Shown: positions 1 to 64,000 of the stretch, piece after piece
How the letters are laid out: each line of letters begins with the position of its first letter
How positions within the stretch are numbered: position 1 is the stretch's first letter
Source: Antedon bifida
Lineage: Eukaryota; Echinodermata; Crinoidea; Comatulida; Antedonidae
Length of the DNA: 64,000 bases
NCBI GenBank assembly: GCA_963402885.1
Contig: OY727096.1
Span: forward strand, 22,611,820 to 22,675,819
Direction of reading: 5' to 3'
The notes under the pieces: generated by a model
What the model was told of the DNA's origin: nothing
Databases searched by the model: none
Seen by the model: the letters and a program-made list of their open reading frames with translations, nothing else
Translations under genes and position numbers: made by a program

Positions 1-4527
<4,527 letters not shown>

Positions 4528-6050
4528 ATTGTTGGTCTCTCACTCAATGTCAACTGAAAGCAGTCAATGACGGCCTGATGGTCTCAATAATGAGAACAAA
4601 ACAAGTAACAAATAACCGAATAAATAAATGGCTGCAATGCAAATAATTCTATTTTATACAGAAATTTCTCCATTTTAACGCTTTTTGAAATTATTTTTAG
4701 TTTAGAGTTTCTTAGATAAAATATATGTAGGTGAATTCATTTCACATTACAATTTGTTTTATGTACCCAAAAATCCGGGCGATTTCCGCTAAACGGCACG
4801 AAATCACCGAAAAACAGCTATTTTTTAAAGGTTTTTTCAATGTAACTTTGTTATTAATTGACCGATTTTTATGGTTCTAATTAAGTACCTACGATGTCAT
4901 GTTATTTTTAATTTAAAAAAACTTAACGTTTGACCTAGTTATCCAATGATATTGGCTGTTCCACCATGCAAAAGCTAATCAATCAAGCTTTCTAATGATC
5001 TAAAGTAAAATGTGATTGGTTCAGACACTTCGTCGGCACAGCCCCTTTTTTGAAGCAGTGTTTTGGTTTATCAGTGACCGGCTAGTGTTAAAAGATAGGC
5101 GAACATTTTCGAAGTCGTCCAAGCTTTCCTAAGCAGTCAGAAGGTAACGTTAAAACTAAAATTACAGTTGCTGAAAAACTACTTATCCAAAACGCTTTAT
5201 TTTTTCACGAAAGTTAAGAGTTATTATTCCTTATTTGTAATATGTAAATGTATTTAAGATAAGGCAACAGGATTTTTTATATAAGTAGTTTTAAAACAAT
5301 TGGTTTATTTGAAAACCACCAGCGTGGTTTTGCCGAATTGGCGGACTCGTCCATTTTACTAATAGGAAAAGGATTGTAGCACAAAACGTTGAATTTGACC
5401 TATATGGTTTCCATTTCTGTTTTCTAATGTCAAATTAATATTATATTATTAGTATCTCTATGTAATATATAATATATTCATATTGTACTAGTTAGCATCT
5501 ACATACCGTTATACTGCACTTTAAATTTGTTTTGGTGATTTTTCAATGAATTGTATACACAGGGAGTTGGTAGGCTATACTATACCATTGGTTCTACTAA
5601 AATTATTATTACTTTTATTTGTTTGTGCAATATTTGAAGATTGCTACAAAAATAGAAATAGTTTAAATAATAATATATTTAACAGATTAAGTGTACGCAC
5701 TATGCCTATGGAACAGATTACCTATCGGGCGTAGTTCAGTATGATATTCTATTATTACCTTCTGTATCAGCCTCCGCCCTTTTGGGCTTTTTTTCTACAC
5801 AATACTTATTGTTAATGTACCATAGTTATTTTAAATGGAGTAGTCTCCTAATAAATAGTTCTTAGCACTCTAACATTGTTCTTTTGTACCTATTGTATTT
5901 TTTTGTTTTCTTTTATTAAAAACTTTTGTTAACTGTCTGAAAGTTACCTCCTAGTAAAGTGGAACGACCCAACATGGTTCCTTAAACACCACTGTGTTAG
6001 GGAGCAGATTGAGATCAACTGATAAGAGCCCGACGCACTAAAATTAAATA
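4528..6050. other. CMAS 3' flank, no gene recognised
   Basis: After the polyadenylation signal I find no coding signal. The small open frame at 5546-5734 is AT-rich and has no family resemblance. Repeat-like phrases such as CCTCCGCCCTTTTGGGC at about 5770 suggest old mobile-element debris. Confidence 0.4.
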
Positions 6051-6292
6051 GTAATTTACTGAAAATCCAAAATGAACTTGTGTTATAATACAATCAATAT
6101 TATTCAATCAAAGAAACGCTCTACTACACATGCTACACATGAGAAATAGATGTCGGTCGATAAACTTCTGACGACGACTAAAACAACGACAATCAGCTAA
6201 ATGTTAGTGATTTTATTTCATCTCTGGCTTGTTACATTTTTCATGACACATTACCGGACTTCCCCCTCCTCTCGCAATGAACTACAGTACAG
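6051..6292 (+). repeat. 242-bp direct repeat, copy 1
   Basis: Matches 7294-7535 without indels and with one visible difference (T in GAAATAGATG against C in the other copy). Starts GTAATTTACTG and ends ACTACAGTACAG. No TG...CA ends, so not a standard LTR. Confidence 0.9.
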
Positions 6293-6374
6293 GCCCAAAA
6301 AAAAAACAAATTGTAATGTATAGAGAGGCATATGGATAATGAAAAAAAAAACGCTTCGGTATAAAATCGAATGT

Positions 6375-6650
6375 TTATCAGGGCCGTAGCCAGGATCTGT
6401 CAAGGGGGGGGGGGGGGTTCGGACACTAAGTATTTGGGTCACTGCCCCGCGCCACCCCAACCCGGTGGGGTCTGAGGCGAATTTTGTTAAATGACACCCC
6501 TTGATGGCCGGAAATGGTACTCTCGCCCATAACATTCATGATAAATGGCACCTCTAATTGGCCGGAAAAAACACTCTCATGCAGCATGCTACCATTGAAC
6601 AAAACGCGTACTTTTTTCCTCCTCCTCACACACGTGGACTATTTAAAGGA
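6375..6650 (-). mobile_element. Dispersed repeat with G-run, copy A
   Basis: Begins GGCCGTAGCCAGGATCTGTCAAG followed by a run of G, then phrases TTAAATGACACCCCTTGATGGCCG and ATAAATGGCACCTCTAATTGGCCGG. The TTAAATGACACCCC...GAGAGTACC section recurs in reverse orientation at about 8275-8360. The second half (to about 6890, with a C-run at 6758-6774 and AGGGCGGACCCAGGGGTG) looks like a related repeat. Confidence 0.6.
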
Positions 6651-7293
6651 CGATAACATTTGTTGCCGTATCTTAGATGCGCGTGCCCTGTGTGCGGAAC
6701 CACCGCCGATTGTTTGATCATTCATTCGGTATTTTGTTTTGCGTTCAAGTTACAAGCCCCCCCCCCCCCCCCCCTCCTTAAAAAAAAGCACAATTTGGGT
6801 GAGAAGGCAAATTCAATGCTTATTATAGCCAAGGGCGGACCCAGGGGTGTTTTCCTTGTGACCCGGACAACACCCTTAATTTCATACTAAATGTTGTTTC
6901 TGCCACTAAATTAAAATTGAGTTCCATTTCATCGTATACAATATCCACCTGGACCCGGAACTTGATAGGCTTAGTCATAAAGTAGTTACAGAGTTGCAGG
7001 GCATTTTATCATTGTTGAAGGTTTTGTATTAGCCTAATTGTTAAAACGACCTTCACAACCAAAATATTTCTTTGTAATAAAATTTATTCTAAATGGAACG
7101 CTATAAAAATAATCCTCTGCTTCGTCAGAGCATGAATACCTAATAACCAGACAAGAACGTATCTTTATTACGTTTTACTATCAATCCATTTTCATATCAC
7201 GCAATCCATTTTTCAACAATATAGTAGTATAACAATAACATTTTGATTGAATAGTGAGGGATTAGTTACAGTTTGACTTTGAATAAACCATTG

Positions 7294-7535
7294 GTAATTT
7301 ACTGAAAATCCAAAATGAACTTGTGTTATAATACAATCAATATTATTCAATCAAAGAAACGCTCTACTACACATGCTACACATGAGAAACAGATGTCGGT
7401 CGATAAACTTCTGACGACGACTAAAACAACGACAATCAGCTAAATGTTAGTGATTTTATTTCATCTCTGGCTTGTTACATTTTTCATGACACATTACCGG
7501 ACTTCCCCCTCCTCTCGCAATGAACTACAGTACAG
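7294..7535 (+). repeat. 242-bp direct repeat, copy 2
   Basis: Near-identical partner of 6051-6292, start-to-start offset 1243 bp in the same orientation. The near identity points to a recent duplication or ongoing gene conversion; unusual LTR-like structure (TRIM) is a weaker possibility. Confidence 0.9.
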
Positions 7536-8199
7536 ATCTTCCCTATCTAGGCTCGTGTATGTAGCATACTATGCTATTCACAAATTACCCACGCCTCACA
7601 GATTACCTCTAATGGATCAATCATTCACACCGGAATTCAAAAATTCATCGACAAACGAAATATAGCCTATATTCATTCCTTTTAAATATTAGGCATATTG
7701 CCAAGGCTAATAATCGATTTGTCCATAATTATTGCGTTTTGCCGGGGGTTTTCATAATCTAAGGCCAATTTTTAGGCCAAATCATAATTGTGCGTATAGT
7801 TTTGTATTTCCGATGCGTGTAGTACCCTATTTATCTTCATTTCCGTACGTTCGTAAATATTAGGCCGAATTTCCGTAGTAATTTATAGACGTTCCGAAAT
7901 TTGAACCGTGTTATACCGGTAACAGAGCAAAGTTTGCTTCTTTCATGTCCTATCATTATTTTCTTTGTTTTATTTGAAGTGTGGTTTAAAACAACACTTT
8001 TGTAAAGTTTATAATAGTGGATAAATAAAAATGAATTTTTGGAAATTGTGGTTTTAACATCTGACTTTATTTAGCATTTTTAAATGAATTAAAATTCCAA
8101 ATTATACAATTTAACCTTTCGCTCAATATATTTATAGCAACAGCTTCATATTTTTTGTATAACGTTTTAAAATTATTAATTGATAATTAATTTACATTA

Positions 8200-8432
8200 T
8201 TGAGTACAGTTATTAGAATGTATTACCGTACCAAAAGTACCTTCATCGGGGACTTCCCCGTGACGTTCGCATTGAACGAAAAAAAAATTATCATGAATTT
8301 TACGTGCGAGAGTACCATTTGCGGCCATCTAGGGGTGTCATTTAACAATTTGCTTGCTCAAATACTCAGTGTCTACAGCCCTGGAGTCTTTGGTCAACCC
8401 TCTTAAAATAGTCTTGCGACCGCCCCTGATAG
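8200..8432 (+). mobile_element. Dispersed repeat, copy B (inverted relative to copy A)
   Basis: Shares ATCATGAATTTTACG, GAGAGTACCATTTGCGGCCATCTAGGGGTGTCATTTAACAA-type wording with the reverse complement of 6485-6545. It ends near TTGCGACCGCCCCTGAT, a typical repeat terminus. The open frame across it is a by-product of the repeat. Confidence 0.5.
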
Positions 8433-9517
8433 CTCTATCTATATTTATTTACAGCAATTTGTTGAGGAAACTAAATATATCAATGTAAATAGGTGGTATT
8501 AATACAGTTGAGTAGGCCTACGTATCGGCTGGTGGTCTAGAAAAAAATAATCGAATGCTATAGGCCTAATGTAAACTATAAGGTCTATAAGTTAAACCGT
8601 TAAGGAGATAATATACAAGACTTCAAAATGGTAAATGGCGGCCTTTTTAATTTATGCTAATGAACCCACTTCCCGATGTCCGATTTTGGTAAACTTTGGA
8701 TATGATGTTAATTTGGACCATATAAACCAGACAAAACAAAAGAAATTCTGCTGCAATTAATTGTTCTAGGTGCAACCATACTTTTACTGGACTATGGTAT
8801 AAAAACCATTTTTAACTTGCTATGTTAATTAAAAGTCAAGTTATAAGCCAAAACATGTTTAAAATGATGGCGGTACCCTAAAACACATATTTTTTCGCTT
8901 TTAACACGAAATGCCTACAGCATCTTATTAGAGTGGAAATATGACTATCTGGACTAGTCTATATTTTAATAGTTAAGTTCGTAAGGTCTCTTTATTAGAT
9001 GCATTGGTTACACGCTTTTTTTGTATTCATTGTATAGGCCAAATTGTATGTAAATCAAAATGTATACCCACCTTTCATTTATAGGCGCGCCTACCTCGTT
9101 GTTAAAATGACAATAAATAATATTGTATCCGACGTAGGCCTACTATGTCATACGTTGTTGTGCACGCATGCATGACAAACGACAAACGTGAAAACACACA
9201 ATTAAATCTAAAACGATTCATTTAATAAACATAAAGAGTAATTTCTTTTCCCACAATTTATTATTTCCCACAAAGCTTCTCCAAGCTGATCTAGCTCTCC
9301 CGTCTTCAACCTCTATCTACAATTGAGTGATCCTCCAGTTGGAGTTTTTTAATTACACAATCAACAAGATCAAGATATATTATTTGAATAATAAATGCAA
9401 TTCATGAGGTTCCGATATCACACACACGTACCACCCTCTTTGGGGTGTTATAGTGCAGTGATAAAATATAGTATGCCAATGTAGTCATATTCCATCATAT
9501 TATAATGCAATATTTAT
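8433..9517. other. Intergenic stretch between convergent CMAS copies
   Basis: No coding signal recognised. Contains several TAGGCCTA octamers (8513, 8563, 9136) and AT-rich sequence. The 3' UTR of the minus-strand CMAS copy should lie at its right edge. Confidence 0.4.
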
Positions 9518-10253
9518 CTAAGTTTCACTTCGATTTGCATCAGATGTGGCTTTTTGTATAACTAAAATTAAATGATTACAAAATTCTCTAGCAGCGCCTC
9601 GTCCCCCCCTCGAAATTTGATACAAACAAGGCCATGACTTTAAGATTGTGTTGCGCATCTTTAGGCGCTCCACCAATACCCGCCATTTTCACGCATTCTT
9701 GATCCGGTATATCAGAACCTGTAATAATAAAGGTATAATTAAAGTATTTTACTAGAGTGTGCGTATGGGTGCGCGCGCAACTATGTGATGGCACTAGTTA
9801 CTGTTTATTTGTTACGCATGATTAATTTGTAATGATTTTGTAATTTATGACCGTATAAAATACGGTGTTTACGTGTTCTGTACTGCTGAACTGGTGGACG
9901 GTGTATGTTACTTACTCTAGTAAATAAAGTATATGAATTTAAAGTGCTTTTATTAGTTTGTATATATCGAGCTGATGAATTTGAGAGTTGGATGTCAATT
10001 TTACAATCAACTAAAACCGTAAAACTAAATCAGCATTGTGTTTCCTTACCCATATACGCAATTTGTGTCATATCCAGCTCCATTTTGTTTCTCCATTTTA
10101 CTAACTGGGCTAATTTATTTTCGCATCCCATTACTAATTCCACACCTAGTTTGTCAGCAAACTTCTGATGAAGTTCATTTTCTTCAGCTGGATAAAAAGT
10201 ATAATGACGTTATCTTAGAGCATACCGTAATCCTTGAAATCAATGATAGACCT

Positions 10254-10412
10254 AAAGCTCTATCTACACTATTAAATTAGTTTGACAAAAAAAAAATTGG
10301 TGTGCCCAAATGTGGTAGTGATATGCCCAAATATGGTAGTGATATGACATCATCATGTCCATAGAGTTAGATCATGTTCATGGGCACATCAAATCAAGTT
10401 TGATACGGTAGA
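10254..10412. mobile_element. AAGCTCTGTCTACAC-family MITE, degraded copy
   Basis: Left end TAAAGCTCTATCTACACTATTAAA and inner phrases GTGTGCCCAAATGTGG and GATATGACATCATCATGTCCAT match the family seen intact at 20679-20844. The right terminus is degraded. Lies in an intron of the minus-strand CMAS copy. Confidence 0.7.
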
Positions 10413-10527
10413 TGTACATTTCTACTCTAAAGAAAAGCTTCATAAGCTCACTCTAGTTGTAGAACCCTGCGTTCAAGAGACACCTCTATTCATTATCGAG
10501 GAGAAAACACCACACTTCATTATATTT

Positions 10528-10689
10528 AAAGCTCTGTCTACACTATCGAACTGTATGCGACAAAAACATTGAGGTGCCCATATATGGACATGATGATGTC
10601 ATATCACTACCATATTTGGGCATATCACCATATTTAGGCCCATCACACTTGTTTTTGTCAAACTAGTTTTATAGTGTAGACAGAGCTTA
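10528..10689. mobile_element. AAGCTCTGTCTACAC-family MITE, complete copy
   Basis: About 160 bp with inverted ends (AAGCTCTGTCTACACTATCG... / ...ATAGTGTAGACAGAGCTT) and a core GTGCCCATATATGGACATGATGATGTCATATCA followed by CCATATTTGGGC. Located about 140 bp from copy 10828-10917 exon of the CMAS paralogue. Confidence 0.85.
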
Positions 10690-10805
10690 AGAGGACACTT
10701 TCTGTGAAGGGCAAAGGACTACGGTCAGACGCCTATTCAGACGAAATTCACTATATAGTGGGTCCTGAAGGTGTCCTTGAATGGGATTCTTCTATACTGT
10801 AGGCT
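10690..10805. mobile_element. CAGTAGAACC-family MITE fragment
   Basis: Contains GAGGACACTTTCTGTGAAG, GGTGTCCTTGAATGGGATTC and ends TTCTATACTGTA, the terminus typical of the family seen complete at 17158-17431. It directly abuts the upstream MITE. Confidence 0.5.
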
Positions 10806-11273
10806 ATACTTCCATATTAAAACTTACAAGCAATCAGTTTGACTGTAAGTCCTCTGTCCAACAGCATTCGGATACCCATTGCGTCCGTTTGGTTGTAGGT
10901 TGTGAAATGTCCATTTTCTAAAGATTCAAGGCGTTTATTAGTTTAATTCTGGATGTACTATCCGAAATAAAGGAAAAGAATGAATGAAATTCATTATTTT
11001 GGTTTTACAACTAATAACTATTTTTGTGTAAATTGAAGGTTTTAGTATAGAGATCAATGTGAATTCGTGAATAAGCGCATTTTGTGGGATTGTAGATAAT
11101 AAATATCAGTGGACCGGATCACTTAAGAATGTGAGTAATGTCTTTACTGGATTTGTCAAACAAAATGATTTATTTATTTATCAATGCGAATTGTTATTAT
11201 CATCGGGTCTAGCATGTGAGATGTATGTTATTGTTTGTATTGTGAATAGGGAAGAATGGATTACAATCAATTA

Positions 11274-11480
<207 letters not shown>

Positions 11481-11621
11481 TTAACGAATAATATTTAATA
11501 AAATAAATAATAAATGAAATAAAATTCTAATACGTTGGTTAACATAAATAACATTTCAACTTATTTCCGAAAACATAGGGAACAATTATAAAGAATATCA
11601 ATGAAACTATTAAACAGTAGA

Positions 11622-11700
11622 ACCCATATTAAGGGGCATATTCGGGGCCCAAAAAATGATATATATTTCCCCTCGTTTCGTTTTATGTCTCCTAACAAAT
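11622..11700. mobile_element. CAGTAGAACC-family MITE, left-end fragment
   Basis: ACAGTAGAACCCATATTAAGGGG matches the family terminus, followed by ATTTCCCCTC wording shared with 19437-19815. No right end is seen. Confidence 0.55.
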
Positions 11701-12069
11701 TCGAAATTACGACTAAATAAAGAGACTTATCAATATAATAACATAATAATAATAATAATATTATATGGCTAGATTAGAGACTTGAGGCAAGTCTACTGAA
11801 TGTTTTATCAAAAGTGAAAATAATAAACATGTATTGTATAGTAAACATGCACTAGGCTCATAGGATTAAAATTAACAAGATGCTGTCGACTAATGGATAG
11901 GCGAATTGCAGGTAGTGAAGTCTTTTGTATTCATTTTTGAGTGATATTATTCGCCTGGCTGGTTGTGGAAATGGTTGATTACAGATTGCTCGGTTTGTGT
12001 ATACAGAATAGGCCTATTGTTATTACAATTCCTTATATTCATATCATATTTGCTTAATAGGCTTACTTA

Positions 12070-12290
<221 letters not shown>

Positions 12291-12968
12291 AAATTAAACA
12301 TAGCATGTTTAAAAAAAATACTACTAGACTTACTGAAATAACTACGCATGTTTATTGTTATTTGATAATTGAAAAAAAACTAGGTGAAACTCCCACTTTT
12401 ATTTTAAGATGTGTGTCCATTAAACAAGAAGAAAGGAATTAGACTGTATGCTTTGAACCTAAAATTGGTAAGCGCCAAACTACAGTGCCACTAATTTATA
12501 GAATCGAGTCAACCCAAGAGGGCTTATTTTATACCTCCATTGTCAAACCATGGAGGAAATTTCCTTCATGGTCAAACCAAGGAAATATATACCAACAGGA
12601 CACTAAGCTCGCCTTGCCAAGATAGGAACTCGTAAACATCCTTTAATCTTATGTCTGGCTGCGACAAATACCAACAGTACTATGTATTTTCTCCGTGACG
12701 AAGTGAGGTGTCTGTTAATAAGGGGCGTGTAACTGATCGTGTCGCAGCCACAGATAAGCCCTTTGATCTCCGGGGCTCAGAATCGTGTTATATAGATTGC
12801 CATGGTCAAGCTTACCTTCATGTACTTCTTCCCATCTAAACTTATGCTGACGAGTGACGGCAAACACTGAATCGTAATCACCATCCATGATCATGCGCGC
12901 AGGGTCCTGCAGATGCCACGGCTGAAGACATGGTGACGTACACTGGACAAGAGCCATGACGGTTACTT

Positions 12969-13730
12969 CTAAGAAAACAACATAGAAGAAATATTATAAT
13001 TGCTTCAATCTTTTGCCGAAAACGTCGAGGTGTTATTTATTACACGGTCGGACAATACAGTGGTGGTGGATCGATTCATGATTTTGAAATTAGGGTATTC
13101 CGTGGGCCTAAAATTGTAAAAATTAAATACTGAACTTTATAACCTGTCTTATCTATTGAATTGACATTTTTGACGGTGACGCATAATAATAGCAACCTCT
13201 AAGAAAACATTGCGTCGTTATTTTCCCGAAAATAATTATTCTCAGTTCTTCTTGAACTATAGTATAGAAGAGCAATTTTTTTAAAACATTTTTTAATACT
13301 TCCGAAGTCATTTATTCAGTATATTCTACAATATTAAGTGTTGTATTATTATTACTGGGAACACACACACGCTTGTATTTTTATAAAATCTTTTTTCATC
13401 TCATTGTACATAATATAATAACGTCAGTGTATTACGGTACCGTATGGCCTATTGTTTGAGCAATAAGCTCATGCCAAACACAATGAACTGTGTAAATATT
13501 GTAGGAGTGTGTGTGTTTTTTTCTAAATAAAATGTGTAAAGTATTATCATGGTTTATTCTTATTTACTCATCTTATATTCATTGATCATGGTTGTGGAGT
13601 TACCGCAAACATTCATTGTTTGGATACAGAGAGCGAAACTGTACGCCAGAGGTTATTTCGATCATATTAACGTTTTTATTGTACCTTTCATGTAAATGTA
13701 ATTTATCATGTTTATATTATTAAATTCATA
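12969..13730. other. Stretch where the first two CMAS-paralogue exons would be expected; none found
   Basis: I looked on the minus strand for the [10 protein letters not shown] and VSTDDDE exon sequences and saw neither here nor up to 15532. AT-rich with simple-sequence patches. Confidence 0.5.
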
Positions 13731-14155
13731 TTCTTTATCATTTGTTCAACCGTAACCAAATTGGTTACAGTAAAACACAGTGCTAAATTGCATGTAAATA
13801 TCATTATTATTAAATGTTTCCTAATCTTTATAATTGTGTTTAACCAAATCAGTGCTAAATTGCTATGTAAATGTCATTTATCAAATTATTAAATGTTTCC
13901 TATTCTTTATCATTGTGTTTTACTCTAACCAAATTGGTTATAGTAAAACACAGTGATAAATGTCTATGTAAATGTAATTGATCAAATTATTAAATGTTTC
14001 CTATTCTTTATCATTGTGTTTTACTCTAACCAAATTGGTTATAATTTATATAGTAAAACACTGTGCTAAATTGCTATGTAAATGTCATTTATCAAATTAT
14101 TAAATGTTTCCTATTATTTATCTGATTATATAGTAAAACACTGTGCTAAATTACT
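13731..14155. repeat. AT-rich tandem array, about five imperfect copies of 80-110 bp
   Basis: Unit includes TTAAATGTTTCCTATTCTTTA, TCATTGTGTTTTACTCTAACC, AAATTGGTTATAGTAAAACAC and TGCTAAATTGCTATGTAAATG. Starts near 13731, 13807, 13888, 13987 and 14097. Unit length varies by deletion of the AACCAAATTGGTT palindrome. Confidence 0.8.
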
Positions 14156-15532
14156 ATTGTATTATGGACGAGTTCCGAGAAGAAGTATTCAAAGCTACAA
14201 CCAATCAGAACAGTGTTAATCAATATAATCTATGGCTACAACCAATCAGAAACGTCCAAATCGCAATAACCCCTAGGCTAATAGCAATTATTGGCCCGAG
14301 TAGCCTTTTAAACCAGACGTTGCGAGGTTTAAAAAGTAAAACATGATTTACTCGCCAGTTTGGTATAGTTTATATACCTGCACACAGCCATGGCTGCTGC
14401 TTTGTTGTTGTTAAATTGCGCCCTCAATGTAAGAAAATGATGACGTCATCGGTCATTTTAAGCGTACGTAAAATCAAGGGAACGTATAATCAGGGTACGT
14501 AAAACGAAGGTTCTACTGTATTAGACAATTTACGATAAGATACAGCTTAAAATCATCCATCTAACTTCACTGCATTTATTCCTTAATTTTAATTAGTTTT
14601 TATCTTATTTAAATTTTATAAGACAATTAAAATTACATTTCAAAATACAATCTTTGATCTACCGCCATCATTGATCAAGGCTCCAACATGAAGTATAATA
14701 ATATAATCATCTTCACATCGTAGAAATACTTTCTATAGGGATTAAGGCTATCTTTTAAAGGGGTTACAAAATATATCAAAGCAAAGGTGTAAATATTACG
14801 GGGCGCCATTTGGGACATAAATAATTACGTTACAATACATGTACAATAAATGTCCGAAATGGCACCCTGTAAGATATAACATGAATATAAAATTACTCAT
14901 TCTTGATATTTATGAATATTAAGTCTTTCTTATTTAATACAGAATTGTGTTTCTTTAAAAAATAAAATTTGTATGGCAAGACAATTTGTTTGACGGAACT
15001 TTAATAAGTAGATAAAGCAGTTTCATTTATTGCCAAACAATTTTAAAGAGATAGATGAAATACAGAACCCATGATTAAAACAGTTAAAAAATAAATTGTT
15101 ACATAACAATAAACCATTCAAAAAAGAAAAACTAAATCAGATACTAAAACAACAAGAAATGATTTTTAAAAAAGGCTGTGATAACAACCATTGGTTTTAA
15201 AAAAACAGTTAAAAACAAATTGGTTAATTATCAGATAAGATTAAAGCTGTAAGAAATTGTGAACTATTGCAGTTAGCTATTTGGCAAGCATTGTAGGAAG
15301 GAGTATAATATTTTATGTCATAAAAATATAAAACAATATACTAATTAGAAATCATTGTTTATGTTTTGATTACAAGCCATTTAAGTATTTATCACACAAT
15401 GATAGCAAAACAAAAATGTGATTAACAGCTGCGATGATTAAGAATTTTATTTTCCATGAATTTGCTTTCAAATTTATGATTCTTCTTTACATTATATTTT
15501 ACATCAACAACAAACAAATGTTATTCAACCAA
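14156..15532. other. GTPBP1 3' flank
   Basis: Holds the GTPBP1 3' UTR and polyadenylation site at its right edge (AATAAA on the minus strand at 15452-15447). Two copies of a short CTACAACCAATCAGAA phrase occur near 14198 and 14233. The rest is A-rich and carries no recognised gene. Confidence 0.45.
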
Positions 15533-18500
15533 TCAGAGTGTAGGTGCTGATGATATGCTTGATTGACTCTCTGTTTTCTCAACAACAGTTTCGTTAGAGC
15601 TAACTTCATCGGGTGAATCTTTAGCCTTGCGATTACGGCTACGTCTTCCTCCACCTCGTTTTCCTTGCCCCCTGTAACTGTAATATTGCGGATTGGTGTG
15701 TACTGTTGAGTCACTGGTCGATGGTCCGGACCCTTGACCGCGGGCAGTCTGGTGATGGTGGTTATGGTAACCACGCCCTCGCCCTGATTTTTGTTTCTGC
15801 TTTTGTTCCGTTGGTGGAATATGTGGGAACACTTTGACTATTCTACCAACTGCTTTGGTCTTTCCTTCCCTAGAAAACAAAACAATTTTTTCTAGTTTCT
15901 TTTACGTAACTTGATGTTTCCATTTCAAAGGAATACTGTTTCGAATACAAGAAATATATTGAACTATTTTATGAAAAACTAAACTTACCTAAACACCATT
16001 CTGGTATCTTCATGAATGTATTCTGGATTCTTTATGAATCTGAAATGAACAATAGCTTTGTCTCCAGTCCTCAAGTGTTCCCTGTTCATATAAATGATTG
16101 ACGCTGTCTGACGTATACTACCGCAATGAACTAGAAAAGAGTATATTATGTGTTACTGTATATAATAATAATTATCATATTTCTATAGCGCCCTTTTCAT
16201 GAATAATCATGCTCAAAGGTGCTTTAAATAGCACATTATTACCCCCGTCATTTTTTTGGATCAAACACATATGAAAACATACTCCCATAATGCAACTAGT
16301 AATCAGCGCAAAGTGTCTTGATGTAACCGGGTACCCATTTTATACACCTGGGTGGAGAGAGGCAAATGTAAGTATCTTGCCTAAGGATACAATCAATACA
16401 GATCTGACAGTTGATATTTTAAAATTCTTACCCATAGCTTGATATCTGGCGCTGATAGTAGTTGGGTGATGCAAGACAAGAATTTCACCCTCAAATTCCC
16501 AGCATGCTTCAGGTTTTGTTTGCGGAGATATCATCACCATTCCTTTACGTACATGAGAACGTTTAATTTGCTGTTGAGAAATTACAAAATAGATTATTAT
16601 CATCATCATAATAATATCATAAAATTAGATGAAAAAAAATCCACCATTTTAAATAAATAACTGAAATCCAAAGGCAGATTACTGGAAAATGACAATGCTG
16701 TGGGTATCAGTGGCTGGATCTCAATGGAGATACAAAATAAAATAAGCAAAAAGCTAAATCAAAACGATAAAGTAAAACAGACAAAAAAATTAACAGAGCT
16801 TTTGAGAAACGCTAGCCCTTCATCAGTGCAAGTGAGAGTACTTAGACAAAATTAAGAATATAAAGCAGACAAGAATAACTTAATATACTGTACAGATGAT
16901 GACATACCTTTTTTAAAGCAAAAGAAGCAGTTTGTCCAGCCTTAACTACTTTGACAGGCATTCTTTTTCGGTGGATACTTTTAACGATCACAGACTGAAA
17001 CTGTCCGAGTGGATCAGGACCTAACAGTAATGTGTCATTTACTCGTATGACACCTTTCAAGGTCGTCCCTGAAACCACTGTACCAACACCCTGAAAGTAA
17101 TATATGACAATATTATGGTATAAACTCTGTACACAAATTATCATTATCATCTAAATATACAGTAGGACTCTTTCTTTGGAATACACCTATTCAGAGGACA
17201 CCCCATTTAAAAGGTGCCGTTTGGTGGCAGCACTCGACACAAAGGAACCCTTAGGGGAGAAGAAAATTGTGGTATGTGCCGTCCACACCTGTGCGCAAGT
17301 CGCAGGTTATTCCCCCCATTTCCCAAGGTGCAATATAATTATATGTTACTACAATCAACACCCTATTCAGGAGATCTCCCCTAAAAAGGGAAAATTTTCG
17401 AAGGTGTCCATTTAATAGAGGTTCTACTGTACACACGTCAAGGCATCTTTGCACTAAGCTAAGTATAATTGTTGTAATGCAAATTCATTTATAAGAATGT
17501 ACAGTATTATTTAGTTTCATGTTGTTAAAAAAGAAAAGCTTTAAATACGTACTGGAACAGAGTAAGTATCATCAATCTGGAATTCTGCAGGATCATTTTC
17601 ATCACATTTCATTCTTGTCGTCAGAAGATTCAAAAACATCTTGAGATAATCTAGATTCTCACCAGTTACGTTTGATACTTGGAAGATTGGACAGACTCTA
17701 GTAAAGAAACAAAAAACAATCCATTCATTTTTACAAAAGCAATATTGAAAAGACAGTGTATGGCCAAATATGGTCCACTCTCCCAATACCGGACTCTCAG
17801 AAAATCAGAAACTCTACCAAAACCAGCCCTTTTTAAAAATTTCATATGCATCCAACGAGAAACTCGCCAATTACAGGATGGATAAACTATTTTATAATTG
17901 AAACATTTTGCTTGAGGTCCAAACGTCTCAAATTCTTTTTGAACTTCAGAAACACATTCAGAAAACCAGACATAATATAGGCCAGCCTAAAGGTGTCCAG
18001 CATTGGGAGATTTGACTGTACAATACAAATCATCAAGATACTGTACCTCTCTGAGCTGAAGTTTGTTGCAGACGTGACAACATCGTCTTGGCTGTTTACT
18101 AACACCGGTATTTTTCTACAACCAGGAGACTTAAGAATTCTAAGCAGTAACTTTAAAGTATCTTGTAAAACGTTAGGAGGACACATATCAATCTTGGTCA
18201 CCACAACAAAAATTGGCACGTTTAATGCCAACGCTAGCCCAAGGTGTTCTTTGGTCATTCCTATGATACCAGCATTACTTCCAATCTGAAATAAACATTT
18301 TTTGTTATTCATCTGATTCGGGAGACAATGTAGGTTTTATCACTGTTACCCCTTTCACATCACCTTACAAGACATATGAGTTTACACACACCAGGGCACA
18401 CACCAATAAAAAAGCCAGTGTTGACACCCTGGTTTTTCTTCATCTTTAGGAGTTCCCATAATCATCATGTTGATTATCACAGAACTAGTCGTTGTGGTGG

Positions 18501-21500
18501 CAGTATTCACAGCTGGTTTTAGGTTTAGTTTTTATTGTTTGGATTTATTTCCTATATTATTTAATTTTTTATTATTTTTTATTTCTATTATTTTTCTTTT
18601 ATACTCTTTATTTACTTTTACAAGGCAATGTGACTAAGCCCTATTAAGGGGGGACGATCTATTGGTTCTCGGAGGTGTTCTTTTAACTTCTACTAATATA
18701 CATGATTCAAATAATCACTCACCATGAGCATACCAAAGTCAGGGACATGACCTGTCATCCCAAACACTGTAGTTTTTAAGTATTTCTCATGTCCAGCTAA
18801 ATCGATAAATGTTATAACCTTGGATGACTCTTCACAAATTCGAACCCAGTCCAAGTTACCTCCTGAAAAACCATAATGCAATTTAATTATGTAAGAGGAC
18901 CAGGTTTAACAAAAATTAAATTAGACAATTAAAATGTTGATATTGTGTATGTCCAATTATGCATTCAATGGTGATCATTTTAAGGTATAATATATTAATA
19001 CTGTACAATACAATGAAACATGTGACCTTTTTACAATTATACAGCTGTGTAATGTAAGTGAAACAATGGTACAATAACGTGCACTAATATTATGCAAGTA
19101 AGTTTAAGTCTACTGACTTGCACAAACAATCAAATTTAATTATTTGAATTCAAGGTGACTTGGAAGAACAATAGTCCACATACAAAGTAATTAAACAGTT
19201 ATCAATCAATCAACTGCTTCTACAGTACCAGTAAAAAAAGGAATTTGTATCTATACCATCACTGTTGGCAGACCACAAACTCTTTGTTCAATCCTAGTAT
19301 AATAATTTGCTTCTTTGTTTTTTATATAATTTAATCACCATTTTATACATGTGATTTATTATAATTCTCAGAATTTTTATTGTATTACTGGTAAATAAAT
19401 GTTTATTTAAATGAATAATCAAACACTTGTTATTGTATAGTAGAACCTATATTAAAGTGACACTTTTATGACAGAACAAAGTGTCCCCTTAATAGTGTTC
19501 CATGAATAGGGGTTTGCCGTAGTGTTAAACATATTTTTCCCCTCACTCATTTTACATAAAAGTGTCACCTTAATAGGGGTGTCCTATGAATGGTGGTTTG
19601 CCGTAGTGTTAAACTTTTATTTCCCCTCACTCATTTTACATAAAAGTGTCCCCTTAATAATTGTCGTAGTGTTTAAACATATATTTCCCTCATTTATTTT
19701 ACATAAAGGTGTCCTCTTAATAGGGGTGTTCTATGAATCGGAGTTGTCATATATTTCCCCTGATTCATTTCACATAAAAGTATCCCCTTATATGGTGTTT
19801 TCTGATTCTACTGTAGTTACCGTGCGAATCAGGCTTATTGACGACTTTGCCTTGACTATTAAAACCAAGTATATCATTTCCAACACTGCTGGTTCTTCCT
19901 GATTCCATTTCATGTTTATGACGGAACAGCCTCTGTCGGGCCAATCCTCTGCCGTTATCCAGTTCACCGTGAGTGAGTACACCTAGGAGAGTGCTTTTTC
20001 CAGCATCTACATTGCCCACGACTGCCACTCTGTATAATAGAAACAAATTATTTTCATATTCAAAGCAAATCGCTAATTAGAGGATGGATAAACTATCTCA
20101 TGCTTATTTTTGAAGAGTAGGGAATGGAGTAGAAACAGTAGATCAGGATTGAACTAAGGGCTTTGGGATTGGATTGGAAGACAAGCATGTTAACCACGAA
20201 GAGATATTGATGATAAATGCCACCCTGAATTATGTAACAAAAACATTATTTTATTTATTTATTTTATTCAGTTCACAACCAACAGCAATGAAACTGCCAC
20301 TAACAGGTTGAATCTAACAGTAAACAGGTACTACTGTACTTTCTAAGCCACAAAATAAAACTGGATTTAGACACAAGTGCAATAGTTCTCAATTTCATTC
20401 TGATATGATTCCATTTTTATGAGAAATTTGTTCTTACCTGACTTCTAAGAAATCTTCTTCTTCTGCTCTACCTCTGATGAGAAGTTCTTTCACGATTTTG
20501 TTGTTTACTTGGCGTTCTCTTAACAACACAACATCTGCGTTTAGCGTATCTGCCATGCCTTTTATTGTTTCTAGAGATTTTGTCATTTCCTCTTCTGACA
20601 AGCCGTCTTCTGTTCCATCACCTTTTGAAATAATTTTACAACAAATTCTTATTAATGACATTTTTTGTTTTCAATAGTAAAGCTCTGTCTACACTATCCA
20701 ACTTTATGTGACAAAAAAAATGTGATGTGCCCATATATGACATGATGATGTCATATCACGACTATATTTGGGCATATCACTACCATATTTGGGCACATCA
20801 GACTTTTTTTGTCAAACTAGTTTGATAGTGTAGACAGAGCTTTAGTTAATATTGTTTACATTTGATAAATTGATAATAGTCAATAATAAATACTAATTTT
20901 TACCTCCTTGCCCCACTTCATATATAGCCTCACTGTGGCCATCTTTCAGTCGTTGTTCCAACTGTTTTAGTAAGTGCTCATACATTTCTTCATTCGGATT
21001 GACAAATCGCGTCTATAAAACACAATTTACATTATTATTATTATGATAATATATTCATTTATTTATATATATTTACATCACAGGCACACAATAATTAATT
21101 TATATAAATATATGTTCAAATGACGCCTTCTCATGAGTACCCCAGTTATTTTGATAAAAAATTTAAAAAAATGTATGGAAACTCCAGCGAATAAATTGAA
21201 GTGGAGTGAAAAAAAAAGAAAAAAGTCATCAACTGTGTTGATTAACTGTAAGTTTTAGTACCATACATAGCCTTGTTGGAAGTGTTTTATTTTAAGAGTA
21301 AGACTTATTGATTTATAAAAACTGTAATAAAAACAATAAGTGTTATTTAAGGTGAGTTAACAATGGATGATGAGAGCTTTTTTGGCCATTGGAATACAAT
21401 GACAACAATGAATGGATATCTGGACATAATGAATGAATCCTAATTTAGTGTACAACAATACAGAACAGTAACAATCGTCTCACACTGAGCATAGTAACTA

Positions 21501-22262
21501 AAGCTAGCCATGTAATACAGTACAGTATATGTATACATTTAAAAAAAAAACTGTATTATTGCGTAGAGAAACTCTGTTGGCCTTATTTATAAACTGTATG
21601 TATAAATAATGCATATAAAATTTACAAGAAACAATGTATTATTACTTCAAGATGGGAGTGTATGGAATAATTAAAATTTGTTAATTAATTAAAAGTTTTA
21701 CTTTGAAATTTAGAATTATATAGTGCAGTGAACAGCCAGTGATCAAGGATTACTCATATATTAGAATATCTCTATGGTTTACCATAGAGTATTCTATGGT
21801 TGACATCTAATCCATAGTATTGCACAACACTTCATCATCATTACTTTAAAGTTTGCGATGACTCAACTAAGAGAGATCATTTCCTGTCGCTGGCAATGAT
21901 GTGAAAAATTACGTATACATACAGAAGAGGAAGAATTAAACAATTAAAATCTTATGTAATATAATCTAAAGTATTGATGTTCCAACTTTTTTATATAAGG
22001 GCAAATTACTGTACAAGTTAGAATGAATTTATATCTTTAATCTTGCATATAGTATTAGTAACTTAAACGGTTTCTTTAAGTAATGTAAAAATCATACCTT
22101 AGAACAATTCTTTGCCAATATGTGGTCTTTCCCGAATAAATCGACATCATCAGGGGCAAAAAGACTTGCCGCCTTTTCTGGCATATCAGGAGTCGTTGGC
22201 GATTGCAAGTTTTCTGGACTCAAAGAGTCTGGCATAAAGTTAGTGACAATAGCTGCACACAT
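15533..22262 (-). CDS. GTPBP1: GTP-binding protein 1 (GTPBP1-type translational GTPase), 11 coding exons
   Basis: Coding exons from 5' to 3' (minus strand): 22098-22262, 20904-21012, 20438-20621, 19821-20029, 18723-18862, 18047-18285, 17553-17697, 16908-17090, 16432-16570, 15989-16130, 15533-15869. They total 1992 nt, 663 residues plus stop, with every phase matching, close to the roughly 670 residues of vertebrate GTPBP1. The family is related to EF1A/HBS1 GTPases and acts in translation, ribosome rescue and exosome-linked mRNA decay. Motifs seen: G1 GNVDAGKS (158-165), G3 DLAGH (243-247), G4 TKID (299-302), VSNVTG (356-361). The EF-Tu-like beta-barrel domains follow ([37 protein letters not shown]). 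The tail is divergent, rich in Arg/Gly and His (from about residue 575). One extra Gln relative to vertebrates arises at the exon 8/9 junction. Start ATG at 22262 is the first in a proline-rich N-terminus; an AATAAA lies at 15452-15447 on this strand. GTPBP2 is the alternative, but the tail and core wording fit GTPBP1. Confidence 0.93.
16165..16400. mobile_element. Dispersed repeat (GGATCAAACACAT family) in GTPBP1 intron
   Basis: Contains TTTCTATAGCGCCC, AATCATGCTCAAAGG, ACATTATTACCCCCG, TTTTTTGGATCAAACACAT, ATACTCCCATAATGCAAC and CTTGCCTAAGGATACAATC. A second shorter copy lies at 46705-46830. The wording is that of a widespread SINE-like family in marine invertebrates (from general recognition); it has no coding capacity. 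Confidence 0.6.
17158..17431. mobile_element. CAGTAGAACC-family MITE, complete copy in GTPBP1 intron 7
   Basis: Inverted ends TACAGTAGGACTC...and ...GAGGTTCTACTGTA, each followed inward by GGACACC-type motifs. Flanked by TA, consistent with Tc1/mariner mobilisation. Confidence 0.8.
17766..18020. mobile_element. CTCTCCCAATACCGG-family MITE in GTPBP1 intron 6
   Basis: Left end CCACTCTCCCAATACCGGACTCTC; right end GTCCAGCATTGGGAGATTTGAC. About 250 bp. A second copy lies at 57290-57461, and a fragment (GGATGGATAAACTA) recurs near 20085. Confidence 0.7.
19437..19815. mobile_element. CAGTAGAACC-family MITE with internal tandem units, ending at a GTPBP1 splice donor
   Basis: Left end TAGTAGAACCTATATTAAAG, right end CTGATTCTACTGTA. 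Inside are four imperfect units of TTTCCCCTCACTCATTTTACATAAAAGTGTC followed by CCTTAATAGGGGTGT and GCCGTAGTGTT. On the minus strand it begins 5-6 nt inside intron 4. Confidence 0.8.
20080..20215 (-). repeat. Possible tRNA-derived SINE remnant in GTPBP1 intron 3
   Basis: On the minus strand GGTTAACATGCTTGTCTTCC is followed about 30 nt later by TTAGTTCAATCC, resembling a degraded tRNA A-box/B-box region. No foldable intact tRNA. Confidence 0.3.
20679..20844. mobile_element. AAGCTCTGTCTACAC-family MITE, complete copy in GTPBP1 intron 2
   Basis: Ends TAAAGCTCTGTCTACACTAT / GATAGTGTAGACAGAGCTTTA, TA on both sides. Core GTGCCCATATATGACATGATGATGTCATATCACGAC. It ends about 60 nt from exon 2 and starts about 60 nt from exon 3. 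Confidence 0.9.
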
Positions 22263-22753
22263 TTTGAGTTTTCAATCAGATGATCAGTAAAAAATTTGAC
22301 TAGGCCTATTATTTATTAAAATTATTTAAAACAATCCGTTTGTAATTTTATAACGTCCTACATTTGAAGCAAAATATTGTAAAATATATTGTCCTGCACA
22401 GCGATAGTTGACGACGTACACCCATAGACTTCTTCTATGCTAAAGTTGGCTTCCCATCCTGTTATCAAGTTAATTGAAAACAACGTTAATTACTTAATTT
22501 TCAAATTGTAGATTTTAATAATACATTTTACTTAAATTAGGGTATACTTTTTTTATAATTTATATTATTATTACTAATTAGGCTAGACTTCTTCTAGTAG
22601 AGGCTATACTGTATCTAAAAATCAAATTAAAATAGGCCTAGGCCTAATCAATAACAGGTTCTAATAACATACTATACTTGTACTAATTTTGGATAGAGAT
22701 ATATTGGCCTACAGAATGATTAATAAAGTCTAGGCTAGGCCTAGCTATGTTAC

Positions 22754-23160
22754 CTTCTTGCTGTTTCTCGATGTCCACGTATACGGCCCGGGTCAAGTTT
22801 AACCAATACGGCGGCGTGCTCTCACCCAAGCTTAGGCAGCTGTTAATATTAAAAGAGTAATCTATTCTTAGTACCTTCGACGAAAATTATAAATAACGTG
22901 AAAAGGGGTTGACACTTCTTTTATACTACACGATGATGCAACCCAGTGAAAATCGTTGCATAAATTCTCAAAGAAAGTAAACAAATTATTGGTTCCCAGG
23001 TCTTGTTAATTTGTCATGTTTTTGTTGCAAGCCGATGTCATCACTTTGATAATGATGAAGAACGCCCTCAATAACTTACCTTTGATTTTTCAGTACGTCG
23101 CGCGTAGAACTGCTGTTAGTAGGGGAGGGGGAGGGGGAGGGGTTGGTGGGTATCAATCAG
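22754..23160 (-). promoter_or_regulatory. Candidate GTPBP1 promoter and noncoding first exon(s)
   Basis: Upstream of the GTPBP1 start this stretch is richer in G+C and CpG than its surroundings. A strong minus-strand donor (CAAAG|GTAAGT) has its exon edge at 23080, with a C/G-rich run on the far side (23120-23145, repeated GGGGAG on the plus strand) that could be a core promoter. A second weaker donor (GAAG|GTAACA) has its edge at 22754, preceded by a CCAAT-box-like ATTGG and CGCCGCC. Either could close a 5'-UTR exon spliced to the coding exon ending at 22262. This is inference from splice consensus only. Confidence 0.35.
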
Positions 23161-23995
23161 ATCACCGTTATCTTTGGGAATCGATTTCCTAAGATCTGAT
23201 ATTTGGCGGACATTGTAGGCAAAAAGGTCAGACTAGTAACAGTTATTAAATTAAGACTAATTATTTCAAATAGAAGATTGGCCTACTAGGATTAAAATTA
23301 ATTACTCCATTATACGCTTTAGGGGACAGAGAGAGTGGATAGGCCGACCGATTAATCCACCACCACCCCTAAATTTTGGAATACAATAATCAAAGTTCAT
23401 TATCAAGTTCAGTAACTAATTTTTAGGCCCTCCATCACATCCCAGCACACCGTCGAATCCATGCTTGTCACCTTGAAAGAGCACAATGAATTATAAATAT
23501 TATATAGACTTTCTTAAATACAGAAATTAATTACGGTAACACTACTATCCAAACAACAACGAGGGAATATAACAAATATTATAAAGTGCGCGCTGTCATC
23601 CTCTCTGCAAAATAATTTCATTAATATAATATGATATATCGATGTTTCCGCTTGGTCGTCAAAAACAGTTTTCTACTGTTTAATCCCTCGTTCAAATATA
23701 GCACAACCACAGAATACAAAATAATGTCTGTATCCGTTCTCCAACACTATTTTAACTATTCAAATGTTTATTCCGAACTACCAATTGGCGACCGATACCT
23801 ACCAGTCCGGGGGGTTGTTTTTTATCTACTCGTCGTTGGATTTAAGAAAATTTAGATTCCTTGTTTTTGAGTCACGCTTCGTTGATCGCTATTGAGTTCA
23901 TTATACATCGTTCATTTTCCGTTTTCATCATGGAAAAGATTCAGCACTTTTAAAATTCATCATTGCGATTTAAAAAATGTGGATTTATATATTCT
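23161..23995. other. Flank upstream of GTPBP1; no gene recognised
   Basis: Mixed sequence without convincing coding potential; the open frame 23631-23855 has no family resemblance. Confidence 0.4.
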
Positions 23996-24012
23996 TTTTG
24001 TTGACAAATTTT

Positions 24013-24135
24013 GAAGGATGCTAGATACCCGGATGAAATGAAGATTCATAAAAGGATATTATGCCAACTCGAATTATTTTGCTACCACATGATGGAGGAA
24101 TCACCATGGTTATCTGTGAGGGACGCGTACTACTG
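24013..24135 (+). other. Unrecognised protein-like open segment
   Basis: After a T-rich tract and AG (about 24015) a frame of 40 codons reads DARYPDEMKIHKRILCQLEL and on to a stop just after a possible donor (TTATCT|GTGAGG). Composition is less AT-biased than the surroundings and it looks protein-like, but I do not recognise it and it could be chance or an old exon. Confidence 0.2.
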
Positions 24136-25537
24136 ATGTTTTGAGATTTAGAATTGGTTTATAAATTTAACTTCACGATTATCATTATCATCAAGAAGAT
24201 AACATGTTCGTGAATCTGATCTATTTCAATAAATATGTGGAATTATTTATTTTCGATAACATTTTGGATTAGGCCTACATGTCATAGCGTGCTTTACACC
24301 TGTTGGTTTGCCTGACAGCAATACTTTGATTGATGACGTCAAAATGTCAATCATCACATCGTTAATTAAGGAGATATTTAATTTTCAAAGTGGAAAGTAT
24401 ATATGATGAGATTATACCAATGTTCATTTGGAATAATGTTATATTGATTGAAAGGTATGTGACGTATCATCAATGATTTTTAGTATGTGTTGAGTCATAA
24501 AAATACACGTGTTAGGTAGATAAATGCATTTAGTGGTACTTGACAAGTATATTAAAAATAAAATGCATGCAATATTATATAACACAATCACCACTATCTT
24601 ACAATTTTAGATGATAACCTGATCTATATTTACTTTTCAATTTTCAAGTCAAAAGTACTACTACCGTGCCTGTTATATTAGTGTGATATTAATATTATTT
24701 ACTCGTCGATCGTATTTTTAGAATAAAAAAGATTAATTCGAGATAATAAACCGATTTTAAGAAAATAAACAGAATGAATATTAAATGCTGGGAAAGATAA
24801 CAAATTGGCATTTTAAAATAAGAAATGTTATCAGCTTAAAAAAGGATACAGCAATGCGTGTGTTAAAGTATGCTTTATCAATGGTCTATTATTCTTCGAG
24901 GGGGCCTAACTGCGTTCCTAAGCGTCTACGAAGCATACTTATAATCGCATCACCACAAGGATGTCCCGTAACAAAATCTATTAATAGAATCAACCGCATG
25001 CTGCTCCGGTCATTTCCGAACGACGATTCGGGTACACTTTTAATATTAAAAATGTTCGTATACCCGTATTTTATATGGTAATTGCATGCCAGGTAACATC
25101 ATATCAGAATGATAATCCAAATATTGAAGAATTGAATTGAAGCAAAAATCTAACAATCAATACACACTTTTAATTTTACGGAGAGATTTTTAATTCGGTA
25201 TTTTAACTATTTTTAGCTTTAAATGTATTCTATAAGTATTTTTAATATTTAATTAATTTAATAATTAATGTATTTTAATCATATCAGTGCCAAGGAAGAC
25301 ACATTTTCGAAAACGATCGTCTTTACATTTCGACGATTAAAGGATGCCTATAGGCCTACTAATACTAGAGCATATTTAACAAATTTGCAGAATAGCGCTC
25401 AAATTTAGGATTTATAATACTTTATAATACATCTATTAATTAATTAATTTTAATAATGTTAACATTATTACGTCGTTGTTTTTAATTGAGAATTACATTA
25501 TTTATACCCATTCTAGTTCGTGCTTAATTCTTCCAGC

Positions 25538-25650
25538 TGTGTGTTTCCATGCCAACGTTGTACGTTACAGTCTCCATTAGCGGGATTTTTGTCGTCCTGG
25601 GGGTAATTTGTGTGCCAATAAAATGCTGTTTTGTGAGATATTATGACAGG
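25538..25650 (+). CDS. Candidate exon encoding a transmembrane segment, unknown product
   Basis: Bounded by a pyrimidine-rich acceptor (AATTCTTCCAG) and a donor (GACAG|GTACGA). The open frame reads from LCVSMPTLYV through a 20-residue hydrophobic stretch (ISGIFVVLGVICV) to a Cys/Arg-rich end (KCCFVRYYDR), as at a membrane/cytoplasm border. It could be internal or could start at the ATG inside. No partner exon was identified, so this may be a lone or decayed exon. Confidence 0.3.
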
Positions 25651-26077
25651 TACGATTTTAGTTGTCGTCACATTCTATGAAATATCGTTGTTAAGAAGCA
25701 GCGTCCAGCGATTTGAATTGAATGTCCGATAACCGATTCCCTGAACGGACTTCTGTGAACAGATTCCAAAAAATGTCAAATAATTTGATATTTGATTGAT
25801 TGTTTCAATAATCACTGCTATTTATACTTAACGTATTTATTAATATTAGGCATAATTATGGTACCTGCGATTAGGACGTAACAACACCACTTGATCACGA
25901 GTTTTTGGTATATTATCATGCAATATGTGCGTATACATCGTATACAATAGAGTGTAAATTTATTTTGTTTGTTATACTCGGGTTCGAGAGTCGATGGGCG
26001 GATTTTTTTCATTCTACAGATTTTCTCATCTTAACCGTTTAAAAATTAATTAATTTCCAGAGACCCGGTATCATTCA

Positions 26078-26136
26078 GTTTGAGTATGGAGGTATAAAAA
26101 TAGTATATAATATTTTTATACCTCCATGGTTTGAGT
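26078..26136. mobile_element. 43-bp palindromic mini-element with perfect 8-bp target duplication
   Basis: Element 26086-26128: arms ATGGAGGTATAAAAATA and TATTTTTATACCTCCAT around GTATATAA. Flanks 26078-26085 and 26129-26136 are both GTTTGAGT. Eight-bp duplications are typical of hAT transposons. A sister copy lies at 33871-33905. Confidence 0.8.
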
Positions 26137-26160
26137 TTCTCCGTACTTTAGTAAATTATC

Positions 26161-26205
26161 ATTCATTCGTTCGTTCGTTTATTCATTCATTCATTCATTC
26201 ATTTG
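26161..26205. repeat. ATTC microsatellite
   Basis: Consecutive ATTC/GTTC/ATTT tetranucleotides. Confidence 0.9.
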
Positions 26206-27240
26206 TCTTTATCGGCTTACTTTATCCATAGTAGGCCCAATGGGTGCGGCGTTTTAACGGTTGGTGATTGATTTAATACATTTATAAAATCGTAGGAATC
26301 AATTATGTCCTCATCAAATTTAATATAAGGCGTGGTGATGTTAACTTTTTTAGCCTGAAACATTTAAACATGGTTTGAATGTGTTTTAGGCATCGGATCG
26401 GAGTATGAGAGGTCGTATTTGTGTATGATTTTGTAGCGCTGTTGCATTCCATTGGTGGCCAACGCGATGTCTTTTTGGAAGTAAAGTATACTTTATACCA
26501 TCCGAATAACTTTCTAATAATAACACAAGAATTAGGGAGGCGTACATTATTCGAACAAGACGCGTGCCGGGCTCAGTAAATTATTGGTAGTTTTATCTGC
26601 AGCCTTAAAACAATTCTCGTTATTAAACTTCACAATAGTAAGCCTAGCCTATATGAAGTTATAATTAAGTTTTCATAATTTATTAATTGTTATGTTATGG
26701 GTAACCGTATAGTTTAGTTGTTCTTTGGTTACAGGTGCCATTATTCTTTGTTAAGCCCTAAAACCCTTATGCAAAACATGCAGATATTATCATAGGCCTA
26801 ATAAAGTAAATTTCAATATTTGAAATTCAAAAAGATATACAATTTTTAACGTTAAAAATTGTATTTTTAAATTATTGTTTGAAGGTTTGCAAAATCAAAT
26901 GTTATATAAAGTTTGTAATATACGTGGTGTACCGCACGCAAACTTTATATCAATATTTTAAAATTGTTTCCCACATGCCAAATTCTTGCTGCAATTTGCT
27001 TTCGACAAGTTAAAAAAACGCAACACCACCCTCTATAAATACAGTAACGTTATTAGCTATTAGGTGGCGCTATTAAACATATTGTTTTTGTCAGGAGGTG
27101 TCAGCAGCAGGGTTTGAAAGCTTACTTTGTTTATTTAATTGTTCTAACATTTTTATTTGATTAAATAGAGTAATATTATTTCTTTGCTATTTGTAGCGAT
27201 AATTTTGTTTCTAATAAACCGTTCCGTTATCTCATGGCCA
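26206..27240. other. Noncoding stretch upstream of the candidate gene
   Basis: Nothing recognised beyond a short inverted phrase TACAATTTTTAACGTTAAAAATTGTA at about 26835 and a paired AACTTTATAT / ATATAAAGTTT phrase near 26900-26950. Confidence 0.4.
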
Positions 27241-27597
27241 TCATACTCCCATATATAAAACAGAAGTCATGAATTTGTCAGCATCTGAAATTTGTTGCTT
27301 ATGCCGCCCTCTACAGATCACCAAAGTTTTTCACGTCACGTGTTGCGCCCAATCAGACGACAACTTAGATTTAGCGCACGGCGATTTGAGTTTGAATTTT
27401 GGTAGGAAAAATAAGATCAATTTTCATTTATATTTTCACAATTGTCACCAATTTTATTATACATTATTGTGTCTAGACTATGTTTCTTATAAAAAATGTA
27501 TAATAATCTCTTCAGTTTTAACTATATTTTATAAATTAATTCAGCACCCACACTACTCACTTTTGCACCACTCTCACGAACTAACTCACCTCAGCAG
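27240..27597 (+). promoter_or_regulatory. Candidate promoter and 5'-UTR exon of an unidentified gene
   Basis: A TATATAAAA sequence (27251) precedes a GC-richer patch with a GTCACGTG E-box (27334-27345) and CCAATC (27349). A consensus donor CAGCAG|GTAAGG follows at 27597/27598. An open frame (27269 on) may be coding or leader. Inference from motifs. Confidence 0.35.
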
Positions 27598-27659
27598 GTA
27601 AGGTCAGAGTCCAGCACGTCTGCTGGTCTGACGCTTTCAACTAGCCTAGGATATTGATA

Positions 27660-29163
27660 AATAAATATACAGTCATTAATCATAGAAGTTATGTTAGACC
27701 TATATCCATTAATAACAATGTTTACGCCTTTTAAAATATCTTCTTTATACTAATACTCCATGAATAAATATTTAAAAAAGAGAATTTTATAAACGTATTT
27801 GTTGGTAACAGTTATAACCAGTGTGTGTTCCACCACCACCTTCCCCTTCCTATTTGAAAAGGTGGTTTCCACTCTTCCCACCACCCACCTGCATGTGAAA
27901 TTGGCCCACATGTTTTTTATGTTTGTTTTTGTAGGAAATAAACAACGAAAAAGAAAAGTTTGCCAATATTTTCATTTTCTTGAGTTTATATATTTTACGA
28001 ACCATGACCTCCATAATGGTAATGCTTAGGCCTGTATTATGACTGGCTAAGCTACCACATACATATGACCTGCCAATCTTGAGTTGATCATGTGAAATGT
28101 TACTTTGCATATGTGATTAAAATCTAGTTTACCAAAATCCTGCACCAAAATTTGGTGCTGATGAAAAACCATGTAATACATTGTTTCTGGCTTTACATAC
28201 AAATATCATTCTTAAAATTATGATCCAAATTTGAAGAAAACATTTTGCTTGGAGAAACACAAATTGTAAATTGATTTAACTTGTATAGAAGTGGAAAGGG
28301 GCACGTTAAAGGAAGTACATGTGAGAATGTTCAATGATATAAGTAAGTGGCCCCTAATGTAATTAAGTATTTAAGATTCTAAAGTTGACGTTAATTCATG
28401 AATATTCTATACAAGATCGCAATGTAACATAAACCACAAAATGACCGACTTGTTTTGAAATCGTAGCCCTTGCCCTTAGTTGTAGTAGTAAGAATTTGAA
28501 GTAAACAGTTATACAAACACTGTTGATCAAATGAAAATCTTGCAACCATAGTGGACTACTCAAATTTCTTGCACCTAATGACTCAACTGTGGTTGCTATG
28601 GATGGGACAGGTTGCTATGCAGCTGTTTAGGAGTGGAGATGACAGCAGGTAGTTGTTGAGTGGTCTCATGAATATCCGAAAAAAAAAAGTGAAATAGAAT
28701 GTGTAGGATAAAAATTTAATAGGTTTTATGTAACAAGATTGTAATTTACATTCACATCTATTTATAATAAACAATATTTTTTTTAACGTTTTCCAGCAAT
28801 ATTGATGGATAAATGAACCTGTTGCACAACTAATTTACTTTAGCCTACATATCATGTCTTATTTTGATTTTTAATACTAAATATTGAAATGCTTTATTTG
28901 TCCATTATCATAATAAAATAACATTAGAAATTCATCTTAAAGATTGGCAAATATTAGTACGATAAAAAACATTAAATATAAAATTCACCTCCTTGATGAT
29001 TAGTTTTTCTTCCATTCACTTTTATTCATAGGTGCACTTGGCACCTTTTTCTCGTTACCCAAAGTTAGTTTACCAAAAACACATAATAGCTAAAACTTGT
29101 TTTAATATGAGAATTTAAATATTCTATTAAATGTAATTATATTATTTTTCAGTTATCTTTCAG
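27660..29163. other. Putative first intron of the candidate gene
   Basis: No repeats or coding signals beyond simple sequence and CACC-rich patches near 27830-27890. Confidence 0.35.
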
Positions 29164-32100
29164 GATGATGTACAGAACTTCCTTATTAAACCATGGTAAG
29201 TAAAAGCATAAATTACACAACAGGTTTATTTATGAATCGATATCACATCATTTTACGGTACTAATGATATCTGAAGAAAAAGATAAATATACCATATACT
29301 GTACATCGTTCTCAAATCATATTCAATACATTACCATAAAATGGAATAAACTTAATGACAGTTTAAAAACTGCTAAATCTATATTTATTTTTAGAAAAAA
29401 AAAAGTTAAAAAGGTTTCTAATTTCAAATTATTAATAACACTCATACTTTAAAACAATTTTTTCTGAAATGTTTTTGTTGCTTTGTAGTTGTTCTTGTCA
29501 TCTTTTTCTTTGAGATCCTTGAAATGAAATGAAATCGAAAAACCATATCTGTAAATAATTTTGGTGTGTTTTATTACAAGAAAAAGATAAATATACATAT
29601 CCAATACATTACCATAAAACAGTGATAACTTTATTCCGTTTGCTTTAAAGCCTCTGTCTCAATATTACATCAGTAAGTCTGACTTAATCACACGTTAAGA
29701 ATGGAACATGTCAGAATTGCCAAGTTTAGGATTAATGACTTCTGTTTTGACTATATAAATTGTAGAGGAAGCTAGTTTTCATATTATGCCTACCACATGT
29801 TCTTTTGGTTACTTCATCTCCTTTGAGAGTGGCTATCATATTTGATTGATTATTACCTGAGTTTTTGAAGGTTGTTTAGGGAGTTCTAGTTTATGATTAA
29901 TCTAACATAGTTTTTTTTTGTTTAATGGTTTTTGGTATTAAAACGCCTTATGCTGGTGTGATACATATACCAGTTGCAGAGGTGTAGAATCCCATGAGGA
30001 ATTCGGTAGACATGTGCGTCATGTTCACCCTAGTCCTCTAACCCCTTTCTATAATCATTGAGGTAACATTATGATGAGAAAATAACCCAAAGTTGACTCG
30101 ATTATTATTTAATTTTTACACTGTTAATGCGTCATGTTTGCGTGGTCAATTTACGTTGATTTTAATAATAGAAGTCATAAAAATACTTGTATTAAATATT
30201 AAACATTCCTAAATTTACAAGGATTGACGACTATGGTTTATGTTATACATTCCCAAAGAAACACTATTTCTATGTCAGTATTGGCAGAACCTCCAGCGGG
30301 TTAACGTCTATGAGTGCTCACTGGTTAAGGGAGAGCTTAAAGGACCCCAGAGCATGAGCTATGCAATGCAACTACCCAGCATTAGATCACTAAAGTAAAT
30401 CAGGGGCCTCTTCTCCTGCATTACACCACTTGGAAGACCTTCATGAGCTAACAAAGTTTCCCTTGAATATGGATGTCCCAAAGGAGGGGTTTACTGCATT
30501 TTTATGTAATATATAAAAACATTTCATGTCAGAAAACATTTTTATTAACTGGTATGTTTAATTTATGTATGTAAATGTTGGTAAAACACTCAAGTGTTAT
30601 TTGAGTTACACAAAATTATGGAGTTGTCGTGAAGTAATGAGAGTTCCTTTTTGAACAATTATGCAATAATGTTGTAGACACCTGTGAATATAGGAATTTA
30701 ACAGTATTAAAATTGATAAAATGAGTATACTGCCCTCTTGTATTTGTTGTGGCGAGTTGACCTGAAGATATTGTATTGCATAAAGTAATAAGTGACCAAA
30801 CTGAGTTTGGTGTTGAATTCTATGTTGAATGAAATTAGAGAGATGGCCACCATCACTGACAATTCTTCATGTTTTTTGTAACAAATTGTTCAGACAAAAA
30901 GTTATTAAAACTTGACTAGTATCAAAAAAGTAATAAAAACTCCTTTATTTGTTCAAAATACAGATATACTAAAACAATGCTTAGTTGCCAAATCATTGTT
31001 TCTTTATTTTCAGTGCGAAAAAATTAATAAGTGAGTGTTTTGTAGCTTTTAAGCAAACAAACAATTTCTATCAAGTTTAAAAAAAAAATAAGAAGGGGAT
31101 GAAGAGGAACTAGAATTTGCCTTTATAAAATGTACTTTTTTCCTATAATCTCTTATAATTTCTTTTTTTTAAATTGCATAATTTGAAACCTGACTTGTGA
31201 TCAACATGTGTTACATCTTTACATTAGTTTTGTGATGTCAATGAAACTAAACTTCAACTAACAATAACACCCTATTCCTCAGAGATACAAACTTTGTTAG
31301 TTTCAGTTCCGCACATCTACTTCATCCATGAAAAAATGTAACAGTTGTATAACAATATATATACAGTATAACAATATATATACAGTATAAGGACACCCCT
31401 ATTAAGAGAACAATTGCCTGTGGAATGAATTATACTATGGCCAACCCATATTCTGGGGACACTTTGTTTGGACCTGAGGATGTGTCCCCTTTATAGGGAT
31501 TCTATTATAATGTGAATATTAGTGTACAATATTATAGTGTACAGTATTTATAGTATACAGTATTTATAGTATACAGTTATTGAATTAATGTTCCACAACC
31601 ACAAAACCAAAACACACCCCATCCATCCACTTCCAAAGTAGAGAGGGGATGGGGTGTTATGGGGAAGGTGATTTGCAGTTTTAAAGTGTCTAGACACTCA
31701 AACCTGTCTCCAGTGGATTAATTGTGTATGTAATTGATGGTTAAAATCTGGTAGAAGATTACATGATGTTTCTTGGAAGACCAATAGAAATGAATGAATT
31801 CCAGGATGTTTAGTTTGAATATGTCCTGTGATCACCACATAAAAGGATACAGTGGTGTACATAATAGAATTTGAGACCTTGATAAATTATGCCATTAAGA
31901 AACTGTTTAAATTATTGCGTACCTGTCAACTCTATGCGTTTCCTGAAGTCTTTAAAATCAATGCTTAATCATTATGTTGACAATATAACAAATGTAGTTA
32001 AATTATTGGCAATGGCATCCTTAAACAAGTGTTGGCAGGATCGTATGTGTGTTTGAAATATTGACTGAGCTCTTTACAGCCCTATGACCAACAAGAAGCT

Positions 32101-35100
32101 AAGCCTGAATCTGCATCGTGTCACTTTTATCGTCCAACTTTGCCACTTACCAACAGTACAATTCAATTCAATTCAACTAAACATTTATTTCTTCCTTCAA
32201 TAAAATTAGGTAATCATAACAAATTCAAGTAAAATATCAATCAATTGATGAAACAAAAAAAGTACAGAGAACATCATCAAACCTGTAATTAATTATTTAA
32301 ATGTCACAAAAATAGGAACTTCAGTCCCCACAGGGATCTGGTTATAAGCGCACAGCCCCAGCTAATAAGTTGATCTGGGCCTCCGTGGTTAAAATAAAGT
32401 TGAATTAAATTTATAAATATAATAAAATAATAATAAATACATATTAAATGTTTACTCTTTGATTTCAAATAATGTGATGTTTAAGGATAGCCCAACCCAA
32501 TCCATTGTTCATTAAACCCACCTTCAAGTTCATTACATAACATCCATGGACCACAAACTGTATTTACATCATTATGTCCCAAGGTTACAAGTATATGAGT
32601 CAAAAGCAATTTACGATGTTTACAACTTGTGGTGTATGACTACTTCAGAATATTTACAACTCATTTTCCTGTTGTTTTAAAAGCTTTACTCACAGGTAAC
32701 TATTTCCTTCATGCCTACAGGCAGATCCAGGTAGGGGAAAACAAAGGGAGGGGAGGGGGAATGGGGAGTTTAAAAGAAAGGGAGGGGAGGGGTGGGGAAT
32801 GCCAGATCTAGGTAGGGGTAAAACAAAGGGAGATATAGGGAGGGACCGTGTTAGATCCAGGTAGGGAAAAACAAAGGGAGGGGAGGGGGAATGGGGAGTT
32901 TAAAAGAAAGGGAGGGGAGGGGTGGGGAATGCCAGATCCAGGTAGGGATAAAACAACGGGAGGTGTAGGGAAGGGACCATGTTAGATCCAGGTAGGGAAA
33001 AACAAAGGGGGGGGGAGGAGGGCTGTAAGGAGGGGATTATGTTGCAAAAAAAAAAAAGTAAATGAAGTGCTAACCCTATGTCCTATGACAACTGTATAAA
33101 TCCTTTTTTTAACATTTAGCCCTGACAAAGCAAAGGAAATAGGAAGGAGTTTTCCAAAAGCTTGGCATGTCTGCCTGATTTATTTTATGGTTTTGATTTA
33201 CATATTTGCTTATCTTATTTGAATCTCCATTTTCCATTAAATTGCCTTTGAATTTAATTTCTTTAACATATACTTTGTATAATATTATAACTATAACAGT
33301 ATAACAGTATTACACATTCAAATTAATCCTTATCAACGAAATAGTTTTTTGTTCTTGATGATCTTTATATGCAATTTTTCTTAAAATCGCAGAACTACGT
33401 CTCTGTCAACACTTTCATGTTTTAAACTGAAGTTTAAGTTGATTTATTTGCCTTTACAATTCCATAACATGACATACCTAAAAAGCATAGCGTGTTATCA
33501 AGCCAGAAATATAACACTTCTACGGTTCATGCTATCACCTAAGACCCCAAGACATTATGCTATTTTCCCTTAATATTTCACAATTCAACATTCCAATTTT
33601 TGCTTTTTTTCACACCGGAACCAGAAAATGAGAAAAGTCTGGGAATATCTAATTTTCAGACATGCATTTTAATCATTATAACTCATTTATACCAAGGGTA
33701 CAAATTTGTTTAGAATACTGTAATAATAACAGTATTATGGATTTATTATTTTATCCATTCATTTGTATGAATGATATCTCCTTTCATACCGGAACCAGAA
33801 AAAAGAGAAGTTTATCTGGCGATATCTACATTTCAGACATGCATTTTAACCATTACAAGTTCATTCATACCATGGAGGTATAAAAATTATTATTATACCT
33901 CCATGTTCATACTGAGGCTACAACTTTTTACCTTACCATGATAATAATAACAGGACTGATTTATTATTTATCCATCTGTGTGGACGATGATCTCATCGTT
34001 TATGGCATGCCCATAATTTGAAAGAAAAATGAAAAATAATTAAATGTCAATTTGTGGTAATTACCATTTAAACCGTTTTATTATATTCCTATCAGACATT
34101 TTAAATCCTTTAAAGTACTGGATACTATAAAAGGGAAGTGGCCAAGATGGACATACAGTTTAAAGTTATCCTTCTTATTGTAGTGATTTGTTAGGGTGAC
34201 TTAAACTAGATAGAATATTAACCACACTTTAAACTCAGACAAGATCAATCCAGTGGTGTGAATCTCAGGGCATTAACTCATCAAAAATATATTTCTTTTC
34301 AAATGATTGAAGCATATTTAATTCTATATCAGATTTAGAATGTAATCCTAAAAAATAAGTGTAGAAAGTTGGTTTAAATGTTCTTAATTCTGGCTATTTT
34401 GTTTAGATTGTTAATTTTCCCCAAGATGAATTTTTGTTCATTTTATATGTGTTATTACCCTAAAATGTCCACATCCAGCAAAATCAATTTGAGGTACCAC
34501 TTTTCCCAGGTTTTAAACTTTAACTACTACACTATGACTCTTTGCCTACTAACAGTAGCCTACCCATAAACCCTTGGAAGAGCCAGTAGACAACATTTAT
34601 TTGTGCTTTTGTGAACCTCTAGTCTTTGGAGGAGATGGAGAATAGGACCTAATATTTTATTTCTTTCATTCATAATAATTATATGAAATGTATCTAAAAA
34701 CAGTTGACATGTCAATAAGCTTACAGCATTTTTATTGAAATTATTTTTTCACTAATTGTTAAATTAATAAACTTGACAATATCATTTATTTAGTATGAAT
34801 AATTATTAAGAATTGAAATATATACATACGTGTATTTTACAGCATTCTAATTGTGTGGCCTACTACTAAAATTAAAAGATTGCTGAAATTAAGTGTGCGT
34901 GAAAATATCTTTCATTATTTAAAGTCAGTGCACTTAATTAACTTTGAAATCAAGAACCAAAGTCAACTTCATGTTTGTTCCACTTGTGTGACTTTCTAAG
35001 ACATTTTAAATAAAAGTCAGATATAAAAAAAACTAAGTAAATATTTTGTTACTTATGCCCAGAGGTTCTTAAGTAAATAATTCATCAATAAGTACAGTTT

Positions 35101-36914
35101 AGTAGATGAGTTTTTCAATTTTTTCTGGGTGTTAAATTGTAAACAATTTATTTGTATTGAATTGCAGTACAGTTTTTTCCATATTCTGACATACAAGTTT
35201 GTGTATAAATAATGTTACAATTTACATTTTTCTTGTTATACATTTATATTTATTAATAGTGTTTGAACAAAATTTGGTTGGAGGAAGAGGAAGATTGTTT
35301 TGTCTTGTTACCTATACCTAATTTGTTTACCTTTCTTTCTGCAATACATATTGTTTAATCTTGTATGTTTTATTATTTTCCCTCCTTATTTATGTGTTTT
35401 GTCTGTACTATACTCTATTTCATGGATGTACTGTTTAATACCAAATATACCATCATTTGTTTACCAATTGCCACTAGTCTATGGGCCTGTTTCTGCTGCA
35501 ACTGCTCAAAATACGGTATAAAAATACGGTATAAAATACGGTATTTTTTATACCGTATTTTTTAGTACCCCGTTTCTGCTAACAATACTTCTTGGGTGGT
35601 CGTGTTAAATTTCATCTTTTTTACCCAAATTGCCATTCATTTATTTGATCGATAATTAAAAGTCGCAATAAAGGAAGTTTTACGTCTCACTTTCAACAGC
35701 CTAGCCCTAGTGATAGAGATGTTGTGAGAGCACAGAAAACATCGTAATGGGGACAATTAATTCGTTCCCTCCCCGAGTTATTGTATTTTGCAATGTTGTA
35801 CTGCTTTCGCAGGCTCTTCAGCTTTGAGTTTACTTGCTTTGGAGACAAGTTTATTCCATACTCCTGCTTTATTTTTTTAGAAATGTCTTTATAAATGTGG
35901 TTGTCCCTTTTATTACCTTTTAGTTGGTCAGACATTTTAGCTTCCCCACACACATTTATTTAGTAAAACTGTGACGTATTCGCTCCACATTTTCGCCGAA
36001 TATATCTATACATGTGTGTAAAGCAGCTAACAGCGACAGACAATAAAAACACGAATGGTGACCTTTTGTCATGTAAAAAAAAAATACGGTATTTTTTATT
36101 GGCAGCAGAAACGGGTACAAAAAATACGGTATAAATTTGTAAATACCGTATTTTATCCACAAATTTTGTGGGGAAAATACGGTATACAAAATACGGTATA
36201 TTTTTTATGAGCGCAGTTTCTGCTGCCAAAAATATACCGTATATATACGGTATTCAAAAAATACCGTATAATATACGGTATTTAGTTGGCAGCAGAAACA
36301 GGGCCTATGACATGAATATATATATTTAATTTAAAGCTCTATCTACACTAATAAGTCACTATCATTATTATTATTATTATTTATTCAGGCAAAAGATACA
36401 TTTTACAAAATATAACACAAATCAACAAATTAAACAAACACGACGTAAGAATAAAATATAAAATCATAGTCACTAGCTGCCAGGAAAGCACAAAAGCAGC
36501 CTAAGCCACTGTCACCAATTAGGTGTGTACCTCCAACCAGTGAAAACAAAAAAATGTCATGTGCCCATATATGGACATAATGATGTCATATTTTTGTCAA
36601 ACAAGTTTGAGAGTGTAGAGAGAGCTTTAAGTATTATAAAAGCTATTAACTATAGAAGCCTGGTACTCCAATGCACTACCCCTTTAATATTCTTTCTTTT
36701 GTAATTAAATTAGAACAGCTTATGAATTGGCTATGTTTACTTGGTTTATTATTATTTCCCTGTAAAGTAATTATATATCAATGTCACTAGAGATTGCATT
36801 GAAGATAAAGATTTAATTCTTTATTTCTGTTGTTATACTTGATTGTTGATAACTTTTCTTTCAGACAAACAACTTCGACAGTTGAATGGAGAAAAATCCC
36901 AAGTTACATATAGA
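29164..36914 (+). CDS. Candidate start of an unidentified gene (two short exons)
   Basis: A 32-nt exon 29164-29195 (TTTCAG acceptor, CCATG|GTAAGT donor) carries ATGATG with A at -3. It joins in frame to 36866-36914 (TTTCTTTCAG acceptor, AGACG|GTGATC donor) to read MMYRTSLLNHDKQLRQLNGE and then KSQVTYR. I do not recognise the protein; the charged, heptad-like pattern suggests a coiled-coil start. The donor after 36914 is weak, and the bases around it resemble repeat sequence near 33985. A stronger donor at 36933 would follow an in-frame stop. No convincing further exon was found to 64000, so if real it has very long introns or runs off the window. Confidence 0.3.
29196..30280. other. AT-rich noncoding stretch with small direct repeats
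   Basis: AAAAAGATAAATATAC followed by CCAATACATTACCATAAAA occurs near 29279 and again near 29580, an imperfect duplication with about 300-bp spacing. Otherwise nothing recognised. Confidence 0.45.
30280..30440. mobile_element. Dispersed repeat (GAGTGCTCACTGGTTAA family)
   Basis: Shares TATGAGTGCTCACTGGTTAA and GCATTACACCACTTGG wording with 61880-62045 (CTATGAGCACTCACTGGCTAA ... GCGTTACACCACTGG). Diverged, non-coding. Confidence 0.5.
31362..31511. mobile_element. CAGTAGAACC-family MITE remnant
   Basis: ATACAGTATAAGGACACCCCTATTAAG near the left edge and GTGTCCCCTTTATAGGGATTCTA at the right match the family termini; core AACCCATATTCTGGGGACACTTTG also fits. Preceded by a duplicated TATAACAATATATATACAG. 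Confidence 0.6.
32155..32440. mobile_element. SINE-like repeat with ATTCA/GAATT-rich ends
   Basis: Starts with repeated ATTCA units (32161), passes through AACTTCAGTCCCCACAGGG and GATCTGGGCCTCCGTGG and ends TTAAAATAAAGTTGAATTAAA. The mirrored ends and unique middle resemble dispersed repeats of marine invertebrates. Confidence 0.45.
32721..33055. repeat. G-rich minisatellite, 131-bp compound unit
   Basis: AGATCCAGGTAGGG recurs at 32723, 32854 and 32985, with AGATC(C/T)AGGTAGGG variants at 32804 and 32934, so the unit is 81+50 bp. Dense GGGAGGGGAGGGG runs could form G-quadruplexes on the plus strand. Confidence 0.9.
33611..33980. repeat. Imperfect tandem duplication of about 170 bp
   Basis: First unit 33611-33780, second 33784-33980. 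Shared anchors: CACCGGAACCAGAAAA / ATACCGGAACCAGAAAA, TTTCAGACATGCATTTTAA, AATAATAACAG and ATTTATTATT...ATCCAT. The second unit carries the 35-bp palindromic insertion. Confidence 0.8.
33864..33912. mobile_element. 35-bp palindromic mini-element with 7-bp target duplication
   Basis: Element 33871-33905: CATGGAGGTATAA, 9-nt spacer, TTATACCTCCATG. Flanked by TTCATAC on both sides (33864-33870, 33906-33912). The tandem sister unit has an uninterrupted site at the matching place (TTTATAC, about 33691), which acts as the empty site. Confidence 0.8.
34020..35479. other. AT-rich noncoding stretch
   Basis: Nothing recognised; the open frames here are T-rich and low in complexity. Confidence 0.4.
35480..36308. 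mobile_element. Harbinger-like non-autonomous element with nested relative
   Basis: Element 35483-36305 (823 bp) has inverted ends GGGCCTGTTTCTGCTG... and ...CAGCAGAAACAGGGCC, flanked by TAT on both sides, a 3-bp duplication as in PIF/Harbinger. A second pair of related ends (GTACCCCGTTTCTGCT at 35567 and AGCAGAAACGGGTAC ending about 36117) and a third fragment (GTTTCTGCTGCC at 36219) indicate insertions of relatives into one another. About a dozen TACCGTA/TACGGTA palindromes crowd both subterminal regions, likely transposase-binding repeats. Confidence 0.75.
35693..35953 (-). pseudogene. MYB/SANT-like (Myb_DNA-bind_4 type) DNA-binding ORF of the Harbinger-like element
   Basis: The frame reads SDQLKGNKRDNHIYKDISKK, then INLSPKQVNSKLKSLRKQYN and on to a Cys-containing end. 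This is the pattern of trihelix MYB/SANT-like domains carried by Harbinger transposons (QLxGxxRNxxxYxxIA...QxxxKxKxLKxxY). The expected first helix (WSEYVTVLLNK) lies just upstream in a neighbouring frame (about 35985-35955) and runs into a stop, so a single-base slip near 35940-35956 separates the two. No ATG opens the long frame itself. No transposase (DDE) ORF is present. Confidence 0.65.
36333..36629. mobile_element. AAGCTCTGTCTACAC-family MITE interrupted by another repeat
   Basis: Left end AAAGCTCTATCTACACTA at 36333 and right part GTGCCCATATATGGACATAATGATGTCAT...GAGAGTGTAGAGAGAGCTTT ending 36629. The middle (about 36360-36545) is a different repeat beginning with an ATT microsatellite and TTATTCAGGCAAAAGATAC. 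Confidence 0.75.
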
Positions 36915-37048
36915 CGGTGATCTCATCGTTTAGGTATGCTTATTGATTGCTTTTTACAATTTAAAAAAATAAAGTATTCTAGGAAATTAATTATCAAGAC
37001 TCTACATTACACAATGTACATCAAATATAGTATCTGAAAAATATTTTA

Positions 37049-37320
37049 TTAAAGATATATTGTCTCTCAAAAACAAAAAATGAAGATGAATAAAATCAGA
37101 CTTTGAATATGCCATTTTGAATATTTAATAAAGTTTTTACTTCTGTAGAAAGAAAATAAACAGATAAACTTAACCAAAGACAATTTTACTATTTTTTGCT
37201 TTAAATTACACTTTTTCAGGTAAATAACTTTTTTAAATCACATTTTTGGTCAAAGTGAATAAATATTATGTGATATAATATATTATTATATATATATATA
37301 TTTAGGGGGACAATCTTTAA
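37049..37320. mobile_element. piggyBac-like MITE with TTAA target sites, copy 1
   Basis: TTAA followed by AGATATATTGTC, and GGGGGACAATCT followed by TTAA. Internal sequence (CAAAGTGAATAAATATTATGTGA; GACTTTGAATATGCCATTTTG) is the reverse complement of matching parts of 41190-41546. Confidence 0.75.
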
Positions 37321-39958
37321 ACTTTTGTTGAACTTATGTTTATCCATGTACAAGTTTAAGAACAGAACAGGAGGGGAAGTGGGGGTTAATTTTTACTTTA
37401 CCATACTGTTTCGATTTGTTGCTTTGATTATTAAGTTCCAGATGTCTTGGGGTGGGAAAAGTTTCCTGTTAGTTGATAGACACCCATATTCCCAAAATTG
37501 GTCAGTTCATGAAACCAAGCCAGTGCTGAGTGTGCAGCCTAGTTGCCCATTGCTGGCCAGCCAGTAGCGCACTATTTTTATAGCTGAGCCTCCATGGCAA
37601 GACCAAGGCAAGTCATTATAAAATTCAATCCCTCCCTAAAAACCCTGATGTTATCAGTGTGAATACAAATAAATGCAGCAATTCTGAAATAATTCTGTTT
37701 CACTTTTCATTGAAAGAAATCTAATCTCCTCCCTTTCTTTATCACTTCTTATTTTTTATATTGTACTTTAACAATGTGTGAAAGTTATGGTATTTTACAT
37801 GCACTGTTTTTTTTATTAGCATATCTTGTATATGGATCTTAATTCCCAAATGAATTGTGATAATTCATTGAACTTTACTTAAACCATTAAGGATTAAGTA
37901 GTAATCCTAAATTAAAGACTGGTATTAATTGAACTAATGCCAAGCAGATTGAGTTTAACTGAGTATGCATCAAAATAGACTATAGAAAACCATTTCTACT
38001 TCTACAAAATCAATATTTCGTCTATTTTCTTATTGATAGTTAATTTACACTAAGACGAAATTATTGATAATTATATAGTTCTTCGATTGTAAACCAGTAA
38101 TTTTAACTTATGTTTCAAGACAACTTTGTCACTATTAAGATACAGTTAATTTTGTTTGGTGGGCGTTGAATAATCATATAAAGTTCTTGATGTATTGGTG
38201 GTTGTGAATCAGATACAGTGGGTATAGTATGTATGTTTCAGTATGCCATGGTGGTATACTAAATAATATCCATTTTGGCCCTCCAAACCGACAATTTGAT
38301 ATGCTTTCTAATGTGTATTGCCAATCGATGACAAGTTAACTTTTAAACATGAGTTACTATATTTAAATACAGTGTATTGTTGACTGTATCATTTATTTAA
38401 TTTTCTTTGTATTACTTTTAAAATGATAAACAGTCAAAATCTCCTTAACATTCCTTACCCATTTACCTAATGTTTGATGTTTTAACTAACGTCATCGTTT
38501 TATTTACGGACACTTTCACTATCATCTCAAGTGGGTGTATGCCATGTTTGTACATACAAACTCATCATTTGTGTACATATATTTATTGTCTTTCCTTACG
38601 ATGCTTATGATGTGAAGCACAATGTTGTAGTTTCTCATGGAGTATTAATTTTGCAACCCACTATTTTCATTACTGTTGTCCGAGGGAACTACTTTAGATA
38701 TTGCCACCCATGTTGGTGCTTTACAAAGATTGATGAATATCTTAAACAAAGAAGAAATACATATTTAATGACTGTAGAAAATAAGGGGGCACAAAGAAAA
38801 TACACAGTCTCATGGGTGGATCTAGAGAGCTATATAAGCACACACTCAACACCCCTCCCCCAACCCCTTTGAAACTTAAATGAAATTATGAACTACTTTT
38901 AATATCTATTTTTTTTACAGATTATTAATATTTTGTTAGCGCTCTCCCCGTATATCCTGGATCCGTCCCTTAAAGTAAATTTACACACATCTTTCATACA
39001 TTTATTTATTCCCTTTTTATTTTAACCGCATACTCCCTTTATATTGTTTTTATATCACAAAATTAGATGCTAGACTACGAGTTGAATTTCCCTTTTTTTC
39101 AAAATTCTTGCTTCTGTCCTGATAACATTCAGACTTTTTAGTTTAAAAAAAAACTTCATCATCATACCACTAATACCACATCATAACCCCAGAAACAAAT
39201 GTAGGACAGGTTGCAACATTTTGATTTATCTCACAACATAAAATTTGGTTGAACGATTAAATATATAATAGTATTATTTCTAAATGAAATATTACATATT
39301 ACAATTGGCTGACACAATGTATATTATTATGATCAAAAATGCTTATCAACAAGTTGTTTTTCAAATATAGTTTATGAAGGTATGTTTTTACTGGTGTCAA
39401 ATGATTTAAGTATTTTCTGGAATGCTTAGCACTCACGTAGGTACTTAGTATACACGTAGACCATTTTATATTTAACCTCCATAGGTATGCAACATAGAAA
39501 TTCAATTTTAGATGTCTTTGCAATGTCTACAAACATACTCAGAGATACCTTACTTTTTTTTTTTGGACAGTGCCTAGTAATGAATTACTGTTGATTATTT
39601 CAGTTAGTGCTTTGTGTGAGTTGTTAAGTTGAATTGTTAAGATTTTATAAACTGTAAAAGACTGTTTCATTTGCTATATAGAAACACAAAGGCGTAATCC
39701 TCCACCTCACAATCATGTGTACCTTACCCATTCACTTTGACTCCTTTCAAATTTTCATTTGTTTAAATAAGAATACGTACAATAACGATAAAGAATAGAC
39801 TGCTATAGAAATAGATATCCACTTATTATTCACCTAATACCTTACTGGTCGTTCACCCTAATATTAATATACTAAATCCTATCATATTGATCATCAATGG
39901 TGTTAGATCATTGCTTTGCTTGGTTGCCAAGGCATAAAAATGCGCATATATACTAAAT
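37321..39958. other. Noncoding stretch with old repeat debris
   Basis: No exon recognised. The open frame 38531-38872 ends in a C-rich tail (ACACCCCTCCCCCAACCCC) typical of repeat junctions, matched by GGATCCGTCCCTTA near 38957. The rest is AT-rich. Confidence 0.4.
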
Positions 39959-40087
39959 TCTCAATCAAACTTTATGTGACAAAAAAATGTGATGTGCCTA
40001 TATATAGACATGATGATGTCATATCAATACCATATTTGGGCACATCACACTTTTTTTGTCAAACTAGTTTTGATAGATAGAGCTTTA
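39959..40087. mobile_element. AAGCTCTGTCTACAC-family MITE, left-truncated copy
   Basis: Begins inside the left arm (ATCAAACTTTATGTGACAAAA), keeps GATGTGCCTATATATAGACATGATGATGTCATATCA and ends TTTGATAGATAGAGCTTTA. Confidence 0.8.
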
Positions 40088-40864
40088 CAGTGCTGGGTAG
40101 GCTCATAGTGACTTTTTAATACATAATACGGTATATTAAATAGACCTATAACAATCGTTGGTGATGTCAAGAAGCAACACTAACCTGACTACAGACTACA
40201 AGTGACTACGCATGTGGAATGTTTATTAACAAGATTACAATTAAATTACATCTTCTAATAGCTGAATTCTCTAGCCTTACAGTACAAACGTGTACCTAAA
40301 ACATCTAAATGAAAGTTAAAATTATGTGTTCTGTGGAACCAACCAAAATGCATGCAAAATACATCTCTACAAGATGCATGTTTATGTCAAACCACTACAC
40401 AGTTAGTGTCACATTGTGGCGTCACTAACGACAGACCTTCAATTAAAGAAATAAGAGGAGAGCACTCGATAGCTCCCGTCAAATTTTCACTGAGCTCGAT
40501 TTAAAAAATAAATGTTTTTTAAACTAAGGAGCACGGAGCGATCATGCTCCTTTTAAGTGAAGGTCTGTAACGATATGAAAATTGAGCAGTTGATTTTTTG
40601 AAATTATGGTATTTTAAATAATTGATTGATCTGCCCATACCTTTTGAAACATTTATGTCCCTTTAAACATTTATGAAGATCAGGTGACTGCGGTTTTATT
40701 TCCATTTCCTCTTTCTTTCCTCTTCCTCTCATACCTATCCACTCACAGCCAATCAAAACAAGTTATTTTACATTATCATATTTTGCTGGTATCATAATAA
40801 TTTTAATACAATATAGTAAATAAACATTTTATATTGGAGTTGCTGTTTAGTAATTTTGTTTTTT

Positions 40865-40934
40865 TAAGCTCTGTCTACACTATCAAACTCATTTTGTTTG
40901 TCCCATAAAGTTTGATAGTGTAGACAGAGCTTTA
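40865..40934. mobile_element. AAGCTCTGTCTACAC-family MITE, 70-bp terminal-only copy
   Basis: TAAGCTCTGTCTACACTATCAAACT and AGTTTGATAGTGTAGACAGAGCTTTA almost meet, with only about 18 nt between, so the core is deleted. It would fold as a near-perfect hairpin. Confidence 0.85.
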
Positions 40935-41189
40935 TGTTATTCATGGGACTGTAGTTACATGGGACTGCTGACTCTTGTAGCTACAGTAATCGTATTACTT
41001 TAGCAGTCCCTGACCAATTCATCTTTGTACATTGTATATTATGTTTTGTTGGTCAAATAAATAAATGAAATGAAATGAAATAAATGATTGAAGTTCATAG
41101 GTCTAAATTAGAAAATATAAATATCCTATAGGTTTATATTATAAATCCTGTGGGCAGTTTAATTTGTGGGAAAGTTAATAAACAGATAG

Positions 41190-41546
41190 TTAAAGATATA
41201 TTGTCCCCCTAAAAAAATATTTTTTTAAATTTTTTTGTTGAATATGTTATTTTAATGTCACATAATAGTTATTCACTCTCACAAAAAATTGGGTCTGAAA
41301 AAAATGTATTTACCTGAGAAAAATGTAATTTAAAGCAAAAAATGGTCAAATTGTCTGGAAGACAATGAGTTTTTGGGTAATTTAACTGTTTATTTTGTCT
41401 TTTTATAGGTGAAATAATTTTTTTTTTTCCCTCGTTTTTTTTCTTATGGAAGTGAACAACTTCAATAAAACTGCAAAATGGCCTATTCAAAGTCCGATTT
41501 TAAAAATCTTTCTTTTTCATGATTTTGGGGGACAATACATCTTTAA
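41190..41546. mobile_element. piggyBac-like MITE with TTAA target sites, copy 2 (inverted)
   Basis: TTAA-AGATATATTGTCCCCC at the left and GGGGGACAATACATCT-TTAA at the right. Core is related to copy 1 in opposite orientation (TTAATGTCACATAATAGTTATTCACT; AATGGCCTATTCAAAGTC). Confidence 0.8.
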
Positions 41547-44297
41547 GGAAATTCATTAAAAATAATTAAAAAAACGATCGTTATCAACACATTATTGTGG
41601 TAATATTTGATTGTTTAAAATATTTATAAATGGTGGGAAACTGTTTTATGTAGAAATACATACAAAAAGAAGAATTTTAAAAAAACCAAATAACTATCTT
41701 TTTATTGATTATTATCAAGATTTAAACACAGATTTAATTTATTAGAATCTTGTGAGTTTACAAAGACAAAATTTCCCATGTACCTGTGTGTTATAAGATA
41801 AGATTGAAATCATCCCTACTTGTTGTCCGATTTGTTACCGACAGAGTTTATATTGTCCATTAATAAGTATTATGAAGTCAGCGGTGCCTTTGAAATCAGA
41901 ACCAAACCTGGTAGAAACAACTTAAGCGGTAAAACTTAAAAGCATGCATTTAGCTTTTCAGTTTGTTAACAATAAAACGTACGTTGATCAGGCTTGTATC
42001 TGTATAGATACTCTTATTTGTATTCAGGTGACTTTTGTATTGATAATTGAGCCGGTTCCTTTATTCTTCATTGTTCCACCATTGTCGGTTTAGTTTGTAC
42101 TTACCTGGTGTGAGTACCAATGCTAAAAATGCTAAAAAAAAATAATGAAAAATTGCTTGTACTGATCCTTTCAATACCCCCGATGGATTTGAATTTCCAG
42201 TTAAGTATGTTGACTTAAAATAACCTAAACTTTGGAAGATTTATTCCAGGCAATAAAGTGTATACATTTCATATTTGGTCATATACTATGTACATGTGTT
42301 TTAGATTAGGACATTCTCTTTAAAATTACAGGAATTCATTGTACTATTTATTAATATTATATTATATATTTATATATATATATATTTTGTGCATACTATT
42401 TCAGTAAAGTGAATATCCCAGTATCTAGTCACAATTAAAATGTAAGCAATACTTAATAAATTATAATTGATGGTACTAGTAGTAGACCTCCATTCATAGT
42501 GAATTAAATTTTTCATTTTTCTGTGAGTTTTGATTTTTCTGTTGCTATCCTATCAGTTTTTGTTTACACCATCTCAAATACATTTTTTAAAATTTTATGT
42601 GTATAACGTTTTTAGAGGAATGATTTTAGGAAGTACTTTGATGGGAAATTTTCCACCTTACTAATAGTATTACTTGGTCTGGGAAACTTGCCAACATTTT
42701 ACTGCACCTGAGGAAGCATGTATGTTTTACCAGGTGTGTTTGGACATGTTTAGAGGGCAGGCTACTTCCAGTTTTGGTTAAGAAAGAGCTAGTTCAAACA
42801 CAGTGGTAAAGGCTGGTAAATTTGATTCACCCATCATGTGCATCTTTCCTTTTAAGAAGGTTAGAGGGTTAGGTCAAGCCAGAGACTGAAAGTGCTTTCG
42901 TGTTCATCCCGGTTGATATAACTGTACATGCTTAGCACCACCAATATTCAATGAAGCGTAATATTCTGCCAAATTGTATCAATTTCAAATCGTTCTATGA
43001 TGCATGACTTGGAGATCATTTATCTGCTAATTCTTTTGAAAACTTGAGCCATCGTTTTGTTAGACTGCGAATAGAATAATTTCACTCACAAAAGTGTGTA
43101 ACAAAATATTCTCACGCAATCAAAGTTGAATGAAATTTCAACATCTTCTGAATCGGCTAATTAATTGGCTGCTTCCACACCCTTCTTGGTTTTCTTTAGA
43201 AAGCCAAGGACAACGAAAATTGTTACTTGTAAGATGATTTGACAAAGGTATTATGTCTTGTTTCTTATTTTATTGTCATAATAATAATAAAATCATTTAT
43301 AATGAACCATATCCAATCAATGATTGTTCATAGGCACAGTACATACATGTATAAAACCATAATAAGAGAAAATACCATAACGATCTATGACAATTAAAAC
43401 TAGTGATACTACAGTAATTAAAACTGTTAAAAAAATGTAATGTAGGTAAAAATGTATGTTAAAAATTTCAAGACAAAGATAAGACAATGGGTAGTCTCGG
43501 TTTAGGCGTCGATTCGGCTTAACATTTGAAAAAAGGGGGGAAAATGGCAAAACGTCGAACAAAAATCAAAACAGGTACTGGTTGCACTTGAAAGGAATAT
43601 TAACAATGTGAAAAGAAACAACTAGAGACTTTTGTGAGAAAGGGGTATGTGCATATAGTGCAGTCTAATGGTTTCAGTCCTTCCGTTATAGGCTAACTGT
43701 ATTCTTTAGAAAGCCAAGTACTGATACTACGTATCCGTTAATGACGGCCATGTGTCTTCAGTAGAAGACGGCTACAAGAAGAGTAACTGTATTAATATAT
43801 AAATTGTCATGTAATTTTTAAAAATTTAAGAAAATATTATCAAGCAAAAATACTTTGACTTGTAAATTTAAGATTTGCTCAACAAAGAAATCTTATCTTA
43901 ATGAATTATTATTATATAGAATTACTATATTTTTTCTTTTTCACAAACTGGTTAACCAGAATTCCCTGGTCGGCCTATGGAAAAAGTAACGAGGTGAACC
44001 ATGTGTGTAGATGTGATCAAGTGTCTCCTGACAGTCTCCACCATAAAACATGGAATCATGTTAGCTATGTAGTTTCTGGCACATTTTCAAACATGAATTA
44101 TGAGTAACAATTATGTGAACCATTTTAATGTTGGAAGTTCACAAACTAAGTGAAATGTTCCAACATAAAATTTGCATATCAAATTTGAATATTTATATTT
44201 GCATGGCCTATGTTGTTCTTTGTGAAAACCGTCATTCAATAATATTGACACGTTTTTGATACACACATGTTAGTTTGCATAAACCAAATTGATTGGA
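41547..44297. other. Noncoding stretch
   Basis: AT-rich; only simple sequence (TATATATATA at 42360-42385) and a twice-seen CTTTAGAAAGCCAAG phrase (43195 and 43706). No gene recognised. Confidence 0.4.
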
Positions 44298-44529
44298 AAT
44301 GTTAATTAATAATTTGTATATAGCCGGGTATAGTCCTGTTATTGTTGTTATATTATATATATATTGTATTGTTATTATTTATACCAGAGGGCCCTGTTAT
44401 GGTCACTGGCTGTAATGTTAATTAATAATTTGTATATAGCCGGGTATAGTCCTGTTATTGTTGTTATATTATATATATATTGTATTGTTATTATTTATAC
44501 CAGAGGGCCCTGTTATGGTCACTGGCTGT
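44298..44529. repeat. Tandem duplication, 2 x 116 bp
   Basis: AATGTTAATTAATAATTTGT...GTCACTGGCTGT repeats head-to-tail at 44298 and 44414 with essentially no differences. Confidence 0.95.
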
Positions 44530-46700
44530 GATGTACTAGTAACCCCTTACTCGTCTCGAAAGATGTACTAGTTTCTTTAAAGTGCACATGAGCTAGATGT
44601 TTACACTGGACCTATGGTTTATAGTCCTTATCTGAGAAAACTCATTCTACCACCAGAACCATGGAGCGAGTGAGCCTCAAAACCCTTTCTGATGTTATGG
44701 CTACGTAATTATGGTTCCACTGTATTACCTGCTCACTCCTATGGGCCATGGGTATGAAATATGTTGAAAATGAGGGTTGGGATTAGACTCTGATTTCATT
44801 AATATTGGATTTACCATATTTGTTGTGTCCGACATTTAGCCTTAATTAGTGGTTGGGATTATTCTCAAGCATGGGAATTTACTTGGACATAATATGGTAA
44901 TATTTGTTGGAAACACTTCTGTTATGATCAGAAGATATTCAGTATAAAAATGATTAAGAAACATAATTAAATTAAGACTATTAGTCCTACCAGTTTGTTG
45001 TGAAACCAACTTTTTACCACTAATGTGCGGTTACCTAGATACCATCATGTATTTGCATGTATACAGGTATTTAGTTACAGACTTAACTGTGATTTGCAGA
45101 AAGATGTTATTGATGCTTATTCTAACATGTTGACTAAGCACGTAACTCTGACCATCAACGTTGGTTGGTTACGTTAAACGTTGTTCCTTCTTGGATTAAA
45201 AAACAAACTGCTCAGAGAAGTGTGTTGTCTATGTACAATTTTGTATACATTTGTTCACACTCATATTTTAGTCCTCGCAATTAAATTGTATTCTTCAAGT
45301 TATAATAAAATCCAATATATACAAAGAATCAATGTTCTAATATACTTACATAAAATGATATAATGCTTTAACTCGTATTGTATTTCCATTAATGCCTTTA
45401 TATTGTGTCATTCTTGCAATGCTTCATTTCATCCAACTATCAATTTCTTTCTTTATTCAGACACATAATTTAGGGAAAAGGCCTTGCAAATAAAGTTTTA
45501 CAATAATTCATCAAATTATGTAAAATTATAACAAAGAAGCTATATATTCCAAACATACAGTACACATCATATTCATATTGTTTAGTTACTTGTTTTTTGC
45601 TAAATGCCATATCAATCCCATGTCATACTCATAAATAAAAACATTTAAGTTTTGAATTTACTAATTGAAGCAGTTGGCAGGGGTCAATTATGGTCATATT
45701 GCACTGCTTAGTATAATAAACCATTTTTTTCATTATTTTGTTCCTGGTCCTGACCGGATACTTTTATATAGGCACAAATCTAATGGTATGAATAACTACT
45801 TGTTAATAAGCAGCTGAGTAATAGTGAAGGAAACATATCTCACAAAATATCTCAAGGAGGGAGAGGAAGATTTGGAAGAGAGGTGTGTTTTTATTTTTAA
45901 CAGAAGAAATAGTACCGTAGTTGGTAGCACCGACATGACTTTAGGGGAGAAGCATGTAATTGAAAAGTATTATCTAAGTCCACAGCGCATTGAGACATTG
46001 TTTGTGGAATGAGCTATACAAATATATTGACATTAGCAGCATTCATTCCACTGTTATTCCTATCTGTATCCTCATTCCCATCACATGGAAGAATAAGAAA
46101 AAATTAAAACTTTAGATACAATTAAAAACTTTCAAATGACAATACTGTATTATAAAAAAAGAGGATGGATCAGTAGGATAGAGAAATAAAATTGGTTGCC
46201 ACAACCTCCCTCTTTCTCAAACGCCTATATACTGAAACTATCCCAAGAGGCTGTGGAGACAACATCACTAGAGGGATTAAAATATCGTATCCCTTATGTT
46301 GACATATATTAGAAATATGAAATTATCTTTAAACAAAAAAAAAATATTATTTGTAATAATAATAATAATATAAAACGTGTGGAGCACAAAATTTAAGGAA
46401 AATTAGGAAGCCTAGCTGCATGAATGTGACAAGCTCCTGTGCGACTTTACTCAAATGACTGCACAGTATAGGAAGATGATGATGACATTTGCATTGTGAA
46501 ACATTTGGCTCCACTTAGATGCAATAAGATCAAAATGTATCATAACTTTGATTTAATGGTTGCAGATTGTGGCAGGTAGAGTTTGCTACAGGATCAAGTA
46601 TCTATTTAATTTGGCATGGTTCCTACAGCCATTTGGGAATTTTTAATATTCTCTATTCCAGCCCTTTTCTAGATCACCTGGTCCGCTGGTATAGCTGGTG
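44530..46700. other. Noncoding stretch
   Basis: No recognised gene. The open frame 45824-46012 is Lys/Glu-rich but lacks splice sites at its edges and any family resemblance. Confidence 0.35.
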
Positions 46701-46704
46701 CATC

Positions 46705-46830
46705 TATATAATAATAATAATATATAGCACAATGCTTCTAAGCGATTTACATTATTACTCCGGACATTTTTTGGATCAAACACATAGTCAGGACAATTGT
46801 GTTTTGACTTTACCAGGCATATAATACTGT
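46705..46830. mobile_element. GGATCAAACACAT-family repeat, short copy
   Basis: AATATATAGCACAATGC, GCGATTTACATTATTACTCCGG and ACATTTTTTGGATCAAACACAT match 16165-16400. Confidence 0.6.
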
Positions 46831-47550
46831 ATAGCGATATAATTAATTCCAATGGCAGGTTCTACTTTAAGTTGCTTACATTAATATTGTGAAATTTCAA
46901 AAACCTACACTTAGTACCTTCATCTCATTTAGAGCCCCTCAAAATCATCAATCTTGAAATATGGTTGAATAAATAAACTACATAAGCATACAATTGTCCA
47001 AAAAAATCTTTCCTGTCTTAAGATCTGTGCATAGACTTTAAAAAATGCTTCAAGTGTCGGGCTTTGGTACCTTTAGTATAGGGACCTAGGAAACCCATTT
47101 TGCCACTATTTCTCAATCCACAAGTACAAGTCTTCTGTGTATATTTATTATTAAACCAGGTGAAATATAGCATCAAGTCTCCAGTGTACAAACAGTAAAT
47201 CTATAGTCATTCAAAACACATTGTTAATGTATATTACATATATTCATTGAGTAAACATCAAAATTTAAATTGTTCCATATTGAAAACAAACATGTGTTTT
47301 AATTTGTTGAACAATGGTACTTCTAAAACAGTTTATAACCTCAATAAAAAAAAAAGTTGTTTTTATTGTTTAAACCATAAATTACATTTTATAATTGCTT
47401 TAGACAAAAGGACTGTCAAAAATGATGTCAGTCATTTGTGTTTTTTTAATCTACTGTAGCACTTTTCCAACAGACTGGTTGTAAATTTTCTTGGTTTTTC
47501 TCTATAATATGTGTTTTTCAAAACCACTCTTTTGTGGCTTACATAAACAA

Positions 47551-47838
47551 CATAACAGACATTACCGATTATAATCAGAGGCAATTTCGTTAAGAAATAA
47601 TTTTTGTTGTATTTTTTCACAAAATTCAAATCCTTATACCTGCACCATCAGTACCAATATTGTTAATGATGCATAGACGGATGGAAAATGAAACATAACA
47701 GACATTACCGATTATAATCAGAGGCAATTTTGTTTTTTAAATCATTTTTGTTGTATTTTCTCACAAAATTCAATTCCTTATACCTGCACCACCAGTACCA
47801 ATATTTTTAATAATGCATAGACGGATGGAAAATGGAAA
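47551..47838. repeat. Tandem duplication, about 2 x 143 bp
   Basis: CATAACAGACATTACCGATT...GCATAGACGGATGGAAAATG at 47551 and again at 47694, with scattered substitutions and a few short gaps. Confidence 0.9.
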
Positions 47839-48204
47839 AGATAGGACATGAGGTTCAGTTCAGCACTTCTTTTTTACAATTTTTAGGCCTTCCTCCTCCC
47901 CACCCCTATTTTAAATTCCTGGAACCTTACCGCCAATGTAATGTATAGTTTCCAACTACAACATTATCATTGATCGCTTACCATGATAACTTTATGAACT
48001 TATCATGGTGCATGGATACAAGGCAGTTCTGTAGTAGGCCAGACCAAATTATTCCATAAAAGTTTGATTTATTTTCACATTATGACACAGCAAATAATAC
48101 CTTTTTGATAATCATATAATAAATATTAAAAATATTGTGGATTTAGTAAGTTTATGTTGACAAAGGGTGACTTCCGATCCAACAGATTATAGTCTAGATC
48201 TTTA

Positions 48205-48418
48205 CTATCCAGGGTCTTATAAATGATGATATAATTGATTTTTTTAAAAATCCTGGATAACTGTATATATAACAATCTCTGTACAGTAGTAAATATCTGA
48301 GGACAAAGACCAAGTCTTATAAATAATGATGAAGTGATTTTTGAGGAAAAAAAAATCTTAGACAACTGTATATATATAACAACCTCTGTACGGTAATAAA
48401 TATCAGGACAAAGACATT
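48205..48418. repeat. Imperfect tandem duplication of about 105 bp
   Basis: GTCTTATAAATGATGATATAATTGATTTTT...ATAACAATCTCTGTACAGTAGTAAATATC is followed by a matching unit from about 48315 ending GGACAAAGAC. Confidence 0.8.
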
Positions 48419-48464
48419 TTGTAATATTTTATTTAGCAAATCAAACTTAATTCTGATACAAATT

Positions 48465-48668
48465 AACCGATAAACTGCCTGTGGAAACAGGGGTTAACCG
48501 ATTCCACTCGAGAAAAATTAACTCATAATTATCTCACTCAAATCGGATAATTATCGAATAAATGCAATAATTTTCGTTGGGCATCTGGTTGTTTGATAAT
48601 GACACTTTATTGGTTTAAAAAATTAACTGATAATTTTGTATTGGTTGCAGAAACAAAGCCTATAGGAA
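48465..48668. mobile_element. Possible relative of the Harbinger-like MITE
   Basis: Right end GGTTGCAGAAACAAAGCCTATAGG resembles the 36290-36308 terminus (GCAGCAGAAACAGGGCCTAT). Left end (CTGTGGAAACAGGGGTTAACC) is less clear. Internal TTAACTSATAATT-like phrases are inverted. Confidence 0.35.
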
Positions 48669-50544
48669 ACATGTGCAATTGTATTGCAATTTTTTGCTAT
48701 ACAATTTTATAAATGTGAAGCAGTGAGTTGGTTTTATATACTGTAGCTTTTTGCTTCTCTACTTTGGAGAAATAATTTCATGAAAGAAAGACATTTTTCT
48801 CACAATAATTTGTGTTTTGTAAGGATTTTGATAGCTATCTTCTATCTTTCTGTCACCTCTATCACTACAAATTAATAACAAACTCTGTGTAGTAAACATC
48901 AGATCTAGTCATTGTAATGAGATATGATGCGATTGTGATGATGCCAGATCCAGGTTTATGAATTCCACTTGCATGAGACCATAATATTAATTATTTCCAA
49001 GAAATAATTCCATACGGCTGCTAGTAGCATGACATCAGTCCATAGATGATTGACATTTCCATAAAAATATGCTGATTTTGTTTCCCTATATAGAACATAG
49101 CCTGATGTCTTATATTGTTCTTTAATGGTAAAGATTTTTTTTTTATTTGACATTTTTTTAATTGACTGTAGTTTTGTAGAAATGTGCATCTTTTTTTAGA
49201 ACTTAATAATAATAGTTTTGACTCATCACTTCAGAATTAAGAATTAAGCCTATGAATTAGTGATAATTCAACCATTATTTTGATGTGCATTGTTGTACTA
49301 CTACAGTAGTACTACTAGTATGATTACTACAGTATTTATTGGTATAAATCATGAAGTTGTAGAAATTCAGTTAATAGATAATGGAAAACTAATAATAAAT
49401 TAATGGACAAATTTAATTTTATCTTATCGTATGGTAAGCTCCCCTTAGTAGAGCAAATACTATTGTTGGTATCTAGTACTGACACCTGACTATTGGTTTG
49501 TGTAATTTTTCATATCCTAATAGCCAAACCTTGATATTAATCTTGATTTTTATTAATTAAATATACTACAAACAATACAGCTATTGTCTTTATTTTGATA
49601 TAGTACAATTTCCGAAATAAAAATTCACTGAAAACAAGAATTCTGTGTAATTCTCAGAGATTTTGGGTGTGTCTTTTAATTGTTGTATATTATTATAGAC
49701 ACACTGTATCTATTACTGTACTGAACTTATGTTTTTTCTCACACCAGTACTAAAATTATATCTTTAACTTTTCTTTAGGAGAATTTCAGTAGATTTGTTG
49801 AATCTGAAGCAGACAGGGTTAAAGCTTATTGATAACCTAACTTTAAGGATTTACTTAAACTACCACAATACCAGTGAAGATTAACTTTTGCTACCTGCTT
49901 ACTAAGCACCTTATCATTGCTTAGCAACCATTTGCCCTCTAGCTGACGACATGGTCGGAATTCTATAACAAAATATAATTATGGTGAGTTTGTTTTTTTT
50001 TATATATTTAAAAATGGCTCTAAGCATTTTAAATACAAAACCATTACTAAATCTTATTTCTATTATTACATTTAATAATACAAATATAAATTCTTTGTAA
50101 ACTTGTAAAAATTGTTCTTGCTGAATTGAAATTCTAAGGTTCATTAACAATTTTACAAGTAGAATAAAAATATATACAAAGCACAAAAATTCAAAGGAGG
50201 GGCGTGGGAGCGGAGCATGCTAGGTGAGGAAGGCTGATTTGAATAATGCGGATGATTATACAGGTGGGCTAATAACAGGTGGTTGCTAACAGGTGACTGT
50301 GAATGTTTTTTACTGTTGTGAATGTTATACTAATGTTATGAATTTCCTCAAGATACTGCAACAAAACATTCCCTTGACAGTCATCTTTTAATGCTAGTTT
50401 AAACTTCGATACACTTTGACTGATATTGTTTTTAGAGCACAAATTTAGCAGAAATGCAGTCAATATAACAATTATATTTTTTAAAATTTAAAACAGTTTT
50501 ATTCAGCTTTTTCAGCAGAAGCGGGTCCATAGATCATGTTAGGG

Positions 50545-50728
50545 AAAGGCCAATTTACACAGCAGACTGCGTAGCTTTGTTCATTAAAATTGTTCCACAT
50601 TGAATCTGTATCAATCCTCAGTGGAAACTGCCCGTCCGCTCCGCGCTTTGTGTAAATGGTCATAAGGAATAACATAAGCTTCTATATTTGTATTACCGTT
50701 ACTGCTCGTCTGTGTAAATTGGCCTTTA
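50545..50728. mobile_element. MITE with AAAGGCCAATTTACACAG termini
   Basis: Left AAAGGCCAATTTACACAGCAGAC and right GTCTGTGTAAATTGGCCTTT are inverted copies; about 184 bp; GC-richer core with TCCGCTCCGCGC. Target duplication not clear. Confidence 0.75.
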
Positions 50729-51559
50729 TAATTTGTTTTGGAGAAAATTTTAGAATGTGAGAAGGTGTGATAACTGGCTTAGGTATGACTCTTGTAATCG
50801 CTTCTTATTGGGTGGTCTGATATTTGATTTATGCTGATATCTTTCCTTTTCTTCCTTTTTTCCTCCTTATCGAGGAAGTGATACATAACCTTTGACCTGA
50901 TAAGAGTATAGTACTTAGAATTAACCAAAACAATTCCTTGTTATTGTTTTTAATAGTAAATACTATTTATAATACAAACTACACATTCAAGTGCTACAGA
51001 CAGACAGTGATGTAGACACATTTTCCCCTTATACTTGAATTATTTTATACAAGTATAACCAATAAGTACTGTATGCATATTGATAAAAAAATGGTTTTTT
51101 TTAAAAATAATAATATTAGACAAAATCATTTTATCTCTTATTTTGATCATCCAATCCAATTTAGTAATTACTATCACATGAGGTTAAACTTGAATCACCC
51201 CACTAAAAAAAAAATCACATGATGTAATAATGGTGTGAACAAAATAACTTTAATATTTTCAGTTGTTTAGTGTTTTGAAATGTATATTTATCAAAAACAA
51301 AGATGCTATTAGAATTACAAGCATTTGATTTTAAGCAATTCAAATAAATCCATTACTCTTGATTGGTTGAAAATTAATGAAATAATAATTTATCAAGAAA
51401 GTAAATTTACCATATCCTTGAAATGAAAAGACAATTTTTAAGTTGCCACTTTCAAAATCATAGATCAGATTTTCTGCAGACTCTCGTCTCTGTCATAGGT
51501 AGGTCACAATTATTATTAATGATGATAAGCATGTAAGTTTTCAAGAGTTCTCATAGGGA

Positions 51560-51835
51560 CCTTTCAATTTTTTTATGACCTATGACCTATGCATATTGTG
51601 TTGGTCATTTGGACCTAGAATCCGACAAAACTGTGTTAAGGAATTAGGTGAGAAAGTACATCCCAATGTCCTCACATGTGCACATGTTTTGATTTGCGAC
51701 GACCAATGACCGACCTAGGTCAGATCAACTGATGTGTCGTTGGTCGTCGTCTGGGCTAAGAATTCGTAAAACATATGTTGAGGTGAGAAGCGTGGACACA
51801 CATCCGAATGTCCCCGCATGCGCAAAATAAATTAA
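51560..51835. repeat. GC-richer segment with two diverged direct halves
   Basis: GGTGAGAAAGTACATCCCAATGTCC...ACATGTGCACATG is echoed by GGTGAGAAGCGTGGACACAC then CCGAATGTCCCCGCATGCGCA about 125 bp later. CGACGACCAATGACCGACC and CGTTGGTCGTCGTC form an inverted pair between them. Probably a mobile-element remnant. Confidence 0.45.
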
Positions 51836-54800
51836 CATGACTAGTTTCAATTTTTTTTTCCGATTTTTGTCGCAAATCAAAATCTCTTTAATATAAATTA
51901 TAAAGTTGATAGCCGGGTCAATGGATCCTTATCAATGCTACATCATTTATTTAAGGCTAATTGCTCCTGTGACTTCCTCTTGTGTCCAATCTAACTCCCG
52001 GACTTAAAATTGTATGGGATTATGATTAAGCCAAAAAAATTTTGATAGTGAAGTTTGATCATCTTTGAAATGTGTTGTACTATAATTTTAATGAGTTAAA
52101 ATAATAATTTGTGACTTTAGCAATATATCGGTTTTCCTGAAAATGTATAAGAATTATCTATGGTCTTTTGCACAAAAAAAAATCTTGATTATAACTGGAA
52201 AACTGTGGATGTTATCGTGTATACAAACAAACAAAGCAAAACATTTGGCAAGTAAAAATCTTTTACACCATACCTCACCTTGTAGATACTCTAACAAGCA
52301 ATTTTGTTTTACTTTTAGTAAGTTTATAGAAATCTTAAGTGGTCCCTTGCATAAAGTTCAACTCAAGTTTAATCTATGGTACCTGACATTATAGTATTTT
52401 AATCCATTTTGTTCTTATGTTGTAAACACCGAAAATGAGTCAGTCAAGATCAGATATGATTCATGCTACCCGTTTCTATTTTTAAACCAGGGAACTACTT
52501 CATCGTAATGTTAATGATGAGTTAATACCAATTATTACTTTTTTAATGACGTCAAACTACATCTTGACATCATCAACAATTTGAATTCAATAGCAAACGC
52601 AACAGATAGTATAAGTCACTTCCTTTTGAACCCATTGGTAGAATCCTAGTTGTCGCCAGCCAGCCATGTGGAGGTCATTTCATACTTCGGACATTTCCAG
52701 TTTTTTCCATATCCTTTGCAAGCCACAATAATATGAGTTATTTACATTATTGGTCACCAGTGCTAATTGGTCATCAGTGTTAAAATACATTCAAGGTAAA
52801 AATATGAAAACAAAAGCAATTTGAACTGTAACACAAAAACAGTACCTATACACTAGTAGTAGGCCTACTGAAAGTGAATATAAAGAAAGTTAGAAATGAA
52901 TGCAATGTAAATTTTAATAAAATAATAAATGGAAGTCATTAAATTGTAACTAACTAGTAACTTGTTTTTCTAAATTATAACTATGTTAGTAATTCCTCCA
53001 TGATTATAAAAAGGATGCCAAACACTATGAATTAAATACTATATTAAATAGTAAATATTAAATAATAATATTAAATAGGTCTACTGTTACAAAATAATGT
53101 AAATTTGAAAAAAAAATCATGAAAATGATACACCGTCAGAATTAGTCAATTACAGTAAATTTTTTTTTTTTAATGTTACCATAAATAAAATTGAAGGAGT
53201 GGACTCTCTGTTGTTGCAGACGTTCTTGGACACCTGTTGTTTTTGTTTATATGTGTGTTGGTATTTGACAACATGGCCAAAGGTACTATACATAATAATT
53301 GACCATATCACACACTTCCTTAGCATTTGATTGGTGGATTTCGTATCTATTCAACTCAGCTCATAAAAATATTTTTCCCATTCAACTCATAAACAGTTAT
53401 TGTAGAATGAAATGACAGGAGTCATGAGGCCAAGAGGTTAACAGGGCCGTTAAAACCCATAAATTTGGCACAGGTTCAAGACTCCTCAACCAGTAGAATT
53501 GGATAAAGAAACTGGAGGTCCACCAGTGTACAAATCTGGCTTGTGAGCACTCTGCAAACGCAGTGCATCTTTTGGAAGAGTAAGGGGTTGTATACAAATA
53601 CTGTATTGTGTATTCCTTGCTATATAAGCAATTTATTATGTTATATAACATTTTTAAAAGTTATTAGTGGAATTATTTTCACTTTCAACCTGCCTATCCT
53701 ACTATAGTGCACTTTATAGGGAAATGACTTATATGTCTTATGACTTGTTTATTGCTGTAAACAAAAAGTATGACAACTACAAGAAATGAGTTTTAATCAA
53801 TCAATTTGAGGACGTGAATAATAGTTGTTTATGTTTTCAAATTGAGTTTAAAATATTTACCACCATGGAATAACTAATATCTAAAGCTATTACAGCTTTT
53901 AGATATATGTAGCTTTGAAATAAAATCTTCAAAAATTTATCTGTGTGTTTGAAATAAAATTTTCTTTAAAGGAAGCAAGCCAACAGGTAGTAGATGCTTT
54001 AATAAATGGACATTGGTACCTAATATACTGTACTATAATAAGAACAACTTTATTTCAAAACGGATGCAACAATTGAATCACCAGATTGGTGTTTTTTCAC
54101 AAATGCCGTTAATTATTATAAAACTATTTACAAATGTTACCATTTACAGTACTAAAGAGACAAAACTTATACAACTTCAAAAATAAAAGTTTCAATGAAC
54201 TGCATAAATGCATAATACCGAGTCAAATTTAGGATAGCTAATACTATGTCACTCTTAAAAAGGTGTTCTCTACTCAAGATGTCCTACAACAATTTTTTTG
54301 AAAGGCTAAGTTTAAGAACACACAATAATACACTGCAATAAGAAGCTGAAACTATAAAATAAAAACAGATATCTTGACCAAGTTCTTGTAAATCTGTTGT
54401 GCTGTTTTACTCATGATGATTACAATATTCATTGTAAAGAATTATGTATCTAGCGCCCTCATTTTCTATAAACTTTTTCTCATAGGGGTTGAACTTAATG
54501 TACAGTGAGATATCACCATTGAAGACCTAATATTTTAAATGCATCCTTATTTTAAAACATATTTAACCCAAAAGTAAATAAATTATTTGTGCTGATATGT
54601 TTTAATTGTATTTATTATGTTGTTGTATACATTAAAACAAAAATTGAACATTTCATAATAGAAATTTTTACTATTTTTCTTTATATAAATACCAAGATCC
54701 ATACATAAGTTTTTGGACCATTTAGCATGTTTTTTCTTCGAATAATTTACAAATAAAAATGCTACCTGAGGAAATGGAAGATATAATATTATCATATCCA

Positions 54801-57085
54801 ACTGTGGGGCTTTTCTAATCATATATATATCTTTCATTATCTGGACCAAGACTAAGATATATGATATACTAAGCTCATATTCCAATGTTATTGAATCAGG
54901 GACTGTGTCAAAATTCTATACACTTGCTTCCAAATCAAAACAATTCGTAAATATTTAACTTAAAATTATAGATATAAGCGCAGTTATTGTGTGAATAAAA
55001 TCAAGAAAAATAGTAGATTTATTATTTTCCATATTTGTTGATATTAAACATTTATTTTTTTATCCTATTTTTTTGAAAGATTAAAAAAATATAGCTTGAG
55101 GGGAAGAGTGATTAATTAGAGATAGTGTGAAGTTTTGTGAGAGTAGTGTTGCCAAGGGCAGCATAATGTTTACCTCTGGCAGTCTAGTAATCATTTAATC
55201 TAGGGCAAGTTATCTAGATAATTCCTGTTACTATGTAGTTGTCTCTGAGCTTGTCAGTGAAACTTGTATTGCCAAAGGATGTCTTGGACCGTATGGTGTT
55301 CAAGAGTTTTCCAAAGGCACCCCTTGATAATAGCAGTGGTGCTGGTAAATAGACCTACTACTAGTCAAGCTCAGACTCCAATTTTTGTTTACCCATTTGT
55401 GGAAAAAAGAACTGGGCTTGAATTTGTAATGTTCTGTAAAACAAAAAACTACAGAATAAGAAATATACTAAATGATCAAAATTGCTGTTTTATGGTGAAT
55501 TTTCTTTTCAATAGATAATTAGAGATTTTCATCACCAATTATACAACTTTAAAGTGTATCATTTCCACCATTACACATCATATGATTGTGTATGTTATGA
55601 AAGCTATATTTTTGTTGAATTTCATTGGTTTGAATTCTGGCCAATTTTTTTTTGGCTAGATCACGTCTTGAATAGATGATTTAAAGCCAATGCTTAGTTG
55701 TAAAATTTAAAGCAAGACATGGGAATTGAGATTTTAGAAATTTGATGATGTGTTATCGTTGGAATGTCTGTTATTCCACACAAGAAAAACTCCTTAATGG
55801 CTGTTTCCATTAAAAGCACATTTTGGTCGGTTTTCTTTTCACATTAAAAAGTACAGAACGTATCTCAACTGGGCGTGTGATTTAGCACACTTGTTGTAAT
55901 CCATTTAACCTGTACTTATTGATAAATTTCTACCACGGTTTATTTTGTTGATCTTACTGTACTACCAGTTATTCAATCGGTAAACTTTAAAGAGTTTTCA
56001 TTGACAGGATATGGCAGCACTATTTTTATGGTTAATCATTTACGATAACCTTTAAATAATTTGTGACTCTAATGTCGCACATTTGCTACTGTACCGTAAT
56101 CTCAGCCCAATGTAACATATTCCGTTTTATCAGGCTCTCCCTATTTACCCTTTAGATGCCACCAGTCTCTAGTAGTTCTCACCACCTGTTTAATTGCCCC
56201 TATTTGACCATAAAACAAGAATGCCTACAACATAGTAATTCTATATGTTCACTTGACTTTAGCTCTTGCATCAAAGCTCCATCCTATCAAAAACATATTA
56301 GTTTTGTAGGCCTATATCCAGTGGTTGTTCTGTAATTTTTATAGCCTTTTTTATTTAAAATAATTTTTTACGGAATTAAATTTGCCTATTTACACCTTCC
56401 TGGAACTGCCCCTGCATATCTCCATTTGCAATTAGTCAGTAAATTTGTCATTATTAATGGCAAGGACATTTTATGTATTTGCTCTCCTTCCCTGGCACAC
56501 CTTTAACACATCTAATATAACATTAACCTGTCATTCACAGTCAAGTATAGAGTTGCCACACATGTTATTTTAATCCAATTTGAATCAATAGCAACAAATT
56601 ATTAACATTCAAGGAGGCTGTTAATTTTAATTACTTGTTTACCTTGATCTTCTTACTGTTGCCTACAAACTGCTTCAAAATGTTTGTAGCTGAGCTGAAT
56701 TCTGGGTATAGACCCATTACAATTAGCTGCCTAGCCCAGGCTGACCTGACCACTTGCTTAAATTGTGGTTGTTAAAGGCCAAAATGTAGTCTTGTTTTAG
56801 ACATAACATTTCTAAAGTTAGTGAGAGACTCTGCAGTTTAAAACATATCATCTTAGCATGGGATTGAACCAGGGTCTTCATTAGAAATAATACCTTTTAA
56901 AGAAATGCTAAAAGACCAAAGTTTAGAATGTTGATGGATAAAAACTAGGCCGGTTAAAAATGCGCTGATGCTTTTTTGTGTCTGGATAATTTGTTTTATT
57001 TGCACTGGCAACCTCTTCTTCCCAGGGAGTAGTACAGTGTTAGTAGAGGTACTACCAATGTACTATATAAATTAGGTCTCTATTT
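51836..57085. other. Long noncoding stretch
   Basis: AT-rich throughout with no exon I can support. The T-rich 53397-53651 frame and others have no family resemblance. A GATTGAACCAGGGTCTTC phrase near 56870 may be a tRNA-like SINE scrap. Confidence 0.4.
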
Positions 57086-57246
57086 CTCAGTTTTGTATAA
57101 AATCAAGGAAAAGACTTCCTTCCTTGAATATCCCCTGATTAGGGGTTGACCGTAGTATTAAAACATATATTGCTTCAATGCCACATTCGATCCACTGGAA
57201 TGTCCTATTAATAGAAGTGTCCCCTGAATGGAAGGCTTCTACTAAT
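57086..57246. mobile_element. CAGTAGAACC-family MITE remnant
   Basis: AATATCCCCTGATTAGGGGTTGACCGTAGTATTAAAACATATAT and AGTGTCCCCTGAATGG...GGCTTCTACTAATA match internal and terminal motifs of 19437-19815. Confidence 0.6.
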
Positions 57247-57289
57247 ACATCTATTACTAATAGAGGCATAAGAATAATCAATAAAACTT

Positions 57290-57461
57290 AGTCAATTCTC
57301 CCAATACTGGGCACCCTTAGGCCGTTTTTCCATTCTTGTATTCATAATGTCTTTTTAATGGTATAAAAAGGATTTTTAACCTTTTGGACCTCAAGAAAAG
57401 TCTGGTTTTTAGGAGACTAGTTTCCGGTTTTCAGAGAGTCCGGTATTGGGAGAGTCTACTG
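57290..57461. mobile_element. CTCTCCCAATACCGG-family MITE, second copy
   Basis: Left AGTCAATTCTCCCAATACTGGGC, right GAGTCCGGTATTGGGAGAGTCTAC, inverted; partner of 17766-18020. Confidence 0.8.
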
Positions 57462-59088
57462 GATTATTGTTGCATTATTACTATTACAGTTTAAAGGAGG
57501 CCATAAGCCAATTGGTGGTAGCCAGTTAGGCTATTGATTTGATTACAAATCTTCATACTTTTGGTCAATTTTTTGTCATCAAAAATCAAATTGCACACTT
57601 GAAAACATTCAATCAAATGCAATTCCAAATCATCTGTTTAATGAATCAATAAATAAACATCTACAAGTGTTTGATATTAATACTTGAAAACTAAATAGTA
57701 GGTAATCTGTCACTTGTTAGCTTTCTCTCACCTTACCAGGCGCCTAACCGTGACTTTCCAAAGATAATCACGCACTCAAATGCAAACAATCACACTTAAT
57801 AAAGTGGTTTTATCAGTAGTTAGTCTTCATTTGGACATACATGATTCCAGTTTAGTTTTTTTATTGTCTGCTGATGACCAATCGTCCTGGCATTTTTTTA
57901 AATTCCATATTTTCTATGGCAACAGGTTGCTTTGTTATATACTTTTACTCACTGTAGATTTCCAAGAATCTAGTTTTCTAATACCTGTAGAAGGTTGTTC
58001 TTAAAAGATGTTATTTAATTGCTTTTCTAAAATAAATCCCAGCATACAGCTTTAGTGTGGACTAGTGAAAATGATGCATAATAATAATTTCTCATTGTTT
58101 ATCATAATTTTAGAAAATTTTACTTTAAAATTCTTAATTCAGGAGTCAATAAAATTTGAGGAACTTTTTTAGTTCCGGTTAACATACTGAAAGTTGAAGC
58201 CGTGAAGCTAATAATTGTGTCAACTATTGCGTGCTGAATCATAAAGTTTTATTACGGCTGCTGTGAAATTAATATAAACCCACAGATTGAAAAGCCCAGC
58301 CATCTTGCCCCTATCATTATTAAGTGTATATTGAAGCTATTAATTTGGCTGTTTATTTCTAGGAAAATTTATTATGAAGTTAAATAGGGTAATTGGTTTG
58401 ATTTTGAAATGAAAACAGTTGCAAAAGGCATGCTTTTAACATTATAAGTAACAAATTTAATGTTTAAAGTGGACATTTAATTAAGGTGATTTTTAATACA
58501 GATACTTTGGTACGCTACTGCCAGTAGGGAAAGAAATGTGAGTGCCTTTAAGATTACACAGTTGACCCTACTCTATATATTATGTTTGGTGAATTTAATC
58601 TTTTTTTACCCAAAAACGATTTAGGTCAGTAATGTTGTACATTTACAATAGGCAATTTAACATATATTTTATCTGATTTACTGTTGCTCAATTGATATGG
58701 TACCATCCTTAATTCAATCTGGTCATTAACCAAACATAACATTAAATCAAGTTATCTAATTATGTAGCCATCATAATAACAACTTTAACAAGATAAATTA
58801 AAAGTAGAAACAGATTATTAGAAACATTCCTGTTACTTAGTATATAATAAATCAAAATCTTTTTATTATCATTAAAATATACAATTGAATCTTGGTGAAG
58901 CTACACAACCAGTATCAACCAATCAAATTAGATGAATACAGATTAAAGCAGAGCTAAATTGGTGGAGTATGTACTTATAATTTGATTCTGATTTGCTATA
59001 ATTATCACCAATTACAGTTGATTAGTATACTATTAAGTACAAATACTTCAAGGGAATTAAACTAACTGCAAATTTAAATTAATTTTAA
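57462..59088. other. Noncoding stretch
   Basis: Nothing recognised. Confidence 0.4.
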
Positions 59089-59315
59089 TCTTGAAATTGC
59101 TTCAATAAAACCGTTTTACCAATACCTTTTAATTTCATCATTAACATCTTTATATAAACTAAAATGTAAACTTAAAAAAAAAACGAATTTAAATAAACTC
59201 ATCTTACTTAACGATGACTTATTTAAGTCTTGAAATTGCTTCAATAAAACCGTTTTTCCAGTACCTTTTAATTTCATCATTATCATCTTTATATAAGCTT
59301 AAATGTAAACTTTTT
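59089..59315. repeat. Direct duplication of about 85 bp, spacing 139 bp
   Basis: TCTTGAAATTGCTTCAATAAAACCGTTTT...CTTTTAATTTCATCATT...CATCTTTATATAA...AAATGTAAACTT at 59089 and 59228. Confidence 0.9.
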
Positions 59316-60960
59316 ATAAAAACCTCATAACAAAAATGATAATGATGTAAGGTCAATTTGTTGCCTTATCCAGTGCAATTTCATGACCCTCTTTATCCTG
59401 AGCCTCAAGGGAGACGCCAAGCCTCAATCCTTTGCGCTTGCTCAGCTTACAGTAAAAAGTTTTTATGTGGTCATTGGCCTGAGTTTATGCAGACATATTA
59501 TAATATTGTTACCACTTTGTAATAAATGCTTACATTTTAAAAAGATATTTTAAGAATTATTTTAGAAATATAACTAGAAATGTATTGATGTTGAGACATA
59601 GGTTTAATCTTATAACATTATGATAATGTTTGAGTTTTTCTTCTTTCATGCTCTTTATAGTTTGTATTGTATAGTGAGCTTAAACATATAAATGAACAGA
59701 CACTATGGGAAGAAGAGCATTCTGGTAACAATTGAAACCACATATCGCTGCACTTATATGATCATTGTAAATAAACAATGATATTTGATTAATACACTAT
59801 TAAATATTTATATATCATTGAATATTGGTCAGAGTCAAGGATTCTAAAACATACAATTAAGAAGTCAATGTTCTAGCTATTGGGCTTAAATGACAAGGTT
59901 ACGATAATACACTATGTATTATTTAGTATTTATAGTATATAGAAAGTAATACATGCTGGTGCCTACTGACTCCTATCAGATTTACAGTATTAATGTGTAT
60001 TATTCTTTTGATTCTTATATTGTGTTGCTATTCTTTAAAAACTAAACATTGCTGTACACAAAGTCAATAACGTGCATTGTTGTTGTGCCACACTTCTCAA
60101 TTCTTACATAAAGTTATTCACACTGGTTATTATATTATATAATAGTAATAACACCACAAAAGCCTGAATAAATCTCCAAATTCAAAGCCCATTCTTTTGA
60201 ATGTCTATTCGGGAGTATTGGAGATCCTTTGATAACTTAACTATTCAACTGATTTATCCAACAAAAACTTTATAAGGCGTTTGGGGACAATTCACTCTAA
60301 ACAATAGATAACAAAGGTACAGATTCGTTGACGTTGGTGCTTTGTTTACAATTCAAACAAAAATAAACTTCAAACTTCGCCGCCAAAGAAACTTCCTAAA
60401 AAGATTTTTCTGACAACTTAAGCTACGTAAAAAGGGAATAAAAATATTAAATATTTGCTCAAAACACTGTTTGCTCTTTATATTAATTTGTTCTCATTTT
60501 TAAATCTATTAAAAATAATTGCTAAATCATGTGTTATGATCAAAATTATCAATAACAATTGGAAATTTAGTACAATAAAACAATAGTTTAGTGTGTAAAA
60601 GTGGTTATCAGAACTAGAACATGTTGCAGACATATCTTGTTCCCATTAATTTGTAGAGTTTGTTTTTTTAGGGTTAAAAGTTGTGCCTAATATTAAAAAT
60701 CTGTAACCAATTTTATACTTATTTGTCTGTTACAATTTTAAGCAGTAAAACCTAATGTCTACACTTCATTTCACCCAGTATTAGCACTTAAGTTCACCTG
60801 TTAAAACATCATCAGTTCCTACAATAAAAACATATGAAATCAATTTCCTCTTTTGTGGTGTAAGACCTGGCCATCGCAAAGTCTGTGCTAAGTAGTTAAT
60901 CTTTTTCTAATACTTAATAAGGTACATCTGATCCAAAGCACGCCAGTGTGTAGGCTAAAA

Positions 60961-61190
60961 ACGCAATTGAAGCAGATGACTTATTATTTAATGGAATACA
61001 TCTGAGCAGGAGAACATAATGAGCAGCCGACGAATCTGCAACGCAATTGAAGCAGACAACTTATTATTTAATGGAATACATCTAAACAGGAGAACATGAA
61101 TGAGTAGACGACAACTAATTTAAGCAGACGACTTTTTAGAGACTGAAGTACATTATAAAGGAGCACACCAATAAGCAGACGACATAAATC
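60961..61190. repeat. Tandem array of about 80-bp units
   Basis: ACGCAATTGAAGCAGA..ACTTATTATTTAATGGAATACATCT..CAGGAGAACAT at 60961 and 61041, with two further degenerate units (AAGCAGACGACTT, ATAAGCAGACGAC). Confidence 0.85.
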
Positions 61191-61879
61191 ATCACAATGT
61201 AATAGATGATCAGCAGAGGAACATGTTTTAAAACAATTTTTTTGGTACCACATATAACTTGTTATGAACATTTCCACAACCGTTCCATATTAAACCCACC
61301 TGTTAATCTCCTCATTTCTTTCATGATTTTAGTTCATGGTTTATCATCCCCACTCCCTCTACAGGCAACGGAAAAAATACGCAATTGAGGAGTGTGATTT
61401 CCTCCTTGTCATGTTATGATAGATGGCAGACAAAGTATTTCTGAACTGTACATTAGGGGTTCATCAATAATTCTGTTTATTTAATTTCCCGAAATAATAT
61501 AGCGACATAAAAGCATATCTACTTCATTGTATTTGCATGTTCTTGCTTTGCAAATTTGAAAAATAGTGGGAAGATGAAGAGTTATTTTAAATATGTATGG
61601 GTGAAAGGGTTACACGTCAAAGGTCACAAACATTATAAAATCATTTCCAACGTGATGATGATGGTTGTGAGATTACAAGCATTTAATAACTGTAAAGTCT
61701 CGTTTTTTATTACGTTGGCCACTTGTTTGATTTTTTTTTCTTATGATCATTTTTCTTTTCACATACCATATATTTTAGTTTGTTTAAGCGTCATTCAATT
61801 CAAATATTTTCAGTGACACAATTGATAATGGTGATTCTTGAAAATGATTGAAATGTTCAATTATCAAAATGTGTGATTG

Positions 61880-62045
61880 CCAGTGACGTAACAGCTATGA
61901 GCACTCACTGGCTAAACCCAGGGCCAGCTTATGGGTGCCCAGTGAAAAAAGAAGGCTAAAAATGCCCGAGGCATTCAGCGTTGGAGGGCCACTTAGGGTT
62001 CCTAAACCAGAAGCCTCAGACCTCTGCGTTACACCACTGGTGATT
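61880..62045. mobile_element. Dispersed repeat (GAGCACTCACTGGCTAA family), second copy
   Basis: GCCAGTGACGTAACAG at the left and GCGTTACACCACTGGTG at the right form inverted ends of a roughly 165-bp element; relative at 30280-30440. Confidence 0.6.
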
Positions 62046-64000
62046 GCTCTTCTGGTGTTACCCTTGTTTTATTTTAATCTGAAATTATTCAGTGGATATT
62101 CTGATATTATGCAATAGTACTAATATCTTTGGATAGATGCCACACACTAATTCAGAGTAAAAAGGTGAAATTTAGATACATAAAATCAAATTGAAACCTT
62201 GGAAAATGATTGTAAACATTTAGAAAATTTGTTAAGTGTGATAATAGTAAAGTGAATATAATTGTCTTATTTTAGTACTTGTCAGGCATGTGGACGTTTA
62301 CTGTCACTCACCACCGGAAATTCCCATTGGTCAGTCACTACCACTGATGGGTCATTGCTCCTTATTTTCCCAATCAAACACCGCACTCATCTCTCAATTT
62401 CTACTTTTCATTGTCGTTTCACTCATTTCGTTCATAAACTGGTTATTTTATGGAGTAGTAAAACTATTTATTCATTTTGGTGACATGTACAGTATTTTAT
62501 ATTGTTATTGTAAGCGTGTACTTAGCTTAGGCTGAGTACTACGCTGTTAGTCAGAATTAGTTTCTAGTTAGTTTCTAGTTAAAATAATTCGTAAATAAAT
62601 TGTAGTTGTTAGTATAGGTTTAAATAATTTGTTGAACTATCATAGTTCCACAATTAAATTGCTATTCTAACGTCAAAACAACTTGTAAAGGTTATACATT
62701 AATGATTAACTCTGAACAGAAAAAAACACATGTTAAAGCAATAGTTTAAAGGCATCACAACAATTATAATCTACCATACTAAAAATTTTATTTTTTCGGT
62801 TAAAATATTATGTGAAAAACTAATAAAAGTATTGACTTTTGTGAAATTCCTCATACAAAACTCAATTTACTGTAATTAAAATTTTAAATTGTACATAAGC
62901 ACATTTAGTATTTACTGTAAAATTCAGTAAACTTAGAGCTGTGTTTTTGACAAGATATCATATTTCTGTTTGACCGATTTTTAAAACTTATCCTTCCAAG
63001 AAATGCTGCATAAATATTTCCAAAAATATTGTTTTTGAAAGAATATTTTCATAATAGTCACGACTTTGATCAAACTAACTAAATTAATATTCTACCTGAG
63101 AATCAAATCAACATAGTGCTTTGGTATAGGTTTAAAAAATCTGAAAGAACAAATTAAGATGAAAATGTGAAAACTATTTATCTCTATAACTTGAAATTTC
63201 TAAACCACATGCTGGGGCACCTTTTGATTCACCTTTATGCATTCAGCTATGTTATGTTATTAAAATTTGTTTTTTAGACCTATTTCTTTGTGACAGCCGA
63301 ATACTATGTTCCTTGCTTTATTCTCTACATCACAAACAATTACTGGATGGGTAAACTAATAGTTTCTTTTCATTATTTATTTCCTCTCAAGTAATTTTAG
63401 TCTAATATTTTAGTTTAGGTTTAAAAAAAGGTAAATAAAGTATACATAATAAACATGAGGAAATTACATTTGTTTTAAAATTTACACAATTGTTATTTTG
63501 ATGTAGGCCTGTACTTACCAGTAGCTATCAAAATGTGTAGACCTATATCTTAAAACCAAGCATATTAAAATTCACACGCACATGATGATCAGCAGAGATT
63601 GAGATGAAAACAAAACAAGATGGTGAAATTCTTTGATGTGACACCGACTACAGATCATCTAGGGTCGGTTAATCTATAAATCACAGATGGTGGGAAAGTG
63701 GGACACACCTTACACAACGATCAACCTGGGAACTATAGGCTGCAGTGTGAACTGTGGTGATGAAACCAGTGCACTTGTTTTAATTTCATACCACCTTTCA
63801 TTCATTCGAAAAGTAAACTCAATTTATCAAAATGGTTTGTTGAAATTGAAGTTGTAATTCTGTCTTTATTTTCACCCTTAATTTTTTTTGACAACTTAGA
63901 GTTCAATAAAATAAAAGGTTAATTTTTTAAATATAAATATACAATATTGAGATTAAAAACTGCAAAAAGCATTTATAATTCCAAAATGGTATATAGTAAT
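62046..64000. other. Noncoding stretch to window end
   Basis: AT-rich; no exon recognised. Overlapping open frames at 62262-62535 have no family resemblance. Confidence 0.4.

Follow-up and report, generated by a model that had tools for sequence, protein, structure and literature searches.

The window analyzed here, 64,000 nucleotides of the Antedon bifida assembly (contig OY727096.1, positions 22,611,820 to 22,675,819), contains short palindromes of the form CATGGAGG...CCTCCATG with a duplicated target on either side, raising the question of whether such palindromes move in their own right or were left behind by other transposons. A sequence-only reading of two of them had proposed an ultra-short mobile element with hAT-type mobilization and target duplications of 7 to 8 bp. 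That interpretation is partly supported. A transposon-derived insertion with a target duplication is borne out by genome-wide counts of target-site duplications (TSDs), and the palindromes are very probably excision footprints of P-superfamily transposons, not ultra-short mobile elements and not hAT products.

Palindromes and an empty site in the window

Rereading the letters of the window confirmed both palindromes in place, each flanked by a target duplication; neither these nor the further copies below are assigned a strand. The footprint of copy 1, detected by direct reading and by a blind scan, comprises 44 nt (26085..26128, with T and not C as the first base) between 7-bp duplications of GTTTGAG at 26078..26084 and 26129..26135. 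Measured against the 33-bp repeat of a 909-bp element (L038, described below), its left tail TATGGAGGTATAAAAATAG represents 19 nt of the repeat with the first C read as T, and AT-rich filler separates it from a right tail of 18 nt. An 8-bp reading of the copy 1 duplication (GTTTGAGT) is correct as letters. Copy 2 comprises 35 nt (33871..33905), with a left tail of 17 nt of the repeat and a right tail of 13 nt read from the sequence, between duplications of TTCATAC at 33864..33870 and 33906..33912. A sister tandem unit on the plus strand (33608..33732) lacks the insert and has the site TTTATAC. Because this neighboring unit aligned to the copy 2 unit with a score of 137 when the insert and one TTCATAC were left out and 120 when they were kept, it serves as an empty site for copy 2, as the sequence-only reading had supposed.

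We also observed a further palindrome pair at 12508-12577, beyond the two copies previously recognized. Copy 3 (12542..12577), found in the blind scan, reads GTCAAAC, CATGGAGGAAATTTCCTTCATG, GTCAAAC. The adjoining and decayed copy 4 (12508..12548) reads GTCAACC, CAAGAGGGCTTATTTTATACCTCCATT, GTCAAAC, with a duplication that agrees at 6 of 7 bases and a right duplication held in common with copy 3. The pattern GGAGGTATAA(N0-30)TTATACCTCC occurred twice in the window and in none of 100 shuffles. The blind scan, which required an exact 7-mer repeated around an insert of 18 to 60 nt and allowed at most one of 9 arm bases to break the palindrome, returned three places starting CATGGAGG or TATGGAGG, compared with a mean of 0.1 and a maximum of 1 in 30 first-order Markov controls.

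Genome-wide palindromes and target duplications

Many genomic copies would be expected of any such insertion under the sequence-only reading, and many were present. The 315.6-Mb genome contained 155 exact palindromes, 424 two-armed places whose arms span 9 nt or more, and 516 ends CATGGAGGTATAAAA; reversed-pattern controls returned 0 in each case, which rules out chance palindromes. A search of viral contigs for the palindrome gave two matches, which by eye had no flanking 7-bp repeat.

Counts of TSDs and arms required CATGGAGGTATAA, which excluded window copies 3 and 4 along with copies whose first bases differ (L005, L012, L013, L104, and L105); L062, L093, and L102 were counted together with the loci that they repeat. 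The flanking 7-mer recurred exactly within 62 bp at 61 of 100 distinct 15-mer ends. Control 7-mers taken at offsets of 10, 15, 20, and 25 bp did so at 1, 3, 1, and 1 of the 100 ends, respectively. With one mismatch allowed, a TSD was detected at 78 of these ends against 10 to 18 of 100 for shifted 7-mers, with at least one of the 78 (in L038) representing a chance match inside the element. The 22 sampled ends without a TSD even at one mismatch included 2 that belong to L038 and L039. An exact 7-bp repeat lay beyond the insert at 78 of 118 ends (shifted 7-mers, 1 to 4), leaving 40 without an exact TSD. A single palindrome may be represented on each strand in the sets of 100 and 118 ends; the set of 56 unique copies used below, all with exact TSDs, is free of such double counting. 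Since the eighth base on either side agreed in only 19 of the 61 exact-TSD ends, about the level of chance, we take the duplication to be 7 bp; the target duplication of the sequence-only reading is upheld, and its 8-bp length is not. The target leans to (G/A)TTNAAC.

Arm lengths and junctions

The 56 copies contained 55 different inserts, and many were without most of one arm. L083 and L098 have almost no right end, as does L057, whose TSD has one mismatch. This variation among inserts and the near loss of right ends argue against the earlier proposal that the short palindrome is the mobile unit itself. Compared with six known repeat variants, the longer arm matched over 14 to 20 nt, reaching 19 or 20 nt in 21 of the 56 copies and extending beyond 20 nt in none. 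For some repeat variants there is no intact element as a measuring reference. Exceptions were 1 of 103 ends, which reached 21 nt, and L111, which is symmetric over 22 nt yet departs from the known repeats after 17. The 20-mer CATGGAGGTATAAAAATAGA has 66 genomic copies, only 12 of which continue exactly to AGGAGA, and C13:1297220-1297259 consists of two whole 20-nt tails, head to head. Microhomology in the window's family showed no excess over a random-truncation null (mean of 0.94 versus 0.84; 17 of 56 joints filler free).

Both target copies around end remnants, as in excision footprints, are evident in the 61 of 100 exact duplications (control, 1 to 3 of 100), and the junctions vary in the manner of such footprints, by trimming, microhomology, or filler. 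The tails are not limited to the 17 nt of Drosophila; the limit lies at 20 nt. As read from the sequence itself, the evidence comprises target duplications, a tail limit of about 20 nt, variable junctions, and longer elements that share these ends.

Longer elements and palindromes predicted from P-element ends

The sequence-only reading had envisaged longer elements sharing the palindrome ends, and we found two with 7-bp TSDs, one of 909 bp (L038; identical 33-bp repeats, TSD CTCAAAT) and one of 1.53 kb (L145; TSD AGCCAAC), both without a transposase. The motif TATAAAAATA, which the sequence-only reading took for a bidirectional TATA-like box, lies within the terminal repeat of the longer elements. 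Searches around L039 and at C8:15163650 revealed no autonomous element bounded on each side by the exact CATGGAGGTATAA repeat. L039 has one CATGGAGGTATAA end with P transposase fragments 1.8 to 4.3 kb inside, and the 11.5 kb read there contained no second end. The candidate at C8:15163650 (L144) turned out to be a large inverted duplication with a one-armed end.

A 6.45-kb element at L146 and L147 (TSDs CCAAAAC and GTGGAAG) has 34-bp repeats CATGGAGAAATAAGTTAGGAAGGAG that are homologous to the repeat of the window's family. Open reading frames of L146 matched PF21787 (2.8e-24) and PF21788 (8.1e-12) above the Pfam cutoff, and PF12017 scored 21.5 bits, under its cutoff of 23. Throughout the A. 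bifida genome, we detected 18 PF12017 and 58 PF21787 matches, with 0 of 14 control genomes matching for each. The putative source elements have the transposase domains and the TSD-flanked terminal inverted repeats of the P superfamily; the 8-bp TSD of Drosophila P and zebrafish Pdre2 is replaced by one of 7 bp in the window's family and the second family introduced below.

As a test of prediction, palindromes were sought from the ends of two P families having transposase genes. From the L146/L147 repeat (the second family), we obtained 182 palindromes of the predicted pattern, with a control of 0. Exact 7-bp TSDs flanked 16 of 20 fetched loci, and none of the 20 matched as an 8-bp repeat. Arms of 20 nt were found in 5 of 50 and of 21 nt in 2 of 50, and microhomology of at least 2 nt occurred at 19 of 41 filler-free joints, compared with 14% in the null. 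Family A, with elements L036 and L037 (TSDs CTACAGT and CCTATAC), yielded 26 palindromes and again a control of 0. Its 20 fetched loci included 9 with an exact 7-bp TSD, 3 with an exact 8-bp repeat (two being copies of one site), and 6 with neither a 7-bp repeat at up to one mismatch nor an exact 8-bp repeat. In family A, loci L122 and L129 lie on different contigs and have identical 25-bp flanks and the same TSD, but their inserts, of 40 and 29 bp, differ; they represent one duplicated site with two different scars. At the level of sequence, the evidence thereby also includes P transposase genes whose ends are homologous and the palindromes that these ends predict.

Alternative explanations

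One 27-bp product made up 13 of the 50 places listed for the second family, with exact TSDs, all different, at 6 of 8 fetched, and 7-bp TSDs occur at many sites, as would be expected if the palindrome itself were recognized and moved by transposase as a micro-MITE. We consider this very unlikely. The many copies with one interior and two complete ends that define a MITE were not observed; the window's family has almost as many distinct inserts as copies, some copies lack one end, and arms match over at most 20 nt of what in the longer element is a 33-bp repeat. Even in the second family, the commonest product has 3 nt of microhomology at its joint and the next has 2 nt.

hAT elements have an 8-bp TSD. 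Short inverted ends, together with duplications of close to 8 bp, would be in keeping with hAT-type MITEs or hAT footprints. Judged by duplication length and by searches with P transposase models, however, hAT-type mobilization is extremely improbable: the duplication is 7 bp in both the window's and the second family, with chance agreement at the eighth base in the former and no 8-bp repeats among the 20 fetched loci of the latter, and the homologous ends belong to an element with P transposase domains. There is also scarcely any likelihood that the palindromes are internally deleted P elements from interrupted gap repair and not end-joined scars. The 0.9- to 1.5-kb elements do resemble non-autonomous derivatives, whereas endpoints of gap repair would be expected anywhere in the element, and no arm among the 56 copies matches a known repeat over more than 20 nt, subject to the 21- and 22-nt exceptions already described.

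Proposed origin of the palindromes

For the favored reading of the palindromes as P-element excision footprints, we propose that a P-superfamily transposon ending CATGGAGGTATAAAAATAGA/AGGAG... would insert and duplicate 7 bp of target. Its transposase would later make a staggered cut, on one strand exactly at the element's terminus and on the other roughly 20 nt within it, leaving each broken chromosome end with about 20 nt of single-stranded tail. The break would then be closed by end joining, with the tails variably trimmed, in some cases aligned through short stretches of matching bases, and in some cases joined with filler. Because both tails would be the same sequence, inverted, the product would be a palindrome between two target copies, and one palindrome would be the scar of one cut-and-paste event. 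The parts of this scheme that we infer are the staggered cut itself, the pathway of repair, and the identity of the transposase that acted on the window's family. We lean toward the view that P transposases of this lineage cut about 20 nt inside each end instead of 17 and that end joining seals germline excisions so frequently that surviving elements are far outnumbered by scars; exact patterns overlook decayed elements, so the ratio of scars to elements is only a guide.

If true, the genome would preserve a natural record of a single defined break repaired several hundred times, from which the position of the cut, the extent of trimming, the use of microhomology, and the choice of target would be readable in a non-model genome. 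The 632 places in one assembly that fit the three palindrome patterns (424, 182, and 26) allow the cleavage stagger and end-joining outcome to be estimated without experiment, and the same strategy should be applicable wherever a genome contains P-type elements. They also carry a warning that P-element scars can pass for ultra-short mobile elements.

Comparison with known systems

The mechanism is already known, and the case described here is a variant of it, set apart by its scale, its 20-nt limit, and its 7-bp target. Judged by the titles and abstract openings listed by searches of one open-access library, no study had surveyed P-element scars across a natural genome, and the scars in the literature found come from Drosophila. 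Drosophila P repair products consist of a target copy, a tail of up to 17 nt, an insert, a tail, and a target copy (PMC2895639; PMC7776569). The palindromes resemble D. melanogaster P excision products in this order of target copy, tail, optional insert, inverted tail, and target copy, in ends beginning CATG, and in variably truncated tails; they differ in having tails of up to 20 nt and a 7-bp target instead of 17-nt tails and an 8-bp target, and as natural scars read from an assembly instead of products of induced breaks (PMC2895639). Galileo, a Drosophila member of the P superfamily, also has 7-bp TSDs, of palindromic consensus (GTAGTAC), but differs in its long, internally repetitive terminal repeats (PMC2775673) and in its target, which here leans to (G/A)TTNAAC. 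Zebrafish Pdre2/THAP9 is similarly a P-type element from a non-insect host, and its short repeat also starts with CAT; it differs in the 13-bp length of that repeat (CATACCTGTCAAC) and in its 8-bp TSD (PMC10983969).

Short palindromes and their target duplications

The two short palindromic copies claimed by the sequence-only reading are both present in the window with perfect flanking repeats, at 26085-26128 (target site duplication, TSD, GTTTGAG) and 33871-33905 (TTCATAC), and the adjoining tandem unit does serve as an empty site for the latter. A blind scan of the window for palindromic inserts bounded on both sides by an identical 7-mer recovered both and a third at 12542-12577, compared with a mean of 0.1 over 30 first-order Markov controls; ATGGAGG opens all three inserts.

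Searches of the whole assembly (315.6 Mb in 27 contigs, including the window) found 155 exact matches to GGAGGTATAA(N0-30)TTATACCTCC, 516 ends of the form CATGGAGGTATAAAA, and 424 matches to CATGGAGGT(N4-34)ACCTCCATG, with none for any reversed-pattern control. We sampled the first 100 listed of the 516 places, a nonrandom set from contigs C1 and C7, together with further palindromes from the 155. The flanking 7-mer was exactly repeated within 62 bp at 61 of 100 distinct ends; when the 7-mer was shifted by 10, 15, 20, or 25 bp, the count fell to 1, 3, 1, and 1 of 100, respectively. With one mismatch allowed, 78 ends had a repeat, including a chance match within the element at L038, against 13, 18, 10, and 10 at the same shifts. 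Since the 8th base agreed in just 19 of 61 cases on either side, the TSD is 7 bp, not the 8 bp first read at copy 1.

Palindromes as probable excision scars

Among 56 unique copies with exact TSDs, we found 55 distinct inserts of 14 to 50 bp, and an arm was frequently short or absent on one side. Copies such as ATTTGAC[CATGGAGGTATAAAAATAG]ATTTGAC (L083), ATTGAAC[CATGGAGGTATAAA]ATTGAAC (L098), and ATTGGTC[CATGGAGGTATAAAATTATCCATG]ATTGGTC (L046) are without a complete second transposon end. In all 56, the longer arm matched known repeats over 14 to 20 nt and none beyond; the exception among 103 ends was L048, at 21 nt. Symmetry at L111 spanned 22 nt, yet known repeats were left after 17, perhaps because this copy derives from a repeat variant outside the known set. 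The 20-mer CATGGAGGTATAAAAATAGA occurs exactly 66 times in the genome and continues to AGGAGA in 12 cases. Ends running exactly into AGAAGGAGA after at most 8 bases number 19 genome-wide, and three in the 100-end sample do so (L038 twice and L039 once).

Longer elements bearing these ends include one of 909 bp at L038, with identical 33-bp repeats CATGGAGGTATAAAAATAGAAGGAGAGAGCTCG and TSD CTCAAAT, and one of 1.53 kb at L145 (TSD AGCCAAC); eight copies, these two included, cover the 909-bp sequence wholly or almost so. The short palindrome is unlikely to be itself the mobile element, a reading that is opposed by the distinct inserts, the one-armed copies, and the longer elements that continue past 20 nt. 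Because inserts vary, many copies have a truncated or absent arm, and arms with few exceptions stop at 20 nt, we read the palindromes as scars, most probably the end-joined remnants of P-superfamily transposon excision.

A decayed fourth copy (12508-12548) has a target copy in common with the third, so that 12508-12577 holds an adjacent footprint pair, and a second short palindrome lies beside the first at L115; these sites seem to have been hit repeatedly. CAGGG...CCCTG-like ends replace CATGG...CCATG at L005, L012, L013, and L104, with a TSD that is exact over 7 bp at L013 and agrees in 6 of 7 bases at L005 and L012. Another end variant, CATGGAGGTAAAAAAT, occurs among the 424 places (C1:27039331-27039376 and C7:3032745-3032790). 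L144 (C8:15163650-15166400) is a 2.7-kb inverted duplication with a one-armed CATGGAGGTATAAAAATAGA end in both arms, and the same stretch recurs at L063 and L093. Elsewhere in the window are a perfect inverted repeat of 98 bp whose arms lie 19 bp apart (1491-1705), probably a separate foldback element; a palindrome cluster built on ATACGGTAT (35508-36283), unlike the P-type ends found here; a perfect 24-bp inverted repeat, AAGCTCTGTCTACACTATCAAACT (40866-40932); and a translational GTPase with split exons on the minus strand (16842-20076; PF00009 and PF03144), which may be GTPBP1-like.

Transposase-bearing families and their probable scars

The P transposase models PF12017 and PF21787 gave 18 and 58 matches in the genome and none in 14 control genomes. 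Family A (L036 and L037) carries a transposase gene, repeats beginning CAAAGATCTTATA, and 7-bp TSDs (CTACAGT and CCTATAC). A second, 6.45-kb family (L146 and L147; 99.9% alike over 6456 bp) has repeats CATGGAGAAATAAGTTAGGAAGGAGTAACATCGA and TSDs CCAAAAC and GTGGAAG; it encodes PF21787 and PF21788, with PF12017 under the cutoff, and both loci are among 15 matches with an identical PF21787 score. Its repeat can be aligned to that of the window's family (CATGGAGAAATAAGTTAGGA and CATGGAGGTATAAAAATAGA, each followed by AGGAG). At L039, a window-type end adjoins P transposase fragments (PF12017, PF21787, and PF21789); we sought a second end and found none within the 11.5 kb read. A second, convergent 347-amino-acid ORF lies at L146:4551-5594 (minus strand; DUF7229 below cutoff) and has a 124-amino-acid relative at L039 (E 6e-11). 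Of 20 genome matches to that relative, 15 sit about 2.5 kb from second-family PF21787 matches.

If the palindromes are P excision scars, families with a transposase gene should show palindromes derived from their own ends. Second-family ends formed 182 in the genome (control, 0). Exact 7-bp TSDs, all different, flanked 16 of 20 fetched, and 18 of 20 with at most one mismatch, in a hand-chosen set where recurrent products are overrepresented. Family A ends formed 26 (control, 0), one of which (C10:16372569) lies inside a family A element close to its end. Among 20 fetched, nine had exact 7-bp TSDs (including L132, whose longer inner stretch falls outside the arm limit), two had one mismatch, three had exact 8-bp repeats (L125, L133, and L134), and six had neither a 7-bp repeat with at most one mismatch nor an exact 8-bp repeat; the pairs L124/L130 and L133/L134 each represent one duplicated scar, making the independent number smaller. 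The TSD preference (G/A)TTNAAC is found in the window's and second families, and the nine exact family A TSDs agree partly.

L122 (C1) and L129 (C8) have 25 bp of flank in common on both sides and TSD ACCAAAC, with inserts of 40 and 29 bp. A duplicated site bearing two different scars fits separate excision from each copy, as expected, although a later deletion within one scar could also produce this difference. Independent excision could readily be tested on this pair of loci.

Among the first 50 listed of the 182 second-family places, duplicated loci included, a 27-bp insert accounted for 13 versus 6% under the null (p ~6e-6), and microhomology of at least 2 nt occurred in 19 of 41 filler-free joints versus 14% (p ~6e-7). 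These tests are not independent, as the 27-bp product supplies 13 of the 19, and the null assumes uniform truncation at 11 to 20 nt, with the pattern requiring 11 nt per arm. No comparable excess emerged among the 56 copies of the window's family.

Comparison with known P-type systems

Drosophila P transposase cuts 17 bp within the repeat (PMC7776569), and repair products consist of target copy, tail (a leftover terminal-repeat piece), insert, tail, and target copy (PMC2895639). The window copies have this same layout. What differs from the Drosophila P products is the 20-nt limit and the 7-bp target; a 7-bp target is also described for Galileo of the P superfamily (PMC2775673). The arm limit would imply a stagger of about 20 nt, longer than in Drosophila, as read from products rather than cuts. 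This putative stagger and the scale of the scars are what stand out, with the scar-to-element ratio coming from exact patterns, which miss decayed copies. Because the form matches Drosophila products and the 20-nt limit and 7-bp target differ, we regard these scars as a variant of a known phenomenon.
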